The notes under the pieces: model-generated | What the model saw: only the letters and a program-made list of their open reading frames with translations | What the model was told of the DNA's origin: nothing | Databases searched by the model: none | Origin: Peptococcaceae bacterium BICA1-7 | GTDB taxonomy: Bacteria > Bacillota > Desulfotomaculia > Desulfotomaculales > Desulfocucumaceae | NCBI GenBank assembly: GCA_000802095.1 | Contig: JUEB01000017.1 | Coordinates: 1-64,000 of the forward strand | DNA: 64,000 bases | Direction: 5' to 3' | Shown: in pieces, positions 1 to 64,000 of the stretch | Numbering within the stretch: the first letter of the stretch is position 1 | How the letters are laid out: every line of letters starts with the position of its first letter | Program-made: the position numbers and the translations under genes

Positions 1-302
1 TCGGCATCCTTGACATCGGTCTTACGCCCAGGAACAGCCTTTATGTGTTGAGCGTTTACCACTAGGACTTCCTTCAGGTCGTAATGCTCCAGGATGTTGT
101 AGATTGGCTTCCAGAAGACACCGGTTGATTCCATGGCCACGTGCGTGCAGCCCTCAGCTTTGATCCAGTCAGCCAGGTTGAGCAGATCGGCAGTCATGGT
201 ACCAAACGTTCTTAACTCCTTTCCTTTGGGAGTAATGATACAGGCTGTGATGGTATTCTTGTGAACATCCAGTCCACAACAGTGTGAATAGAGGACTTCC
301 AT
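1..302 (-). CDS. IS110-family transposase (DEDD recombinase), N-terminal part
   Basis: Reverse-strand translation from the ATG at 302 begins MEVLYSHCCGLDVHKNTI and continues through VAMESTG and PGRKTDVKDA. These carry the spaced acidic residues of the RuvC-like DEDD domain of IS110 transposases: D in LDVH, E in MEST, and D and D in KTDVKDA. The start is preceded by AAAGGAG with good spacing. About 100 residues are present and the frame is open to the window edge, so the C-terminal serine-containing domain is off-window. The enzyme acts on element DNA. In characterised relatives such as IS621 the target is chosen by a bridge RNA made from the adjacent non-coding end. Family assignment is secure; activity cannot be judged from a fragment. 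Confidence 0.88.
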   Translation of the reverse strand, partial: MEVLYSHCCGLDVHKNTITACIITPKGKELRTFGTMTADLLNLADWIKAEGCTHVAMESTGVFWKPIYNILEHYDLKEVLVVNAQHIKAVPGRKTDVKDA

Positions 303-552
303 TTGTGTTTGCACTCCTTTAGCGGTTTTTATTGGGCTGGTGCAGTGACCTAAAAGAGGCATTCTGCCCTGCGTGCTTCCCTTATGGGAGCAACATTCTG
401 TGGTGCACCAGATCGCTGAGGTCTGTCTGGCTTACGGGCTTATAAAGCACCAATGAAAAATCGACCTCGCTTCGCCAGCCGCTAAAGGATTAATTCGTCA
501 GACCCCATTTTCGTTCCTCTGATGGTGCCGCTCTTAGCGGCATGGGGGTCTG
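303..552 (-). ncRNA. candidate IS110 bridge RNA region (non-coding end)
   Basis: There are roughly 250 non-coding bases upstream of the IS110 transposase start. In the IS621 type this position encodes the bridge RNA. Visible structure includes a long hairpin with CAGACCCCAT (499-508) pairing with ATGGGGGTCTG (542-552). This encloses a second hairpin, GCCGC (527-531) with GCGGC (537-541). There is also a palindrome TGGTGCACCA at 401-410. No open frame with a ribosome site is present. The RNA call rests on position and family knowledge, and guide loops were not matched to a target. It could instead be only the recombination end and promoter. Confidence 0.45.
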
Positions 553-593
553 GATTCTGAATTCCGACCGGAAAGGAATGCATCGAAGGCAAC

Positions 594-2627
594 TTATTCC
601 CACCCTACCTCAATCACATCCCCCTCCTTGACGGGGTCTGTGTATTTGGCGCCCTGCCCGTTGTGTATAAGTTTTATTTTGCTACCCGATGAAATCTGGG
701 AAAGATCAAGGTTTACCACAGCAAATATATCAACGAAAATATAAGAGTTTTTCCCTGACAGAACTGTTTTATTATTATTTACAGTTACCTCGATACTTTT
801 TACCTCTGGGGAAACAGGATCACCTGATCCGGACGCGGTCTGCTCCTTCAGCCTGAATTCCACTTTTTCCCCGCAGGAAAGCTCCTTGTCGGCGGAAACC
901 TCCCTGCCATCCATAAAGACACCGTAATGCTCCAGGCTGTAGCCCATGCATTCAGCCAGTCCGGCAGCATCCTTAACTTCCCTTATCTCAACCCGGTCAC
1001 CGTCGGCTATGACCGCTTCCGGAGAAGCTTTTTTTCCGTTAATAAAACACTGGGGCAAAGCCTCCTCGTCACTGCCGTTTACCTGCACTAAAAGCGATTT
1101 GTAATGTCCGATAAAATCAGCCGGGGACGCTGCGGCATCCTCTCCCCTTTCGGCCTTTGCAATAGTAATTCTGTCGTCCTCTTTCAGCCCGCTTTTAAGG
1201 GTGGCCGTCTCACCGTTTATATAAACCTCGGCGGGCTTACAAAGCTCCCCGTAAATAACCTTTCTCTCTCCGTTGAGCACGAAGCGCAGATCTTTTCCAT
1301 TTTTACCCATCAGGTCGCCCAGGTTATAATCGGCCAGACCCAGGGCGTCAAAAACGGTAAGCTCTCTGGAGTGGAAAAGTCTGTAGTCTTTATCGTTTAT
1401 ATTAATGGTAATAAAGTTGTGGCCCACATTATCCAGGGCCACCCTGGCAATGCCCACCACGGTTACCCCCTCGGGACCGCTTATAGCCTCTTCATCCACC
1501 AGCAGGCCGGGTATGGATTTTCTTCCCTTTAAGACCACCCTGTCCGGGGAAAGGCCCAGTCTTTCGGCCACCCTCCCGGTAAAAGTGGGGACCTGTCCCC
1601 CGCCTCCCACACAGAATATGGATTTTGGTGATTTATTGCCGTTTAGCTTTAAAATCTCCTCTGTAATCCTGTCGGCAAGGTTGTCCAGGGAAGGGGCCAG
1701 CACCTCCAGCGCTTCCTGGCAGCTGATCTTCCTCTCAATGCCCATAACATCCTGGAAGGTTATATCCTCTCCCCCGGCCATCTGCCTCTTAATGTGCTCT
1801 GCAGTGTTGAAGTCTGCCAGGAAGCCCTGGGACAGGGCCTCGGTTATCTCATCACCGGCCACCGGCACCATTCCATAGGCCACTATGGACCCGTCCCTGG
1901 TAATGGCTATATCGGAGGTTCCTGCGCCTATATCTACAAGGGCCAGGTTTAATAGCCTGTAATTGTCAGGAATAATGGCGCTGGCCGCAGCGATGGGCTC
2001 CAGGGTGAGGCTTATGGGCTCAAGGTTTAACCTGCTCAGCACTGAATAAAGGCTGTTGACCACCGAATTGGGCAGGAAGGTGGCTACCACGTCAACCCCT
2101 ATTTTTCTGCCGCTATGACCCATCAGGCTGGTTATAGAGTAGCCGTTGAGGTAATAATTGACCACTGTATAGCCCACACAGTAAAACTCTTCCTCCCGGA
2201 TATCCCCTGCTTCCTCCCTGAGCTGCCCGTGGGCCTCTTTTACGGCATCCATCTCCAGCCCCCGGCAGATCATGGGGTCAATCTCAATATCGTCGCCTAT
2301 TTCCTGCTCGATTTGGGCAAAGCGTGTTTTCAGGGACCTTCCGGCGGCGGCAATGGCCACTTTTTTCAGCTTGAAGCCCAGCTTGGCCTCCAGGTCCTCC
2401 CTGACCCTTCTAACCGCCTGGGCAACTTTAAATATATCATGTATCTGGCCGTCAAAAACAGCCCTGCTCTCGTGCTCAGTGATGCTCTGGGCCACAATTC
2501 TGAGGCTTTCGCCGGAAACTGCCACCACATTGCCTATTACCGTTCGCGTTCCTATATCCAGCGCAAAGATTGTGCTGTCCTCTTTTATCTGGGTGCGTGC
2601 CGTATTTTCAAATTCCTCTTTAAACAT
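594..2627 (-). CDS. FtsA-like actin-fold ATPase with long C-terminal extension
   Basis: This 677-residue protein has the actin/Hsp70-fold nucleotide motifs DIGTRTVIG (about residue 24), DIGAGTSDIA (about 235) and GGGGQVPT (about 350). The order matches FtsA/PilM proteins, including the insert after the first phosphate loop. FtsA itself is near 420 residues. The last 250 or so residues form an extra region with several beta-rich stretches (VNGERKV, VYING, VTVNNNKT) that resemble repeated small ligand or ubiquitin-like modules. Such long FtsA-domain proteins are common in Clostridia and are distinct from division FtsA, which sits beside ftsZ; no ftsZ is near here. It likely organises an envelope or cell-cycle structure from the cytoplasmic side. 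Start ATG at 2627 has GGAGTG upstream. It is transcribed divergently from aconitase. Confidence 0.72.
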   Translation of the reverse strand: MFKEEFENTARTQIKEDSTIFALDIGTRTVIGNVVAVSGESLRIVAQSITEHESRAVFDGQIHDIFKVAQAVRRVREDLEAKLGFKLKKVAIAAAGRSLKTRFAQIEQEIGDDIEIDPMICRGLEMDAVKEAHGQLREEAGDIREEEFYCVGYTVVNYYLNGYSITSLMGHSGRKIGVDVVATFLPNSVVNSLYSVLSRLNLEPISLTLEPIAAASAIIPDNYRLLNLALVDIGAGTSDIAITRDGSIVAYGMVPVAGDEITEALSQGFLADFNTAEHIKRQMAGGEDITFQDVMGIERKISCQEALEVLAPSLDNLADRITEEILKLNGNKSPKSIFCVGGGGQVPTFTGRVAERLGLSPDRVVLKGRKSIPGLLVDEEAISGPEGVTVVGIARVALDNVGHNFITININDKDYRLFHSRELTVFDALGLADYNLGDLMGKNGKDLRFVLNGERKVIYGELCKPAEVYINGETATLKSGLKEDDRITIAKAERGEDAAASPADFIGHYKSLLVQVNGSDEEALPQCFINGKKASPEAVIADGDRVEIREVKDAAGLAECMGYSLEHYGVFMDGREVSADKELSCGEKVEFRLKEQTASGSGDPVSPEVKSIEVTVNNNKTVLSGKNSYIFVDIFAVVNLDLSQISSGSKIKLIHNGQGAKYTDPVKEGDVIEVGWE

Positions 2628-2862
2628 GGGAACACTCCTGAATTCATTTATTTTTGAGAAATTTCGATAAAAAAGCTCTTTTCCCCTTTTTTTTAGAAAA
2701 AATCCTTAATCTGGGGACTTACCGGCACCGCCGGGAACATTTTAGCCGGATAAATAACTAAAAATATCGACAACCGTTTTCCTTACAGTTAAAATACAAT
2801 TGTGCGGCTTTTAAAAGGCAGGCATAATTTATATTTTTCAGTTTTGGAAAGGATGTGTATTT

Positions 2863-4779
2863 GTGGGCCTTAGCATTACCCAAAAAATAATTTCCTCTCA
2901 CCTGGTGGAAGGTGAAATGACACCGGGTAAGGAAGTCGCCATAAAAATAGACCAGTCACTTACCCAGGATGCTACAGGAACCATGGCCTACCTGGAATTT
3001 GAGGCCATCGGCCTTCCTTTAGTCAAGACAGAGCTGTCGGTCAGCTACATAGACCACAACAATCTGCAGGTAGGCTATGAAAACGCCGATGACCATAGGT
3101 TTCTCAAAAGTGCAGCTGCAAAATTCGGAGTCTATTTCTCCCGCATGGGTAACGGGATATGCCACCAGGTACACCTGGAGCGCTTCGGGGTGCCGGGTAA
3201 AACACTGCTGGGGTCGGACAGCCACACCCCCACCTGCGGGGGTCTGGGAATGCTGGCCATAGGAGCGGGGGGCCTGGACGTGGCCACCGCCATGGCCGGC
3301 TACCCCTTTTATCTGTCTATGCCCCAGGTAGTCAATATAAGGCTGCACGGCAAGCCTGCCCCCTGGGTATCAGCCAAGGATATAATACTTGAGGTGCTGC
3401 GCAGGCTAAGCGTCAAGGGGGGCGTAGGCAGGGTAATGGAGTACACCGGCGAAGGTGTGGCCCATTTAAGCGTGCCCGAGCGGGCCACCATTACCAACAT
3501 GGGGGCAGAGCTGGGGGCCACCTCATCATTGTTCCCCTCGGATGAGGTTACCCGGACCTTCCTGGCTGCTCAGTCCAGGGGGCATAATTTCACCGGGCTG
3601 CTGCCTGACCCGGATGCCGTTTATGATGAGGTGGTGGATATAGACTTAAGCGGTCTGGAGCCCCTCATAGCCTTACCCCACATGCCGGACAATGTTGTAC
3701 AGCTGTCCGTGGTGGCGGGTAAAAAGGTGGACCAGGTTTTTATAGGCAGCTGCACAAACTCTTCATTTACAGATTTAATGAAGGTAGCCTCCATACTGAA
3801 GGACAAAACGGTACACCCCGAAGTAAGCCTGGTTATAGCCCCGGGGTCCCGCCAGGTGTTGAAGGCGCTGGCCTCTAACGGAGGACTGGCCGACCTGGTT
3901 GGGGCCGGGGCAAGGATTCTGGAGTGTGCCTGCGGCCCCTGCGTTGGTGTGGGACAGTCCCCCCCATCAGGAGGCATATCGCTTAGAACCTCCAACCGTA
4001 ATTTCGAGGGAAGAAGCGGAACGGCCGATGCCGGCATTTATCTGGTCAGCTGTGAGTCAGCGGCGGCAGCGGCGCTGACCGGAAAGATAACCGATCCCAG
4101 GGAACTGGGACAGCCCGTTGAGGTAGCACTGCCGCAAAGCTACCCGGTGGATGACAGCATGATCATACCCCCTCCGGAAAATAGGGACAGCCAGGATCTG
4201 GTAAGGGGCCCAAACATAAAGCCCTTCCCTAAATCTTACCCTCTGGGAAGCAGCATAAAAGGCGCGGTGCTCCTGAAAGTGGGCGACAATATAACCACCG
4301 ACCACATCATGCCTGCCGGGGCCAAGATACTGGCGCTCAGGTCCAATATACCGGCCATATCCATGTATGCCTTTGAAAGGGTGGACTCCTCCTTTGCCAG
4401 GAGGGCTCAGGAGGCCGGCGGGGGCTTAATTGTGGGCGGGGCTAACTACGGCCAGGGGTCTAGCCGTGAGCACGCCGTTTTGGCCCCCCTTTACCTGGGC
4501 ATCAAGGCTGTTATAGCCAAGTCCTTTGCCAGGATTCATATGCAAAACCTGGTAAATTTCGGGCTTCTGCCGCTTATTTTTGAAAATGAGGGAGACTATG
4601 ACAGCATAGAGGCCGGGGACACCCTGGTGCTGGAAAAACTGCCGGACTCCCTGCCCACCAACAAAATTACGGTTTACAACGCCTCCAAAAACATGACCTA
4701 CCATGTAAAGCACAGCCTTTCGGACCGGCAGGTCAAAATATTAAAGGCAGGAGGCCTTCTAAACTATGTAAGGGGTTAG
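2863..4779 (+). CDS. aconitate hydratase (Aquifex/clostridial type)
   Basis: The enzyme interconverts citrate and isocitrate through cis-aconitate in the cytoplasm, using a [4Fe-4S] cluster. The 638-residue length matches the shorter aconitase form found in Aquifex and Clostridia rather than the 900-residue AcnA. Cluster cysteines are visible in GSCTNSS (about residue 298) and CACGPCVG (about 363 and 366). Substrate motifs include SDSHTPTCGG and, in the C-terminal swivel domain, GGANYGQGSSREHA. The start is GTG at 2863 with GGAAAGGATG upstream. The gene is monocistronic: a divergent gene lies on the left and a strong terminator 46 bases downstream. It would serve the TCA or glutamate-forming branch. 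Confidence 0.93.
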   Translation: MGLSITQKIISSHLVEGEMTPGKEVAIKIDQSLTQDATGTMAYLEFEAIGLPLVKTELSVSYIDHNNLQVGYENADDHRFLKSAAAKFGVYFSRMGNGICHQVHLERFGVPGKTLLGSDSHTPTCGGLGMLAIGAGGLDVATAMAGYPFYLSMPQVVNIRLHGKPAPWVSAKDIILEVLRRLSVKGGVGRVMEYTGEGVAHLSVPERATITNMGAELGATSSLFPSDEVTRTFLAAQSRGHNFTGLLPDPDAVYDEVVDIDLSGLEPLIALPHMPDNVVQLSVVAGKKVDQVFIGSCTNSSFTDLMKVASILKDKTVHPEVSLVIAPGSRQVLKALASNGGLADLVGAGARILECACGPCVGVGQSPPSGGISLRTSNRNFEGRSGTADAGIYLVSCESAAAAALTGKITDPRELGQPVEVALPQSYPVDDSMIIPPPENRDSQDLVRGPNIKPFPKSYPLGSSIKGAVLLKVGDNITTDHIMPAGAKILALRSNIPAISMYAFERVDSSFARRAQEAGGGLIVGGANYGQGSSREHAVLAPLYLGIKAVIAKSFARIHMQNLVNFGLLPLIFENEGDYDSIEAGDTLVLEKLPDSLPTNKITVYNASKNMTYHVKHSLSDRQVKILKAGGLLNYVRG

Positions 4780-4825
4780 TGCCTTTTAAAGGCTAAACGG
4801 TATAAAAATGGTTCAATAGAGCAAT

Positions 4826-4859
4826 AAAAAGGCTGCCCAGACTTCAGGGCAGCCTTTTT
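4826..4859. terminator. bidirectional rho-independent terminator
   Basis: AAAAAGGCTGCCC (4826-4838) pairs perfectly with GGGCAGCCTTTTT (4847-4859) around an 8-base loop. A T run follows on either strand. It separates aconitase (plus) from the convergent GGDEF/HD-GYP gene (minus) and can serve both. Confidence 0.9.
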
Positions 4860-4913
4860 ATTGTGGCTCTTTCGGTTACCTTCGGGACCTTAATTGTACC
4901 GGACAGCTGTCTA

Positions 4914-6692
4914 TTATTCCAGCCCTCCCGACACCGAGCGGACAAAGACCGACACCAGTTCAGGGTCGAACTGGCTTCCTGCGCACCTGCCAATCTCGCT
5001 CACCGCCGCCTCGTGCTGCATAGCCTTGCGGTAGGGGCGGTCAGTGGTCATGGCGTCGTATGCGTCCGCTATGGAAAGTATACGGCACTCCATGGGAATA
5101 CTATCACCCTTCAGGCCATGGGGATAGCCCTCCCCGTTCCACCACTCGTGGTGCTTTAATATCCAGTCGGAAATTGGCGCCAGATCGGGGGCTGATTCGG
5201 CAATGCGAAAGCCAATCTCGGTATGGCGCTTCATTTCATTATATTCGTCCACCGTAAGGGGGCCGGGCTTGAAGAGAATGCGATCCGGTATGCCAACCTT
5301 TCCTATATCGTGAAATCTGGCCAGAAGCTTCAGGTCTATAATACTTCTATGAGGCAGGCTTATATTCCTGGCCATCTTTTCCACTATATACTGCAGCCGG
5401 TCGGCATGCCCCTCGGTAATAAAGTCCCTCTCCTCCAGCGCCTTCATCAGCGCCTGGACTATTGAGCTGCGGGCGCTGCGGCTGCGGTGCAGCTTCTCCC
5501 GGTTCATATTATCGTCAGCTTGACGGTACAGCCTGGTGGTATTGATCATCTTATCATCACTTACTGAAAATCCTATGGATATGCTCAGCAGCTGGTCAGG
5601 GTTTACCTCGTTGTGTTTTTCTATGGCGTCCTGGATCCTGTCAGCGGCGTTCTTTACCATGCCGCCGTCGCTGCCGGGGAGGAGAACCGCAAATTCATCG
5701 CCCCCTATTCTGGCCACCATGTCCTCTCCCCGGAAGGCCCCCCTGATTATACGGGAGGCCTCAACAAGGAGGGTGTCCCCTGTCTCGTGGCCCAGCGTGT
5801 CGTTTACCAGCTTAAGCCCGTCCAAATCGCATATGATAATCCCCAGCGGCTGCCTGCCACCGTCAAACCTTTTCATTTCCTGCTCCAGATAGGCCCGGTT
5901 GTACAGCCCAGTGAGGGGATCATGCAGGTTCATGTACTCAAGCTGCTTTTCCATCTGCATACGTTCTGTAATATCCCGGATAATAACAAAAATATCTCCG
6001 GTCCCGCTGCTAGTTACCCTGGCCTCAAACTCCCGGGCAACTCCGGACACCGGAAGCTGAAAATCAAATTCCTGAACTTCAGCCGTTTGCAGCGCCCTTT
6101 CGGAAAAATGCCTTATTTGGCCAGCCAGCCTGCCTGGAAAAACCTCGTCCAGTTTCCTGCCTTCTATCTTATCGAAGTCAAGGGGCAGCCTAAAGCCCCG
6201 GGCCTCCTTGTACTGAAGGAAGTATCCCTCTCTGTCCAGCACAAACATCAGGTCAGGCAAGGCCTCCGTCATAGCGCAGCTATGCAAATCAACCGCCGCT
6301 TTCCCGCAGTAGCCCCCATCCACCCTGGCGCCCAGGTCCGCTGCAATAAATCCCTCAAGGCATAAAAGTTCACCGCTATCGGACATTATTGCACGGCCCT
6401 GCTCAATAACCTGTCTGGGCGCTCCCAGAGAGTCAATCATCCTATACCTGAGATAGTATGCGCTCCTCATGGCAATGGCGGATTTTATACCGTTTAGCAC
6501 TATTTCCAGGTCCCTGGAATACACCAGTGATTTATGAGAATTTTTTTTACTTTCTATTAAATCGGACGGCTTAAAGCCTGCAAGTAAGCTGCATCCCCCG
6601 CTGACATACTGAAAAATCCAGTCCTCATCGGCAGAGCAGCGGTAAAGCATCCCCGGAAGGTTATCCAGTATTGGCAGCGCATTGTTTGGCAT
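4914..6692 (-). CDS. PAS-PAS-GGDEF-HD-GYP c-di-GMP regulator
   Basis: This is a cytoplasmic 592-residue sensor. Two PAS-like segments (about 5-125 and 135-245) are followed by a GGDEF diguanylate cyclase domain (about 250-415) and an HD-GYP phosphodiesterase domain (about 420-590). The cyclase site RIGGDEF is intact, with an RxxD inhibitory site (RGED) five residues before GGDEF. The phosphodiesterase carries RFHDIGKVGIPD and HHEWWNGEGYP, so both activities may be functional. No membrane segment is visible, so the input is presumably a soluble ligand or a partner. It is followed downstream by the shared terminator at 4826. Start ATG at 6692 has only a modest GAGG upstream. Confidence 0.88.
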   Translation of the reverse strand: MPNNALPILDNLPGMLYRCSADEDWIFQYVSGGCSLLAGFKPSDLIESKKNSHKSLVYSRDLEIVLNGIKSAIAMRSAYYLRYRMIDSLGAPRQVIEQGRAIMSDSGELLCLEGFIAADLGARVDGGYCGKAAVDLHSCAMTEALPDLMFVLDREGYFLQYKEARGFRLPLDFDKIEGRKLDEVFPGRLAGQIRHFSERALQTAEVQEFDFQLPVSGVAREFEARVTSSGTGDIFVIIRDITERMQMEKQLEYMNLHDPLTGLYNRAYLEQEMKRFDGGRQPLGIIICDLDGLKLVNDTLGHETGDTLLVEASRIIRGAFRGEDMVARIGGDEFAVLLPGSDGGMVKNAADRIQDAIEKHNEVNPDQLLSISIGFSVSDDKMINTTRLYRQADDNMNREKLHRSRSARSSIVQALMKALEERDFITEGHADRLQYIVEKMARNISLPHRSIIDLKLLARFHDIGKVGIPDRILFKPGPLTVDEYNEMKRHTEIGFRIAESAPDLAPISDWILKHHEWWNGEGYPHGLKGDSIPMECRILSIADAYDAMTTDRPYRKAMQHEAAVSEIGRCAGSQFDPELVSVFVRSVSGGLE

Positions 6693-6844
6693 GTTTTTAG
6701 TGCCTCTCTTTCTGTCTGTATGCCTTTACACTGAGCCATGTACATTTATCTTTAACATCATAATGAATATATACAACATTTTCCTCCCTTTTCCTTCAGT
6801 ATTCAGAAATTGCAGTAAAAATAAAGCAATTTTAGCAAAACAAA

Positions 6845-6871
6845 CTAAAAAAGAGAGGCTAACGCCCCTCT
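6845..6871 (-). terminator. terminator of the HD-GYP gene
   Basis: On the minus strand AGAGGGGC pairs with GCCTCTCT (6852-6871, one mismatch) around GTTA, followed by six Ts. It lies about 55 bases past the stop at 6928. Confidence 0.7.
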
Positions 6872-6927
6872 AATCTATTACTAAGGTGTATATTCTTCCT
6901 TTTATGCTTTTACCTGAAAATATGCCT

Positions 6928-8040
6928 TTAGCTCTGGTCTCCGTACCCGCCCATTAGCTCTTTAAATTCATCCTCTTCTAAGACACTGACTACTTGAATG
7001 TCCTTTCTGGCGTAAAGGGCAATTTCATATGGTTCTTGAAAAGGCCCGCTATCCTGGTGCAGCACAACTCGCACTTTCGGGAAGAGCGAATGTCCTTTGG
7101 GTGTGTCCAGCGCCACCGCTATAAGCCCGTTGGACAGCTTAACGGGGGTTCCCTCAGGATAGGCGGCAATATTATAGAGAAAGGCCTTTACCACTCTTTC
7201 GCTAAACCAGTAGCTACCCGAACCGGCACACATCTCGTAGGCCTCATGGGCCGGAAAAGGGGAGTGGTACACCCTGTTGGCCGTAAGGGCGTCAAATTTA
7301 TCGGCTATGGATACTATTTGCGCGTACTCACTAAATTGATCCCCGGAAACTCCCAGGGGATAGCCCGAGCCGTCCAGGCTTTCATGATGCTGGTAGGCTA
7401 TGGTGGAAGGCACTCTCCCAAGATTTCCGGCGTTTTCTATCAATTCATGGCCCAAAACAGTATGCTGCTTTATTATTTTGAATTCATCTTCGGTCAGCTT
7501 CCCCGGTTTGTTTAATACCTCTGTAGGCACCTTCATTTTTCCTATGTCGTGAAGTATTGCCCCCAGGCCAAGATCCATCAGCCTGTTATTGGAATAACCC
7601 AGGGTAATGCCTGTCAAAAGGGATAGCACACAGACATTCACCGAGTGGGCAAAGGTATAGTCATCCTGGCTGCGCAGGTCGTACAGGCTGTATACCAGGG
7701 CATTGCTGGAAAGCAGTTGATCGGTAAATTCACTTACGGTGGAATAAATAGACTGGGGATCTATTACCAGCTTCCCGGTTTCCTTGGTTTCAAGAAGCAC
7801 ATCCTTAACCTGCTTGACGGCCGCAACCCGGGTATCTCTGGCCACCACATCCCCGGGAATATGTTGCGGGGCCTGATCATCTTCAACAAATACAAAAGAT
7901 ACTCCTATTTTTTTAAGCTTTTTAATATAACCATCGTTTAAAACTGTCCCAGCTTTAAGAAGGATGTCACCGCCACTGCTGTATACAGGTCTGCCCAGCT
8001 TCACGCCGGATTTGAGTGCGGACACATTTATTCTTCGCAT
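6928..8040 (-). CDS. HD-GYP domain phosphodiesterase
   Basis: A protein of about 370 residues that hydrolyses c-di-GMP. The N-terminal 100 or so residues form the beta-rich domain often found before HD-GYP (MRRINVSALKSGVKLGRPV). The catalytic domain spans roughly 130-300, with HDIGKMKVP and the diagnostic HHESLDGSGYPLG. A C-terminal beta-rich tail follows. The longest frame opens with a TTG at 8055. The ATG at 8040 has GAGGG at correct spacing and gives the usual family start, so it is preferred. Its own terminator is at 6845, so it is probably expressed independently of its c-di-GMP neighbour. Confidence 0.88.
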   Translation of the reverse strand: MRRINVSALKSGVKLGRPVYSSGGDILLKAGTVLNDGYIKKLKKIGVSFVFVEDDQAPQHIPGDVVARDTRVAAVKQVKDVLLETKETGKLVIDPQSIYSTVSEFTDQLLSSNALVYSLYDLRSQDDYTFAHSVNVCVLSLLTGITLGYSNNRLMDLGLGAILHDIGKMKVPTEVLNKPGKLTEDEFKIIKQHTVLGHELIENAGNLGRVPSTIAYQHHESLDGSGYPLGVSGDQFSEYAQIVSIADKFDALTANRVYHSPFPAHEAYEMCAGSGSYWFSERVVKAFLYNIAAYPEGTPVKLSNGLIAVALDTPKGHSLFPKVRVVLHQDSGPFQEPYEIALYARKDIQVVSVLEEDEFKELMGGYGDQS

Positions 8041-8227
8041 GGCAACTACCCTCAATACAAATTAATAGTACAACATTCGTCAATTTTCTTCCTTCTCCTC
8101 TTTTACCTGTGCCTATTATTTAACAGTTAAAATGTACTTATGCCCAATTTTGTGCGGTAGAACTATCCAGACTTTGCCTCCCCTCGGGCCTGGCCTTTGT
8201 GCGGCAGGGGGAAGGTAAAATACTGCA

Positions 8228-8256
8228 TTGCTTTATAAAACTAAACATGTTATGCT
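8228..8256 (+). promoter_or_regulatory. candidate sigma-70 promoter of tRNA-fMet
   Basis: TTGCTT (8228-8233) and TATGCT (8251-8256) are 17 bases apart. The -10 ends 11 bases before the tRNA 5' end. The match is moderate. Confidence 0.45.
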
Positions 8257-8267
8257 TAACGGGCCGC

Positions 8268-8343
8268 CGCGGGATGGAGCAGTCGGCAGCTCGTCGGGCT
8301 CATAACCCGAAGGTCGCAGGTTCAAGTCCTGCTCCCGCAACCA
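8268..8343 (+). tRNA. initiator tRNA-Met (CAT anticodon)
   Basis: This is a 76-base cloverleaf with encoded CCA at 8341-8343. The acceptor begins CGCGGGA and ends TCCCGCAACCA, leaving the C1:A72 mismatch that marks bacterial initiator tRNA. The anticodon stem CGGG-CTCATAA-CCCG has the three G:C pairs typical of tRNA-fMet. The T arm contains GTTCAAGTC. Confidence 0.96.
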
Positions 8344-8352
8344 TATTTAGAC

Positions 8353-8384
8353 AGAACAGACTCCGACGGGGGTCTGTTCTTTTA
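8353..8384 (+). terminator. terminator of tRNA-fMet
   Basis: AGAACAGAC (8353-8361) pairs with GTCTGTTCT (8372-8380), followed by TTTT. It lies 10 bases after the tRNA. Confidence 0.85.
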
Positions 8385-8547
8385 TGCGCCTCCTCCTATA
8401 ATGGGAATTTGGTAAACAAGTGGAATAAACAAAAATTTAATCTTATTTTAAGGTTATGTTCATTTGCTTTTAAGAATAGGGGTATATATTAAAGATGCAA
8501 CATGAGAGCTTAACAACTCTCTTCCTCTATCATAAAATCCCCTTTAG

Positions 8548-8570
8548 GAGCAGAATAATTTATTCTGCTC
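8548..8570. repeat. 23-base near-perfect palindrome downstream of spoVR
   Basis: GAGCAGAATAA (8548-8558) and TTATTCTGCTC (8560-8570) form an 11-bp inverted repeat with a one-base centre. No T run follows on the minus strand, so it is not a standard terminator. The stretch 8386-8635 otherwise holds no gene that I can support. Confidence 0.6.
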
Positions 8571-8635
8571 ACTTCTTTCTGTTTAGGTTATCGGCCCGGC
8601 CGGTAAAAAGACCCTGCGGTTCCGGGCCGTCACTG

Positions 8636-10138
8636 TCATACGAATTTTTTGGAGACCTTTTCCCCGTTATAGGAGAAAAGGACTTTTTTATTATCCAGCA
8701 GTGTTTCCATGTGTACCGGGCGGCCCCAGAGTTTGAACACGTGGGGAAGGGTGCGCTCCAGGTAGAAAACATCCAACTCCACCCCCTCAAACTGGTGGCT
8801 GAGGTAAAGCTCCCCGCGCCGGTTGAAGTCACCGTCCTCCACCACAATGTACGGATAGCCGCAGTAGGTCAGGCTGGAGACAATATTGTCCCGGACAGTC
8901 TCCCACTCCTTATCGGTGATCTTCCACTCATAGCCCACTTTTTTAAAAAGGTAAAGGTCCTGATCCTCTATGATCTCCCTGGTTAGATAGTTCCTCAGGA
9001 AAGAAATGTCATTTTCTGTTTCCCGCACCTCAAATATTTTTTTCCTGCCCTCACCGCCGCCGCGCCGGTATTTTTTTCTTTCCTCCTCAGTAGGATTATC
9101 CCACCGTTTTTCTATATCCTCGAATATTTTTAGCCCCAGCAGGTAAGGATTAACCCTAAGCTTTGAGGCCTGCACCACCCCGGCGTGCATCTTGGCGTAG
9201 TCAATGGCCTCGTCCACAGCCAGGTCCATCTCCCTCATAATCCTCATATGCCAGTAGGTGGCCCAGCCCTCGTTCATTATTTTGGTTTCCATCTGGGGCC
9301 AGAAGTAGAGCATTTCCTGACGGGCCACCGATATAACATCTCTCTGCCAGTCCTCCAGGTCCCGGGAATGGGTCATTATGAAAAGCAGCAGATCCTTTTC
9401 CGGGTTCTCGGGAAATCTCTTTTGCTTTTCCTCTTCGCAGTCCCCCCCGCATCCAGCCTTTTTATCCAGGTTCCAAAGGTCATCGTAAGGTGTTTCCTTA
9501 TCATTATGGTGGCCCTTGCCGCCGTGGCCGTGCCCGCTCTTCTCCCCGCAGTTACTGCCGCAATTGCTGCCGCACTTATTGCCGCATTCGCCTCCCGCGG
9601 AGTCCCTGTTAACCCCTTTTTCGGGGCCCTTGACATACCTGTACGGGTCCACCTGCTCCTGGATGGCCATTATAGAGTCCAGGAACTGCTCCACCTTCAG
9701 CTTGCCCAGCTTAAACTCGTAGTCCCTGAACCGGTTGGCCGCGCTGGACATTGTCTCCACCATCCCCCTGGAGGTCTGCCTGAAATAAGCGTTGTTTTTA
9801 AAAAAGTCGCAGTGCCCCAGCACGTGGGCCACCACCATCTTGTTCTGCACCAGGCTATTCCCCTCCAGCAAAAAGGCATAGCAGGGATCCGAGTTGATTA
9901 CCATCTCGTATATCCGGCTCAGGTTATAGTCATACTGGGTCTTCATTTTCTGATAGTTTTTGCCAAAGGTCCAGTGTGAGAATCTGGTGGGCATTCCGTA
10001 GGCCCCAAAGGTATAAATAATCTCAGCCGGGCAAATCTCAAAATACATCTTGTAAAAGTCGAGCCCAAACTCCACGGCCTTTTCGGTAATCTTCTCAATG
10101 GCCTCCTCAAGGAGCCCCAATTCATTCATAGTTTTCAT
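8636..10138 (-). CDS. spoVR: SpoVR family sporulation protein
   Basis: This 500-residue protein matches SpoVR, which in Bacillus affects spore cortex formation and elsewhere is co-expressed with PrkA and YhbH/YeaH. The family core is visible: FGAYGMPTRFSHWTFG near the N-terminus, HVLGHCDFFKNN, and MNEGWATYWH (about 300). An unusual feature is an insert at about residues 184-213 rich in Cys, Gly, His and Asn, with repeated CGSNCG units and GHGHGGKGHH, followed by CGGDCEEE. This looks like a metal-binding loop and is not part of the usual core. Start ATG at 10138 has GGGAGGG seven bases upstream. YhbH lies 34 kb away at 44571, and prkA was not seen. Confidence 0.92.
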   Translation of the reverse strand: MKTMNELGLLEEAIEKITEKAVEFGLDFYKMYFEICPAEIIYTFGAYGMPTRFSHWTFGKNYQKMKTQYDYNLSRIYEMVINSDPCYAFLLEGNSLVQNKMVVAHVLGHCDFFKNNAYFRQTSRGMVETMSSAANRFRDYEFKLGKLKVEQFLDSIMAIQEQVDPYRYVKGPEKGVNRDSAGGECGNKCGSNCGSNCGEKSGHGHGGKGHHNDKETPYDDLWNLDKKAGCGGDCEEEKQKRFPENPEKDLLLFIMTHSRDLEDWQRDVISVARQEMLYFWPQMETKIMNEGWATYWHMRIMREMDLAVDEAIDYAKMHAGVVQASKLRVNPYLLGLKIFEDIEKRWDNPTEEERKKYRRGGGEGRKKIFEVRETENDISFLRNYLTREIIEDQDLYLFKKVGYEWKITDKEWETVRDNIVSSLTYCGYPYIVVEDGDFNRRGELYLSHQFEGVELDVFYLERTLPHVFKLWGRPVHMETLLDNKKVLFSYNGEKVSKKFV

Positions 10139-10225
10139 AAAAAATCCCTCCCATACATCTAAGGTATGCCGGAGGGATTGTACAAATTTAATATTTTGGG
10201 CCGGACGGGGAGAGGGAGATTGCTA

Positions 10226-10256
10226 ACGGGTAATACCTGAGGTCAGGAGACTGCTT
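10226..10256. repeat. dispersed 30-32 bp repeat unit (family A)
   Basis: A single unit in reverse orientation (GGGTAATACC, then GGTCAGGAGACTGC) between spoVR and the zinc-ribbon island. The rest of 10139-10393 is AT-rich and without clear features. Confidence 0.6.
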
Positions 10257-10393
10257 ATGATACCTTTTTATACGGATAAATAGCTTTATTATGGTATTTT
10301 TTTGTCATATTGGTAAATTTGACAGGAATTTGTGAATAATTGGCGAATTTATAAATGCATGTATTTAGTAATGGATAGAAAGGTGGTGAAAAA

Positions 10394-11545
10394 ATGTTTT
10401 GTACAAAGTGTGGGAAAAGGTTGCCTGAACAAAACAATTTCTGTACCCAGTGCGGTAATATTATACGGCCCCCAATTGAGCACAGTTATACAGAACGAAA
10501 AAGCTCTGAGGAACCAGATATTCCACAGGCTCAAACAGCTTCAGAAGCACATGAACTGTCAAATGGGATTACAGAAGAAGATTTCAGAAGATTTATTGGA
10601 AACAAAGCCGATTATTATATAAGTAAATGGAAAAAGGCAAATACATCTTCGCCAAAGGTGTTTTTTCCCAGTTGGAACTGGGCTGCATTTTTAATAACCT
10701 GTATATGGGCAGCATATAGGAAGATGTATGCCTATGCCGCGCTGTTTTTGGTCCTCACCGTAATACTTTATTTAATTACTGACATTGCACTCCTGCCTTT
10801 AGGAGCTTTAGTTATTAATATCGTAGCAGGTATTACTGGCAACTACTTGTATTTTCTTCATTGTTCTTCAAAAATTTCTTCAGCTAAGAAAACCGGTAAT
10901 AATAATTATACCAGTGCGGGGGGAACCAACTGGCAGGCGATAGTTGTTTCAGTGCTCGCCTGTATACTGGTAGGGACCTCTTATTCTTTTGCCTATAATG
11001 CTCTGACAGAAAAACCTACTCAAACGCTAAACATAAACTCCCCGGATAATCAGCAGATAAAATCCCAGGAGTCAATAGTTACTCCTGAAGACCCTGCGGA
11101 AAAGCCCAGCGCCATTCCTGGAACGGGCGATCAGGCCCAGCCCGGGAAAGCAGTAACAGCAGAAACAGTTACTCCTTCAAATCCGGCTATGCAAACTAAT
11201 GCAAAGGCAGACGAAACAAAAAATATAACGTCCAATAATACCAGCACATCCCCCAAAACAGCGTGGGACACAATTACATACGACGGATATAAATATGAGG
11301 GTGAATGGTTGGACTATCCAGACGGGCATTGTGTTTTTCATGGTAAAGGCACATTGACATATCCAAGTGGTGATAAATATGTTGGTGAATTTAGAAACGG
11401 AAACATCGAGGGCTTCGGCACTTATTACTTTGCTGAGGGACAAAAATATGTGGGCCAGTTTAAAAACGATTGTTTTGACGGGAAAGGCAAAATTGTGAAT
11501 GCGGACGGAACAATAGCCGAAGAGGGAACATATAGACAAAATTAA
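10394..11545 (+). CDS. zinc-ribbon membrane protein with C-terminal MORN repeats
   Basis: A 383-residue protein of unknown role. It opens with a double-CxxC zinc ribbon (FCTKCGKRLPEQNNFCTQCG). A soluble segment follows, then a hydrophobic block of about three membrane helices (residues 95-160) and another helix (about 180-200). A low-complexity Thr/Asn/Pro/Ser linker (200-285) leads to about three MORN repeats at the C-terminus (YEGEW, YVGEFRNGNIEGFGTY, YVGQFKNDCFDGKG). MORN repeats usually bind lipid or protein. The start ATG is preceded by AAAGGTGGTG. It is first of three plus-strand genes sharing the MFC zinc-ribbon N-terminus. The DNA is clearly more AT-rich than its flanks, suggesting acquisition. 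Confidence 0.8.
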   Translation: MFCTKCGKRLPEQNNFCTQCGNIIRPPIEHSYTERKSSEEPDIPQAQTASEAHELSNGITEEDFRRFIGNKADYYISKWKKANTSSPKVFFPSWNWAAFLITCIWAAYRKMYAYAALFLVLTVILYLITDIALLPLGALVINIVAGITGNYLYFLHCSSKISSAKKTGNNNYTSAGGTNWQAIVVSVLACILVGTSYSFAYNALTEKPTQTLNINSPDNQQIKSQESIVTPEDPAEKPSAIPGTGDQAQPGKAVTAETVTPSNPAMQTNAKADETKNITSNNTSTSPKTAWDTITYDGYKYEGEWLDYPDGHCVFHGKGTLTYPSGDKYVGEFRNGNIEGFGTYYFAEGQKYVGQFKNDCFDGKGKIVNADGTIAEEGTYRQN

Positions 11546-11584
11546 TATATTGGTAATTAGTTTTTGTTTGAAAGGAGATAAATG

Positions 11585-12148
11585 ATGTTCTGTCAACAAT
11601 GTGGAAATGAAAATGAGAACCAGTCAATTTTTTGCTATCACTGCGGAGTTTCCCTGCAATCAACAAATCCTGAGGTGCCCATTCAACCGGCATCACATCC
11701 CAACCTTACTAGTTATGCTGGTTTTTGGAAGAGATTCGCAGCATGTATCATCGATGGTATTATAACAAACATTGCAGGTTTTATTTTTGGATTTTTCATA
11801 GGGTTTTTTGATGGTTTCAGTAAAGCGCTGGGGGGCGTTGGACTAGGTGATACAACTGCTATAAATTCAGTATTCAGCCTGATAATCGGGTGGCTTTACT
11901 TCTCCATTATGGAAAGCTCGGATAAACAAGCTACTATTGGAAAAATGGCACTCGGAATTATCGTTACTGATACTGAAGGGAAAAGAATTTCTTTTGGGAG
12001 AGCCACTGGCAGATACTTTAGCAAAATAATTTCTGCACTTATTTTATTAATTGGATTTATTATGGCTGGTTTTACCAAGAAGAAACAAGCTTTACACGAT
12101 ATAATTGCCAATAGCCTGGTAATTAATAAACCCAGAAACATTAGATAA
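11585..12148 (+). CDS. zinc-ribbon RDD family membrane protein
   Basis: About 187 residues. An N-terminal zinc ribbon (MFCQQCGNENENQSIFCYHCG) is followed by one RDD domain (about 42-180). The domain has AGFWKRFAACIIDGII, a long hydrophobic pair of helices, KATIGKMALGI-like sequence and KKKQALHDIIANSLVI. RDD proteins are small membrane proteins of uncertain function, some linked to ion or proton exchange. Two ATGs are adjacent (11582, 11585). The second is chosen because GGAG at 11574 is better spaced and the product then starts MFC like both neighbours. It lies 39 bases after the MORN gene and is probably cotranscribed with it. Confidence 0.82.
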   Translation: MFCQQCGNENENQSIFCYHCGVSLQSTNPEVPIQPASHPNLTSYAGFWKRFAACIIDGIITNIAGFIFGFFIGFFDGFSKALGGVGLGDTTAINSVFSLIIGWLYFSIMESSDKQATIGKMALGIIVTDTEGKRISFGRATGRYFSKIISALILLIGFIMAGFTKKKQALHDIIANSLVINKPRNIR

Positions 12149-12250
12149 TAGACTAGTCATCAAAATGACTTTATCTATTGATATTAAAGGTCGATTAATT
12201 ATTATGATGATATATTATATCGACCTATATTCTTTTTTATGGAGAAAAAG

Positions 12251-13372
12251 ATGTTCTGTACAAAATGCGGTAAACAGATTATTTTTCAGGATAATTTTTG
12301 CCAAAAATGCGGAGCTCTTATTGCTAAAACTGACCATCCAGTGGTTTTTGATACTATTGATTTGTCATCTATACAATATGCTAAACTATTTAATAGAATA
12401 AAAGCTTTTTTAATTGACTTAATAATCTTGTACATAATAGGTGTTTTCAACGGACCACTGCATTACTTCTTAATTGGTTTTGTAAAGAGTTTTTATAAAA
12501 CACTTTTTGGTTCATTCGCGGTTGAATTAACTATTGATACATCAATCTATTTACATATTATTATCAGTATATTTTTGGGATGCTTATATTTTACCTTTAT
12601 GGAGAGCTCAAGCAAAAAGGCTACATTTGGTAAAATGGCAATGAAAATTATAGTTACTAATTTAGATGGGGAAAAACTATCTATTCAGAAATCAACTGCC
12701 AGATTTTTTTTGAAAATATTCCTTGCAGCACCTTTGCTAATAGGTTTTCTGGTGAACAGGTATACCTATAAAAAACAAGCTCTGCACGATTTTTTAACAG
12801 GCAGTATAGTAATAGATGATTTACCCAAACATACTACCGCTCCTGTATTTCACAGCATAAAAACATTAGGCCTCATGAATTTATCAGATTATAAAATATA
12901 TGCAGGTTTTTGGAAACGGTTTTTAGCTATGATCGTTGATTTACTTATTCTTCATGTAATTATATTTCTATCCGAGGCACATTATTCTCTAGCAAAGCTA
13001 ATTCATTATATTTATACTTATCTGACAGGAACTGATCCTCGCAGTGACGAATCGATACCTGTAATAATAAGCATAATTACAATTAACTGGATTTACTATG
13101 CATTAATGGAAAGTTCTCATAAACAAGCAACACTTGGCAAAATAGGTTTAGCTATTATCGTAACAGATAGGTATGGCAATAGAATATCTTTTGGAAGGGC
13201 CACTGGCAGGTATTTTGGCAAATTTATATCTACATTAATTTTACTAATCGGCTTTATCATAGCAGGATTTACAAAGAAGAAAGAAGCTTTACATGATATT
13301 ATGGCTGGGTGCCTGATTATTAATAAACCGATTAAAAACCGTAAAGGTGAAGAAAAAAGTTGCAACTATTAA
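12251..13372 (+). CDS. zinc-ribbon protein with two tandem RDD domains
   Basis: About 373 residues: zinc ribbon (MFCTKCGKQIIFQDNFCQKCG), RDD domain 1 (about 45-190) and RDD domain 2 (about 215-365). The second domain closely resembles the single RDD of the previous gene (KQATLGKIGLAIIVTDRYGNRISFGRATGRYF). The tandem arrangement looks like an internal duplication or fusion. A longer frame starts at 12239, but GGAGAAAAAG ends directly before the ATG at 12251, and the MFC start matches the paralogues. It is very AT-rich. Function is unknown; a role as membrane carrier or stress protein would be inference only. Confidence 0.82.
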   Translation: MFCTKCGKQIIFQDNFCQKCGALIAKTDHPVVFDTIDLSSIQYAKLFNRIKAFLIDLIILYIIGVFNGPLHYFLIGFVKSFYKTLFGSFAVELTIDTSIYLHIIISIFLGCLYFTFMESSSKKATFGKMAMKIIVTNLDGEKLSIQKSTARFFLKIFLAAPLLIGFLVNRYTYKKQALHDFLTGSIVIDDLPKHTTAPVFHSIKTLGLMNLSDYKIYAGFWKRFLAMIVDLLILHVIIFLSEAHYSLAKLIHYIYTYLTGTDPRSDESIPVIISIITINWIYYALMESSHKQATLGKIGLAIIVTDRYGNRISFGRATGRYFGKFISTLILLIGFIIAGFTKKKEALHDIMAGCLIINKPIKNRKGEEKSCNY

Positions 13373-13440
13373 TTGATTCCATAGGGCAGAGTCTGAAATA
13401 TTTATAAAAAATGCTCCCTCCGCCTTCTTAAGGGCCGGGC

Positions 13441-13477
13441 TGGTTTTTCTATGTCCTCTGTGTCCTCTGTGGCCTTA
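13441..13477. repeat. half copy of the CTCTGTGG-ended element
   Basis: ATGTCCTCTGTGTCCTCTGT (13451-13470) continued by GG matches the right end of the MITE-like element found at 21511 and 48909. The left end is absent here. Confidence 0.55.
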
Positions 13478-13488
13478 ATAATATAAAA

Positions 13489-13522
13489 AGGTCCGGCTTT
13501 AACCAACCTCAAAGCCGGACCT
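13489..13522 (-). terminator. terminator of the GGDEF-EAL gene
   Basis: AGGTCCGGCTTT (13489-13500) pairs perfectly over 12 bases with AAAGCCGGACCT (13511-13522). The minus strand continues TTTTTATATT, so it ends transcripts from the gene at 13591. Confidence 0.88.
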
Positions 13523-13529
13523 GCAAAAC

Positions 13530-13640
13530 TCCTGTCTCCTGTCTCCCGACCGGAGGGTATTACCCAAAAGCAGTCTCCTGACCGGAGGTATTACCCCTTA
13601 GCAGTCTCCCGACCGGAGGTATTACCCGAAAGCGTCGGAC
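13530..13640. repeat. family A tandem repeat array (three 31-32 bp units)
   Basis: Three successive units of the form AGTCTCCYGACCGGAGGTA followed by TTACCC and a variable AGC. The last one and a half units lie inside the 3' end of the GGDEF-EAL gene and encode its final residues. Confidence 0.8.
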
Positions 13641-16600
13641 CGGGCCTGTCTATATGGTAGCCCTGACCATAGGTGATGCCTATGTCCTTTACTATCTTCA
13701 TGGTGGCCTCGTTCTCCACATACTCGGCCACGGTCTCCATGCCCAGGGTGCGGGCCAGGGCGTGCATGGCCTTTACCAGGGCGCGGCGGGTGGGGTCTCC
13801 CTCCAGGGTGCGGATGTAATAGCCGTCTATTTTTATCTGATCCACTGACAGGTTATTCAGGTAAATGAATGAATTGAAGCCTGCTCCGAAGTCATCCAGG
13901 GCAAAGCGGCACCCCAGGTCCTTTATGCGTTTCACCCAGCGTTCGGCCGCCGCCATGTCCTGCACCACTGCCGTTTCGGTAATTTCAAATCCCAGCCGGC
14001 CCGGGTCAATTCCTGAATTGATCAACTGCTCCTCTATGAAGGCGGTGAAGTTCTCATCAGCCAGGCTGCTGCCTGACAGATTCATAAAAATCTTTATGTG
14101 GGATATTCTTTGCAGGGTGTTGATCACATTTTTAAAGACCCAGCGGTCAACCTGGGGCATCAGGCCATAGCGCTCGGCAATGGGTAAAAAGTCGCCCGGC
14201 GGTATAACACTGTTGTCTTCCCCGGTCATCCTGATCAGAGCCTCATAGTGCTCCACCCGGTCATCGTCAATTCTTACCAGTGGCTGGTAATGCAGTATAT
14301 AACGGTCTTCGGCCAGGGCTGATTTAATCTTTGCTGTCCATTGGTTGTCCTCGGTAAGCCGGGCTAGGGCGCCATCCTCCTGACGATAAACCGCCACCCT
14401 GTTTTTACCCTGCTCCTTGGCCATGTACATGGCTGTGTCGGCCTGGGAAAGGATCACCCCGGGGCTGTATTCCCCGTCCACTATGACCACACCAATGCTT
14501 AGAGTGAGGTGGAAGTTATGTTCATCAACTTTAAAGCGATATTCCTCCACCTCCCTGCGCATGCGCTCGGCTATAAACTGCCCCTCTTCGGGAAAAACAC
14601 CCTCCAGCAGCACAGCGAATTCGTCCCCCCCGAACCTGACCAGCAGGTCCCCGTTGCGCAGCATGTTCTGCAAAAGCCTGGTCAGGGTGAAAAGCACCTG
14701 GTCCCCGGCAGTGTGCCCCAGAGTATCATTAACCAGCTTAAAATTGTCCAGGTCCATAAACAGAAGGCAGCTGTGCACTCCCCGGCCGGCCCTGGCCACC
14801 GACCTCTTGAGAGAGTCCTCCAGCACCCGGCGGTTGGGGAGACCGGTAAGGGGATCATGGGTGGCCATGTAGCTGAGCTGCTGCTCGTGCTGCTTACGCT
14901 CGGTAACATCCTGCTTGATAGCCACAAAATGTGTAATAATGCCGTACTCGTCCCTTACCGGGGTAATGGTCTGCTCCTCGGTGTAAAGGCTTCCGTTTTT
15001 ATGGCGGTTTTGAGTTTCACCGTGCCAGACCTGCCCTGAATAAATGGTTTCCCAGAGTTCCTTGTAAAAGCCATCATTATGGATGTCCGATTTGAGGATA
15101 CTCATATTTTTACCTTTAACTTCTTCAAAGGTATAGCCGGTAAGACCGGTGAAGGCCGGATTTGTCCAGGTGATCAGCCCCTTAAGGTCGGTGATGACAA
15201 TAGCGTTGGCAGCCGACTGGAGGGCGGCGGCCTGGAGGCGCAGCTGCTCCTCCCTTTTTTTACGCCTGGTGATGTCTCTGCATATGGCCTGGATATAATA
15301 CATATCCTTAAGCCTTATCCGGTTGAGACTTATCTCGGTATCAAAAAGAGTTCCATCAAGGCGGCTGTGTCTCCAGTAAAAATACCTGGGCTCTCCATCC
15401 AGCACTGCATTAATCAATTTTGTGGCCTTCTCCCTGGAGGAAGCCTCGTCAGGCTGCCTTTCCGGGGAAAAATAAAGCACGCTCTGCCCGATAATACCGC
15501 TGCGGTCACAGCCAAACATCTCCTGTGTCTTTAGGTTGCAGTCCACAATAGTCATCCCGTCCATAATAATGATGGCATCACTGGCAGAGTCGAACAATGT
15601 CCTGAATTTGGTCTCACTTTCCCTTAAGGCCTCCTCGGCCCTCCGGCGCTCAGTGACATTGGTGGATATTCCGACAAAATGGCGGCATCCCCCATCCTCC
15701 TCGTAGATGGGGTAGAGTGTAACATTCCAGTTGATCGGTACACCATCGCTCCGTATGCAGTTAGCCTCAAAGGAACAGCGCTCCCCCTGCAGCACCCTGG
15801 CCACCGCTTCATCCACCATCTGCCGTGTGTCCTCCGGCCACATCTGGCTGAACTTTTTACCGATAACATCGGTCTCCCGCCACCCCATGGCCTTCATTCC
15901 CGAAGAATTGACGGCTACAAAGCGGCTCTCCCGGTCAAATACCTTGACACAGTTGGGCGACCCCTCCACCAGTCCGTGATACCTGCGCTCGGACAGAGAT
16001 ATGCGGCCCGCCAGCTCTCTGGTTGATATAAGGGCCATATAAAAGACTATAATCAGCACGCACAGAACAAGGGTTATGCATATACAGAAAAATCTGTAAA
16101 CCCAAACCTGGTCGATGGAGCTCAAAAGCACCAATGACCAGCCCCCGCCGCCTATTTCCCGGCGGTCGGCAATATAGCCCGCCCCTTTATACAGCATCTG
16201 ATCCCCGTCATCTATCCTGAACGGCAGCAGAGTCTTCACGTCTGCCCCGCTTTCCGGCAGCCAGAGGGGCACATAGTGCATGTCTTCATTGCTGGAAAGA
16301 TAAATATACCCGTTGGGATCAACAAAAAAACAGTATTGATAGCTGCTGAAATTCTTTTCTATATCCGCCAGATTCTTTTTAATTACTGCCGCTCCGATAA
16401 TTCTGCCCTGTTCATCCTTTACCGGGAAACCGGAATAATAATACCTGTCGCCGGTTCTCCCCCCGGTCTCAAAATACCGGCCTGCCCCACCCGATAGTGT
16501 CTCACGTATGTAAACCAGGGACTTAAGGTCACTGCCCTGTATGCTGTCCGCAGTGCCGCTGCCGGAGGAGGCTATAACCTTCCCTTCACTGTCAGTCAAA

Positions 16601-17562
16601 AAGCATGCCGATGCCTCCATGGCACTTTTATACCTGTCAAGTGCGGAATTAGCCCTTTCTATATCCTCCGGAGACTTCCTGGTAAGAGCAGGCGCTATCC
16701 AGGTGGAACCTGCCAGCGAGGTGGCGCTGCGGGCGGCGTCATTTAGCTCTCCGTTTAGAATAAGAGACAGCTGGGAGATGTCATTCTTACTGTTTTCCCT
16801 AATCTCCTTAAAGGAAAAGCTGCCCCAGTAATAGGCCGCCCCCCAGCCCAGTCCCAATACCAATACCACATTCACAACAATAAGAAAAATATACTTACTG
16901 CCACGGTAACGATCAGGCAAATCAAGCTCTATTCTGCGGTAGGCCATCAGGAATGCCCAGAGGCACATGGCCACGGCAAACAGGATCAGGGTCTGCGCCA
17001 GCTTGCCATACAGGCTGCCCGCCTCCATGAAAGACTGCGCCGCCGCTGTCATGATCAGAGTGTAAAGTGCCATGCCTGCACCGGCCGCCTTAAGCCTTGA
17101 GCTTAAATCCCCAGCCAGCCCCCGGGAGGAGATAAAAAGGGCCGCCGAGGCCACAGCCCCCCCCATCATGCCCGTCCACCTTAAATAGGAGTTAAACTCA
17201 ACCGGGCCGCCCATTCCACCCCAGATAGGCAAAGCCAGCAGGGGAACAAATATCCACCTGCCCACCCCCCGTCCAGTAATTCTTTTAAACCCGTCCCGCC
17301 CAAACTCCACCAGCAACAAGTAGGCCATAAGCAGCAAAAAAACCCCGGCAGCACTAAACAGCGTGCCGTCGCCCAGGCTGAAGGAGATCAGTAGAAGCCA
17401 CTCATATACCCCGTGGCACAGGCCATATAAGGATAGGATTAGCCAGGGCAGCAGACGGTTTCCGGACTTGCTCAGAGAGAGACAAACCGCCGAAAGTATA
17501 ATCAGTGCCAGGCCGTTAAGGAATATTAAGTAGTCGATTTGCCCTTCCCAGAAGCTAACCAC
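13591..17562 (-). CDS. membrane sensor: 7TM-like, Cache, PAS x3, GGDEF, EAL
   Basis: A c-di-GMP enzyme of about 1323 residues. Domains in order: a block of about seven membrane helices (1-215); a helix plus an extracytoplasmic Cache-type sensor (230-500) closed by a helix near 505-530; three PAS/PAC segments (535-655, 660-780, 785-905); GGDEF (910-1070); and EAL (1080-1320). The cyclase motif RFGGDEF has an RxxD (RNGD) inhibitory site. The EAL domain keeps YEALIRM, FMNLSG, FEITET, ALDDFGAG, KIDG, VAEYVEN and YGQGYH, so both halves look intact. Start: GTG at 17562 has AGGAGGAGA upstream and overlaps the HMG-CoA lyase stop by 8 bases; an upstream TTG (17598) has no ribosome site. The last dozen residues are encoded by dispersed-repeat DNA. 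Confidence 0.9.
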   Translation of the reverse strand: MVSFWEGQIDYLIFLNGLALIILSAVCLSLSKSGNRLLPWLILSLYGLCHGVYEWLLLISFSLGDGTLFSAAGVFLLLMAYLLLVEFGRDGFKRITGRGVGRWIFVPLLALPIWGGMGGPVEFNSYLRWTGMMGGAVASAALFISSRGLAGDLSSRLKAAGAGMALYTLIMTAAAQSFMEAGSLYGKLAQTLILFAVAMCLWAFLMAYRRIELDLPDRYRGSKYIFLIVVNVVLVLGLGWGAAYYWGSFSFKEIRENSKNDISQLSLILNGELNDAARSATSLAGSTWIAPALTRKSPEDIERANSALDRYKSAMEASACFLTDSEGKVIASSGSGTADSIQGSDLKSLVYIRETLSGGAGRYFETGGRTGDRYYYSGFPVKDEQGRIIGAAVIKKNLADIEKNFSSYQYCFFVDPNGYIYLSSNEDMHYVPLWLPESGADVKTLLPFRIDDGDQMLYKGAGYIADRREIGGGGWSLVLLSSIDQVWVYRFFCICITLVLCVLIIVFYMALISTRELAGRISLSERRYHGLVEGSPNCVKVFDRESRFVAVNSSGMKAMGWRETDVIGKKFSQMWPEDTRQMVDEAVARVLQGERCSFEANCIRSDGVPINWNVTLYPIYEEDGGCRHFVGISTNVTERRRAEEALRESETKFRTLFDSASDAIIIMDGMTIVDCNLKTQEMFGCDRSGIIGQSVLYFSPERQPDEASSREKATKLINAVLDGEPRYFYWRHSRLDGTLFDTEISLNRIRLKDMYYIQAICRDITRRKKREEQLRLQAAALQSAANAIVITDLKGLITWTNPAFTGLTGYTFEEVKGKNMSILKSDIHNDGFYKELWETIYSGQVWHGETQNRHKNGSLYTEEQTITPVRDEYGIITHFVAIKQDVTERKQHEQQLSYMATHDPLTGLPNRRVLEDSLKRSVARAGRGVHSCLLFMDLDNFKLVNDTLGHTAGDQVLFTLTRLLQNMLRNGDLLVRFGGDEFAVLLEGVFPEEGQFIAERMRREVEEYRFKVDEHNFHLTLSIGVVIVDGEYSPGVILSQADTAMYMAKEQGKNRVAVYRQEDGALARLTEDNQWTAKIKSALAEDRYILHYQPLVRIDDDRVEHYEALIRMTGEDNSVIPPGDFLPIAERYGLMPQVDRWVFKNVINTLQRISHIKIFMNLSGSSLADENFTAFIEEQLINSGIDPGRLGFEITETAVVQDMAAAERWVKRIKDLGCRFALDDFGAGFNSFIYLNNLSVDQIKIDGYYIRTLEGDPTRRALVKAMHALARTLGMETVAEYVENEATMKIVKDIGITYGQGYHIDRPGPTLSGNTSGRETAKG

Positions 17563-18445
17563 AGAATATCTCTCCTCCTGTTTTGCCGGTCCCGACAATA
17601 GAGCGCAGCATATCCAGACATGCAGTCATTTTACAAGTATCTATTCCTGTTTCTATTTTCATCTCTGAAAGCATCATAACAAGTTTTTCGGTGGCAATAT
17701 TGCCAGGCGCGCCCGGTGCATACGGGCAACCTCCCATTCCCCCGATGGAGGAGTCAAAGACAGTGACCCCGGCCTGCATGGCCGCCAGCACATTGGCCAG
17801 ACCCAGTCCCCTGGTATCGTGAAAATGGGCCGCCAGGCCCACCCCGGAAACTTTTCTGCCTGCTTCGCCAAATAGCCGGTAAACCTGGGCGGGATTGGCA
17901 ACTCCCACGGTATCGGCCAGCACTATTTCAAAGCAGCCCATATTTTTAAGCTCAGAGGCTATATGGTATACCCTGTCCGGCGGCACCTTTCCCTCGTAGG
18001 GGCAGCCAAATGAAACAGCCACACTGCCTCTTACCATCACCCCATCCCTTTGGGCCGCTTCGGCAATACTGCCAAAATACTTAAGTGACTCTTCGATGGT
18101 GCGGTTTACATTCTTCATGTTGTGGGACTGGCTGGCCGAAATCACCAGATTTATCTCCCTTACCCCACACTCCCTGGCCCTCTCATAGCCTCTCAGGTTG
18201 GGAATAAGGGCGCTTATACGGGTGTGGAGCCCTGTGCCAACCCCCTTTATAACCTCTTCCGCGTCCTTGAGTTGGGGTATCCACCGGGGATGTACAAAGG
18301 AAGTGGCCTCTATACGCTTTAATCCGGACCGTATCAGGCAATTTACCAGATCTATTTTCAGATCGGTGGACATGAAAATAGGCTCATTCTGGAGTCCGTC
18401 CCTGGGACCCACCTCCACTATCGACACCTTCCGGGGTAATTTCAT
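17555..18445 (-). CDS. hydroxymethylglutaryl-CoA lyase
   Basis: The enzyme cleaves HMG-CoA to acetoacetate and acetyl-CoA, the last step of leucine breakdown. At 296 residues it has the usual length. The TIM-barrel catalytic features are present: VGPRDGLQNE at the start, AHFHDTRGLGLANVLAAM (metal histidines) and the signature GGMGGCPYAPGAPGN with the active-site cysteine. Start ATG at 18445 is preceded by GGGAGTTAGT. The downstream GGDEF-EAL sensor begins within its stop codon region, implying translational coupling. No methylcrotonyl- or glutaconyl-CoA genes lie beside it, so leucine use is inferred only from the enzyme. Confidence 0.93.
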   Translation of the reverse strand: MKLPRKVSIVEVGPRDGLQNEPIFMSTDLKIDLVNCLIRSGLKRIEATSFVHPRWIPQLKDAEEVIKGVGTGLHTRISALIPNLRGYERARECGVREINLVISASQSHNMKNVNRTIEESLKYFGSIAEAAQRDGVMVRGSVAVSFGCPYEGKVPPDRVYHIASELKNMGCFEIVLADTVGVANPAQVYRLFGEAGRKVSGVGLAAHFHDTRGLGLANVLAAMQAGVTVFDSSIGGMGGCPYAPGAPGNIATEKLVMMLSEMKIETGIDTCKMTACLDMLRSIVGTGKTGGEIFCG

Positions 18446-18576
18446 ACTAACTCCCTTTATTTTTAACTAGTTGTTATTTTATTTCTTAATTATATAATAA
18501 CATTTTAATAAGTAAATAATTAATCTACTTTGGAATAATAAAAAGTATTTATTTATATTTTTCTGTGCCCCTGAAC

Positions 18577-18605
18577 AAAAAAAAGGCGCATTTACTGCGC
18601 CTTTT
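18577..18605 (-). terminator. terminator of the molybdenum hydroxylase gene
   Basis: AAAAGGCGCA (18581-18590) pairs with TGCGCCTTTT (18596-18605). The minus strand reads on into a run of eight Ts. It lies directly after the stop at 18609. Confidence 0.9.
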
Positions 18606-18608
18606 GCA

Positions 18609-21392
18609 CTACATTTTTATTTTACCAATCCCCTTCAGCACCTTTTCGGGAGTGGCCGGAAGAGTTCGCAGGCGCACCCCGGTGGCGTCAAATATGGCGT
18701 TTAAAACCGCCGGGGCCGCAGGAACGGTGGCCACCTCCGATACCCCCTTGGCTCCGAAAGGACCGCTGGGATCCGGGTCCTCTATAAGTATGCAGCTTAT
18801 TTCCGGAGTTTCTGCAATGGTGGGGACCCCCAGCTGCCTGTACGTTTTGGTTACCGGGATTCCTTCATTGATTGTATAGGCCTCGGACAGAGCATAGCCT
18901 ATGCCCATTAAACAGCTTCCCTCTATCTGTCCCTCTATCTTCTGGGGATTGATGGCCCGGCCGCAGTCATGGGCCGCAATAATCTTTAATACCTTCACCC
19001 CCCCGGTAGACTCATCCACCTCAACCACCGCCACCTGGGTAGTATAGGCATAGGCCGGGTAGTTTTTGTACTGATCCGGAGGAACAGTTCTCCTGGCCTC
19101 CTTATCGGCCAGGGAATAGGTTTGGGGAGCTGTATAATAATAGGACGCTGCTACGGTTTCTCCGGAACTGGCAGCCCTGGCGGCCAGTTCCTCCAGGAGC
19201 ATTATCCTTCCTGCCGGCCCTTCTATGGCTCCACAATCAAGCCTCAGCCCGGCTGTGGGGACTCCGGCATACTCCGCGGCCTTCTCCAGAACAACTTTTT
19301 TAAACTCACCGGCGGCCAGCTCCACCGCTTTCCCGCTGATAAGCACCTGCCTTTCCCCTACGGCCCCCCCATGGCGCATGGTCAGCACAGTATCACCGCT
19401 GATCACCTCAAACAGCCCTTCATCAATGCCCAGTACCTCCGAGGCCACCTGCAGGAGGGCGGTGCGTATACCCTGCCCCATATCCACCGCTGAAACCCTC
19501 AGCTGCACCCTGCCACCGGGCTGCAGAGCCAGTATTGCCCCGGCGTCATCCAGCTTGCCCTTGCCGGCGCCCACATTTTTAAAGCCGCTGGCAACCCCGA
19601 TGCCTATGCGCCTGCCCTGCCCCCTGGCGGCCTTTATGGCCGGCATCTCCTTCTCCAGGGCCTCTCTGGCCGCCTCAATGGTAGCTCTGGTGGCTACGCT
19701 GACTTTCAGTATTTCTCCAGATACAGTGCGGTCCCCCACCTTAAGAGCGTTAACCATCCTTACCTCAAAAGGGTCCAGACCCAGCCTGCAGGAGGCCTCA
19801 TCCAAAAGAGACTCCATGGCCACCGCCGCCTGGTTTATGCCAAACCCTCTGAAGGCGCTGCTGTTAGCATTGTTGGTATGCACAGCCCAGCCCTCCACCC
19901 TTAAGTTGGGCACCCGGTAGGGGCCGCAGGAAAATATGCAGGCCTGGTCTATTACCCTTGGGCTAAGGGCCGTGTAAGGCCCGGCGTCGGATAAAAGCCT
20001 GGCGTCCACCGCCATTATTCTGCCCCGGGCATCCAGCCCTACCCGGTAATCCATCCAGTAGGGGTGACGCTTTGTGCTGAGCCTCAGGGACTCACCCCGG
20101 GTAAGGGTTATTTTAACCGGCCGCCGCAAGCAGTGGGCCCCCAGGGCCACCAGGGCCTCCACGGTGTTGTCCAGCTTGCTTCCAAAGGCCCCGCCCAAAG
20201 GTGTGGCTATCACCCTTATGGCCTCTTCCTGAAGATTCAGCAGGGCGCCCAGCTGCCTTCTTATTTCAAAAGGAAACTGGGTGGGGGCGTACACCGTTAG
20301 CACTCCCCCCTCATCCACCAGGGCCAGGCCGGCCTCGGGCTCCAGGTAGGCATGCTCCACACAGGGAGTTTCAAAGTGCCCTTCCACCACAACAGCCGAC
20401 TGCCTCAAGCCCTCTTCCACACTGCCCTCCTGGTGCACCAGGTGTTTGCAGACATTGCCTTTTGAGTACAGCGCAGGAGCATCAGTCTTTATAGCCTCCT
20501 GGGGAGAAAAAAGGCCGGGAAGGGGCCGGTAGCAAACCTTTATATTCTTCACCGCCCGCTCAGCTTCCCCGGGGCTGTCGGCAAACACCACAGCCACGGC
20601 GTCGCCGGTGAAGAGAACCCGGTCCCGGCAGAGCACAGGCTGGTCCGGAGACAGCGAGCCCATTCCATTGTGACCAGGAACATCACCGGCTGTAAGCACT
20701 GCTTTAACTCCGGGCATATTGTCGGCGCCCGAGGTGTCCACAGAGAGTATTTCAGCGTGAGGGTGGTCACTCCACAGTATCTTCCCGAAAAGCATCCCCT
20801 CAAGATACATATCATCGGCAAAGGGCAGGCTGCCCTTTACCTTGGACTCACCGTCCAGGTCAGGCGCAGACCTTCCCAGGCCCACTCCCGGAGCCCCCAC
20901 CTTTATTTCCTCAGGGTGCTTCAGCCAGCGGGCGGCCAGCTTTACAGACTCGATAATCTTTACATAGCCGGTGCAGCGGCAAATGTTGTCCTTAAGCCCC
21001 TCCAGTATCTGGTCCCGGGTGGGGTCCGGACACCGGTCCAGAAGCCCCTTGGCCGATATTACCATACCCGGGATGCAAAACCCGCACTGCACCGCGCCGC
21101 CGGCCAGAAAGGCGGCCTGAATGGGGTGCAGCTGCCCATTTTTGCTTAAATTCTCAATGGTCTCCACCACTTTTCCGGAGACCCTGGACAATTTTGTGAG
21201 ACAGGACTTGGTGGGCCGCCCATCCACCAGCACCATACAGGCGCCGCAGTGATTGGTGCCGCATCCCTCCTTGGCGCCGGTCAGGCCCTTTTCATCCCTT
21301 AAAAATCTCAGCAGTGTAGTGTTTGGGCTTACCCTGGCCTCAAGGGGATCACCGTTTAGTGTAAAGCGAACTTCTATCAGGTCTTTCACCAT
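18609..21392 (-). CDS. single-chain molybdenum hydroxylase (Mop-type aldehyde oxidoreductase)
   Basis: A 927-residue member of the xanthine dehydrogenase family. The N-terminal 160 residues hold two [2Fe-2S] clusters: plant-type CGTNHCGACM with a later SCLT, and QCGFCIPGM...CRCTGY. The rest is the molybdopterin domain, with substrate and cofactor segments such as GGAFGSK and SSAFRGFG. The catalytic glutamate is expected in GAKGVSEV near the C-terminus. There is no FAD domain, so the layout matches Desulfovibrio gigas aldehyde oxidoreductase (about 907 residues) rather than xanthine dehydrogenase. The substrate is probably an aldehyde or N-heterocycle; the sequence does not say which. Monocistronic, with its own terminator. 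Mo/W import is encoded at 46-48.6 kb. Confidence 0.85.
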   Translation of the reverse strand: MVKDLIEVRFTLNGDPLEARVSPNTTLLRFLRDEKGLTGAKEGCGTNHCGACMVLVDGRPTKSCLTKLSRVSGKVVETIENLSKNGQLHPIQAAFLAGGAVQCGFCIPGMVISAKGLLDRCPDPTRDQILEGLKDNICRCTGYVKIIESVKLAARWLKHPEEIKVGAPGVGLGRSAPDLDGESKVKGSLPFADDMYLEGMLFGKILWSDHPHAEILSVDTSGADNMPGVKAVLTAGDVPGHNGMGSLSPDQPVLCRDRVLFTGDAVAVVFADSPGEAERAVKNIKVCYRPLPGLFSPQEAIKTDAPALYSKGNVCKHLVHQEGSVEEGLRQSAVVVEGHFETPCVEHAYLEPEAGLALVDEGGVLTVYAPTQFPFEIRRQLGALLNLQEEAIRVIATPLGGAFGSKLDNTVEALVALGAHCLRRPVKITLTRGESLRLSTKRHPYWMDYRVGLDARGRIMAVDARLLSDAGPYTALSPRVIDQACIFSCGPYRVPNLRVEGWAVHTNNANSSAFRGFGINQAAVAMESLLDEASCRLGLDPFEVRMVNALKVGDRTVSGEILKVSVATRATIEAAREALEKEMPAIKAARGQGRRIGIGVASGFKNVGAGKGKLDDAGAILALQPGGRVQLRVSAVDMGQGIRTALLQVASEVLGIDEGLFEVISGDTVLTMRHGGAVGERQVLISGKAVELAAGEFKKVVLEKAAEYAGVPTAGLRLDCGAIEGPAGRIMLLEELAARAASSGETVAASYYYTAPQTYSLADKEARRTVPPDQYKNYPAYAYTTQVAVVEVDESTGGVKVLKIIAAHDCGRAINPQKIEGQIEGSCLMGIGYALSEAYTINEGIPVTKTYRQLGVPTIAETPEISCILIEDPDPSGPFGAKGVSEVATVPAAPAVLNAIFDATGVRLRTLPATPEKVLKGIGKIKM

Positions 21393-21510
21393 ACCAGCCC
21401 CCTTCTATTACTATAATAATACGCTCTCCCGTCAGGAGTCAGAATACAGACCCCCGGGCCACCAAACCACGGAGAATAAGAAACCTGCAATTATGAAAGT
21501 ATTATTAATA

Positions 21511-21686
21511 AACCACAGAGCACACAGAGACACAGAGGTTTTTAAGCTCTGCTTGAATGCTTAAAGAGATTTTTATTAAAATGGTTTGAAGAAGGCAAAC
21601 TTCTCTATTTTGTTTCATAGGTTTCAGACCTGAAAGTAATGCCTGAGAGCAAAATTCTCTGTGATCTCTGTGTCCTCTGTGGTTTA
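21511..21686. repeat. MITE-like element, copy 1
   Basis: The stretch begins AACCACAGAGCACACAGAG and ends CTCTGTGTCCTCTGTGGTTT, giving imperfect terminal inverted repeats around an AT-rich middle. The interior shares long stretches with copy 2 at 48909, for example GCTTGAATGCT, TTTTATTAAAAT and TTTCAGACCTGAAAGTAATG. There is no coding capacity. It occupies much of the 520-base gap 21393-21912. Confidence 0.75.
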
Positions 21687-21735
21687 AAAGGACCCCAATT
21701 TCATCTTCTTTGTGGCCGTTTTAGAAGGAATGCTT

Positions 21736-21803
21736 AAACCTCCCGTCTCCTGACCGGAGGTATTACCCTCAAGCAGTCTCCCGACCATAAATATTACCCT
21801 CAG
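21736..21803. repeat. family A repeat units
   Basis: Two degenerate units (CTCCTGACCGGAGGTATTAC then CAGTCTCCCGACCATAAATA). The remaining bases to 21912 show nothing else beyond AT-rich spacer. Confidence 0.65.
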
Positions 21804-21912
21804 TTAAAAAAGTTGTATCCCTATACCCCGATTGGTGTGTCCCAGCTACACAATCGGGGACATTCCTGTCCCCAAAGTTTTACTTAAGCTTCAGCAGGTG
21901 TGTCCCCATTCC

Positions 21913-22821
21913 TTAATAGATAAATATAAGCGCCGCCCCTATAGTAACCAAAAGGGCTCCTCCCACAAGGCTTTTGGTTATTCTTTCCTTCTTCCGCAGT
22001 ATCAGATAGGATAGCACTATGGTAAAAAGAGGCTCCAGGCTGGCCACAACATTGGTAATAGTAACCGTGGCGTACTGCAGCGCGACAAAAAAGCAAAGAA
22101 TAGCCACACCGGTACATACCCCTGAATAGACATAATTTACCGAGTCTTTACCCATGAGCTTCTTCCAGGGAACGCTCTTTTTCTTTGCCCCATAAGAAAT
22201 AAATGTTAATACAGTGGCTGTAAGGGAACCCAGAAAAGCTCCTCCCACTGCCGAGGGCCATATTTCCAGGCCCACCTTTCTGGCGGCAATGCCCATGGCA
22301 AAGGCCAGGCCGCTGGCCAGCCCTATCAGAACGCCGGTGTTTACTGCATGTCTTTTTTTACCCTTCTCTTTTCCGTCTTCCTGTCTGAAAAAGTCCTGGG
22401 CAGAGATTATATAAAGCCCCGCCAGGGAAATCAAGGCTCCGGTCAGGGAACCCCGGTTAACCTGCTCGCCGATAATAAACATGCCTATAAACAGCGTGAA
22501 TACCGGTGAGGCCACCTTATAGGTCCCGGCTCTGGAAGGGCCGTTCACTCTGACACTCTCAAACAGCAGGTACCTGCCCAGAAAGGAGGTGAGAGCCCCG
22601 GCCAGCACAAACCAGATCAGTGCCCCGGCCTGCAGGGGGGCCCATTTCCCGGCCAGGTAGATACCTGTAAGGCCCAGGGCATAAATAACATTGTTCACTA
22701 TAAGAGTTACTATCATGCCGCTGTCCTTGTCCATCCGGTCCAGGGCGCGCCTGTTGAATATATTGCTGAAGGAGTAAAGAATAGCGTTGGATACCGCCAG
22801 CAGCTCGCCTATTATTTCCAT
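21913..22821 (-). CDS. EamA/DMT family membrane transporter
   Basis: A 302-residue protein with about ten predicted helices in two EamA halves (SNAILYSFSNIFNRRAL in the first; GLASGLAFAMGIAARKVGLE starting the second). A cytoplasmic KEDGKEKGKKRH loop lies between the halves. These drug/metabolite transporters usually export amino acids, metabolites or sugars; the substrate here is unknown. A longer frame runs from 22986, but its first 55 residues are read from dispersed-repeat DNA and through a hairpin. The ATG at 22821 has GGAGAG upstream and starts at the first helix, so it is chosen. An upstream terminator separates it from the peptide-importer operon. Confidence 0.85.
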   Translation of the reverse strand: MEIIGELLAVSNAILYSFSNIFNRRALDRMDKDSGMIVTLIVNNVIYALGLTGIYLAGKWAPLQAGALIWFVLAGALTSFLGRYLLFESVRVNGPSRAGTYKVASPVFTLFIGMFIIGEQVNRGSLTGALISLAGLYIISAQDFFRQEDGKEKGKKRHAVNTGVLIGLASGLAFAMGIAARKVGLEIWPSAVGGAFLGSLTATVLTFISYGAKKKSVPWKKLMGKDSVNYVYSGVCTGVAILCFFVALQYATVTITNVVASLEPLFTIVLSYLILRKKERITKSLVGGALLVTIGAALIFIY

Positions 22822-22831
22822 AATACTCTCC

Positions 22832-22856
22832 AAATAAAAACCCCGGCGAACCGGGG
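22832..22856 (-). terminator. terminator of the oligopeptide ABC operon
   Basis: CCCCGG (22841-22846) and CCGGGG (22851-22856) form a stem with a CGAA loop. On the minus strand the stem is followed by TTTTTATTT. It lies between the last ABC gene and the DMT transporter start. Confidence 0.8.
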
Positions 22857-22866
22857 TAAAAGTAGA

Positions 22867-22993
22867 CTGGGAATCAGGAATTGGGGATTGGGGATTAGGG
22901 ATTGGGGTCTTTAATGCCTGCTCCCGTCTCCTGTCTCCTGTCTCCTGACCTGAAGTATTACCCTCAAGCAGTCTCCTGACCCCCAAATATTAT
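22867..22993. repeat. dispersed repeats: GGGGATT run and family A units
   Basis: An oligo repeat GGAATTGGGGATTGGGGATT (22872-22891) with further GATTGGGG copies is followed by CTCCCGTCTCCTGTCTCCTG and a family A unit. It fills the spacer between the ABC operon and the terminator. Confidence 0.65.
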
Positions 22994-22997
22994 CTTA

Positions 22998-23987
22998 TCA
23001 GTCTAAGTGGCAGGCCACCCAGTGGGAGGCTTCCTTTTCCCTTAATATAGGCTCCTCCTGCCGGCAGCGGTCCATCACATAGCGGCAGCGGGTGTTGAAG
23101 CGGCAGCCGGGCGGGGGGTCAATGGGGTTGGGAACATCCCCCTCCAGTATTATGCGATCCTTCTTGGCCCCGGGGCTGGGAATGGGGATAGCGCTTAAGA
23201 GCGCCTGGGTATAAGGATGCTGGGGACCGGCAAACAAAAGGCCCTTGGGAGCCATCTCCACCATCTTCCCCAGGTACATTACTCCCACCCGGTCGCTTAT
23301 ATGCTTGACCACACTCATATCGTGAGCAATAAAAAGGTAGGTCAGCTTAAATTCTTCCTGCAGGTCTTTGAGCAGGTTTATTATCTGGGACCTGATGGAC
23401 ACGTCCAGGGCAGACACTGGCTCGTCAGCCACAATAAGCTTGGGCCTCAGAGAAAGAGCCCTGGCCATCCCCACGCGCTGGCGCTGCCCGCCGCTCAGCT
23501 CCCTGGGGAAACAGTACATGTGGTTGGGCCTCAGTCCCACGGCCACCAGCAGGTCACTTATCTGGTCATCCAAATTGGCGCCCCCGCCCACTCTGTGGAC
23601 CTCCAGGGGCTCCTTAATCAGGTCTCCCACGGTCATGCGGGGGTTCAGCGAGGCCATGGGGTCCTGGAATACTATCTGCATCTCCCGGCGAAGGCAGCGC
23701 AGTTCCTCGGACTTGATATCATTAATCTTCCGCCCATCGAACACTATATCGCCGGAGGTGGGCTCAATAAGCCTCAGTATAAGCCTGCCGGTAGTGGTCT
23801 TGCCGCAGCCGCTTTCTCCCACCAGCCCGAAGGTTTCCCCGGGAAGTATATTGAAAGAGACACCGTCCACCGCATGAACTCTGCCCACTACCCTGGACAG
23901 GATACCCTTGGTGATAGGAAAATATTTGGTCAGATTCTTTACCTCTACCAGAGACTCCCGCCCCGCTTTAATGGCCGGATCAGGCAT
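22998..23987 (-). CDS. oligopeptide/dipeptide ABC transporter ATPase, OppF/DppF type
   Basis: Cytoplasmic ATPase of about 329 residues that powers peptide or related uptake. Visible motifs: Walker [10 protein letters not shown] (about 57), signature [15 protein letters not shown] (about 163) and Walker [13 protein letters not shown]. The C-terminal oligopeptide extension has the cysteine pattern [15 protein letters not shown]. Start: the ATG at 23987 overlaps the OppD stop (ATGCCTGA) and has GGAGGTG upstream; a GTG nine bases earlier is too close to that site. It is last gene of the five-gene importer operon. Confidence 0.92.
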
Positions 23988-25056
23988 TGGCCTCACCTCC
24001 TTTGGTCTCCTGTTTATTCATGCAGTCTTCAGGGGATGAAAAAGATCTGTCCCCATCTGTCACTCGCCAGCAGGAAACCCACTGGCCGGGCTTTGGAGAA
24101 ACCAGGGGGGGCGCTTCAACAGTACAGCGCTCATCGGCCACCTCGCACCTGGGGTGGAATCGGCACCCGGACGGCATGCGGGTGGGATTGGGTATGCTTC
24201 CCGGAATTATTTTCAGACGCTCGCCCGTTCCATCAAGTCTTGGAATGGACTGCAAGAGCCCCATGGTATACGGGTGGGTGGGATTATTAAAGAGGTCACC
24301 GGCATAGGCCACCTCCATGACCTTCCCCGCATACATCACCACAACCCTCTCACACAGCTCGGCCACCACACCCAGGTCGTGGGTAATCAGCATTACCGCG
24401 CTGCCTACCTTTTCCCTGGTGGCCAGGATAAGCTGAAGAATCTGGGCCTGAATGGTCACATCCAGCGCCGTGGTGGGCTCATCGGCTATCAGAAGGGTGG
24501 GGTGGCAAGAGAGGGCCATGGCTATCATTACCCTCTGCCTCATGCCGCCGGACATCTGGAAGGGATAGTCGTGCACCCTTTTTTCCGGGGAGGGTATACC
24601 CACCAGCTTAATCATCTCCACCGCCCTGTTCAGCGCCTCCTGTTTGGAAACACTCTGGTGGAGCATGATATTCTCCATAATCTGGTACCCCACCGTATAG
24701 GCCGGGTTTAATGAGCTCATGGGCTCCTGGAATATCATGGAGATATCCTTACCCCGTATCTGCCTCATTTCTTTCTGACTCTTGGTAAGCAGGCTCTCAT
24801 TTCTGAACAGTATATCCCCCCCGGCAATATAGCCCGGAGGCGAGGGGATAAGCCTCAACACCGACATGGCGGTTATGCTTTTGCCGCTGCCGGACTCGCC
24901 CACAACTCCCAGTATCTCCCTTTCCCGAATGTGCAGGCTGGCCCCGTCCACGGCTTTCACAAGGCCGTTGTCGGTGCGGAAATAAGTTTTCAGATCCTTT
25001 ATTGAAAGAAGTGGTGTAACATTTTCACGTTCAATTTTTTTATTCTTCATGTTCAT
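23980..25056 (-). CDS. oligopeptide/dipeptide ABC transporter ATPase, OppD/DppD type
   Basis: ATPase subunit of about 358 residues paired with the OppF-type protein. Walker A GESGSGKS (about 55), signature [14 protein letters not shown], Walker [13 protein letters not shown] and the C-terminal motif [15 protein letters not shown] are present. The longest frame starts at 25179 inside the permease gene. The ATG at 25056 follows the permease stop by six bases with GGAG and GGGGG upstream, so it is chosen. The short C-terminal tail after the oligopeptide motif is unusually acidic and Gly-rich but not remarkable. Confidence 0.92.
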
Positions 25057-25061
25057 GCCCC

Positions 25062-25994
25062 CTACTCCGCCGATTGCCCTTTTTGTAAGGGATCCATCAC
25101 GGTACTGAGCCAGTTGGAGAAAATATTGAGGGCCCAGACCGACAAGGCTATGGCAACACCCGGGAATACCACCAGCCACCAGGCCATGGGGAAATAACTT
25201 CTTCCCTCACCAATCATGAGGCCCCAGGATGAGGTGGGCGGCTGGATCCCATAGCCCAGAAAGCTCATGGTGGCCTCAGCCAGGATGATCCTGGCCACCT
25301 CCAATACAAAAAGAGTCATAAGGGGTGAGAAGATATTGGGCAGTATGTGCCTGAACATTATCTTCAGGGGCTTGACCCCTATGGCCTCGGCCGCCTCCAC
25401 AAGGGGGCCGTTCCTGTAGGTGAGCACCAGTCCCCGGGCCATCCGGGCAAAAACCATCCAACCGTTAAAGGCCAGTGCCAATATGAGGTTGAACTCACCC
25501 GGACCCAGCACCATTACGAAGACCAGCGCCACCAGCATACCGGGAAAGGCAAACTGTATATCCACCATCTGCATTATGATTATCTCTGTTTTACCTCCGG
25601 CATAGCCGGCCAGAAGCCCCAAAAACACTCCCACGGCCGCTGCCAGAACAACCACTATAAAGCCTACCCGCAGGGAGACCCTGCCGCCCCATATTATGCG
25701 GCTCAAAACATCTCTTCCCTGCTGGTCGGTACCCAAAAGGTGCTCCGGGCTTCCCCCCTCTGACCAGACCGGGGGCTTAAGCCTCTCCCATACGTCACCG
25801 GTGGCCTGATCATACGGAGACACCAGTGGGGCCGCTATGGATACAAAAAGTACAAGTACAAGAAAGATAAAGGCATATAATGCCAGGCGATCTTTGACCA
25901 TCTTTCTGGACATGTAGCGAAGTGCGTAAAACCTTGGCCTGCTGTCCCTTATTTCATCCTCATAGACACAGGCCGCTGCTGCTTTAGATTCCAT
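25062..25994 (-). CDS. oligopeptide/dipeptide ABC permease, OppC/DppC type
   Basis: Inner-membrane permease of 310 residues with six helices (first near 35-60). It has a periplasmic stretch with LLGTDQQGRDVLSRIIWGGR, typical of OppC. The EAA coupling loop (VEAAEAIGVKPLKIMFRHIL) contacts the ATPases. GGAGGTG precedes the ATG. It forms the channel together with the OppB-type gene 18 bases upstream. Confidence 0.93.
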   Translation of the reverse strand: MESKAAAACVYEDEIRDSRPRFYALRYMSRKMVKDRLALYAFIFLVLVLFVSIAAPLVSPYDQATGDVWERLKPPVWSEGGSPEHLLGTDQQGRDVLSRIIWGGRVSLRVGFIVVVLAAAVGVFLGLLAGYAGGKTEIIIMQMVDIQFAFPGMLVALVFVMVLGPGEFNLILALAFNGWMVFARMARGLVLTYRNGPLVEAAEAIGVKPLKIMFRHILPNIFSPLMTLFVLEVARIILAEATMSFLGYGIQPPTSSWGLMIGEGRSYFPMAWWLVVFPGVAIALSVWALNIFSNWLSTVMDPLQKGQSAE

Positions 25995-26012
25995 ATATGC
26001 CTGACACCTCCT

Positions 26013-26933
26013 TTAATCAAACTTGACCCGTGGGTTGAACAGCGGGTAAGACAGGTCAATAATAAGGTTCAGAAGATTTATAGTCACTGCTATAACAAAG
26101 GTAAGGGCCTGTAGCAGGGGAAAGTCCTGGTAATTAATGGCGTCTATGATAAGGTGGCCCAGTCCGGGCAGGCCGAACACCACCTCGATAACCACTGTAT
26201 ATCCCGCCAGCATCCGGCCCAGCTCCCAGCCGGACATGGTTATAATGGTGATGCCGGCGTTCTTAAGGGCATGTCTGGTAACCACCAGCCACTCAGCCAG
26301 CCCCTTGGACCTGGCGGTAACCACATACAGCTCCCGTAGCTGCTCCATCATGGCCGACCGAACAATCTGGGTAATTCTCCCCAGTGGCAAAACCGCCAGC
26401 GCCACCGAGGGGAGGACCATATACCTCCAGCCGCCAGTTCCCGAGGTGGGGAACCAGCCCAGGGTGTTGGCGAAAATAAGTATCAAAAGCAGCCCCAGCC
26501 AGAAGTTTGGGACACATATGCCCAGCATGGCCGTGGTGGAAGTAATCTTGTCCAACCACGAACGGGGCCTGAGGGCTGAAAGAACCCCCAGCGGAATGGC
26601 AAAAATAATGGCTATTATGAATGCTATCCCGGAAAGCTTAAGTGTGTAGGGAACCCGCTCCATTGCCAGTTCCAGGGCCGGTGTGCCCTGCCACCAGGAT
26701 TTTCCGAAATCACCTCTGATAACCCCCACCGAGTAATCGGCCAGCTGGGTATAGAGGGGGTCGTCCAGACCAAGCTGATGTGTCAGCCGGGCCCTTTCCT
26801 CATCGGTGGCCTCAATAGGGAGCATTACGTCTACCGGGTTACCCACTGCCCTGGTTAACAAAAATACCAGCAGGGATACCCCGATAACCACCACCAGCGC
26901 GTTAAGCAGTCTAATCACTATATAACGGGTCAT
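26013..26933 (-). CDS. oligopeptide/dipeptide ABC permease, OppB/DppB type
   Basis: Membrane permease of about 306 residues with six helices. It starts MTRYIVIRLLNALVVVIGVS, typical of DppB, and carries the coupling loop (VTARSKGLAEWLVVTRHALK) and FGLPGLGHLIIDAI. A longer frame starts at 26972, but GGGAGG lies at good spacing before the ATG at 26933 and the shorter product begins at the first helix. An attenuator hairpin lies between it and the binding protein upstream. Confidence 0.92.
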   Translation of the reverse strand: MTRYIVIRLLNALVVVIGVSLLVFLLTRAVGNPVDVMLPIEATDEERARLTHQLGLDDPLYTQLADYSVGVIRGDFGKSWWQGTPALELAMERVPYTLKLSGIAFIIAIIFAIPLGVLSALRPRSWLDKITSTTAMLGICVPNFWLGLLLILIFANTLGWFPTSGTGGWRYMVLPSVALAVLPLGRITQIVRSAMMEQLRELYVVTARSKGLAEWLVVTRHALKNAGITIITMSGWELGRMLAGYTVVIEVVFGLPGLGHLIIDAINYQDFPLLQALTFVIAVTINLLNLIIDLSYPLFNPRVKFD

Positions 26934-26995
26934 ATTATTTCCTCCCCGGCTATGGATGTCAGGGTTGCTCACTTACTAAACAATCACCGGTAAAA

Positions 26996-27032
26996 AAGGG
27001 GCAGGAAAATACGTATTCGAGCCCTGCCCCTT
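26996..27032 (-). terminator. attenuator hairpin between binding protein and permeases
   Basis: AAGGGGCAGG (26996-27005) pairs with CCTGCCCCTT (27023-27032). The loop holds a second palindrome AATACGTATT (27008-27017). On the minus strand six Ts follow. The placement inside an operon suggests partial termination, giving more binding protein than membrane parts. Confidence 0.8.
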
Positions 27033-27061
27033 CCTACATAGGCATTCTTAATTTTTGACTA

Positions 27062-28576
27062 TTATTTTAAGGTCATTTCGTATACGGTAAGGCGCATATC
27101 CTGCCTGGGCTCCCACTCAACATAATCCTTCATGCCGTAGATATCCTTTATGTTGACCAGTGAAATCCAGGCGGGGTCGTCGTAAACAGCCTGGCCAATT
27201 TCTTCATACATTTGCTGGCGCTTGGCCGGGTCCAGCTCTACGCGGGCTGCCTCTATCTTCTTATCATGCGTGTCGGGATAGGAAGATCCGGGGCCCTTGG
27301 TGTGCACATAGGTGCTGAAGGTACGGTCGGCGTCAAAAATGTCGTTGCTGTGGAAGGTGAAGATCATGTCCGGAGCCTGTTCCCTGTTGAACAGCACCCT
27401 GAGCCAGTTCTGGAAGGAAAGCATCTTTACTTCCACGTTAAAGCCGGCCTCGCGCAGCATCTGAGCGATAGTCTCAATCTGCTCGCCATCCTTCAGCCAG
27501 CGTCCGCGCTCACCCACAAATTCTATCTTTTCACCCTTGTAGCCGGCTTCCTTTAAAAGTTCCTTGGCTTTGTTCACATCATAGGGATAGGGCTTTAAGT
27601 TGGCATTAAACCCTGCGTAGCCCGGCTTGAATACCTGGCCCGGGGCAACAGCAGCATAGCCCTGGTACAGTGACTGGGCGATGGCTTCATTATTGATGGC
27701 ATAGCTGGCCGCCTGGCGCATTTTGGGATCTTTCATGATGCCCCTGATGGCGTTCATGCGCACCAGACTGAATTCCAGGCCCTCGATTGTTTTCACCTTG
27801 GGCAGGTCCTTGACATACTCGGGAAGCATGTTGGTAGCCAGGTCAACTTCCCCGGCCTTTAGAGCTGCCGCCCTGGTGGCGTCCTCTTCTATGAAGCGGT
27901 ACTTGGCAGTCTTAACAGTGGGCTTGGCGCCCCAGTACTGGTCGTTGCGCTCGATAACAACATTCTGGCCTCTTTCCCAGACAACCTGTTTGTACGGGCC
28001 GGTGCCGACGAGCTCGGTTTTAACCTTATCAGGCGCTCCTTCCACGGTTTCCTTGTCCATCATCTTCAGAAGGGTAAGCCTGGTGGGGAAGCTGGGGTCC
28101 GATCCATCGGTGATGAATTCAACCTCATAGTCCCCAATTTTTTTAACATCCTTTATGCTCTGAAAATATCCCACAAGATCTGACTTAAAGTTAGGGTCAA
28201 GAATCCTTTTTACACTAAATACAACATCATCGGCGTTAAAGGGATTGCCGTTGTGGAATTTTACTCCCTCACGGAGCTTTACGGTCCAGCTGGTGGAGCT
28301 GGTGTTTTTGTACTCGGTGGCCAGACAGGGCACAGGCTTTAAAGACTTTCCGTCCATGGCCAGAAGGCCCTCGGTCACGTTCTCTGTGATCAGACGCATG
28401 TTGCCGTCGTCCGGGAACTGCACGTCCATACTGCTGGGCTCATTGGGAATGGCAATGGTGATGCTGTCGCGCTGGGCCTGCTGCTTGGAGTCACCGCCCC
28501 CGCAGCCTGCTGCCACAAGGCTGACTGCCAGAACCAGAATCATCAGTATCATTAGTGCAGGTTTAAATTTTTTCAC
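27062..28576 (-). CDS. ABC transporter substrate-binding lipoprotein (SBP family 5)
   Basis: A 504-residue extracytoplasmic receptor for the adjacent permease. From the GTG at 28576 (GGGAGGG six bases upstream) the product begins MKKFKPALMILMILVLAV, a signal peptide ending in the lipobox VAAGC, so it is lipid-anchored. The family 5 core is clear: EPSSMDVQF, LREGVKFHNGNPFNADDVVFS and AYGY-type terminal regions. The longer frame to 28678 would bury the signal peptide and is rejected. The ligand could be peptides, nickel, opines or other solutes; family 5 is broad. It is first gene of the importer operon and sits just downstream of the B12 mutase cluster on the same strand. Confidence 0.92.
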   Translation of the reverse strand: MKKFKPALMILMILVLAVSLVAAGCGGGDSKQQAQRDSITIAIPNEPSSMDVQFPDDGNMRLITENVTEGLLAMDGKSLKPVPCLATEYKNTSSTSWTVKLREGVKFHNGNPFNADDVVFSVKRILDPNFKSDLVGYFQSIKDVKKIGDYEVEFITDGSDPSFPTRLTLLKMMDKETVEGAPDKVKTELVGTGPYKQVVWERGQNVVIERNDQYWGAKPTVKTAKYRFIEEDATRAAALKAGEVDLATNMLPEYVKDLPKVKTIEGLEFSLVRMNAIRGIMKDPKMRQAASYAINNEAIAQSLYQGYAAVAPGQVFKPGYAGFNANLKPYPYDVNKAKELLKEAGYKGEKIEFVGERGRWLKDGEQIETIAQMLREAGFNVEVKMLSFQNWLRVLFNREQAPDMIFTFHSNDIFDADRTFSTYVHTKGPGSSYPDTHDKKIEAARVELDPAKRQQMYEEIGQAVYDDPAWISLVNIKDIYGMKDYVEWEPRQDMRLTVYEMTLK

Positions 28577-28746
28577 GTTATCCCTCCCGTTAATTTTAAT
28601 CATTCTCATTCTTACACACTTGCCTCCGGTATTTTGTTGCTCCCGACAGTTACCGGCAGACATCACCCCCTCCGCCATACACAGGCCATTTCGGGCTTCG
28701 GCGCCCGATTAAAAAATCGAAAATTGTTTTTTTAATATTTCGACAC

Positions 28747-28762
28747 TGCAATGTGTTGTCCT
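28747..28762 (-). promoter_or_regulatory. possible sigma-54 promoter before the ABC importer
   Basis: On the minus strand AGGACAACACATTGCA keeps GG and GC ten bases apart and a full TTGCA, but lacks the usual CA after GG. It lies about 170 bases before the binding-protein start. The spacer 28577-28888 (312 bases) holds no gene. This is weaker than the site at 59016. Confidence 0.3.
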
Positions 28763-28888
28763 TCCTTGGTAATCAACCAGTAAATATTGAATGTGCCGAT
28801 TTCTGACAATAATCTTTTATTAGCCCCATAATATTCATTACTCTAATGTAATATACAGACTATTGGAATATTTTAGTTTATTAATCTT

Positions 28889-29956
28889 TTATATATGCCA
28901 TAAGCCTTTCCAGAAAACATCCAGTTGCTCAGGCCTCCCGCTGACCACATCGATCACCGGCACATCCACAGCCGCTTTTACCCTGGACAGGAGCGCCTCC
29001 CGGTCGATATAGTCCGCCTGGTACTGGTGGGTTCCGTATCTGCAGCTGGGGTAAAAGGGGTTCACCGTTACCGCCAGAAGAGGCAGGGAGCGCAAATAGC
29101 CAACTCTTCCCCCTATGGCCAGTATCCTTTCCACAAAGCGGTGGGCTGTTATAACATCACTTAAAAGGAGCTTTACCGGGTCATCAAAGACAAACTTCAT
29201 TCCTTCCCGAAAAGGCAGCTCACCCATGTATCCAAGGCAGGGCCCCGATATAACTCCCGGGCAGTAGAATAATGAGGCGCTATCCAGCAGCCGGGAAACA
29301 CCGGCCAGGTCTTCCGGCTCAAAAAGAAAAGCAGGCAGCTCGGTCAGTATATCTCCCTCACGGCTCCAGATAAGGGTTTTCCCATGACTACTTAACGGGT
29401 AAGGGATTTCCATTATTTCCGGGTGATTGCATATAACCCCGATGCTGTGGGTCTCCAGGGCCAGCCTGTCAATATCCACCGTGTGGGCCGCCCCTGTGGC
29501 CAGAATAAAGCCGTCTGTTTCCACCATGGGGGCAATCCTGTTCAGCGCCCCGTCCACTATTACCAGGCCGGCCTCCTGATTGCCCATCCACTGTCTGATC
29601 ATACGGAGGTGGCCGCTCTGGTTGGGACCGGCAATCACCATAAGCCCCTCTTTCATAACCTTACCGCAGACAACCCTTCCCAGGGGTGTATGGATATCCA
29701 TGCGGTCCATAATCTTCATCCTGGCGCTGCTTACCTCCAGGCATTTTTCAGTAACAGCCGCAAAGTCCCCCTTTTGCAGAAATATCCTTGGCTTGGGGAG
29801 ACCTGTAATATTGTCCACACTTTCCCCGTCATAGCCTATGCTGGTGATTCCAACGCCAACTTCCCGGCCCTGAAAATATTCCAGCAGAACCCTGGTGGTG
29901 GTGGTTTTACCGGTGTTCTTGGCGGTTCCCGCAATGCCCACGGTCAGCTGTTTCAT
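28889..29956 (-). CDS. P-loop NTPase, putative mutase activator or chaperone
   Basis: A 355-residue protein of unknown exact role. It opens with a P-loop (IAGTAKNTGKTTTTRVL), followed by a possible Walker B region (EAGLVIVDGALN, about residue 140). The C-terminal half has no motif I recognise and ends in DVVSGRPEQLDVFW. Its ATG overlaps the stop of the B12 mutase gene (ATGA), so the two are translated together. B12 aminomutases and acyl-CoA mutases commonly have dedicated NTPase reactivating factors, and that role is the best inference here. A MobB/DTBS-like ATP-dependent enzyme is an alternative. No membrane segment is visible. Confidence 0.55.
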   Translation of the reverse strand: MKQLTVGIAGTAKNTGKTTTTRVLLEYFQGREVGVGITSIGYDGESVDNITGLPKPRIFLQKGDFAAVTEKCLEVSSARMKIMDRMDIHTPLGRVVCGKVMKEGLMVIAGPNQSGHLRMIRQWMGNQEAGLVIVDGALNRIAPMVETDGFILATGAAHTVDIDRLALETHSIGVICNHPEIMEIPYPLSSHGKTLIWSREGDILTELPAFLFEPEDLAGVSRLLDSASLFYCPGVISGPCLGYMGELPFREGMKFVFDDPVKLLLSDVITAHRFVERILAIGGRVGYLRSLPLLAVTVNPFYPSCRYGTHQYQADYIDREALLSRVKAAVDVPVIDVVSGRPEQLDVFWKGLWHI

Positions 29957-31773
29957 TTCTTCATCACTGTATCCCTGCCGTTTCTTCCGGGGTAGACCCC
30001 CTCTTCACGGCTGCCCAGTATGCCATCATAGATGGCGTCCACAAATTCTCCCCTGTCCACCACCTGTTTTAGCACTCTCTCTATGCCCGCCTCAATTTCG
30101 CCGCTCCAGACACCGGCCTGGCCCGAGGGCTCTATCCTTGACCCGCCAAAAAATCTGAAGCCCTCAGCCACCGCCCTCAGTGTGTCCACCTTGGCCGGAA
30201 CGCTTATTGGTCCGCCGGAATAAGCCTCATCGGAAGAGGCCACGGTTATGGCATCAACCCCCAGCATAGCCGCCAGGCTGGCATGGTATGCCGTTGAGGT
30301 GGATGACTGGACCCGGTCCTCGGTGTGGGTTAAAAATCCAATGGGAGCGCCGGGCCAGATGGGAGCATCGATTATTCTCCTGAGGGCTGCTATTTTGGCC
30401 ACATTGAAATCCACATAATTGTCCCGCATATAACCTTCCAGCATAACCTCCGGGGAGAAGCAGAAAAGAGGCTGCAGTATCGGCCTGCCCCCCAGCCTTA
30501 AGGCCAAATCCACGGTTATAAGCATACCGGCAAAAGCCCTGTAGGCCGGAACTCCGGAAAGCTCCTCATTGGTTACAACATCAAAATGCATGCCATACTT
30601 TGCAGCGTAGCGGATGGCCGCCACCGCATCCACCGTCAGCCTGGCCGGGTCTGTGCCGGCCCCCAGCGCCCCGTAGCATATGTTTATCTTGGTCAGGTCA
30701 GCTTTGAACTTTCCGGCCAGCACCACTGTTTCAGGAGTGTTCAGCCCCCTGTGGGCCCGCACCTGCCAAAGGGTGCCGGGCTCCAGTGAGTTTCTAATCC
30801 GGTTCAGGTTGGCCGGAGTAATCACCGTGCCGTCTTCCTGGTGGGTCAGAAAGCCGTCCAAAAAACCCTCGGTGCGAGCGCCCCAGGAGGGGTCGAAATG
30901 GATTACCCCATCGGCCCCCCAGGCCTCGCTGACCTTTATATGGCCGGTGTCCTGGAAGGGACAGCCGGTGCCGTACTGGTTAAACACCAGGGGCTTTAAA
31001 AGGGTGTGCTGAAGTCTGGGGACTTCCATCCGCTCCCTGGTTGCCCTTATGTAGCTCTCCAGGGCCACTACCTCTTCCCTTACAAACCGCCTGGTTTTGG
31101 GATGCATAATGCCCTTCTCGTAGAAATTCCGCGGCAGGTCCCCGCACAATTTTGGATATTCTTCTAAAAATTCTGTCATCTTTTCATAATTGCGCCAGCG
31201 GTCAACATCCCACAGCTCTTCCCGCACCTGGGCCCGCAGCACCCCGGGCGAGGTTTTGTCCGAGGCCCAGGACAGAATGTTGTCGGTAATCCGCGATAGC
31301 AGTCCGGCAATGGTTTCATTCCTGTATTTATAGGTATAGCCCTTAACGATATCTTTCTTTTCTTTTTTCTGCCTGACAGATTGGGGAACATATTCCCTGC
31401 CCTCAACAAAGGCCAGGGCTTCCTCAATGGTGGTCCCGGGCCCGAAGCCCGCGTCAAAGCCCAATTCGGCCGCCAGCTCGGGGCGAATGGCCATGCCGCC
31501 TATGCCGAGGCGCACACTCTGCCTTATGCCCACCGCATCGGCCAGATCCACAAAGCGGGCCAGTATCTCGGCCACCCCATAGCCCAGTGAACGGCTGAGC
31601 AGCACCACGTCAACACTGTGCTTTAGTATTTCACGTATAATTTCCTCAGGTGTAAGGTCGGGCTGAAGGAGCACGGTCTGGTGCCCGGCCTCTTCAACAC
31701 CCCTCCTGATCATCTTGATGCCCACATCGTGAACCGGATCAATAGGGGCCAGTAGAACTTTTTTGGGAATCAT
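29953..31773 (-). CDS. fused B12-binding / TIM-barrel mutase (KamD/KamE-like)
   Basis: A 606-residue enzyme. Residues 1-135 form a cobalamin-binding Rossmann domain: PIDPVHDVG holds the DxHxxG base-off motif with the cobalt-ligating His at about 15. It is followed by LLSRSLGYG, GIGG and the DAGFGPG stretch also known from lysine 5,6-aminomutase KamE. Residues 150-600 look like a TIM barrel related to KamD (GARTEGFLDGFLT; a late STAYHASLAAMLGVDA region). In known enzymes these are two subunits in the reverse order. The N-terminal extension that holds the PLP lysine of KamE is absent, so PLP use is doubtful. Likely reaction: adenosylcobalamin radical 1,2-rearrangement of an amino-acid-like substrate. 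It overlaps both neighbours by ATGA. Confidence 0.65.
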   Translation of the reverse strand: MIPKKVLLAPIDPVHDVGIKMIRRGVEEAGHQTVLLQPDLTPEEIIREILKHSVDVVLLSRSLGYGVAEILARFVDLADAVGIRQSVRLGIGGMAIRPELAAELGFDAGFGPGTTIEEALAFVEGREYVPQSVRQKKEKKDIVKGYTYKYRNETIAGLLSRITDNILSWASDKTSPGVLRAQVREELWDVDRWRNYEKMTEFLEEYPKLCGDLPRNFYEKGIMHPKTRRFVREEVVALESYIRATRERMEVPRLQHTLLKPLVFNQYGTGCPFQDTGHIKVSEAWGADGVIHFDPSWGARTEGFLDGFLTHQEDGTVITPANLNRIRNSLEPGTLWQVRAHRGLNTPETVVLAGKFKADLTKINICYGALGAGTDPARLTVDAVAAIRYAAKYGMHFDVVTNEELSGVPAYRAFAGMLITVDLALRLGGRPILQPLFCFSPEVMLEGYMRDNYVDFNVAKIAALRRIIDAPIWPGAPIGFLTHTEDRVQSSTSTAYHASLAAMLGVDAITVASSDEAYSGGPISVPAKVDTLRAVAEGFRFFGGSRIEPSGQAGVWSGEIEAGIERVLKQVVDRGEFVDAIYDGILGSREEGVYPGRNGRDTVMKK

Positions 31774-32021
31774 TTGACATCTTCCCCTTCTGCTGAGTCG
31801 GCTTTCAGCCAGCCATAGGTGTCGCCTGGGCGGTGAATATACGCCCTGGCCCTGACACGAACTCCCGGTCCCTGAAACTGAATAAAAACTATATCAACAT
31901 CTGAAAAGCCAATATCCTTCAAAAACTGTAGCATAAGCCTGCGGCCTTCATCCTCGCTGGAACATACCAGAAAGGTTTCCACATCCATGGCGTCCATTAC
32001 ACGGTCCAGAATGCGGGACAT
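31770..32021 (-). CDS. small conserved-type protein coupled to the B12 mutase
   Basis: An 83-residue acidic protein (MSRILDRVMDAMDVETFLVC) with alternating short hydrophobic strands (VDIVFIQFQGPGVRVRARAY). I do not recognise the family. GGGAGG precedes the ATG with good spacing, and its stop overlaps the mutase ATG, so it is translationally coupled. A small subunit or stabilising partner, as OraS is for ornithine aminomutase, is a reasonable guess. No sequence similarity to OraS is visible to me. Confidence 0.55.
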   Translation of the reverse strand: MSRILDRVMDAMDVETFLVCSSEDEGRRLMLQFLKDIGFSDVDIVFIQFQGPGVRVRARAYIHRPGDTYGWLKADSAEGEDVK

Positions 32022-32105
32022 TTGGTATTCCTCCCATACACACTTTTTTTAGTGCCCCTGTTTGGTTCCAGCAGTTTAAGTTAACAGTAAAGCGCAATAG
32101 ATCAT

Positions 32106-32133
32106 ATTATAATGTGTTCCATAATTTCTCCAA
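32106..32133 (-). promoter_or_regulatory. candidate promoter of the mutase operon, with symmetric -10
   Basis: On the minus strand TTGGAG (32128-32133) and TATAAT (32106-32111) are 16 bases apart. The -10 is part of the palindrome ATTATAAT (32106-32113), so TATAAT also reads on the plus strand toward the divergent gene at 32146. That direction lacks a good -35 at standard spacing. Confidence 0.5.
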
Positions 32134-32145
32134 GGAGGCCAAACG

Positions 32146-32952
32146 GTGAAAAATACAGCCCTGTCAACCCACTGCTGCGCTCTGGGCAGCGATCTCTGCC
32201 CCTGTGTGCTTTCCACCCTGGATGAGTGCCTGGTGTGCAGCCACCTGCAGGGTGGCTCACTTTGCGACTGCTCATGGGGCAAATACTGTGTTTATATTAA
32301 TTATATTCACGACCGTAAAAGTGTCCCCGGTGCGGAAGGACTTTTATTGGTCCCTTTACGGGTAATAAGGATGGCCCCTTACGGATCACACATTTTTTTC
32401 AGTGCTCCCAAAAGCCTTGTAGATTCAGTAAAGCCCCTGCATTATCTTTATTTAAAAAGGGAGCGGAAGGGCGGAAAACCAGTTCCGGCGGTAATACTGG
32501 AAACCTATCCCGCCCACGGGGTTATTTCAGTGGCTGTAAACGGCCGGGTAAAAACAATAGACGGGCCGGTTGCCAACCCCTCAACACTTTACCCCCTGCC
32601 GGCCGAAGAGAAAGCCGTCGGCGGCCTGGACCGCCTGGCCGGGATAAGCGGGGAAAGAATGCTGCTGGCTGCCGGGGACTTTGGACAGCTGCTGGTCTAT
32701 ACCCTTATCAAAAACTACTTTCCACCGGTTAACCATTTAACGGTACTTGTTAAAGACAGCTACCCGATAGCTCAAAAGCTGAAAAAATTAGGAGTACGCT
32801 GCCTGGTGGAAGATGGAATCCCAGCCCTGGATAAAAGCCAGGTGGACATTGTGGTCAGCCTGGGAAGGGATTCCTATCACCGGAGGGTCACCGAGACAAT
32901 TGGCTTAAGCGGCATCCCCCACCTGGCTCTTAGCATAAACTGGTTACCCTAG
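32146..32952 (+). CDS. Cys-rich FNR-like redox protein (putative)
   Basis: A 268-residue protein that starts at GTG 32146 with AAGGAGG upstream. The first 50 residues carry nine cysteines (CCALGSDLCPC, then DECLVC, then LCDCSWGKYC), which could bind one or two iron-sulfur clusters or zinc. The rest resembles a divergent ferredoxin-NADP reductase/PyrK-like fold: a beta-barrel with GRVKTIDGPVANP, then a nucleotide domain beginning ERMLLAAGDFGQ. The canonical glycine-rich loop is weak. It runs opposite to its neighbours and is divergent from the mutase operon. Its TAG stop overlaps that of the convergent FAD gene within one CTAG. An electron-transfer partner for that flavoprotein is a plausible inference. 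Confidence 0.6.
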   Translation: MKNTALSTHCCALGSDLCPCVLSTLDECLVCSHLQGGSLCDCSWGKYCVYINYIHDRKSVPGAEGLLLVPLRVIRMAPYGSHIFFSAPKSLVDSVKPLHYLYLKRERKGGKPVPAVILETYPAHGVISVAVNGRVKTIDGPVANPSTLYPLPAEEKAVGGLDRLAGISGERMLLAAGDFGQLLVYTLIKNYFPPVNHLTVLVKDSYPIAQKLKKLGVRCLVEDGIPALDKSQVDIVVSLGRDSYHRRVTETIGLSGIPHLALSINWLP

Positions 32953-34232
32953 CTTATGCTCTTCTTAAACAAATCGCTCATACCTGCTCTATTCACCCTG
33001 GCCTTGATCACCTCAGTGTTGGTGGTGTAAAGGCCCTTTTCCTGCATGCGCTGGAAGTAAACCGATCCGGAAAAAGTATATTTCTTGGAAAGGCCCTCGT
33101 CTGTCCTCATCTGCTGGTTTACATAGGCTATGGCGTCACCTATGGCCAGTTCCTCGGGTATCACCAGTGTTTCCAGGCCCAGGGCGTGCCTTACGGCATT
33201 GTGCCCGGCCAGAGATCCGGTAATGATGGCCTCGGTGTGCCCCACCAGCGGGCCGGCCTTTTCACCGCCGCAGAAGAGGTTATCCACCCCTTCCACCTTA
33301 AGGGTGTTGTCCCTTGGGGACAGTGCCAGATAGCGCATGGAGTTGCCCATGCCGCCTGAATAAGGATCCTCATAGCGGGCGTTTTCAAACCCCGGTATCT
33401 GCCTTAAGAGGTCCAGCGGGTAGAAGGGGGACATCAGCTTGGCGTGCCCGGTGTCCAGCAGTATTATATTCTCGGCGAATTCCGCCAGTGCGTACTGCTG
33501 GCAGGCCTTGGTGGCCAAAAACTTCTCGCCCTTTCTCAAGGCCTCGGGAATGGGCACCACCACCACCCCGGTCCGGTCAAGCTGCCCGGCTATTTCACTG
33601 CTCAGGGAATCCTTGTGCAGCTTGCAGGAGCCGCTCATGGCCCCAAGGGACCCGTCACTTTTCCTGCCTATAAATTCCTTTACCCCGGCCCTGGAGGCTA
33701 TGCTTACCCTTCCCCCGAAAGTGGGGCAGCGCAGTATGCACATGGCGCAGCCGTTGCCGTACTTGGCGCAGTTCCCCATAGGGCCGGCGCTGCCGGTGGC
33801 CTCCACATATATATCACCGGTGACCACCTGGTCATTCTCAAGCACCAGGCCTGCTATGCGGCTGCCGTCCATTTTTACATCTTTTACCCTGCTTTTGGTG
33901 AGTACCTCAACGCCCTTATCGGCCAAAAGCCTTTTTATCGCAGGCTCTATTCTTGACACATCGTAAAGGGTAGCATGACTATGTCCCGGAAACTCAATAT
34001 TTTTATGGCGGGCCGTCTGGTCTATCACCTGAAAGACATCTCCGGCCCCCATGCAGATTGCCTCTTCGGTGGCTGTATACCTCCCATTGTTGCGCATTAT
34101 GCCGCCCACCAGCCCGGTTCCCAAAAGCATGTCGGTTCTTTCCAACACAGTTACTTTGGCTCCTGCCTGGGCCGCCGCCACAGAGGCGCCTGTACCTGCC
34201 CAACCTCCGCCGACCACTACCACATGCACCAT
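32949..34232 (-). CDS. FAD-dependent oxidoreductase
   Basis: A 427-residue flavoprotein. The N-terminal dinucleotide-binding loop VVVGGGWAGTGASVAAAQAG and VTVLERTDMLLGTGLVGG place it in the FAD-dependent reductase class. A central CAMCILRCPTFGG has three cysteines, and a second FAD motif (NLFCGGEKAGPLVGHTEA) binds the flavin near the C-terminus. The layout recalls the TrmFO/GidA-like and HdrA-like superfamily. Genomic context argues for a metabolic role rather than tRNA modification. Start ATG has AAGGAGG upstream. It lies 59 bases after the PLP enzyme in the same direction and is probably cotranscribed. Possible job: oxidation of an amine or amino acid intermediate. Confidence 0.75.
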   Translation of the reverse strand: MVHVVVVGGGWAGTGASVAAAQAGAKVTVLERTDMLLGTGLVGGIMRNNGRYTATEEAICMGAGDVFQVIDQTARHKNIEFPGHSHATLYDVSRIEPAIKRLLADKGVEVLTKSRVKDVKMDGSRIAGLVLENDQVVTGDIYVEATGSAGPMGNCAKYGNGCAMCILRCPTFGGRVSIASRAGVKEFIGRKSDGSLGAMSGSCKLHKDSLSSEIAGQLDRTGVVVVPIPEALRKGEKFLATKACQQYALAEFAENIILLDTGHAKLMSPFYPLDLLRQIPGFENARYEDPYSGGMGNSMRYLALSPRDNTLKVEGVDNLFCGGEKAGPLVGHTEAIITGSLAGHNAVRHALGLETLVIPEELAIGDAIAYVNQQMRTDEGLSKKYTFSGSVYFQRMQEKGLYTTNTEVIKARVNRAGMSDLFKKSIS

Positions 34233-34291
34233 TTTTCCTGCCTCCTTAAAGCATAGTCTGCCAGTTTTTCAAGCAGTTGAATAATATTGCC

Positions 34292-35764
34292 CTATAGAAC
34301 TCCGGCATGTCTGCACACTATTTCGATAAGCTTCACCAGGCCCTGAATGCAATACCGGGTTTCCTTCTCAAGCAGCTGGCCCTCTTCATCGGTAGTGCCC
34401 AGGCCCGGGGAAATATAAATATTTCCATCATAGGCCACCGTGGGAATAACACCCATCTGGGCCATACCGGACTGAAGCAGGTTGGTTCCGGCATACATAT
34501 CCTCGATGGAGAATATGGGAATGCCCATCTCACCGTTAGCCCAGGTCTGCTCGTAGTTAATCTCCACCGTGGTGGAATTGTAAGACTTCGAAATAATAAG
34601 CCCCTTCTGTAACTTTGTCGAAAGACCGGCAAACTCCTCTTTTACTATTTTCTCCAGTACATCCACCGGCCTGGTGAGCACCTCCGGCCTGTCTCTCAAT
34701 ACCTTGAGGGCCTGTATCTGCGTAAGCAGGGCTTCCTTGCCGGGATCAAAGGTGACATAGGCAGCCTTGCCGTAGGATGCGGTGGTCCCGAAGCGGTCAC
34801 CGTGCATTCCCATGGCCCGGCGCAGGGGCACCATGTATTCTTCTTTACCGATGACCAGTCCGCTGGTGGCGGCTCCGGTGGCCTTGTCCATGCTGTATAT
34901 AACCACGTCGGCCCCGGTCTTTACCGGGTTAAAGCCCACGAAGGGGAGTCCCCAGGCATTGTCTACCACATAGGGTATATTGTATTTGCGGGCTATTCCG
35001 GCCAGCTTTTTCTGCAGCACCGGCACTCCGTCACTGTCTTTTTCCCCGTAGCCGTATCCGGGAGTCTCGTAGCCCAGGGAGGTTATCCCTGTCAGCATGG
35101 TCTTGTGAATATCAGCGTGAAACTCTACATTTTCAGCCGAGGCGGCAGCATCAACCCCGGTCAGCAGCGGCACCGGGTGGTACTTTATGCCGTGCACATC
35201 GTATTTTGCTCCGGCCAGAGGCACTATGACGGTGTCCAGGTTATTCTGCCTCTTACCGTAGAAACCAAGCTCTCCAGCCGTGGAGCCGCGGTCGGCCAAT
35301 AGATCCTTATACTTTCCGGGGAAGGGGCGCCCATAGCTTCCCTGGTGGTGTATGTGCTTTTCATAGGGGGCGATATACCTGGCCCGGTAGTTATCTCCCC
35401 TTCCCATCATGGGAGGGGTGAACAGAGCGTCAAAGGCAAGCCAGAGCCCGGCCTCGCAAGTGCTCACGGCAGCAGCGTCAAACCCGTCACCGTACACATC
35501 CTTGACCAGCTCCCTTATTTCATCCATCAGCTTGGCCAGGGGGATTACCTCGGTGGCCCCCTTCTCTCCAGCCTCCATTATGTCTTTGCGCAAAGGGGCA
35601 GGGCAGCCTGATATGGCCCCGGTGAGGCCGAATTTGCCTCTTATCTCAGCGGGGATGCCTATTTCATCAGCCGCTTTTTTGGCCTCGGCGTATATGCCGG
35701 GTATATTCGCCTGGAGCTGCCGGTACATCTGGAATTTGTACTTTGGTTTTGTCACTTTTACCAT
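34292..35764 (-). CDS. PLP-dependent fold-type I enzyme, unassigned
   Basis: A 490-residue enzyme. The fold-type I pattern is visible: a cofactor aspartate in YVVDNAWGLPFVG (about 287), then the likely Schiff-base lysine in IYSMDKATGAATSG (about 314). The N-terminal 180 residues (SGCPAPLRKDIMEAG, HIHHQGSYGRPFPG) are unlike standard aminotransferases, and I do not recognise the subfamily; a lyase, racemase or transferase are all possible. The RidA gene upstream supports chemistry that releases enamine or imine products. The ATG at 35764 abuts GGAGG, so the GTG three codons later may be the real start. Spacing and direction suggest an operon with the flavoprotein. Confidence 0.7.
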   Translation of the reverse strand: MVKVTKPKYKFQMYRQLQANIPGIYAEAKKAADEIGIPAEIRGKFGLTGAISGCPAPLRKDIMEAGEKGATEVIPLAKLMDEIRELVKDVYGDGFDAAAVSTCEAGLWLAFDALFTPPMMGRGDNYRARYIAPYEKHIHHQGSYGRPFPGKYKDLLADRGSTAGELGFYGKRQNNLDTVIVPLAGAKYDVHGIKYHPVPLLTGVDAAASAENVEFHADIHKTMLTGITSLGYETPGYGYGEKDSDGVPVLQKKLAGIARKYNIPYVVDNAWGLPFVGFNPVKTGADVVIYSMDKATGAATSGLVIGKEEYMVPLRRAMGMHGDRFGTTASYGKAAYVTFDPGKEALLTQIQALKVLRDRPEVLTRPVDVLEKIVKEEFAGLSTKLQKGLIISKSYNSTTVEINYEQTWANGEMGIPIFSIEDMYAGTNLLQSGMAQMGVIPTVAYDGNIYISPGLGTTDEEGQLLEKETRYCIQGLVKLIEIVCRHAGVL

Positions 35765-35801
35765 CCTCCGTAATTATAATTTGATATAGCTAATCGGTCA
35801 G

Positions 35802-36017
35802 TAGACAGTAGACAGGATAAAGGAGACAGGAGTATTTCATGTTGTAACTTAAAGCTGTTTAGAGAAGTCCTGACTCCTACTATCAATTAGCTTCAGAATA
35901 CAAAGAACACAAAGTTGGCATATCAGTAATGCCTGAATCTACTGTCTCCTGTCTCCTGACAGAAAGAAATGCCCGCAAGCCGACTCCTGTCTCCCGACCG
36001 GAAGTATTACCCATAAG
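35802..36017. repeat. dispersed repeats between RidA and PLP genes
   Basis: Family A units in both directions (GACAGGATAAAGGAGACAGG at about 35812-35831; CTCCTGTCTCCCGACCGGAA near 35983-36002) and a degraded MITE fragment (ACAAAGAACACAAAG). They separate two genes that otherwise look like one operon. Confidence 0.6.
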
Positions 36018-36020
36018 CCT

Positions 36021-36485
36021 TTATTTAAGCTTCACTATCATCTCCACCTCAACCGCCGCATTAAGCGGCAGCTCGCTGACCCCCACCGCAGACCTGGCGT
36101 GCCTGCCGGCCTCTCCGAAAATCTGGCCCAGCAGCTCCGAGGCGCCGTTGATCACTCCCGGCTGACCGTAAAAACCCTGGGCGCTGTTGACAAAGCCGGT
36201 AACCTTTACTATCCTTTCAATGCTGTCCAGACTGCCGGCCACACTCTTAACGGCGCTGAGACAGTTAAGAACGCATATCCTGGCTGCCTCGTAGCCTTCT
36301 TTGTCAGTCAGGTCGCCTCCAACCCGGCCCTTGTATTTCAATTCACCCTCCACGAAGGGAATCTGCCCGGAGGTGTACACGTACCTGTCCGTCAGCACAG
36401 CCGGAACATAAGCGGCCACAGGTTTGGCCACGGGGGGTAAGGAAATACCCATCTCCTTCAGCTTAACTTCAAAAATTTTAACCAT
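36021..36485 (-). CDS. RidA family (YjgF/YER057c/UK114) deaminase
   Basis: About 154 residues. Members hydrolyse reactive enamines/imines such as 2-aminoacrylate released by PLP enzymes. The core is present: TSGQIPFVEGELKYKG, the conserved arginine in ARSAVGVSELPLNAAVEVEM, and the usual length of about 150. An ATG at 36491 abuts AAAGGG, so the ATG at 36485 with better spacing is chosen. It overlaps the upstream gene by a few bases, showing coupling. Next to a PLP enzyme, it probably clears that enzyme's reactive product. Confidence 0.88.
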   Translation of the reverse strand: MVKIFEVKLKEMGISLPPVAKPVAAYVPAVLTDRYVYTSGQIPFVEGELKYKGRVGGDLTDKEGYEAARICVLNCLSAVKSVAGSLDSIERIVKVTGFVNSAQGFYGQPGVINGASELLGQIFGEAGRHARSAVGVSELPLNAAVEVEMIVKLK

Positions 36486-36927
36486 CTCCATCCCTTTTAT
36501 GAATAAATATAATCTCAGACTCCAGGGCCAGTCCCAGGTCCACCCCGTCCGCCCTGGACTCTGAATAAATAACTATGTTGAGGTGATTGGGCAGATGGGT
36601 CTCGTCAAAGCCGGCCACCCTGCCCAACAGTTTGCCACCGCATATTAATTCGTCACCGGCAATCAAAACCCCGCCGGTAATTATTTCAACAAATCCCGCA
36701 TAAGCTATGCTGTCCACCTTTTTTCCAGGCCCGGCCCCGGCCTCATCGGTGATGATCAGCTCGTGTATATCGTATTTTCTTACGGCCCTGGATATTGGAG
36801 CCACCAGCTGCAGCCCCCTGTTTTCCAGCCTCCCCCTCAACACAACGGCCAGCCTGCCGACTACATCCCTCTTGGCTGCATAAGGGTTAAAGCTGAACAT
36901 CCCGGCCTTATACGGGTCGCTCATCAT
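36478..36927 (-). CDS. conserved hypothetical protein, first gene of the PLP/RidA operon
   Basis: A 149-residue protein with no motif I can assign. It is beta-rich, with repeated short hydrophobic strands (RLAVVLRGRLENRGLQLVAP; GGVLIAGDELICGGKLLGRV). It contains no cysteine pair of the CxxC type and no membrane helix. GAGGAG precedes its start. It follows a clear promoter with a palindrome over the start point and overlaps RidA downstream. Its place suggests a substrate-handling or regulatory role in the same pathway; this is inference. Confidence 0.6.
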   Translation of the reverse strand: MMSDPYKAGMFSFNPYAAKRDVVGRLAVVLRGRLENRGLQLVAPISRAVRKYDIHELIITDEAGAGPGKKVDSIAYAGFVEIITGGVLIAGDELICGGKLLGRVAGFDETHLPNHLNIVIYSESRADGVDLGLALESEIIFIHKRDGDG

Positions 36928-36935
36928 AATCGCTC

Positions 36936-36959
36936 CTCATCATTGATGAGCTTATTATA
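36936..36959 (-). promoter_or_regulatory. promoter and palindromic operator of the PLP/RidA operon
   Basis: TATAAT (36954-36959, minus strand) has a weak -35, TTTATG, 17 bases upstream. Just downstream CTCATCAATGATGAG (36936-36950) is a perfect 7-1-7 palindrome covering the expected start point. It is a good candidate binding site for the FCD regulator encoded at 37387. Confidence 0.6.
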
Positions 36960-37040
36960 CCACCAACCTTTCTTCACATAAAGATCTTTTTTAGGTTATT
37001 TAAAAATAGATAAAAAAATACACACTCTCATTGGTATTAA

Positions 37041-37170
37041 CACCAGGTCAGGAGACAGCTTAAGGGTACTACCTTTAGTCGGGAGACAGGAGACGGCTTA
37101 CAGGCATTACTTTCTGTCAGGAGGCAGGAGAACTCTCATTGGCATTACCCCGGGTCAGGAAGATAGAATA
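37041..37170. repeat. family A repeat units, reverse orientation
   Basis: Three or four degenerate units (ACCAGGTCAGGAGACAGCTT, GTCGGGAGACAGGAGACGGC, GTCAGGAGGCAGGAG, GGGTCAGGAAGATAG) with GGCATTAC or GGTACTAC between. With the terminator at 37189 and forward units at 37275, they account for the gap 36960-37386. Confidence 0.65.
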
Positions 37171-37188
37171 GACAGGCATTTCTGGCAG

Positions 37189-37233
37189 CAAAAAGCCGCC
37201 CTTAAGGCATAGAGCCTTAAAAAGCGGCTTTAT
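37189..37233 (-). terminator. terminator downstream of the FCD regulator
   Basis: AAAGCCGC (37192-37199) pairs with GCGGCTTT (37224-37231), with an inner stem TTAAGGC/GCCTTAA. On the minus strand the stem ends in TTTTT. Confidence 0.8.
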
Positions 37234-37274
37234 TTCAACCCCCAAATGGTTTCAGTATAAGAAATACATACCAT

Positions 37275-37375
37275 TGGGTCTCCTGTCTCCTGACCCAAGG
37301 TATTACCCCTTGGCAGTCTCCTGTCTCCCAACCCAAGGTATTACCTCTTGGCAGTCTCCTGACCTTTAAAGCCAG
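37275..37375. repeat. family A repeat units, forward orientation
   Basis: Units of GTCTCCTGACCCAAGGTATT and ACCCCTTGGCA repeat about three times, facing the reverse units at 37041 across the terminator. The two sets could pair in RNA. Confidence 0.65.
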
Positions 37376-37386
37376 CTTCCTGGCCG

Positions 37387-38112
37387 TTACTCCTCCCCCA
37401 TTGCCCAGTACCTCTGTACGTCATTGATAAGACTTTCTATATGTTCTATCATGGCCTGCTCGGCGCCGGCCGGGTCCCGCTCCCTGATGGCTTTTAGTAT
37501 TCTGCCGTGCCCCACCACCAGACGGCTGCCCACCCTGGTGCGAATATACTCCAGTATGGGGGAAAGCTGTCCGTCATGCCTGATCAAGTCCAGGGCTGCC
37601 GCCAGCACTCTGTTCTTGGCGGCGGAGGCGATAATCTTATGAAATCTGACATCATGCTCAGCAGTCATCTGATTCTGAGAGGTATACTCCTCCTGTTCGC
37701 GGAGCACCGTCTCCATGAGATCGATCTCTGCCCTGGTGGCGTGAATGGCCGCCAGGCGGGCCAACTCCCTTTCGATAGCCCGCCTGGCTATCAGAATATC
37801 CAGCAGGTCTTCTTTTTTTCTGGACTCCAGAGTGCTTATAAAACGTGTGCCATAGGTCATCCTGTGCTGAAAGCGCTTCTGCTGGTCCAGCTTTTGCCTG
37901 CCCTGGTCGGTGATCACCCGGCCCTGAAAACCCTGCTTTACGGTTAGCCCTTTCCTGTCCATCTCGCTGAGCATGCGGCCCACAGTGGCCTCGCTGACAT
38001 CCAGCTCTCTGGAGGCCAGTATCTGTCTTAAAAGGCCCGAGCCAAGAGGCTCCGGCCTCTCCTCCATCACGGTAAGAATCTCATATTCAAGGTTTTCCCT
38101 CTGAACAGGCAA
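37387..38112 (-). CDS. FCD-domain transcriptional regulator
   Basis: A 241-residue regulator. Residues 1-75 form a winged helix (ILASRELDVSEATVGRMLSEM). Residues 90-235 form a helical FCD ligand domain with the usual metal/ligand residues (RRAIERELARLAA; EHDVRFHKIIASAAKN; GHGRILKAIRERD). Unlike most FCD proteins the DNA-binding part is not GntR-like but resembles a generic repressor winged helix. It starts at TTG 38112 with GGAGGTGA six bases upstream. The gene precedes the PLP/RidA/B12 cluster in the same direction, so it probably controls it in response to a carboxylic or amino acid. Confidence 0.85.
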   Translation of the reverse strand: MPVQRENLEYEILTVMEERPEPLGSGLLRQILASRELDVSEATVGRMLSEMDRKGLTVKQGFQGRVITDQGRQKLDQQKRFQHRMTYGTRFISTLESRKKEDLLDILIARRAIERELARLAAIHATRAEIDLMETVLREQEEYTSQNQMTAEHDVRFHKIIASAAKNRVLAAALDLIRHDGQLSPILEYIRTRVGSRLVVGHGRILKAIRERDPAGAEQAMIEHIESLINDVQRYWAMGEE

Positions 38113-38135
38113 AACATCACCTCCAAATCATTTCC

Positions 38136-38165
38136 AATATAATGCAAAATGCTTTCTCCTGTCAA
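38136..38165 (-). promoter_or_regulatory. sigma-70 promoter of the FCD regulator
   Basis: On the minus strand TTGACA (38160-38165) and TATATT (38136-38141) are 18 bases apart. The spacer contains the palindrome GCATTTTGC, a possible autoregulatory site. Confidence 0.65.
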
Positions 38166-38210
38166 CCAGATAAGCCACCAGGCAACTGCCAAGACGGCAT
38201 AAATTACCGG

Positions 38211-38490
38211 TCGGGAGAGGCCGAAGAAGTATTTCCTATTGGTCGGAGGGGCTAAAGGGTATTCCCGACTGGTCGGAGGAGCTAAAAGGCATTCCCGATT
38301 CGTCGGAGGGACTAAAAGTTAGTACCTAAATGGTAGGAAATCTTCAAATAATGCGCCCTCGTCCTCTACTACCCTCAAAAGGAATACATTTTTGGCCTCT
38401 CCGACCAACCGGAAATGCATCCCTGGCACCTCCGACCAATCGGAAATACATCCTCGGCCCCTCCGACCAACCAGAAATGCCCCTCAGCCT
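38211..38490. repeat. family C 30-bp tandem repeats in two opposed arrays
   Basis: The left array (38211-38320) repeats GGTCGGAGGRGCTAAAAGGY plus ATTCCCGAYT with a 30-base period. The right array (about 38397-38490) carries the reverse form, CTCCGACCAAYCGGAAATGC plus ATCC. The two arrays are inverted copies and could fold into a long stem downstream of cadA. No open frame with a ribosome site spans 38166-38491. Confidence 0.8.
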
Positions 38491-38491
38491 C

Positions 38492-40651
38492 TTATCCCCT
38501 CACCCTCAAAAGCCTCATCCCGTTTAGGGTTACCAGAAGGGAGGCCCCGGTGTCGGCGAAAACCGCCATCCAAAGTGTTCCATAGCCAAGAAAGGTTATG
38601 GCGATAAATACAGCCTTGATCAGAATAGCAAAGGCGATGTTCTGCTTTATTGTTTTCAGTGCTTTCCGGCTAAGGCTTATGGCGTAGGGAAGCCTGGAGA
38701 GGTCGTCAGCCATGAGCGCAATATCGGCCGCCTCAATGGCTGTGTCAGTGCCGGCGCCGCCCATGGCGATGCCTATATCGGCCAGAGCCAGGGCTGGCGC
38801 GTCATTTACACCATCCCCCACCATGGCTACCCGTCCGCTCTTTTTGAGCTCCCTGACAGCTTCCAGCTTTTCCCCGGGCATCAGGCCGGCTCTGAATTCA
38901 GTCAACCCGGCCTCGGAGGCCACGGCTTCCGCGGTGCCCGCATTGTCCCCGGTCAGCATTACCACCCTGCGGATACCAGCCGCTTTTAAATCCGTGATCA
39001 TATTCCTCAGTCCAGGCCTTACCCTGTCGGTCAGTGTTATTATACCAATTACCTCTTTGGCGGAACCCACCAGCATCACTGTTTTTCCGCCTTTAAGCAG
39101 TTGATCCGCCCTGTCCTGCCAAACCCCCGGCAAAACTCCCAGTTCCTCAAACAGCTTAAGGCTGCCCACATAATAACTCATTCCAGCCACCTGGGCCCCG
39201 GCTCCTTTTCCGGCGAAAGAAACAAAGTCAGCCGCCGGAGGTATGGCCAGACCCTCTTCCTGGGCCTTTGCCACCACAGAGCCGGCCAGGGGGTGCTCGG
39301 AAAAAGCTTCCACAGCAGCAGCCACGGCCAGCACCTCTGCCGGACCGCCCCCCCCAACGGGGATCACTTCTGAAACTAAGGGCCTCCCAAAGGTCAGGGT
39401 GCCGGTTTTATCAAAGGCTACCGTATCCAATTGACCAGTCTCCTCCAGATAGGCCCCTCCCTTGATCAGCACACCTTTTTTAGCAGCGCTCCCAATGGCC
39501 GAAATAATTGACACCGGTGTTGATATAACAAGGGCGCAGGGACAGGAAATAACTAGCAGAATAAGAGACTTTTCAAACCACGGCGCAAAGGGCTGTTTAA
39601 AGATCAGCACCGGCAGCAGTGTGGAGGCCAGGGCCGCCACCAGCACCGCCGGGGTATAGTAAAAAGAAAACCTGTCCACCAGCTGCTGGGAGGGGGCTTT
39701 CTGGGCCTGGGCCTCCTCCACCAGATCAATGATCCGGGAAAGGGTGGTATCCTGGAAGCAACATGTCGCCTCAACCTCCAATGCCCCCTCCTGGTTGATG
39801 GTACCGGCATAAACACGGTCACCAGAGCCCTTCTCCACAGGAGCCGACTCACCGGTAATGGGGGCCTGGTTCACCGACGAATTACCCAGTTTAACCTTTC
39901 CGTCCACCGGTATTTTTTGTCCCGGCTTTACTATAACGGTGTCGCCCGGCAACACATCCTCAACAGCAACCGTAAAAATCCCATCATCTCTCCTGACCTG
40001 AGCCTCCCGGGGAGAAAGTTCCATCAGCTCCCGGATAGAATGGCGTGTTTTATCGATAGTATATGCCTGAAGATAGTTACCCAGGGCAAAAAGGAATACA
40101 ACCATAGCCCCCTCGGCCAACTGGCCAATGGCTACAGCTCCTATCACCGCCACCGTCATAAGAAAATTCATGTCCAGGCTCAGTGACCTGACGGAATAAA
40201 AGCCTCTCCTGGCAGCGGGAATACCCCCGGACAGCATCCCGGCCAGGTAGAGTCCTGAGGATACATACTCTACGCCTCCTAAAAGACCCGAAATAAACCC
40301 CGCCGCCATAAAACCTCCGGACAGGGCGGCGGTTATAAGCCCTGACTTCCTCTGACCGTCCCCGTCACCGGATACAGTCCCCCGCCTCATTTCCACGCTG
40401 TAGCCGGCCTCTTTGACAGTATTAATTATTAAATAAGCTGGAGCCGAATGAGTTACACTCATCCTTCCGCTCCCAAAAATTAAGGATACCTCTTCAACAC
40501 CTTTCAGTGCGGCTATTCTTTTTTCCAGCTTGGCGGCGCAGTCCGCGCAGTCAAGTCCACCAATCCAAAACACAGAGGCCCTGGCGCCGGACGAAGGATC
40601 TACCCCAGCCAACCGGGCAAGGTTTCCATCGATCACCTGTTTTCCATTCAT
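38492..40651 (-). CDS. cadA: cadmium/zinc/lead-exporting P1B-type ATPase
   Basis: A 719-residue membrane pump that exports soft divalent metals. An N-terminal metal-binding domain carries GGLDCADCAAK. Six to eight membrane helices follow, with the transport motif SCPCALV. Catalytic sites are ITGES (actuator), FDKTGTLTFG (phosphorylated Asp) and MVGDGVNDAPALA. The CPC motif and the CadC partner indicate Cd/Zn/Pb rather than copper. Start: the ATG at 40651 overlaps the cadC stop (TAATG) and has GGGAG nine bases upstream; the ATG at 40660 has none. It forms a two-gene operon with cadC. The gene ends in a region of inverted 30-bp repeats. Confidence 0.93.
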   Translation of the reverse strand: MNGKQVIDGNLARLAGVDPSSGARASVFWIGGLDCADCAAKLEKRIAALKGVEEVSLIFGSGRMSVTHSAPAYLIINTVKEAGYSVEMRRGTVSGDGDGQRKSGLITAALSGGFMAAGFISGLLGGVEYVSSGLYLAGMLSGGIPAARRGFYSVRSLSLDMNFLMTVAVIGAVAIGQLAEGAMVVFLFALGNYLQAYTIDKTRHSIRELMELSPREAQVRRDDGIFTVAVEDVLPGDTVIVKPGQKIPVDGKVKLGNSSVNQAPITGESAPVEKGSGDRVYAGTINQEGALEVEATCCFQDTTLSRIIDLVEEAQAQKAPSQQLVDRFSFYYTPAVLVAALASTLLPVLIFKQPFAPWFEKSLILLVISCPCALVISTPVSIISAIGSAAKKGVLIKGGAYLEETGQLDTVAFDKTGTLTFGRPLVSEVIPVGGGGPAEVLAVAAAVEAFSEHPLAGSVVAKAQEEGLAIPPAADFVSFAGKGAGAQVAGMSYYVGSLKLFEELGVLPGVWQDRADQLLKGGKTVMLVGSAKEVIGIITLTDRVRPGLRNMITDLKAAGIRRVVMLTGDNAGTAEAVASEAGLTEFRAGLMPGEKLEAVRELKKSGRVAMVGDGVNDAPALALADIGIAMGGAGTDTAIEAADIALMADDLSRLPYAISLSRKALKTIKQNIAFAILIKAVFIAITFLGYGTLWMAVFADTGASLLVTLNGMRLLRVRG

Positions 40652-41019
40652 TAAAAACATCTCCCGTCATGCTGCCTGTGCTTTAATGCCGAGTTTATTA
40701 TTTCCCTGACGCAGTCATCCTTTAAGCTGTAGAAAACCATTTTTCCTTCCCGCCTGCTCCCGGCCAGGCCACTGTTGCTTAAAAGCCTCAGGTGGTGTGA
40801 TGCCGTGGCCACTGAACTGCCTATTATACCAGCCACATCGCAAACACAGAGCTCTTCAAGAGAAAGGGCATATACAATTTTAAGCCTTGTGTCATCGGCC
40901 ATGGCCTTAAATACCTGCGCCATCCCCTCAGTTATGCCCACCATTGATTTGATTTTCTCCACCTTCTCCCGATCGGAGCAGAACACATCGCAAACATCTT
41001 CCCTTTTTGGAGTAACCAT
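40651..41019 (-). CDS. cadC: CadC-type ArsR/SmtB metal-responsive repressor
   Basis: A 122-residue repressor of the cad operon, the same length as staphylococcal CadC. The N-terminal DVCDVFC supplies two cysteines and ELCVCDVAG in the sensing helix supplies two more, forming the four-thiolate Cd/Pb site. The winged helix has SSVATASHHLRLLSNSGL. The start ATG at 41019 is preceded by AGGTGAG; the longer frame to 41067 would add residues across the operator. A palindromic site lies 24 bases upstream. On metal binding it should release DNA and allow cadA expression. Confidence 0.93.
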   Translation of the reverse strand: MVTPKREDVCDVFCSDREKVEKIKSMVGITEGMAQVFKAMADDTRLKIVYALSLEELCVCDVAGIIGSSVATASHHLRLLSNSGLAGSRREGKMVFYSLKDDCVREIINSALKHRQHDGRCF

Positions 41020-41042
41020 ATTCTCACCTACATCATTAAAAC

Positions 41043-41054
41043 ATTCATTTGAAT
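41043..41054. promoter_or_regulatory. candidate CadC operator
   Basis: ATTCATTTGAAT gives inverted arms ATTCA/TGAAT with a two-base centre inside an AT-rich stretch just upstream of cadC. It resembles the TTCAAAT-type sites of ArsR/SmtB repressors. Confidence 0.55.
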
Positions 41055-41146
41055 ATATTAATAACACAAAACAAAAAATTTGTCACCATAAAACTTTAAT
41101 TTATGATTAACAGAAAAGTATCAAAAAACTAAAATATTTACCGGAA

Positions 41147-41175
41147 TTGATAATTTTAACATAAGGCTATATAAT
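41147..41175 (+). promoter_or_regulatory. sigma-70 promoter of the GGDEF-DegT operon
   Basis: TTGATA (41147-41152) and TATAAT (41170-41175) are 17 bases apart. The leader then contains a hairpin (GGTGG...CCACC, about 41178-41200) before the start at 41231, where the ribosome site is weak. Confidence 0.7.
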
Positions 41176-41230
41176 ATGGTGGGGGTAGTATCTCCACCCG
41201 GAAAAGTGCCAGTGGGGGCGTGTTAATTGA

Positions 41231-42496
41231 ATGAATGACCGATGCAAAAAAATACTGATATTTCTTACTATGGGAGAATTCGCCCTCCTCACTGCGCTGA
41301 TGGTTTGTGCGGAGTTTGCGGGACTTTTCTTTACGATAACAGCAATACTGCTGGGGATAGTTTTAATAAGGACGGTCATCTCCATTAAAACAGGCAGTGA
41401 TGGGGAAAATGACAGAAGGACCCTGTTGGAGCTACAAGAGCTGAACGTTCTTTTAAACAATGAAAAAATAGAGGTGGAAAAAGAGCTACGAAACTATAAA
41501 ATTACCCATGAAAAAATATCCAAGAATGTTGCGGAGCTGTTCACCCTGCAGGTGGTAAGCGATACCATCAACTCTACCCTTGAGCTGGACAGGCTTTTAA
41601 ATACCGTTAATGATATTATTGTCGGCATCATGGGTGTAAATACCTGCACCATATGCATATTCGAAGAGAACCAGAGCGGTGTCCGCTATCTGGTTTCCAA
41701 TGAAAAAAGAGGCGACCTGCTGGACAGTATAAGAAACAGAGCTCTTTATTACCTTGATAAAAGGGAGATACTAAGCGACAAGATTTTTGTGGAGGAGGTA
41801 AAGGGCTTTGATCCTGTATCAAGAATAACCTTTACTCCTGTAATTAAAAACAAATTTCTCCTGGGCGTAATTATAACCGGTCATACTGAAGACAACCTGT
41901 TTGACACAGAAGGCGCCCGCTTTATGGAGATAATATGCAACCAGATTAGTATGGCCATTGAAAACGCCAAGCTCTATGAAAAAGTGAATATTATGGCCAA
42001 CACAGACTTTCTCACCAGCCTGTATAACAGAACCTATTTCTTTAACTGTTTTGGTAAGATGCTTGCCAATATCCCCGATGACAGAACCCTTGCCTTGGCC
42101 ATGTTCGACATAGACGACTTTAAAATAGTTAACGATAAGCACGGGCATGACGCTGGAGATGCTGTTTTAAAGGGCATGACCTGTATAATCAAAAAAATGA
42201 TCAGAAAAGACGATGTATTTGCCAGGTATGGCGGTGAGGAATTCATTCTGGTTATGCAAAATATATCCGGTGAAACAGGTATTGAAAGAATAAACAATAT
42301 AAGGCAAACCATACAGGACACCACCTTCAACCACAACGGCATAAGCCTTTCGATAACGGTCAGTATAGGTGTAGCCTTTTATGAAAAGCAGGATACCCAG
42401 GATACACTTATTAAGAAAGCCGACCTGGCCCTTTATAAGGCCAAGCGTAGTGGAAAAAACCGCATTGTGCTGTATAACGAGGAATTAAAAGAATGA
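41231..42496 (+). CDS. membrane GAF-GGDEF diguanylate cyclase
   Basis: A 421-residue c-di-GMP synthase. Two helices near the N-terminus (about 8-30 and 33-50) anchor it. A coiled-coil stretch follows (LLELQELNVLLNNEKIEVEK), then a GAF domain (about 95-245) and GGDEF (255-420). The active site RYGGEEF is a functional variant, and the inhibitory RxxD (RKDD) lies five residues upstream. Its stop overlaps the next gene by four bases (ATGA), so the two are made together. It is transcribed divergently from cadC. Confidence 0.9.
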   Translation: MNDRCKKILIFLTMGEFALLTALMVCAEFAGLFFTITAILLGIVLIRTVISIKTGSDGENDRRTLLELQELNVLLNNEKIEVEKELRNYKITHEKISKNVAELFTLQVVSDTINSTLELDRLLNTVNDIIVGIMGVNTCTICIFEENQSGVRYLVSNEKRGDLLDSIRNRALYYLDKREILSDKIFVEEVKGFDPVSRITFTPVIKNKFLLGVIITGHTEDNLFDTEGARFMEIICNQISMAIENAKLYEKVNIMANTDFLTSLYNRTYFFNCFGKMLANIPDDRTLALAMFDIDDFKIVNDKHGHDAGDAVLKGMTCIIKKMIRKDDVFARYGGEEFILVMQNISGETGIERINNIRQTIQDTTFNHNGISLSITVSIGVAFYEKQDTQDTLIKKADLALYKAKRSGKNRIVLYNEELKE

Positions 42497-43704
42497 TACT
42501 GCCGGCTGCTGCGGGGGGAAAGCCCCTGAGGAATTCTATGCTTCCCTTTACCTCACCGTGTATTGACTCAGATGATATACTGTCGGTCACCAATGCCCTT
42601 AAAGGCGATATACTCTCCATGGGAGAGTCTGTGTCGCGTTTTGAAAAGGACTTTGCCTCTTATACCGGGTCCGGATACGCAGTGGCTGTCTCCAGCGGCG
42701 CCGCCGGAATACATATCGCCCTTATGGCGGGCGGCATAGGACCTCAGGAAGAAGTTATAGCCTCACCCCTTACCCACTCCGGGTCAACAAACGGCATACT
42801 GTACCAGAAAGCTGTCCCCATGTTTACCGATGTATCCCCGGACACAATGACCCTTGACCCCCAGAAAGTGATTAATAAAATAACCGAAAGAACCCGGGCA
42901 GTAATAATCTCACACTACGGGGGATTTCCCTGCCTCCTGGACAGCCTTTTGGAAACAGCCGGGAAAAAGGGCCTTCTTGTGATTGAAGACGCTACCCAGG
43001 CTCTGGGTGCGCTTTACCGTGGAAAGATGGTGGGAAGCTTCGGGGACATGGGTGTTTTCAGTTTTTCCGGAACCCAGGGGGTGACTACCGGAGAGGGCGG
43101 CATGGTGGTCACTGACGATCCGGAAACATACCGCTGGCTATCCATGTTCAGAGACGGCGGGATGATCAGGGAAAAAGAGAGAATGACCAAATACCACGGC
43201 CCCTGGCACCATGAAATGCAGGATCTGGGCTATAATTACCGCATGACCGAGATTCAGGCGGCACTTGGCCTGTCCCAATTGAAGAAGGCCGGCTTATTCC
43301 TCAGGCGCCGCTGTGAAATTGCCCATAAATACAACCACTCCTTAAGGGAATTGGAGCCTCTGGTGCTGCCCATACCGGCGGAAGAAACAGCGCCATCATG
43401 GGACATCTACCCTCTCCGCATTAAGCCGCATCTCCTTCGGGCAGGCCGCAGGGAGCTAATGGAGGCAATACTGAAGGAAAATGTAGGAGTGGACGTCAAA
43501 TACCTTCCCGTGCACATCCAGCCGTACTACCTATGGGTGGGCCACCCGGATGTCTGCACCATTGAGGGCAGTCTCTGCCCCACTGCCGAAGACATATATG
43601 AGAATCTTTTCTGCCTCCCCATATATCCCTCCATGACTGACCGGGACGTGGAAGATGTCGTAGGGGCAGTCACCAGGGTTGTAAGCTACTATAGCCTGCG
43701 ATAA
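42493..43704 (+). CDS. DegT/DnrJ/EryC1-family protein lacking the PLP lysine
   Basis: A 403-residue fold-type I protein of the sugar-aminotransferase family. Family features are clear: SSGAAGIHIAL (phosphate site), VIEDATQALGA (cofactor Asp), LGYNYRMTEIQAALGLSQL and a normal C-terminal domain. The motif that normally reads like FHGTK with TTGEGG here reads FSFSGTQGVTTGEGG. A Gln (codon CAG at 43073-43075) therefore stands where the Schiff-base Lys should be, at about residue 194. It cannot form the usual internal aldimine. It may be a dehydratase-like variant (ColD uses His there), a sugar-nucleotide sensor or an inactive scaffold. It is coupled by ATGA to a diguanylate cyclase, which is not typical for a sugar-biosynthesis gene. 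Confidence 0.85.
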   Translation: MILPAAAGGKPLRNSMLPFTSPCIDSDDILSVTNALKGDILSMGESVSRFEKDFASYTGSGYAVAVSSGAAGIHIALMAGGIGPQEEVIASPLTHSGSTNGILYQKAVPMFTDVSPDTMTLDPQKVINKITERTRAVIISHYGGFPCLLDSLLETAGKKGLLVIEDATQALGALYRGKMVGSFGDMGVFSFSGTQGVTTGEGGMVVTDDPETYRWLSMFRDGGMIREKERMTKYHGPWHHEMQDLGYNYRMTEIQAALGLSQLKKAGLFLRRRCEIAHKYNHSLRELEPLVLPIPAEETAPSWDIYPLRIKPHLLRAGRRELMEAILKENVGVDVKYLPVHIQPYYLWVGHPDVCTIEGSLCPTAEDIYENLFCLPIYPSMTDRDVEDVVGAVTRVVSYYSLR

Positions 43705-43707
43705 AAG

Positions 43708-43800
43708 GTCGGAGGAGCCTGCGAAGCATTCCCGGATGGTCGGAGGCGAAGTATAGGGAATGCCCTTTAGCCCTTCCGACCAGTTGGAAATACCCTCTAG
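43708..43800. repeat. family C repeat units
   Basis: GGTCGGAGGAGCCTG and GGTCGGAGGCGAAG units are followed by the reverse form CCGACCAGTTGGAAATACCC. They lie after the DegT gene and before the shared terminator. Confidence 0.65.
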
Positions 43801-43833
43801 CTAATGATTGTTCCCACAAGATCTTGGACAAAC

Positions 43834-43866
43834 AAAAAGACAGGATTTCCTGCCTCGGTCTTTTTT
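43834..43866. terminator. bidirectional terminator between DegT and GNAT genes
   Basis: AAAAAGAC (43834-43841) pairs with GTCTTTTTT (43859-43866), with an inner CAGG/CCTG stem. It lies between convergent genes with A and T runs on both sides. Confidence 0.8.
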
Positions 43867-43869
43867 AAA

Positions 43870-44289
43870 TCAGATGGCTTCCCTGTTTTTATCAAAGGGT
43901 ATCAGCTTAAAAAGCGTCGAGTGACCCCTTCCCCTGCCCAGACTTACAGGATTATACCTCTGCCAGAAGTGGTACGCCCAGGGAGTATTTACCTCAAATA
44001 CCACCGGGCTATCCGGAAATCTTTCACGCACATAGTCCACCAGCACCTGGGCGAAACCCATCCTGCGGAATCTGTGCAATGTTTCCAGCGAAACTATGCC
44101 CACAACTCCCTTTTCATTACACCATGAGGGGTCCAACTGCCAGGCCATCCTGGCAGCCAGTTCCCCGTTGGACAGTATTCCGTTAAAGGAGCACCCGGTC
44201 AGGTCTGAAATCCAGGCATAGTTCAGCATTTCGTCATTTTCAAATTCCCTGCACAGCGGGGAACTGGGCGTAATGCTGATTACCTCCAT
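43870..44289 (-). CDS. GNAT-family N-acetyltransferase
   Basis: A 139-residue protein. The acetyl-CoA loop is RRMGFAQVLVDYV (about 78-90), preceded by strand GVVGIVSLE and followed by VVFEVNTPWAYHFWQRYNP, matching GNAT motifs A and B. The longest frame starts at 44364. The ATG at 44289 has AGGAAG seven bases upstream and fits the usual domain size, so it is used. The substrate is unknown. The gap 44290-44570 on its right holds nothing I can identify. Confidence 0.8.
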   Translation of the reverse strand: MEVISITPSSPLCREFENDEMLNYAWISDLTGCSFNGILSNGELAARMAWQLDPSWCNEKGVVGIVSLETLHRFRRMGFAQVLVDYVRERFPDSPVVFEVNTPWAYHFWQRYNPVSLGRGRGHSTLFKLIPFDKNREAI

Positions 44290-44570
44290 ATGAACACTTC
44301 CTAATCTAGTATAGCACCTTTTTCCGGTACTAACACTTTGCGATAAAAGCGCTCTTTTAGTCAAGCCCCGTTTTCAACTCTGTAGGCCGTCAGTCCCCTC
44401 TCTGCCGCATTTTTACCACTTAAAGCGATTTTTTACTGCTTATTTCATTGCCCTGCCTGATCAGAAAAACCTAGAAACAGCCTGGTAGTCCCAGAATTTT
44501 CAAGCTAACTGGCAACAATTGGCTTCCAAAAAAAACGCGGCAGGCAGGCTGTTTGCTTCAGATTTAAAGA

Positions 44571-45728
44571 CTACGGAGTGATGCTTGCGGTATCCGAGGA
44601 AAAAAACTTCTTCAAGGCCGGATATACACCTGATTTATCTTTTACAGTCACTGAAGTGAACTTGGGATCAATTACTTTTTTATAGGCCGATCTCAGGGTG
44701 CTGGTGTAATAGTAGGGCCCCTCTATCTCCCCGTAGCCCACCAGGTTGCAGTTCATCAGCAGATCATTGACCAGCTTGACACAAAGCTCATTGTCAGAGG
44801 CCAGATTATCGCCATCGGAAAAGTGAAAGGCATAGATATTGTAGTCCTGGGGGCTATATCTTTTCTCAATTATTTCCAGAGCCAGCTTATAGGCAGAGGA
44901 GCAGCGGGTTCCCCCGCTGGCGCCCTTGGTAAAAAACTCCTCCTCGGTAGTTTCTCTGGCTTCAACATGGTGAGACACAAACACTATGTGCACGTTCTGG
45001 TACTTGGTGCGCAAAAATTTAACCATCCAGAAGAAAAAGCTGCGGGCAATATACTTTTCATAGGTTCCCATTGAGCCGGAAGTATCCATCATGGCCAGCA
45101 CCACTGCATTGGACTCATACTTATAGGTTTTTTCCCAGGTTTTAAAGCGCAGGTCGTCTTTTTTGATACCGTGCAGGCCTGGCTTTCCACTTAAGGCGTT
45201 TCTTTTAATAACCTCGAATATTGTGCGCTTCCGATCGATGTTGCCGGATATACCTGTTTTCCTGATATCCTTAAAATCCAGTGACTCGGAAGATATTTCC
45301 GGCTTCTTCTTCTGGTCCAGGTTGGGCAGCCCAAGGTCCTCAAAAATAAGCTCGGCCAGCTCATCAATGGAGATATCGGTCTCATAGTAGTCAACCCCAG
45401 GCTCCTCCCCAGCCCCCTTGTTTTTACCCGGCCCTGAATGCTGGGGGTCGGTGCCCAGCACATCGCCAACCTTGCTTTTTCCGTCGCCCTGGCCGGAATG
45501 CTTCTTTTTACCCTGGTCAAAGCGAAAATGGTACTCATCCAGTGAGCGGATGGGCACCCTGATTACCTTGTTGCCGTCTGACATAATGATACTTTCCTCA
45601 CTTACAACATCAGCCAGATTCTTTTTTATGGCCTCTTTAACCTTTTCCCGGTGGCGTTGCCTGTCGATTTCACCCTTGCGGTGAAGAGACCAGTCCTCCC
45701 GGGAAACAATAAATTCCTTACCGTTCAC
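44571..45728 (-). CDS. yhbH: DUF444 (YhbH/YeaH) family protein
   Basis: A 385-residue protein of the DUF444 family, linked to sporulation in Bacillus and to stress with PrkA and SpoVR elsewhere. A basic, helical N-terminus (HRKGEIDRQRHREKVKEAI) precedes a low-complexity linker (GKKKHSGQGDGKSKVGD). A von Willebrand A-like domain follows, with MMDTSGSMGTYEK carrying a DxSxS metal site. Start: GTG at 45728 has GGAGGG six bases upstream; the longer frame to 45764 lacks this. SpoVR is encoded 34 kb away, so the usual prkA-yhbH-spoVR operon is split here. Confidence 0.9.
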   Translation of the reverse strand: MNGKEFIVSREDWSLHRKGEIDRQRHREKVKEAIKKNLADVVSEESIIMSDGNKVIRVPIRSLDEYHFRFDQGKKKHSGQGDGKSKVGDVLGTDPQHSGPGKNKGAGEEPGVDYYETDISIDELAELIFEDLGLPNLDQKKKPEISSESLDFKDIRKTGISGNIDRKRTIFEVIKRNALSGKPGLHGIKKDDLRFKTWEKTYKYESNAVVLAMMDTSGSMGTYEKYIARSFFFWMVKFLRTKYQNVHIVFVSHHVEARETTEEEFFTKGASGGTRCSSAYKLALEIIEKRYSPQDYNIYAFHFSDGDNLASDNELCVKLVNDLLMNCNLVGYGEIEGPYYYTSTLRSAYKKVIDPKFTSVTVKDKSGVYPALKKFFSSDTASITP

Positions 45729-45939
45729 GTATATCCCTCCAGCCTTTTTGCAGGTACACTGCAACGGATATTACATTATATGTGGCGGAGCCGGGAAAAT
45801 GAAGGCATATGGTATGGTATGTCAAACCCCGGCAGACTGTTCATTGAGGGAGGTTAAACCACAGCCATACAGGCATGACAGGCAAATAAAAAACCACCTC
45901 TCGGCGGCGAATTAAAATTGGGGCCACTGACCCCAAAAT

Positions 45940-46017
45940 TGCATTCTTTTTAGCTCAACCATTCTGAATTCTGTATTCTGACTCCTGTATTCCGGCCGCG
46001 GTGTACTACCCGTGAGC
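45940..46017. repeat. family A-like repeat unit downstream of tupB
   Basis: GAATTCTGTATTCTGACTCC (45965-45984) followed by GTATTCCGGCCGCGGTGTAC is a diverged unit. The rest of 45729-45940 contains a short GGGG/CCCC hairpin near 45919 and nothing else clear. Confidence 0.5.
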
Positions 46018-46019
46018 GA

Positions 46020-46718
46020 TTAAAGTCCCCTGCCCCTCTGCTGCAGCATAGTCAGGGAGAAGGTCACTATATAGGCCAGCACCATCAGAATAACACTCAG
46101 AGCAATGGCAATATCAAAATTTCCCTTGGACACTTCCATGGCGGTGGCCGTGGTGAGAACCCTGGTGGACCCGTAGATGTTTCCACCAACCATCATGGAC
46201 GCCCCAACTTCGGAGATAACCCCTCCAAATCCTGCGATAACGGCAGCCAAGAGCCCCATCCTGGCCTCCCTGACCAAAAGCCACAGCAGCTGCACCCTGG
46301 AGGCTCCCAGGGCGATAATCTGCAGCCTAATTTTGGGGTTCAGCTGGCCTATGGCGGCTATGGTAAAGCCGGTGACGATGGGCGCGGCAATAATGGCCTG
46401 GGCCACCACAATAGCCGCCGGCGTGTATATCATGTTCAAAAACCCAAGAGGGCCGGACCGCCAGAGGAATATGGCCACCCACAGCCCCACCACCACAGGG
46501 GGCAGCCCCATGCCGAAATTTACCAGGCTCACCACGGCGTTGCGGCCCGGAAAAACGGCCAGGGCCAGGAATACTCCCAGAGGAATACCTATCAGCACAC
46601 TTATAAGGGTTCCCATTCCGGAAACCTTCAGTGTCAGGAGGGTGATCCCCAATACCTCCCGGTCTCCCTGGACCAGCATTTCAAGGGCTTTTATAAGTCC
46701 CTGCCAGATTTGCTCCAT
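46020..46718 (-). CDS. tupB: tungstate ABC transporter permease
   Basis: A 232-residue membrane permease with five or six helices. The ModB/TupB-type coupling loop is IALGASRVQLLWLLVREAR (about 135-153), and a conserved AVIAGFGGVISEVGASMMVGG follows. The set with TupA and TupC indicates tungstate uptake. ATG at 46718 has GGAG upstream. A 248-base gap filled with dispersed repeats separates it from tupC, unusual inside a transporter operon. Confidence 0.88.
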   Translation of the reverse strand: MEQIWQGLIKALEMLVQGDREVLGITLLTLKVSGMGTLISVLIGIPLGVFLALAVFPGRNAVVSLVNFGMGLPPVVVGLWVAIFLWRSGPLGFLNMIYTPAAIVVAQAIIAAPIVTGFTIAAIGQLNPKIRLQIIALGASRVQLLWLLVREARMGLLAAVIAGFGGVISEVGASMMVGGNIYGSTRVLTTATAMEVSKGNFDIAIALSVILMVLAYIVTFSLTMLQQRGRGL

Positions 46719-46761
46719 AATTTAACTCCAATTTTTTTGCTAATACTGATAAAATATTTTA

Positions 46762-46956
46762 TCGGAGACGGGAGACAGAAGGTGCTGATCAGTATTTCCT
46801 TCTGCCAGGAGACGGTAGTTTTGCATGTCCGGCTTACAGGTGGGGTGGGATCAACATCTAAAAGCCTTGATGTTCAGCTACAGATGAACCATTCATTAAA
46901 TCAGATCTTATAAGGAGCTCACTATTCTCCCGTCTCCCGTCTCCTGTCTCCTGACC
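46762..46956. repeat. dispersed repeats inserted between tupC and tupB
   Basis: Units in both orientations: ATCGGAGACGGGAGACAGAA near 46761, GCCAGGAGACGG near 46805, and CCCGTCTCCCGTCTCCTGTC followed by TCCTGACC near 46930-46956. No terminator-like stem is evident, so the operon may still be read through. Confidence 0.6.
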
Positions 46957-46966
46957 GTAGAGCACT

Positions 46967-47689
46967 TCAGTATGAGCTTTGATAATAGCTCTTAAACACC
47001 TCTTCAAACCCGCCTGCAAAAAGCTGTGAGGCGCTGCCCCGGTGGCGCACCCCGCCCCCGGCCATAACAACGGTGTCATCGGTAAGATAGGGTATTTCAT
47101 TATAGTCATGGGTAACAAAAAATACAGTGGTGCGGGATTCTTTCAGTATGCCCCCCATTTCTTTCAAAAGAGAGATTCTGGTGGGGTAGTCCAGGGCGGT
47201 AAAGGGCTCGTCCAGGAAAAGAACCTCGGGCTCAAGGGCCATGGCCCTGGCAATATTGACCCTCTGGGCCTCCCCACCGGATAAAAAGGAGGGCATCCGC
47301 CCGGCCAGGTGGGATACTCCCAGCCTCTCCAGCCACAGGCCTACCCTGCCGGAGATCAATTTTTTGTCGGCTCCCCTGAGCTTCAGGCCCTGGGCCACGT
47401 TGTTGAAAACGGTGGTATTGAGCAGCAGCGCCTCCTGGAACACCACTGCCATCCTGCGCCGGTACTCCAGGGCATTGTTTTTTCCAGCCACCTGGCCATG
47501 AAAAAGCACCTGGCCCGTGGCCGGCTGCTGCAGAAGGGCCAGCACCTGCAGGAGGGTGCTTTTACCGGCCCCGTTGGGGCCGATAACAGCAACAATTTCT
47601 CCCTCCCTGAGCCCGAAATGCTCCACGCTCAGTATTTCCCTGCCTCTTTTTTTGATATTAATATTCTTTGCTTCCAGTATAAGCCGCAT
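46967..47689 (-). CDS. tupC: tungstate ABC transporter ATPase
   Basis: A 240-residue ATPase. Walker A GPNGAGKST, signature LSGGEAQRVNIARAM and Walker B VLFLDEPFTALD are present. The longest frame reaches 47815 inside tupA. The ATG at 47689, five bases after the tupA stop, gives the natural MRLILEAKNINIKKRG start. The ribosome site is weak, consistent with coupling to tupA. The C-terminus lacks the TOBE regulatory domain of ModC, as usual for TupC. Confidence 0.88.
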   Translation of the reverse strand: MRLILEAKNINIKKRGREILSVEHFGLREGEIVAVIGPNGAGKSTLLQVLALLQQPATGQVLFHGQVAGKNNALEYRRRMAVVFQEALLLNTTVFNNVAQGLKLRGADKKLISGRVGLWLERLGVSHLAGRMPSFLSGGEAQRVNIARAMALEPEVLFLDEPFTALDYPTRISLLKEMGGILKESRTTVFFVTHDYNEIPYLTDDTVVMAGGGVRHRGSASQLFAGGFEEVFKSYYQSSY

Positions 47690-47693
47690 ATTA

Positions 47694-48578
47694 TTATTTA
47701 CCCAGTTCTTCCACTTTCTTTCCGGCATCGGGGTAGAACAGTGACTGGCCGTACTTGTCTTTCCCGAAGTCTTCAATAATTTTCTGGGTTTCGGGGCTGA
47801 CCATGTATTCCACAAAGGCCTTGCCCCCGGCCCCGTTTACCCTGGCGAATTTGTCTGGGTTCACCTGCATGACGTGGTAAATATTGAGCAGGTCCTTATC
47901 TCCCTCAGACACTATAACCAGTTTGAGGTTTTTCTGCTGGGCCAGGAAGGTGGCCCGGTCGGTCAGTGTGTAGCCCAGCTTCTGGTTGGCAATGGTAAGG
48001 GTCTGGCCCATGCCGCTGCCGGTTTCCTGGTACCACTGCTTGCCCTTGGGGTCTATCTGGGCGGTCTTCCACATAGATTTCTCCTTTGTGTCGGTGCCGG
48101 ACTTGTCACCCCGGGAGACGAAAACAGCGCCCTTTTCGGCTATCTTTTTAAGGGCCTCTATGCTGCTCCCGGCCTGCTTTACCCCGGCCGGGTCATTTTC
48201 AGGCCCCACCAGTATAAAGTCATTGTGCATGACCAGTTGGTAATTTACAGCCACACCCTCATCCACCAGGGGCTTTTCAGAGCTCATGGCATGGGTCAGC
48301 AGAACATCGGCGTCTCCCTTTTTGCCCTGCTCAAGAGCCTGTCCGGTCCCTACAGCAATAGGCTTGACCTTGTAGCCGGTTTTCTTTTCAAAATAAGGTA
48401 TAAGCACATCCAAAAGCCCGCTGTCCTGGGTGCTGGTGGTGGTGGCCAGCACTATTTCCTTGCTCTCTGGAGCCTTGGCAGTATCCCGGGGGGCCTGTTC
48501 GGTTTTGGCCTGGCACCCTGCCAGGGCCATAGCCAGTACTATTATGGCGACCCAGACTAATACACTTCTTTTAAGCAT
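47694..48578 (-). CDS. tupA: tungstate-binding lipoprotein
   Basis: A 294-residue extracytoplasmic receptor. The signal peptide (MLKRSVLVWVAIIVLAMALA) ends in a lipobox with Cys at about 22. The oxyanion site of TupA is visible as ATTTSTQDSGLLDVLIPYF, and later SRGDKSGTDTKE matches the family's second anion loop. These TTTS and SRGDxSGT features separate TupA from molybdate ModA. AGGAGG precedes the ATG. It is first gene of tupABC. The leader contains two riboswitch candidates, so supply is probably tied to Mo/W cofactor status. Confidence 0.92.
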   Translation of the reverse strand: MLKRSVLVWVAIIVLAMALAGCQAKTEQAPRDTAKAPESKEIVLATTTSTQDSGLLDVLIPYFEKKTGYKVKPIAVGTGQALEQGKKGDADVLLTHAMSSEKPLVDEGVAVNYQLVMHNDFILVGPENDPAGVKQAGSSIEALKKIAEKGAVFVSRGDKSGTDTKEKSMWKTAQIDPKGKQWYQETGSGMGQTLTIANQKLGYTLTDRATFLAQQKNLKLVIVSEGDKDLLNIYHVMQVNPDKFARVNGAGGKAFVEYMVSPETQKIIEDFGKDKYGQSLFYPDAGKKVEELGK

Positions 48579-48725
48579 TCTATTCCTCCTAAGTTCTCAT
48601 CTTTTTTAGTTTTCCAGACCGGTTTAGGGAGGTATTCTCCGCAGCACCCGCCGCTTTAAGGCACACTCCCACTTTATAAAAGACACTGCCGGTCAGGTCA
48701 GTAAAAATGCATTCTCAATGTCATC

Positions 48726-48820
48726 TCTCCTTTCCGCAATGGGAGGCGCGCAGGTTTCCCCGGCACACCCTGTCGGCCCGCCAGCCGTGACAAATTGTTT
48801 TAGGCTGGAGGGCTCGGAGA
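48726..48820 (-). promoter_or_regulatory. Moco/Tuco-type riboswitch candidate, proximal copy
   Basis: Read on the minus strand it starts TCTCCGAGCCC and ends GCCTCCCATTGCGGAAAGGA followed by GA. Outer stem TCTCC/GGAGA; second stem CCAGCC (minus) with GGCTGG (48781-48786/48803-48808); then a segment with GGGGAAACC. The 3' block GCCTCCC, CnGGAAAGG matches what I recall of the E. coli moaA Moco RNA leader. The P3 hairpin seen in Moco RNAs is missing between the P2 strands, which would fit the tungsten-cofactor (Tuco) subtype. It lies about 150 bases before tupA and its 3' stem holds a ribosome-site-like GGAAAGGAG. Confidence 0.7.
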
Positions 48821-48908
48821 ATTTAACGGCAGAATTCAGAATGTTGAAGGCAGACACCCGGAGCCGCCTAAAGCAGCCATCAAGGAGAATGAAAATACGG
48901 TCCTTTTT

Positions 48909-49087
48909 AAGCCACAGAGGACACAGAGGACACAGAGTTTTTTATGACTTGCTCGAATGCTATATGAGGTTTCTATTAAAATAAATTGGAAAGGACTGAC
49001 AAAAATACTCTAATTTTCTACTCTGCTTCAGACCTGAGAGTAATGCCGATAGTAAATTCTCTGTGATCTCTGTGTCCTCTGTGGCTA
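48909..49087. repeat. MITE-like element, copy 2 (between the riboswitch copies)
   Basis: The stretch begins AAGCCACAGAGGACACAGAG and ends CTCTGTGTCCTCTGTGGCT. The interior aligns with copy 1 at 21511 (TTGCTCGAATGCT, TTCTATTAAAAT, TTCAGACCTGAGAGTAATGC). It is non-coding and sits between the two riboswitch candidates. Confidence 0.75.
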
Positions 49088-49146
49088 AAGAAGGACCTAA
49101 AATTCACTTTACTGCTTGGTCATATACTCTCCTGGACAATAACTAA

Positions 49147-49180
49147 AGGCCCTCATTGCGGATAGGGCAATGCAGGGCCT
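49147..49180 (-). terminator. strong hairpin after the distal riboswitch copy
   Basis: AGGCCCTCATTGC (49147-49159) pairs with GCAATGCAGGGCCT (49167-49180) with one bulge. The minus strand continues TTTAGTTATT. This could be the expression platform or terminator of the distal riboswitch. Confidence 0.6.
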
Positions 49181-49195
49181 GTTGGTCCGGCAAAA

Positions 49196-49296
49196 CTCTC
49201 TCCTTTCCGCAATGGGAGGCATACGGGTTTCCCCGCACACCCTGACGGTCCGGTGGCCGTAGCTGATTGACCTTAGGCTTTCCGGACTCGGAGAGT
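49196..49296 (-). promoter_or_regulatory. Moco/Tuco-type riboswitch candidate, distal copy
   Basis: On the minus strand it starts ACTCTCCGAGTCCGG and ends GCCTCCCATTGCGGAAAGGA followed by GAG, the same 3' block as the proximal copy. Outer stem CTCTCC/GGAGAG (49198-49203/49290-49295); second stem GTCCGG/CCGGAC; a CGGG-GAAA-CCCG hairpin with a GNRA loop. Between the P2 strands it carries about 28 bases (GCC...GGC possible), more than the proximal copy. Sequence identity is concentrated in the expected core, while helices differ by compensating changes, which supports a structured RNA. Confidence 0.7.
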
Positions 49297-49362
49297 AATA
49301 TAAATATGTCCTATAATCTAATTCTTCACCAAAATACCGTTTCCTTTTAGCAAGTGAAAATT

Positions 49363-50928
49363 TTAAGGACTTTCCGGATAGCCGGTGATATTCTGTATAT
49401 CTCTGAACAGGGGGAGGAGCTTACGGTACATTTTCCTGTACACCTTACGATACAGCTGGTCGTAAACCTCCGCCGCCCCGGTATCAGGCTCAAAAACCCT
49501 TCCCCGGGCGGTCATTTCCCCCACGGCGGTTTTCAGGTCGGTGTGCAGCCCTGCCCCCCGGGCTGCCAGTATGGCCGCCCCCAGCCCCGAGGCCTCGTAA
49601 ACAGACGGCCTGGCCGCCGGAAGGCCAAACACATCGGCAGTTATCTGCATCATCTGGTCGCTTCTGGACCCGCCCCCGCAAACATAAAGCTCCTTTAACC
49701 GGACCCCGGCCCGCTTTTCTATACGTTCCCGGCCCTCCCTGACGGCATAGGCCAGACCCTCCAGTATGGACCTGTACAGGTGTCCCCTGCTGTGCACTCC
49801 GCTAAAGCCTATCACCGACCCCCTGGCCTCGGGGCCCGGGTATCTCAGTCCCGGAGACCAGAAAGGCTGGAGAATAAGCCCCATGGACCCGGGGGGTATG
49901 TCTTTCACCAGCCGGTCAAGTATTTCCTCGGCGGCCACCCCCTCCTCCAGGGCCAGGCTGCACTCCTGCAGGGCAAATTCCTCCTTAAACCAGGAAACCA
50001 TCCAGAAGCCCCTGTATATCTGGACCTCCAGATTATATTCCCCGGGGCAGGCGCTGGGATACGGGGGTATAAGGGTGATGGGCTCTTTATACCGGGTGGA
50101 ATTTACATTAATGGTGGCCGTAGTGCCATAGCCTATGCACCCCTGGTGTGGCTCCAGGCAGCCCGATCCGAGCACCTCGCAGGCCTTGTCCGAGGCAGCG
50201 GCGATAACCGCCAGCCCCTCCGGGAGGCCGGTATCCAGAGCTGCCCGGGCAGTCACCACCCCCAGACGCTCCCCCGGGGAAACAAGCTCGGGCAGTATCT
50301 CCGATCTCATCGGTATAGCCTTCCACTTCCAGCTGGAAGGTGAGGCCCAGGCCTGCCTTTTGTAATCAAAGGGCAGATAGCCCACCTGACAGCCTGTGGA
50401 ATCGGCAAACCTTCCGGTTAGCCTGTATGTAATATACCCGGAAAGAAATAGGTAGTGCCGGGTTTTTTCCCATATATCAGGCTGGTTCTCGGCCAGCCAG
50501 TTGGCCTCGGCCTCGGCCTGGAGGTAGCGCAGGGTGCCCGTTAACCCCGACATTCTAAAGGCCGAATCCCAGAGAACCCCTACCGGGGGCAGGCTGCGTG
50601 CCCGTCTCTGGTCCAGCCACACTATGGCCGGCCTCAGGGGCTGGCCCTGGCGGTCCAGATTTACCAGGGTGGACCGCTGGTAGGTGACCGCCACCGCGGC
50701 CAGTGCATCAGGTGACACCTTTCCTCCCGCCCAGAGCTGCCGGCAGGCCTGAGCAAGGCACTGCCAGTAGTAGGCCGGGTCCTGCTCCGCCCACCCCGGC
50801 TGCGGTGAATTATAGGGTGAGGCATAAACCACCCTGGCCTGGTCAATCATTTTCCCCCGGGGATCAAAGGCCAGTGCCCTCACGCTCTGTGTTCCCACAT
50901 CGATGGCCAGAACAGTTTCCTCTGCCAA
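49363..50928 (-). CDS. FGGY-family carbohydrate kinase
   Basis: A cytoplasmic kinase of about 521 residues with the FGGY fold. N-terminal phosphate loop VLAIDVGTQSVRALAFD, substrate region WLDQRRARS, central GYGTTATINV, and C-terminal signature YRSILEGLAYAVREG with ELYVCGGGSRSD. The neighbours (GlpD-like dehydrogenase) suggest glycerol or a related polyol as substrate, but specificity is not readable. The longest frame begins at 50961 without a ribosome site. The TTG at 50928 is preceded by AGGAG and starts near the phosphate loop, so it is chosen. A 360-base gap with a MITE-like element separates it from the dehydrogenase. Confidence 0.85.
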   Translation of the reverse strand: MAEETVLAIDVGTQSVRALAFDPRGKMIDQARVVYASPYNSPQPGWAEQDPAYYWQCLAQACRQLWAGGKVSPDALAAVAVTYQRSTLVNLDRQGQPLRPAIVWLDQRRARSLPPVGVLWDSAFRMSGLTGTLRYLQAEAEANWLAENQPDIWEKTRHYLFLSGYITYRLTGRFADSTGCQVGYLPFDYKRQAWASPSSWKWKAIPMRSEILPELVSPGERLGVVTARAALDTGLPEGLAVIAAASDKACEVLGSGCLEPHQGCIGYGTTATINVNSTRYKEPITLIPPYPSACPGEYNLEVQIYRGFWMVSWFKEEFALQECSLALEEGVAAEEILDRLVKDIPPGSMGLILQPFWSPGLRYPGPEARGSVIGFSGVHSRGHLYRSILEGLAYAVREGRERIEKRAGVRLKELYVCGGGSRSDQMMQITADVFGLPAARPSVYEASGLGAAILAARGAGLHTDLKTAVGEMTARGRVFEPDTGAAEVYDQLYRKVYRKMYRKLLPLFRDIQNITGYPESP

Positions 50929-50987
50929 AAAAACCAACTCCTGCCTGAAAAAGTAAGTCATTAATGCCGTAAATGATTGTATAATTA

Positions 50988-51216
50988 TAAACCACAGAGG
51001 CCACAGAGATCACAGAGAAAAAAATAAATATTTTATAACAACAGTCAGTTTAAATGGTGCTAATACTTTAATATTTAATAAGATTACAATACTAATAATA
51101 TGTTTTTATTAAAAAACCAATAATTAAAGATAATTTTTACGATAACATTGAATTCACCATTTAAATACTCACTATGCAAGCCCGGACTCTGTGTGCTCTG
51201 TGTTCTCTGTGGTTTT
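50988..51216. repeat. MITE-like element, copy 3
   Basis: Ends ACCACAGAGGCCACAGAGAT and CTGTGTGCTCTGTGTTCTCT plus GTGGT form terminal inverted repeats. The interior (about 150 bases) is very AT-rich and not obviously homologous to copies 1 and 2. It fills most of the gap 50929-51288. Confidence 0.65.
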
Positions 51217-51288
51217 AAAAAAACATGCAGGACTACCTGCACATATTTGTAAATCTCTGCAGTCTCTATTCCACTATCTCCAAGTTGG

Positions 51289-52866
51289 TTATTTAATCAG
51301 ATCAGGGCTGTAGGACCGGCGCCAGATGATTGTATACCGTGACACCTCGTCCTCCCACCGGCTGTCGCTCCAGCCAAGGTCTTTTTGCAGCGCGGGGCGC
51401 AGGTTAGTCAAAAGGTCCGTGCCTCCCCGGGGCAGCTGTATTCCCAGCCGCACACGGCGCAGCAAAAGGTCGTCCAGGTGGGCCACATCCTCATAACGGG
51501 CCGCCCAGCGCAGCTCCGCCAGCATTATACCTGTTCCCGGAAAAGGCTTTAGGTCCTCCGGCCCGGACTCCTCCAGCAGGGCCACGGCCTCATCCCCGTA
51601 GCGGCCTGAGAGGCGACGGGCGGCCGCTTCACCGTCTTCACCCGTCAGCAGCAGAGGTTTGGCCCCGGCAGCCTCCCGGTGAGTCTTTGGTGTTCCTCCG
51701 GCCCCGGTAATGTATTTCCCGGCACTGGACAGAGCCTCCCTGGCCAGCAGTTTAAAAGTAGTCAGCTTTCCCCCGGTGATGGTAACCATGCCATTTTCCT
51801 CCCATACCACATGGTCCCTGGACTCTTTTGAAGGATCTTTCCGGCCTGTATTCACTACCGGGCGAACCCCGGAGAAGGTGGATATGACATCCTGGCCTGT
51901 GAGATTGAGAGAGGGGAAATATCTCTGCACCAATTCCAGAAGGTATTTCCCTTCCCTGCCGCTTATCCTGGGCTCATCTTCCAGTGATTGCTCATGGTCA
52001 AGGTCAGTGGTTCCCACCAGGGTTATGCCTTCCCAGGGAAAAACGTACAGCGAGCGTCCATCCTCCGGGTGTGTGAGGCCGCAAGCCACGGGCAGAGGAA
52101 ACCTCCAGCGCGGAAACACCAGGTGACTGCCCCTTAAAGGACGCAGTTCCGCCCGCTTATTCTTCCCTCCCAGCAGTGAGTGCACCTGGCCGGCCCATAC
52201 CCCGCTGGCGTTGATCACAGCCTGCCCCTGCACCTCAAAGCTTTTTCCCCCGATAACATCCCGTACCGTCACTCCGGACACCCGGCCGCCGGTGCGGCAC
52301 AGGACCTCAACCCGGGCATAATTGAGAGCGGCCCCTCCCAGCCTTACCCCCTCCCGGATAACCCTAAGCACCAGCCTGGCGTCGTCGGTGCGGGCATCCT
52401 GATACCAGAAGCCTCCGGTAAGTCCCTCACTTTTTAAAAGTGGCGCCAGCATGGCTACATCTCCTGAGGTATGGCGGCGTCTGCTCCTCTTCAGGGCCAG
52501 CAGGTCATAGGCGGCCAGCCCCAGGCCCAGCGCCAGGGGGCCAAAGCTATCCTTACTGTAGGTTGGCACCAGAAATCCCAGCCCGTCCACCAGCCCCTTG
52601 TAATCCCGCAAGAGCTTTTCCCTCTCCCTGACAGAGTGCCAGGTTGTACCCACCTGCCCCTGCTTAAGGTAGCGCAGTCCTCCATGCACCAGCTTTCCGG
52701 AGCGGCTGGAGGTCCCCCAGCCAAAATCCATCTGCTCCAGGAGAAGGCAGCGCAGTCCCCGGGAGGCAGCCTCCAGCAATATGCCGGCCCCGGTAATGCC
52801 GCCCCCTATCACTATAACATCCCACCGGCCCCGAAGGCTTTCCAGAACCTCATCCCTTTTGTCCAC
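51289..52866 (-). CDS. FAD-dependent glycerol-3-phosphate dehydrogenase (GlpD/GlpA type)
   Basis: The enzyme oxidises glycerol-3-phosphate to dihydroxyacetone phosphate and passes electrons to the membrane pool. At about 525 residues it has the GlpD core: VIVIGGGITGAGILLEAASRG (FAD), SSRSGKLVHGGLRYLKQG, GTTDLDHEQ, FSGVRPVV and TITGGKLTTFKLLA. A C-terminal helical domain follows. The GTG at 52866 is seven bases after GGGAGG; an earlier GTG abuts that site. It begins just after the AGPS-like gene and belongs to the same operon. Confidence 0.92.
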   Translation of the reverse strand: MDKRDEVLESLRGRWDVIVIGGGITGAGILLEAASRGLRCLLLEQMDFGWGTSSRSGKLVHGGLRYLKQGQVGTTWHSVREREKLLRDYKGLVDGLGFLVPTYSKDSFGPLALGLGLAAYDLLALKRSRRRHTSGDVAMLAPLLKSEGLTGGFWYQDARTDDARLVLRVIREGVRLGGAALNYARVEVLCRTGGRVSGVTVRDVIGGKSFEVQGQAVINASGVWAGQVHSLLGGKNKRAELRPLRGSHLVFPRWRFPLPVACGLTHPEDGRSLYVFPWEGITLVGTTDLDHEQSLEDEPRISGREGKYLLELVQRYFPSLNLTGQDVISTFSGVRPVVNTGRKDPSKESRDHVVWEENGMVTITGGKLTTFKLLAREALSSAGKYITGAGGTPKTHREAAGAKPLLLTGEDGEAAARRLSGRYGDEAVALLEESGPEDLKPFPGTGIMLAELRWAARYEDVAHLDDLLLRRVRLGIQLPRGGTDLLTNLRPALQKDLGWSDSRWEDEVSRYTIIWRRSYSPDLIK

Positions 52867-52878
52867 AGCCACACCTCC

Positions 52879-54471
52879 CTACCGCGTAAGCTTGCCGGGA
52901 TTCATCATGCCCCCGGGATCAAGGGCGCTGCACAGCCCGCCTATTATCTTCATACCCAGATCGCCCTTTTCCGCCTTAAGGTAGGGGAGGTGATCCTCTC
53001 CCACCCCGTGCTGGTGGCTTATGGTGCCCTTGCTTCTGACTATGGCCTCACTGGCCGCTCCCTTCAGCACCCTCCACCTCCTCAGCGTCTCAGCGGGGTC
53101 CGGGGCCACCCGGTAGAGATAGGTGACGTAAATACTGGAGCCATGCAGGTATACGTGTGAAAGGTGGGTAAACACAAAAACCTTTTCCCCTATTTCGGAA
53201 AGCCCATTTTTAAGGGCAGCCTCTATGGACTGCACCGCCCCCGGCAGGTGTTTCCAGGTGAGGGCGGTTTCCAGTGTGTCCACCGCATAGCCCCTCTCCC
53301 AAAGGGTATTGCGCAGGTACGGCGCCCTGAACCTGTTTTTCATCCACTCCCGGCCCGGCCTTGCTCCCACCGGAGCCCCCCGGTGCGCCTTGATAATCTC
53401 CACTGCCTGATTCAGAGCCCAGCGCACTTTTTTACGGCTGCCCACAGCCCCGTATATGAGCATGCATTTTCCCTCTCCCACCCCTTTAAAGGCCAGCCAC
53501 CTGCGCAAAAGCTCCAATGCCCTGCTGTGCCCCGCCAGAGTCAGGTTGGTGGTGGTTTCCTCCGGAAGGCTTAATCTAATCATGGTAAGGGGCAGTGAGG
53601 CCCGGGCCATTTCCCTGACCGATGCAATACCCTGCTCAGTGTCCGGGAAAAAGGCGGCGTTGAATATTTCCTCCCCGGGAAGGGGGGAAATCTTTACCGC
53701 GGCATCGGTTATAATACCCAGCCTGCCCTCAGATCCCATGACAACTTCCTTCAGGTCCGGGCCGGCTGCCGATGCCGGAAAAACCGGCAGGTCCAGTCTT
53801 CCCACCGGGGTTTCCACGCTGCCGCCGGCAAAAAGCCTTTCTATTCTCCCATAGCCCAGTGAGAACTGTCCCGCTGACCGGGTGGCCACCCACCCGCCCA
53901 GGGTGGAGTATTCAAAGGACTGGGGAAAATGGCCCAGGGTATAGCCCTCGGCCCTCAGGGCCGCCTCCAGGTCAGGCCCCCGGACCCCGGCCTGAAAAGT
54001 GGCCAGGCACCCTTTTCCATCCATTCTGACCAGCCTGTTCATCCTTCCCATATCCACGGTGACAACCGGCCGGTCACCTGAAGGGGCGCTTAGATGCCCC
54101 ACCACACTGGTGCCCCCCCCATAGGGGATAACCCTGGCCCCTGTATTTTCCGCGTATTTCAGCACTTCCCTGACATCCTCGGAAGTTTCAGGGCAGGCCA
54201 CTCCGTCAGGGTAAGTGGCTACCGTGCCGCTTCTCAATCTTATCCAGTCCCCCAGGCTTTGCCCGGCGCTGTGTCTTAAACGGTTCTCCGGGTCCCGGCT
54301 CACCAGGGGATGATCCGGCAGCCGGGAGGGCGGAACCTTTTTCACCGACTCCTCCAGGGTAACATCCCCGGGGGTCACACACCGGCCAATTCTCTCCTCC
54401 AGAAAAATCCCGGCCGTCGGTGGCAGCGGGTAGACGGTGTTTATCTCTCCCCAGCCATTCCATCTTTTCAT
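52879..54471 (-). CDS. FAD-binding oxidase, alkyl-DHAP synthase (AGPS)-like
   Basis: A flavoprotein of about 530 residues with a PCMH-type FAD domain (about 85-270): GARVIPYGGGTSVVGHLSAP, then YTLGHFPQSFEYSTLGGWVATRSAGQ, and GSEGRLGIITDAAVKI. The C-terminal half, with HGVGEDHLPYL near the end, matches the alkyldihydroxyacetonephosphate synthase/D-lactate dehydrogenase-like group. True AGPS makes ether lipids. In bacteria this group is often clustered with GlpD and FGGY kinase, and its substrate is unproven. The start ATG at 54471 has GGAGG; the longer frame to 54504 lacks one. Confidence 0.85.
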   Translation of the reverse strand: MKRWNGWGEINTVYPLPPTAGIFLEERIGRCVTPGDVTLEESVKKVPPSRLPDHPLVSRDPENRLRHSAGQSLGDWIRLRSGTVATYPDGVACPETSEDVREVLKYAENTGARVIPYGGGTSVVGHLSAPSGDRPVVTVDMGRMNRLVRMDGKGCLATFQAGVRGPDLEAALRAEGYTLGHFPQSFEYSTLGGWVATRSAGQFSLGYGRIERLFAGGSVETPVGRLDLPVFPASAAGPDLKEVVMGSEGRLGIITDAAVKISPLPGEEIFNAAFFPDTEQGIASVREMARASLPLTMIRLSLPEETTTNLTLAGHSRALELLRRWLAFKGVGEGKCMLIYGAVGSRKKVRWALNQAVEIIKAHRGAPVGARPGREWMKNRFRAPYLRNTLWERGYAVDTLETALTWKHLPGAVQSIEAALKNGLSEIGEKVFVFTHLSHVYLHGSSIYVTYLYRVAPDPAETLRRWRVLKGAASEAIVRSKGTISHQHGVGEDHLPYLKAEKGDLGMKIIGGLCSALDPGGMMNPGKLTR

Positions 54472-54507
54472 TGGTAAACCTCCATCATTCAGCTTATACT
54501 GCACTAA

Positions 54508-54690
54508 TACCCGGTCGGGAGACAGAAGACAGAATACAGGAGTCAGGAGTTTTGCATGCTGAACTCTGTGGAGATTGGAGAAAGCCTAAGCCACAGAGGG
54601 CTTAAAGAAAAGCTTGGAAACCAGGTCACACTTTAACCATTGTAACAAGGAATGCTTTAGGGTCTCCTGTATCCTGTCTCCTGACCTCAA
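54508..54690. repeat. dispersed repeat fragments downstream of fadR-like gene
   Basis: GGTCGGGAGACAGAAGACAG near 54513 and GTCTCCTGTATCCTGTCTCC near 54661 are diverged family A pieces. AAGCCACAGAGGGCTTAAAG near 54588 is a MITE end fragment. Confidence 0.55.
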
Positions 54691-54705
54691 AAGACTACCA
54701 ATTAG

Positions 54706-55416
54706 TTAAGCTGTCGGGGCCTCCTGGGCCGGGCGTCTTTTCCAGAGGGAGATGCTTTCCTCCATGGCCTTTCTGGTTACCCTTCCAGCCTCCACTGCAT
54801 CCGAGGCCATGGAGGTCTCCAGCAGCCTCCGGTAAAAACTGCGCGAGGCCTGGCGGTTCTCCCTGCGGCTGAAATATTGCCCGGCCATTCTCATATACAC
54901 CGAGTCAAAGCTGTTCAGTATAAGAGGGTAGACCGGGTTCCCCGAAAGAAGGGCCAGCTTTTTTTGCAGCTCCCAGTCAAAAAGGGCAAAGGCGGCAGCG
55001 CTTTCCTCCAGGTCGGCGCTATCGGCTAAAACGGCCACCACTCTGGCCGCGGAGCGTCCCACCGCCTCCTGCATAAAGGCCGGGGCCAGGGCCGCCCTCA
55101 CCTCCAGCAGGTGTATGATAAACTCCTGTGAAAAGCGATCAGTATTCTGGGCTATGTTGGCCAGGGTATTGAGGTTTCCCTCCCGCCAGTAATCATTAAC
55201 CCGGGCCGGCTGGCCCTTTCTCACGGTAAGCCACCCGTCTCTGGCCAGCCTTCCCATGGCCTCCCGAAGAGTGGTCCGGGCCACCCCCAGCCCGGCGGCC
55301 AGCTCCCTTTCAGGGGGAAGCAGGCTGCCCGGGGCCCAGCGGCCCTCCAGTATGGAACTTACCAGTTGGCTTTCCACCATGTCGGAAGAGCGTCCAATGC
55401 TATTTACTTCTGTCAC
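54706..55416 (-). CDS. FadR-type GntR regulator
   Basis: A 236-residue regulator. The GntR winged helix (about 12-80) reads PGSLLPPERELAAGLGVART, then TLREAMGRLARDGWLTVRKG and PARVNDYW. The C-terminal domain (about 85-230) has SGNPVYPLILNSFDSVYMRM. Both parts resemble proteobacterial FadR, the acyl-CoA-responsive regulator, including length (about 238) and FadR_C rather than the common FCD domain. Such a FadR is unusual in Firmicutes. Start is GTG at 55416 with GAGGT upstream. A TGGTAAGACCA operator lies at its own promoter. It probably controls the AGPS-like/GlpD/FGGY operon downstream and itself, with a long-chain acyl-CoA as likely ligand by analogy. Confidence 0.85.
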   Translation of the reverse strand: MTEVNSIGRSSDMVESQLVSSILEGRWAPGSLLPPERELAAGLGVARTTLREAMGRLARDGWLTVRKGQPARVNDYWREGNLNTLANIAQNTDRFSQEFIIHLLEVRAALAPAFMQEAVGRSAARVVAVLADSADLEESAAAFALFDWELQKKLALLSGNPVYPLILNSFDSVYMRMAGQYFSRRENRQASRSFYRRLLETSMASDAVEAGRVTRKAMEESISLWKRRPAQEAPTA

Positions 55417-55456
55417 TATAAATACCTCACATTCTGGTCAGTCAGCTAATTATTTG

Positions 55457-55498
55457 TGGTCTTACCAAGATAGTAATATTATGGGATAAGAATGTCAA
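55457..55498 (-). promoter_or_regulatory. promoter with FadR-like operator
   Basis: On the minus strand TTGACA (55493-55498) and TACTAT (55470-55475) are 17 bases apart. Directly downstream TGGTAAGACCA (55457-55467) matches the FadR consensus TGGTNNNACCA and would cover the start point, implying autorepression. Confidence 0.75.
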
Positions 55499-55589
55499 TA
55501 CCGACCAAAAGATCCAAACCGTTATTCTATAAAAAAAACGCCTCCCCTGCCTTAATATTTGCAGAAGAAGCGTTTAAAAAATTTTATCA

Positions 55590-55614
55590 CTCCCCGGAAA
55601 TATTCTTCGGGGAG
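55590..55614. repeat. hairpin upstream of the DNA glycosylase gene
   Basis: CTCCCCG (55590-55596) pairs with CGGGGAG (55608-55614) across an 11-base loop. It lies in DNA that is open in the glycosylase frame but is probably leader. No T run follows. Confidence 0.5.
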
Positions 55615-55704
55615 GAAATTTGGGGGCGGTTCTTGAATTTAATTAGCCTTATGGTGCCAGGCCAATGTGAATCCCACAGACTACTTTATGGAGAAGATAA
55701 AAAT

Positions 55705-56307
55705 ATGCTGATTTTTCAATATGGGCAAACAGAAATTGAATACTTAAAAAGAAAAGACAAAAAGCTGGGGGCAGCCATTGACAGGATAGGCATGATCAGG
55801 CGGGAGATTACACCTGATCCGTTTATTGCGCTTGTCTCAAGCATTGTAAGCCAGCAAATTTCAAATAAAGCTGCACGTACCGTATGGAACAGATTGGCTG
55901 AACTGCTTGGAAGTATTACACCCGGGAGCATTGCCCAGGTTGACCTGTCTGAATTGCAGGGTTGCGGTATGTCTCAGAGAAAAGCCGGCTACATAAAGGG
56001 AATTGCAGACGCTGCTATATCCGGCAGGGTTGATTTTTACTCGCTTAATACCCTGACAGACGATGAGATCATAAAAAAGCTTTCCTCTCTTCGTGGAATA
56101 GGCGTTTGGACTGCTGAGATGCTGCTTATTTTTTCGCTCTGCCGCCCCGATGTGATCAGTTACAAGGACCTGGCCATCTGTAGAGGAATGATGAATTTAT
56201 ACGGACTTAAAGAGCTTTCAAAGGAAAAGTTTGAGAGATATAAGAGAAGATACTCCCCTTATGGCTCGGTTGCATCATTATATTTGTGGGAACTGTCTGT
56301 AATATAA
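55705..56307 (+). CDS. DNA-3-methyladenine glycosylase, AlkA-type HhH-GPD
   Basis: About 200 residues; removes alkylated bases from DNA. The helix-hairpin-helix LSSLRGIGVWTAEMLLIFSL is followed by RPDVISYKDLAICRGMMNLY, which holds the catalytic Asp of the GPD loop. The N-terminal helix has IALVSSIVSQQISNKAARTV. The open frame extends to 55492, but GGAGAAG lies before the ATG at 55705 and the product then starts like its relatives (MLIFQYGQTEIEYLKRKDKK). It is monocistronic and ends in a hairpin shared with the convergent ligase gene. Confidence 0.88.
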   Translation: MLIFQYGQTEIEYLKRKDKKLGAAIDRIGMIRREITPDPFIALVSSIVSQQISNKAARTVWNRLAELLGSITPGSIAQVDLSELQGCGMSQRKAGYIKGIADAAISGRVDFYSLNTLTDDEIIKKLSSLRGIGVWTAEMLLIFSLCRPDVISYKDLAICRGMMNLYGLKELSKEKFERYKRRYSPYGSVASLYLWELSVI

Positions 56308-56320
56308 TCCTTCCCTGGGG

Positions 56321-56348
56321 GAAGAGGCAGCTTTTTGACTGCCTCTTC
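56321..56348. terminator. terminator-like hairpin between convergent genes
   Basis: GAAGAGGCAG (56321-56330) pairs perfectly with CTGCCTCTTC (56339-56348). It lies between convergent genes, but T runs are poor on both sides. Confidence 0.6.
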
Positions 56349-56389
56349 TGCCGCTATCTTTTCCTGAAACCTTGCCAAAGCCCACTCTG

Positions 56390-58084
56390 CTACAGGGCGT
56401 CCCAATGGCCACCCTCCCTTAATTTACCGGTGAAGGTGACGGCCAGAGACTGCAGCTCCACCTTGTCCACCTTACCCATCCTTGTCAGTGGCCACGGCTT
56501 GTCAGCAGGCCAGATTTCCACGTGTTGCGGCCGCTTGTAAGAAGCTATCCCCCGGCAGTGCTCTGTTATTTCCTCCACCTTCAATTCCATCCCCGGCTTT
56601 GGCTGTACAAAGGCAAATATGCCTTCGTCAAACAAACGGTGCGGCGCACCCACCACTTCTGCCAGGGCAACCTTGGGGTGCTCCCCGATATAAGCTGACA
56701 CCTCATCGGGGAAGACGTTATAGCCCTTCTGCTTGACCATGAATTTGCGCCTTCCGCCCAGGTAAAGGGCGCGGTAGGACCCCATGTTCCTGAAGTAACC
56801 CATATCACCCGTATAAAGAATGCCCTCACTTGAAACCGCCCTGGCCGTTTCCTCCGGCTGGTCGTAATACCCCAGAAACACAATGGGAGGATGGTAGCAG
56901 ATTTCGCCCAGCTCACCGTCCGGCAGCTCATTCCCGGCTGTTCCATCTGCATTCATGGGTTTGCGAACACTGACTGCGGCCACATCGGGGAAAAAGGCGC
57001 CCACCTGGCCGGCCATCTCCTCCACGCTGATTCCCGGTGGGGTAAAGGTGGCAAATCCGGCGTTCTCGGTCATGCCCAGCCCGGTGCCGAAGGCAGGGGC
57101 CATCCTGGAAAGCTGGTTCAGGAAAGGGACATCCACCGAGGCCCCGGCGTACGCTGCAAACTTCAGGCTGGACAGGTCGTATTTGTTATAATCGGGCAGG
57201 GCCCAGAGCATCCGGTACTGAGTGGGAATCATGCCCAGCACGGTGGCCCTTCTTTTCTCCGCAGCCTCCAGGGTGAGGGCGGGAGTGAAGATACGCAGCA
57301 GAATTGCGGTTCCCCCTAAATAAAAGGTGGTCATCGGGCATTCGCTGGTGCCGGCCACGTGGCTGGCCGGCAGGTTGCACACCATGCTCATATCCCTGCC
57401 CACAAGGCCTATGCCCCGGGCCAAAACCTCGTTTTGAGCAATAATGTTTTCATGGCACAGTACAGCCGGCTTTGGCGCCCCGGTGGTTCCGGTGGTGAAG
57501 ATGATCAGGGCGGCGTCCCGGGTTTTATGCTCAGCATAGTTTTCCGACAGCAGCCTGGACAGACTGGCATTACTTCTCAGTTCAGCCAGCGCTGAGGGGT
57601 TGAATAGATCGGTAAAGCTTACTGCCCCCTCAATTATCTCGCCGGGTGATGCAGGGGAAAGCTGGACCAGGTGATTCACATATGGGCACTGTTCCTTTAC
57701 TGCCAGGCCCACCTGCCGGAAGTCCCGCACCGGAGTGCTGCCGTGAAAGAAGAAAGCCTTCGGCTTAATTTTATCCAGGTCCCGAACCACCTCTTTTTCC
57801 TTTAGCCGAACGTCCAGTGGAGCCACAATGGCTCCTACCTTAAAGCAGGCATACATCAACACAAGGTGTTCCGGGAACATCAATAGCATGGTAGACACCC
57901 TGTCTCCCTTTCCAATACCCATTGCCAGCAGCCTCAGCGCAAAGAGATCGATCATTGCCGCGAACTGGCTATAGGTGACCGATCGGCCTTCCTCGTGCTG
58001 GATCATGGCTACCTGATCGGGAGTCTGGGCAGCCCACTTTTCTATATAGTTGTTTACAAGCGGCAGCTTCCATTCCTTTTCCAT
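56390..58084 (-). CDS. acyl-CoA synthetase (AMP-forming)
   Basis: A 564-residue class I adenylate-forming ligase that activates a carboxylic acid to its CoA thioester with ATP. Motifs: IIFTTGTTGAPKPAVL (phosphate loop, about 195), GLGMTENAGF (A5), YTGDMGYFRN (A7), GRRKFMVKQKGYNVFP (A8) and LTRMGKVDKVEL near the C-terminus with the A10 lysine. AAGGAGGGG precedes the ATG. The MaoC-type gene lies 22 bases upstream and is cotranscribed from a sigma-54-type promoter. The chain-length or aromatic preference cannot be read. Confidence 0.92.
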   Translation of the reverse strand: MEKEWKLPLVNNYIEKWAAQTPDQVAMIQHEEGRSVTYSQFAAMIDLFALRLLAMGIGKGDRVSTMLLMFPEHLVLMYACFKVGAIVAPLDVRLKEKEVVRDLDKIKPKAFFFHGSTPVRDFRQVGLAVKEQCPYVNHLVQLSPASPGEIIEGAVSFTDLFNPSALAELRSNASLSRLLSENYAEHKTRDAALIIFTTGTTGAPKPAVLCHENIIAQNEVLARGIGLVGRDMSMVCNLPASHVAGTSECPMTTFYLGGTAILLRIFTPALTLEAAEKRRATVLGMIPTQYRMLWALPDYNKYDLSSLKFAAYAGASVDVPFLNQLSRMAPAFGTGLGMTENAGFATFTPPGISVEEMAGQVGAFFPDVAAVSVRKPMNADGTAGNELPDGELGEICYHPPIVFLGYYDQPEETARAVSSEGILYTGDMGYFRNMGSYRALYLGGRRKFMVKQKGYNVFPDEVSAYIGEHPKVALAEVVGAPHRLFDEGIFAFVQPKPGMELKVEEITEHCRGIASYKRPQHVEIWPADKPWPLTRMGKVDKVELQSLAVTFTGKLREGGHWDAL

Positions 58085-58106
58085 CTTTACCCCTCCTTAT
58101 TAATTA

Positions 58107-58985
58107 TTAAATACTTAGCCTGGCGTAGCCATCACTGATGGCCCTTTGGCTCTGCCCACTGAGCACTTCGAAGTGGAGGTGAACCTGGCTGTCTTTACTC
58201 TCTCTCTCCAGGAGGCGCACCTTTATCCAGCTATCCGGAATCACCATGCCGGTAAAGCGTCCGCTGATCACCTTCAGTCTTGTGGGATCTTCCCCTGCCT
58301 CCCGGTTGACCAGTTGACGAACAGCATAGGCCATGGTGGCGGTACCCTGCAATAAGATGCCCGGCAGTCCCACCGACCGGGCAAAGGCAGGTGATGTGTG
58401 GATGGCGAATACTATGTTGGCACACCCGTCATACAAATATGGAGCCTCTTTGCCAATGAATATATCTTCTTCCCAGACAGGCGCGGCTGAGGGCGCAGTC
58501 CTGGGCGGCGCGGCGGGCACACTTATGGCTTCCCGGCCTCCGTCGCCGCAAATCACACCCCGCAGCAGCGCTCCCACAAACTCGGTATAAAAGGGCCTTC
58601 CTTCGGGGTCAGTAACCGAGAATCTGAATACAATCTTTGTTCCGGACCGGTGGGGTGTAACTGCGGCGACCTCTCCCCTGACCGTAAGCCTGTCTCCGGG
58701 CCGGACAGGCCGGAAAAATTCTATATATTCCGTGTAATGCACCATGGTGCGGAACACATCGGGAGGATAAGGCAGATCCATGTATTGGAATATGTTCTGC
58801 TGCACCGGCCAGGATACCGCTACGGCATACATGGGCGGAGCAATAATCCCCCCCTCTCTGAGGTCATCAAAGTAGCGGGGATTCATATCACTCACCGAGG
58901 CCGCATAATTAGTGGTTTGACGCCATTCTGCACAGGTGGTGTACTCCTTCAGCCTGTAGCCCACTATGTCAGAGTTTATCCTCAA
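58107..58985 (-). CDS. MaoC-like double hotdog dehydratase
   Basis: A 292-residue protein with two hotdog domains. The N-terminal half resembles the FAS1-type dehydratase (Sdr/MaoC N-domain; RYFDDLREGGIIAPPMYAVA, RPGDRLTVRGEVAAV). The C-terminal half is MaoC-like (YLYDGCANIVFAIHTSPAFARSVGLPG, LKVISGRFTGMVIPDSW). Such proteins hydrate enoyl-CoA or act on hydroxyacyl-CoA. The usual Asp/His pair is only partly evident (IHTSPAFA in place of DxNPLH), so catalysis may differ. Start is TTG at 58985 with AGGAGAG six bases upstream. It is first gene of the ligase operon. Confidence 0.8.
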   Translation of the reverse strand: MRINSDIVGYRLKEYTTCAEWRQTTNYAASVSDMNPRYFDDLREGGIIAPPMYAVAVSWPVQQNIFQYMDLPYPPDVFRTMVHYTEYIEFFRPVRPGDRLTVRGEVAAVTPHRSGTKIVFRFSVTDPEGRPFYTEFVGALLRGVICGDGGREAISVPAAPPRTAPSAAPVWEEDIFIGKEAPYLYDGCANIVFAIHTSPAFARSVGLPGILLQGTATMAYAVRQLVNREAGEDPTRLKVISGRFTGMVIPDSWIKVRLLERESKDSQVHLHFEVLSGQSQRAISDGYARLSI

Positions 58986-59015
58986 TTAAATCTCTCCTCT
59001 CTGCTGCAGATAATA

Positions 59016-59031
59016 TGCAATATATATGCCC
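59016..59031 (-). promoter_or_regulatory. sigma-54 promoter of the MaoC/acyl-CoA ligase operon
   Basis: On the minus strand GGGCATATATATTGCA matches the consensus TGGCACGNNNNTTGCW at the GGCA and TTGCA blocks with exact spacing (GG and GC ten bases apart). It is about 30 bases before the TTG start. The divergent neighbour encodes a sigma-54 activator, which supports the call. Confidence 0.75.
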
Positions 59032-59217
59032 TGTTATTATAGCCCTCAATTGGGGCTGGGCTGTATCAACTGTATGTAATATAAACAATAAATATTATTA
59101 TCTGTACATTTTTTAGCACTTTACAACCATATATGTATATTATTTAAACTCCCCCGGCAGGATTGGCTGTTTCTTTCCTTGAATGTTACTTAAATATTGA
59201 ATAGGAGAGCGGTGGAA

Positions 59218-60663
59218 ATGACTAATCTGCAGCATTACCTGGATGAGATAATATATGAAATACTGGATCTCATCCACGATTTTATACTGATCATAGACCA
59301 CAGCGGCAACCTGCTGTATACTAATGCAGCCTATGAGAGAGTTATCGGGCTGAACCGTGACTATGTAAGAAAAAATATTCTGGGCAGGCACATCAGCACA
59401 ATGATTTACGACCAGAAGCTGCAGGACATTATATTGTCCGGCCATAAATTGCTTAATTTTCGCCATGTTATAGAAAAGGCAGGCATTGAAGTTGCCGGAA
59501 GCGTTTTGCCCCTATATCGGGACGGTGCCTTCCAGGGGGCTGTGGTGGTGGTTTCCATGACCCAGGTTAGCCAGCTTTTTGAGTCGCTTATTGAGTCCAG
59601 GGCAAAATACCGCAAGGAGCAGGTTAAATTCAAGCCCAAGGATTTTCTTCCGGAATGCTTTCAGAAGCTGGTGGGAAACAACATAAACTTTGTTAAAACG
59701 CTGGTCAAAGCCAACGCCGCCGCCGCCACCAATTCCACCATTCTGATAGAGGGTGACAGTGGTGTGGGAAAAGAGCTGCTGGCCTGGGCCATTCACGAGG
59801 CCAGCGCCAGGAAAAAAGGACCTTTTATAGCCATTAACTGCGCCGCCATCCCTGAGAGCCTGCTGGAAAGTGAGCTGTTTGGCTATGAGGCCGGAGCATT
59901 TACCGGCGCTTCCAGAAAAGGTAAGCCCGGCCGGTTTGAGCTGGCTGCCGGAGGCACACTTTTTCTGGACGAGGTGGGAGATCTTTCACCAACCATGCAG
60001 GCCAAGATACTCAGAGCACTGCAATTCAGACAGGTGGAGCGTGTGGGGGGAACCTGCAAAATAGATGTGGACGCAAGAATAATTACCGCCACCAACAAAA
60101 ATCTGGCTCAGCAAACCAAGAAGGGCTTCTTCAGGGAGGACCTGTATTACCGGCTGAACGTGATACCCATTACCCTGCCCCCGCTGGCCGAGAGAAAAGA
60201 CGACATTTTTCTTTTGGCCGAGCACTTTTTGGCCAATCTATGCCAGGAGTATGGGTCTGGGCCGATGAGATTTGCCTCGGATGTAAACATAATCTTTCAT
60301 GCCTACCACTGGCCCGGCAACATAAGGGAGCTCAGCAATGTCATAGAGCACTCCTTTGTACTGGCCTACAGCGAGTCCAGCAATCTGATTACCACCCGCC
60401 ACCTGCCCCCTGCAATACTCCAGGGCAGAAAGGAACGGGAGCCTGGTGAGGAGGAAAGAATCAGCCGTGAAGCCGAAGACGGCCTGGTCCAGATCTCCAT
60501 CACCGGCAAGCAAATGAAGGAATTGGTTGAGGAACTAGAGCTGAAGGTTATTGAAAAGTCCATGGAAACCTGTGCCAACAGGTCCGACTTGATAAGGAAA
60601 CTGGGCTTTAACAGGAGCACCTTTTATAAGAAGGTAAAAAAGTACAAAATGGTTAAGGATTAG
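59218..60663 (+). CDS. sigma-54-dependent activator (PAS-AAA-Fis)
   Basis: A 481-residue enhancer-binding protein. An N-terminal PAS sensor (about 5-110) is followed by an AAA+ domain (about 150-385) with Walker A EGDSGVGKE, the sigma-54 contact loop GAFTGAS, Walker B GGTLFLDEVGD and RVGGTCKIDVDARIITATN. A Fis-type helix-turn-helix ends the protein (NRSDLIRKLGFNRSTFYKKV). There is no receiver domain, so PAS probably senses a ligand directly. A longer frame starts with TTG at 59197. The ATG at 59218 has AGGAG and GGTGG upstream. It lies between two fatty-acid gene groups and probably activates one or both. Confidence 0.92.
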   Translation: MTNLQHYLDEIIYEILDLIHDFILIIDHSGNLLYTNAAYERVIGLNRDYVRKNILGRHISTMIYDQKLQDIILSGHKLLNFRHVIEKAGIEVAGSVLPLYRDGAFQGAVVVVSMTQVSQLFESLIESRAKYRKEQVKFKPKDFLPECFQKLVGNNINFVKTLVKANAAAATNSTILIEGDSGVGKELLAWAIHEASARKKGPFIAINCAAIPESLLESELFGYEAGAFTGASRKGKPGRFELAAGGTLFLDEVGDLSPTMQAKILRALQFRQVERVGGTCKIDVDARIITATNKNLAQQTKKGFFREDLYYRLNVIPITLPPLAERKDDIFLLAEHFLANLCQEYGSGPMRFASDVNIIFHAYHWPGNIRELSNVIEHSFVLAYSESSNLITTRHLPPAILQGRKEREPGEEERISREAEDGLVQISITGKQMKELVEELELKVIEKSMETCANRSDLIRKLGFNRSTFYKKVKKYKMVKD

Positions 60664-60691
60664 TTTACTTAAAACCGGTAACAGGCAAACA

Positions 60692-60713
60692 AAAACCGCC
60701 CGGAGGCGGTTTT
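60692..60713. terminator. bidirectional terminator
   Basis: AAAACCGCC (60692-60700) pairs with GGCGGTTTT (60705-60713) around CGGA. It serves the activator (plus) and the acyl-CoA dehydrogenase operon (minus). Confidence 0.88.
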
Positions 60714-60735
60714 GTCTTCTTTTATTACTGACAGC

Positions 60736-61890
60736 TTATATTTCCATTTCTTTTAGCAGCCTGCCGGAGATCACCATACGCTGTATTTCATTGGTGCCCT
60801 CGTATATGCGGGTCAGCCTGGCATCGCGATAAAAACGCTCCACCGGGAACTCCTTCATGTACCCCATGCCGCCGTGAACCTGCACCGCCTTATCCACCAC
60901 CCGGCCCAGGGCCTCTGAGGCAAACAGCTTGACCATGGGGCCTTCTTTCATGACCGGCATCTCCTGGTCCACCATCCAGGCCACCCGGTAGGTCAGTGCC
61001 CGGGCCGCCTCGGTGTCGGTGGCCATCTCCGCCAGCATCCACTGGATGGCCTGGAAACTGGCAATGGGCTTGCCGAACTGCACCCTCTGCTGGGCATATC
61101 TGGCCGACAGCTCAATTACTTTATCACAGGCGCCGACACAGCGGGCCCCCAGCGCCACCCGGCCTTTGCTCAATATCCTAAGGGCGCTGGAGTAACCTTT
61201 GCCTTCAATCCCCAGCACATTCTCCCTGGGCACTTCGCAGTCTTCAAAAATAACCTCCGAGGTGTGCGATCCCCGCAGGCCCATCTTCTTTTCAACGGTG
61301 CCAATGGAAAAGCCGGGAAAGTCTTTTTCCACCACAAAGGCGGTATAGCCACCCCGGGCCCCCTTTTCTTTGTCTGTTACAGCAATAACGGTAAAAACAT
61401 CTGCCTCGGGGGCGTTGGTGATAAAATGCTTCATGCCGTTTAAGATATATTTGTCGCCCTTTAAAACAGCGGTGGTTTTCATATTAGTGGCATCAGATCC
61501 GGAATCAGGCTCGGTAAGGCAAAAAGCCCCCAGTTTTTCCCCGCTGGCCAGGCCAGGCAGGTATTTCTTCTTTATTTCCTCGTTGGCCAGCTCAACGATA
61601 CCGGTTGTGCCTATTCCGGTATGGGCTCCAATATAAGTGGTAAAACTCATATTGGCCCGGCCCAGCTCTTCCAGCAGCAGGCATTTCTCCACCATATTGA
61701 GACCCAGCCCGCCATATTGCTCCGGAATGCTCATGCCAAACAGCCCCATCTCACCGGCCTGGTCAATCAAATGCCGGGGAATGTGGTCTTCTTCCTCAAT
61801 TTGCTGGGCACAGGGCTCAACTTCTTTATCCACAAAATCGCGGATGGTGCGCTTCATATCTCTTATTTCATCAGAAATGCTAAAATCCAT
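60736..61890 (-). CDS. acyl-CoA dehydrogenase
   Basis: A 384-residue FAD enzyme that makes trans-2-enoyl-CoA. Features: LTEPDSGSDATNMKTTA (FAD/acyl site), FITNAPEADVF, YMKEFPVERFYRDARLTRIYEG and the catalytic Glu in IYEGTNEIQRMVISG (about 367). The length is standard for short-chain/butyryl-type enzymes. It is last gene of the operon with thiolase and 3-hydroxyacyl-CoA dehydrogenase. No EtfAB genes are in view. Confidence 0.95.
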   Translation of the reverse strand: MDFSISDEIRDMKRTIRDFVDKEVEPCAQQIEEEDHIPRHLIDQAGEMGLFGMSIPEQYGGLGLNMVEKCLLLEELGRANMSFTTYIGAHTGIGTTGIVELANEEIKKKYLPGLASGEKLGAFCLTEPDSGSDATNMKTTAVLKGDKYILNGMKHFITNAPEADVFTVIAVTDKEKGARGGYTAFVVEKDFPGFSIGTVEKKMGLRGSHTSEVIFEDCEVPRENVLGIEGKGYSSALRILSKGRVALGARCVGACDKVIELSARYAQQRVQFGKPIASFQAIQWMLAEMATDTEAARALTYRVAWMVDQEMPVMKEGPMVKLFASEALGRVVDKAVQVHGGMGYMKEFPVERFYRDARLTRIYEGTNEIQRMVISGRLLKEMEI

Positions 61891-61950
61891 GGTCAGCCCT
61901 CCCTCGCTATAATTAATCTACTAACTATTAATCTATTGATCAGACACCAT

Positions 61951-63135
61951 TTAGCCCACCCATTCCCAGATGGCCGCAGCGCCCTGCCCATGCCCTATGC
62001 ACATGCTCTCCACGGCGTACCTGGCGCCATAATGGGGCATCTCGTGCATTATGGTGGTGGCTATGCGGGCGCCGGTGCAGCCCAGAGGGTGCCCCAGGGC
62101 TATTCCGCTTCCTCTGGGATTGAGGAGCGGGTGATTCCTGATGCCCAATTGCTCAACGCAATATATAGCCTGGGAGGCAAAGGCTTCATTTATCTCCCAC
62201 AGATCAATCTGATCAATGGTCAGACCGGCCTGCTTCAGTGCCCTGGGAATGGCAACCGCCGGTCCGATACCCATTATTTGCGGATCAACACCCACAACTG
62301 CGTAGGTTACCAGCTTCATTTTGGGCTTTAAGCCCAGCTCTTTTACTTTTTCCTTGCTGGCCACCAGCACCGCAGCCGCGGCGTCGTTGGTCTGACTGGA
62401 GTTGCCGGCGGTGACCGTGGCCTTTTCATCCTGCATAAAGACTGGCTTTAGCCTGGCCAGTGACTCCATGCTGGTGCCGGGCCTGATGCCCTGGTCCCGG
62501 TTGACCACCATTTTCTCAGTGCCCCCGTCATCGGTGGGAATATCTGCCTCTATGGGCAGTATTTCTTCCCTAAAAAGCCCTTCCTCGGTGGCTTTGTGGG
62601 CCTTGGCGTGACTTTCCACGGCAAACCGGTCCTGTTTTTCCCTGGAGATGTTAAACTTGCGGGCTACCATCTCAGCGGTATAGCCCATGGAACCCATATT
62701 GGGGTCACAGAACTCCCCCAGCCTGGGGTTGGGGCTTGAGCCGGTGCCCATGGGAACATGGGTCATGTGCTGCACACCGCCGGCAATAATCAGATCAGCC
62801 CAGCCCATGGCAATGGTGGAAACTGCAAAAGCTATGGTCTGCAGCCCTGAGGAACAAAAGCGGTCCACCGTGCAGCCCGGCACACTGTAGGGCATTCCGG
62901 CCATGATGGCTGCGTAGCGGCCGATATTGGAGCCCATTTCCCCCATCAGGGCGGTGCCGCCCAATAAAATATCGTCTACCTGCTCTCTTTTCGATCCTGT
63001 TATTTCTGCCCTCTCCAGAACGCCATTAATCACCCTGGCCGCCAGGTCATCGGCTCTTACATTTGCAAACCAGGATTTTTTCCCTGCCTTGGCTATTGCG
63101 GTGCGCACACCTTCAACCAGATATACTTCTCTCAT
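61951..63135 (-). CDS. acetyl-CoA acetyltransferase / 3-ketoacyl-CoA thiolase
   Basis: A 394-residue thiolase that cleaves 3-ketoacyl-CoA or condenses acetyl-CoA. The nucleophile Cys lies in TVDRFCSSGLQTIAF (about 91), the His pair in INEAFASQ/GIALGHPLGCTGARI, and the second catalytic Cys in GCTGAR. GGGTSxx-type substrate loops are intact. It lies 35 bases after the 3-hydroxyacyl-CoA dehydrogenase stop and 60 bases before acyl-CoA dehydrogenase. Confidence 0.95.
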   Translation of the reverse strand: MREVYLVEGVRTAIAKAGKKSWFANVRADDLAARVINGVLERAEITGSKREQVDDILLGGTALMGEMGSNIGRYAAIMAGMPYSVPGCTVDRFCSSGLQTIAFAVSTIAMGWADLIIAGGVQHMTHVPMGTGSSPNPRLGEFCDPNMGSMGYTAEMVARKFNISREKQDRFAVESHAKAHKATEEGLFREEILPIEADIPTDDGGTEKMVVNRDQGIRPGTSMESLARLKPVFMQDEKATVTAGNSSQTNDAAAAVLVASKEKVKELGLKPKMKLVTYAVVGVDPQIMGIGPAVAIPRALKQAGLTIDQIDLWEINEAFASQAIYCVEQLGIRNHPLLNPRGSGIALGHPLGCTGARIATTIMHEMPHYGARYAVESMCIGHGQGAAAIWEWVG

Positions 63136-63170
63136 ACTGATTATTGGCCCCTTTCTTCAGATATGCCGGA

Positions 63171-64000
63171 TTATTTGCAGTAATCGTAAAAGCCCTTGCC
63201 TGTTTTACGTCCCCATTCCTTTTTCACGAACTTCTCCACAATGATGGGAGATGGCTTGTACCTGGGATCACCGGTTTCCTGGTAGCGCTCGGTGCCGACA
63301 TAATAAGTCAGGTCAATACCGGTGAGATCAAGGAGCCTGAAGGGGCCCATCGGGTGACCCAGAGCATGCACCACAGCAGTGTCGATGTCCTGTGGAGTTG
63401 CCACACCCATATCATAAATATACAAAGCTTCTGTTTTAATGGCTGATACAATCCGGTTAACCAGGAAGCCGTATATTTCTTTTTGCAGCATAACAGGTAT
63501 CTTGCCCAGCTTTTTGCATACATCCATCACTATTTCCACTGTATCTTCGGATACATGCGGTCCCTTGACCACTTCCACCAGTTTCATCACCAGCGCCGGG
63601 TTGAAGAAGTGCATATTGCACACCTTTTCCGGGCGGCCGGTAACATCGGCAATTTTGGAACTGACGATATAAGAGCTGTTGGTGGCCAAAATAGCATGGG
63701 GAGGGCAGATTTTGTCCAGATCGGCAAATATTTTGCGCTTAAGCTCCAGCTTTTCGATAGCGGCCTCGATGACCAGGTCGGCGTCCTTTGCTGCTTCTGT
63801 CAAATCACCGGTAAAGGATACCCTGGCCCGGGCTGCTTTAGCCTGGTCCCCGGTAAGCTTGCCCTTGGCCACCCGCTCCGGGAGGTAAGTGTCCGCGAAT
63901 TTTTCCGCCTTTTGTAAAATCTCTTCATTAATATCTGTACATACCACTTTGTAACCTGCCAGGGCTGCGGAAAGGGATATCTGGTGCCCCATATTGCCCG
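63171..64000 (-). CDS. 3-hydroxyacyl-CoA dehydrogenase, 5' end off-window
   Basis: At least 276 residues are visible and the frame is open to the window edge. The first in-window residues (GNMGHQISLSAALAGYKVVC) are the end of the NAD-binding GxGxMG motif, so only about ten N-terminal residues are missing. Further motifs: DLVIEAAIEKLELKRKIFAD, ILATNSS, HFFNPALVMKLVEVV and GFLVNRI, with the C-terminal helical domain ending KKEWGRKTGKGFYDYC. The enzyme oxidises (S)-3-hydroxyacyl-CoA with NAD. It leads the thiolase/acyl-CoA dehydrogenase operon as seen; the promoter lies beyond the window. Confidence 0.94.
   Translation of the reverse strand, partial: GNMGHQISLSAALAGYKVVCTDINEEILQKAEKFADTYLPERVAKGKLTGDQAKAARARVSFTGDLTEAAKDADLVIEAAIEKLELKRKIFADLDKICPPHAILATNSSYIVSSKIADVTGRPEKVCNMHFFNPALVMKLVEVVKGPHVSEDTVEIVMDVCKKLGKIPVMLQKEIYGFLVNRIVSAIKTEALYIYDMGVATPQDIDTAVVHALGHPMGPFRLLDLTGIDLTYYVGTERYQETGDPRYKPSPIIVEKFVKKEWGRKTGKGFYDYCK

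Follow-up and report, generated by a model that had tools for sequence, protein, structure and literature searches.

The tup operon, on the minus strand of the window (the whole 64-kb stretch of DNA analysed), is preceded by two Moco RNA aptamers lying one after the other, and we consider it highly likely that the two work in series as OFF switches of the Moco class controlling tup. In the order of transcription, the leader runs from the distal aptamer through a hairpin, a spacer and the proximal aptamer to a stretch of about 130 nt in front of tupA (Table 1). We regard the arrangement as an ordinary tandem riboswitch with a variant of the expression platform that is possibly new.

Table 1. 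Features of the tup leader and operon, ordered by position in the window.
Feature	Position	Strand	Evidence
tupB-like permease	46020..46718	-	NF041773 E 1e-43 (under cut-off); NF038017 above cut-off
tupC-like ABC ATPase, start at ATG CGG CTT ATA	46967..47688	-	PF00005
tupA, tungstate-binding lipoprotein (substrate inferred)	47694..48578	-	NF041772 E 7e-69, under strict cut-off; 3lr1, 5my5
tupA ribosome-binding region TTAGGAGGAATAG	48580..48592	-	direct reading
Putative leader ORF, TTG AGA ATG CAT TTT TAC TGA	48698..48718	-	conserved behind five family aptamers
Proximal Moco RNA aptamer, P3-less	48711..48831	-	RF01055 72.3 bits, E 1.7e-15; lineage model R1 97.7 bits
Shine-Dalgarno-like AAGGAG in P1 3' strand of proximal aptamer	48727..48732	-	direct reading; pairs with CTCC in P1 model
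MITE-like repeat between riboswitches	48840..49113	.	inverted repeat arms 48883-48942 and 49054-49113
Terminator-like hairpin AGGCCCTGCATTG-CCCTATC-CGCAATGAGGGCCT, then weak U-tract TTTAGTTATT	49147..49180	-	fold, equivalents in relatives
Distal (transcribed first) Moco RNA aptamer, P3-less	49184..49305	-	RF01055 67.2 bits, E 5.2e-14; lineage model R1 97.5 bits
Aptamer segment CATTGCGGA (putative antiterminator strand)	49206..49214	-	exact complement of TCCGCAATG (49154-49162) in terminator

An Rfam cmscan over the whole window returned the two RF01055 matches as its only riboswitch matches, both of full length and each more than 30 bits above the gathering score of 36. As the sole riboswitch matches of the window, they lie far beyond chance, and the identification as Moco RNA offered in a preliminary description of this DNA is thereby borne out. 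The 3' block which that description reported in two segments is likewise present, as an exact 20-mer, GCCTCCCATTGCGGAAAGGA, found at both places (minus strand, starts 48728 and 49201, 473 bases apart) and nowhere else in the window. The span of 48726-49296 given there located both aptamers and clipped each of them slightly. Its account of the stems stood in part: the P2 helices do differ in sequence between the copies (GCCC..CCAGCC/GGCTGG..GGGC in the proximal and GTCCGG/CCGGAC in the distal one), but the pairs CCAGCC/GGCTGG and GTCCGG/CCGGAC are not position-for-position equivalents, the former being the inner half of the proximal P2 and the latter the outer half of the distal P2, and neither belongs to P1. 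The expectation that pairing is kept in homologues despite sequence change held well. Among 44 aptamers, 92.3% of cells were paired and double-sided changes occurred in 17 of the 28 pairs, with a covariation score of 0.42 as compared with 0.165 in shuffles, none of 500 reaching it, and at most 0.113 in slid controls. P1 was near-invariant, the covariation residing in P2 and in the GGAAAC-capped helix. The cores of the proximal and distal aptamers were 79% identical.

The RF01055 model positions for P3 are deleted in both copies. Moco RNAs that lack P3 correlate with tungsten-cofactor metabolism (Regulski et al. 2008, PMC2408646); the tungsten-cofactor (Tuco/Wco) subtype rests on this correlation, and no feature other than P3 has yet been put forward to tell Moco sensing from Tuco sensing (PMC2408646). 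Both aptamers are thus probably of the tungsten-cofactor type. In keeping with this, the host genome contains seven AFOR_C matches, comprising five clear genes for tungsten-type aldehyde oxidoreductases and two partial ones at contig ends, and only one clear modA. The genomic context is that of RF01055, whose members accompany Mo/W transport, cofactor synthesis or cofactor-using enzymes, with the tup operon downstream of this pair and a second doublet in front of a formate dehydrogenase gene.

The position before a tungstate importer, as previously described, was supported by tupA and the tupC-like and tupB-like genes downstream. The best matches of TupA among solved structures include the tungstate-binding proteins 3lr1 (E 7e-72) and 5my5 (E 5e-61). 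Because its score of 232 bits against the NCBIfam TupA model falls under the strict cut-off of 400, we infer tungstate as the substrate rather than assign it. The tupC-like and tupB-like genes are set apart by 250 nt (46719-46967) in which GGAGACGGGAGA is repeated together with its complement CTCCCGTCTCC, possibly another repeat element. Upstream, a sugar-kinase-like gene on the same strand is separated from the distal aptamer by only about 57 nt (49306-49362), so that transcripts from upstream may read through into tup; a sigma-70-type scan of the tup leader located no promoter. The idea that TTGAC of the conserved block forms part of a promoter was rejected, there being no matching -10 in the four genomes.

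The hairpin behind the distal aptamer folds at about -22 kcal/mol with its flanks and has equivalents in four related genomes (G001, G002, G005 and G007), though a plain terminator scan of the leader found nothing and did not call it. The predicted pairing of CATTGCGGA with TCCGCAATG is mutually exclusive with this terminator hairpin, as of an antiterminator, and an analogous complement recurs class-wide, the terminator loops carrying CTTTTCCGCA against UGCGGAAAGG. Without ligand, CATTGCGGA would pair with TCCGCAATG and the terminator hairpin would be prevented; with ligand, the 3' block would be held in the aptamer and the hairpin would form. The T-rich tails after the equivalent hairpins in relatives read TTTTTTT, TTTTATATTTTT and TCTTTTTTAT, as compared with only TTTAGTTATT here, and the distal switch of this genome is possibly a weakened one.

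Behind the proximal copy we found no clear terminator, and a classical antiterminator was ruled out there, as it has no complement of TGCGGAAAGG such as is found in the class-wide platform. What follows the proximal aptamer is a putative leader ORF of six codons, whose pattern in the family consists of AAGGAG in the P1 3' strand, 8-10 nt, a start codon, three variable codons, Phe-Tyr and UGA. Five sequences of the family carry it: four leaders of tupA, and in G006 the leader of an aldehyde dehydrogenase gene. In all five the start lies exactly 18 nt before UGA (21 nt from start to stop), with the Shine-Dalgarno distance and the inner codons varying. A search of 113 genomes with the exact pattern gave five places, all behind Moco aptamers of the family, and no control matches; with a looser pattern in 120 genomes, six of seven places lay behind Moco aptamers of the family. 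None of 105 other post-aptamer sequences had a six-codon ORF at the same position, and 8% had an ORF of any length between 5 and 12 codons. By chance alone, an in-frame start would be expected there in about 5% of cases per sequence, a figure that cannot be multiplied over the five sequences as these are related. Two codons upstream of the TTG of the leader ORF there is also an ATG in the same frame. In a sixth aptamer of the family (G006 C157), the TTTATTGAC block is present, a start codon is missing and a strong hairpin comes next; since the block occurs there without a start, its conservation at the RNA level is possible. On balance, we lean slightly towards the leader ORF being real and translated.

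Our tentative suggestion, which we hold with rather less than even confidence, is that the cofactor decides whether this leader peptide (start-x-x-x-Phe-Tyr-UGA) is translated, and that the ribosome, in place of an RNA-RNA antiterminator, decides downstream folding or termination. With ligand, P1 of the proximal aptamer would hold the Shine-Dalgarno sequence of the six-codon ORF and block its translation; translation of the ORF would keep the downstream RNA open by countering a hairpin or Rho, and tupA could then be expressed. Both switches are predicted to work in the OFF direction, such that tungstate import would be lowered when cofactor is plentiful. A regulatory role of the ORF is possible, if somewhat doubtful. 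Hairpins after the UGA reach about -16 kcal/mol in G007 and in the aldehyde dehydrogenase copy of G006 and -11 in G001, and are weak in G005 and in this genome, where the ORF, if it acts at all, may work via Rho, mRNA stability or another route. Full-leader folds were inconsistent between relatives, those of the tupA start region differing among four genomes, and we have not relied on them. Selenocysteine read-through of the leader-ORF UGA into tupA was also rejected, being in frame only in G007 and soon meeting stops in G000 and G005.

The two copies seem to carry different expression platforms, a terminator-like hairpin in the distal and a putative leader ORF in the proximal case. The host genome has four Moco RNAs, forming exactly two doublets. 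The second (C11:273418-273753; L035 4419-4754) precedes the formate dehydrogenase gene, which runs on beyond an in-frame stop, as would fit a selenocysteine enzyme, and a mobB-like gene lies upstream on the same strand. At tup, the two aptamers are of the same class, on the same strand and in series before one gene. This pair is kept before tupA in the family members G001 (53 nt between the copies) and G005 (65 nt), and on comparison within the family the aptamer pair is ancestral. In G007, a proximal-type aptamer is found at tupA and an aptamer with the distal-type terminator at a separate tupC-like gene, from which each aptamer-platform unit appears able to stand alone. An orphan Moco aptamer with terminator, its core 95% identical to the distal one, occurs in G002 (C60, L074) and is followed by a transposase-like ORF. 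In G006, a Moco doublet with the leader-ORF platform (C28:36266-36642; L072/L082) stands before an NAD-type aldehyde dehydrogenase gene; under cofactor shortage, such a doublet could let a metal-free enzyme take the place of a tungsten aldehyde oxidoreductase. With the lineage model, no Moco RNA was found upstream of tupA in G006 (L040, L083), and doublets or triplets were found before tupA in several more genomes of the class (for example L060, L086, L096, L100, L104, L106 and L111). This class-wide recurrence may mean that selection widely favours a steep feedback on the uptake of tungsten.

The 352-nt spacer between the copies is mostly a MITE-like repeat with 60-nt inverted arms carrying CACAGAGGACACAGAG, and about 40 full-length places of it occur in the genome. 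Its ends near 49113 and 48840 were taken from an alignment of 13 copies and are approximate, the latter lying about 20 nt before the proximal core. The repeat is absent between the aptamer copies in G001 and G005, and since these relatives have the doublet without the repeat, the comparison suggests that the insertion is younger than the doublet. Some copies of the repeat are close to aldehyde oxidoreductase genes (C5:34338 and C33:394524).

One alternative is that neither copy departs from a conventional Moco/Wco switch: the proximal one would act directly on tupA, either translationally or through an unrecognised terminator, and the "leader ORF" would have arisen by accident within a conserved RNA segment (TTTAYTGAC). 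We judge this quite plausible, falling not far short of an even chance. The TTTATTGAC block behind G006 C157, which has no start codon and a strong hairpin next to it, would fit this reading; the fold predicted for this genome allows a CCTCC stretch to pair with the Shine-Dalgarno sequence of tupA; and a ribosome-binding site embedded in P1 is the known arrangement of E. coli moaA (PMC2408646). However, an accident of this kind sits poorly with a start-to-stop length fixed in five sequences whose Shine-Dalgarno distances and inner codons vary, and with the low chance of an in-frame start per sequence; the folds of the tupA start region also differ among the four genomes.

It could also be that the distal copy is a decaying remnant in this genome, disabled or cut off by the MITE-like repeat and the degraded U-tract, so that only the proximal copy regulates tup. 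The short U-tract as compared with the longer T-runs of relatives, the roughly 270 nt of repeat between the copies and the G002 orphan beside its transposase-like ORF are all consistent with this. Even so, we consider it unlikely, as the distal aptamer is intact, scoring practically the same as the proximal one with the lineage model, and both the terminator hairpin and the complement of the putative antiterminator are intact. Far less probable still is that the aptamers sense different ligands, one Moco and the other the tungsten cofactor. The two-input control raised in the preliminary description would require this, and the 79% identity of the cores leaves some room for it, but as P3 is missing from both aptamers, they do not differ in the sole proposed discriminator (PMC2408646); two-input control is therefore unsupported. 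The "steeper control" that was offered beside it is the published reading of such tandems. We prefer the reading of two serial OFF switches with aptamers of one P3-less type.

With this leader, a tungstate importer is added to the targets of tandem Moco/Wco riboswitches, and the case is well supported. As natural aptamers that share a target, the two copies are also suited to testing the tungsten-cofactor specificity of P3-less RNAs, which was proposed in 2008 from correlation. If the proposed mechanism is true, one operon would be read by a transcriptional and a translation-gated Moco/Wco switch in series, and if the leader-ORF reading holds, its platform is one that we did not find described for the Moco/Wco riboswitch class in the literature searched.

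Tandem Moco/Wco RNAs are already published (PMC2408646, PMC9481103), and the arrangement itself is not new. Tandem Moco RNAs were reported in Syntrophomonas wolfei and Geobacter metallireducens (Regulski et al. 2008, PMC2408646). The S. wolfei triplet is entirely P3-less and stands before transport and biosynthesis genes; each of its first two copies is followed by a terminator, the third by a long gap (PMC2408646). In comparison with these tandems, the doublet described here is split by a MITE-like repeat and has a candidate leader ORF in its final platform. A survey of pseudo-cooperative tandems (RNA Biol 2022, PMC9481103) counted 13 Moco doublets and 2 triplets, plus tandem Wco RNAs. The tup pair resembles them in being a same-class doublet, in which each aptamer may likewise have a platform of its own, and seems to differ in that the platforms are unlike between the copies; the Wco tandems of that survey precede genes unrelated to cofactor synthesis, and the target here is tungstate uptake. 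A short translated uORF is involved in the effect on the main gene in the B12 riboswitches of M. tuberculosis (PMC11260477), as is likewise proposed here, although these belong to another ligand class and another lineage, and translation of the uORF was shown experimentally there, whereas here conservation points to it. The E. coli moaA riboswitch (PMC2408646) is of the same aptamer class and, like the proximal copy, has a ribosome-binding site inside P1. It is, however, a single copy with P3, as opposed to the two P3-less copies found here, and its P1 covers the ribosome-binding site of the target gene, whereas the proximal P1 of the tup leader covers that of the putative six-codon ORF.
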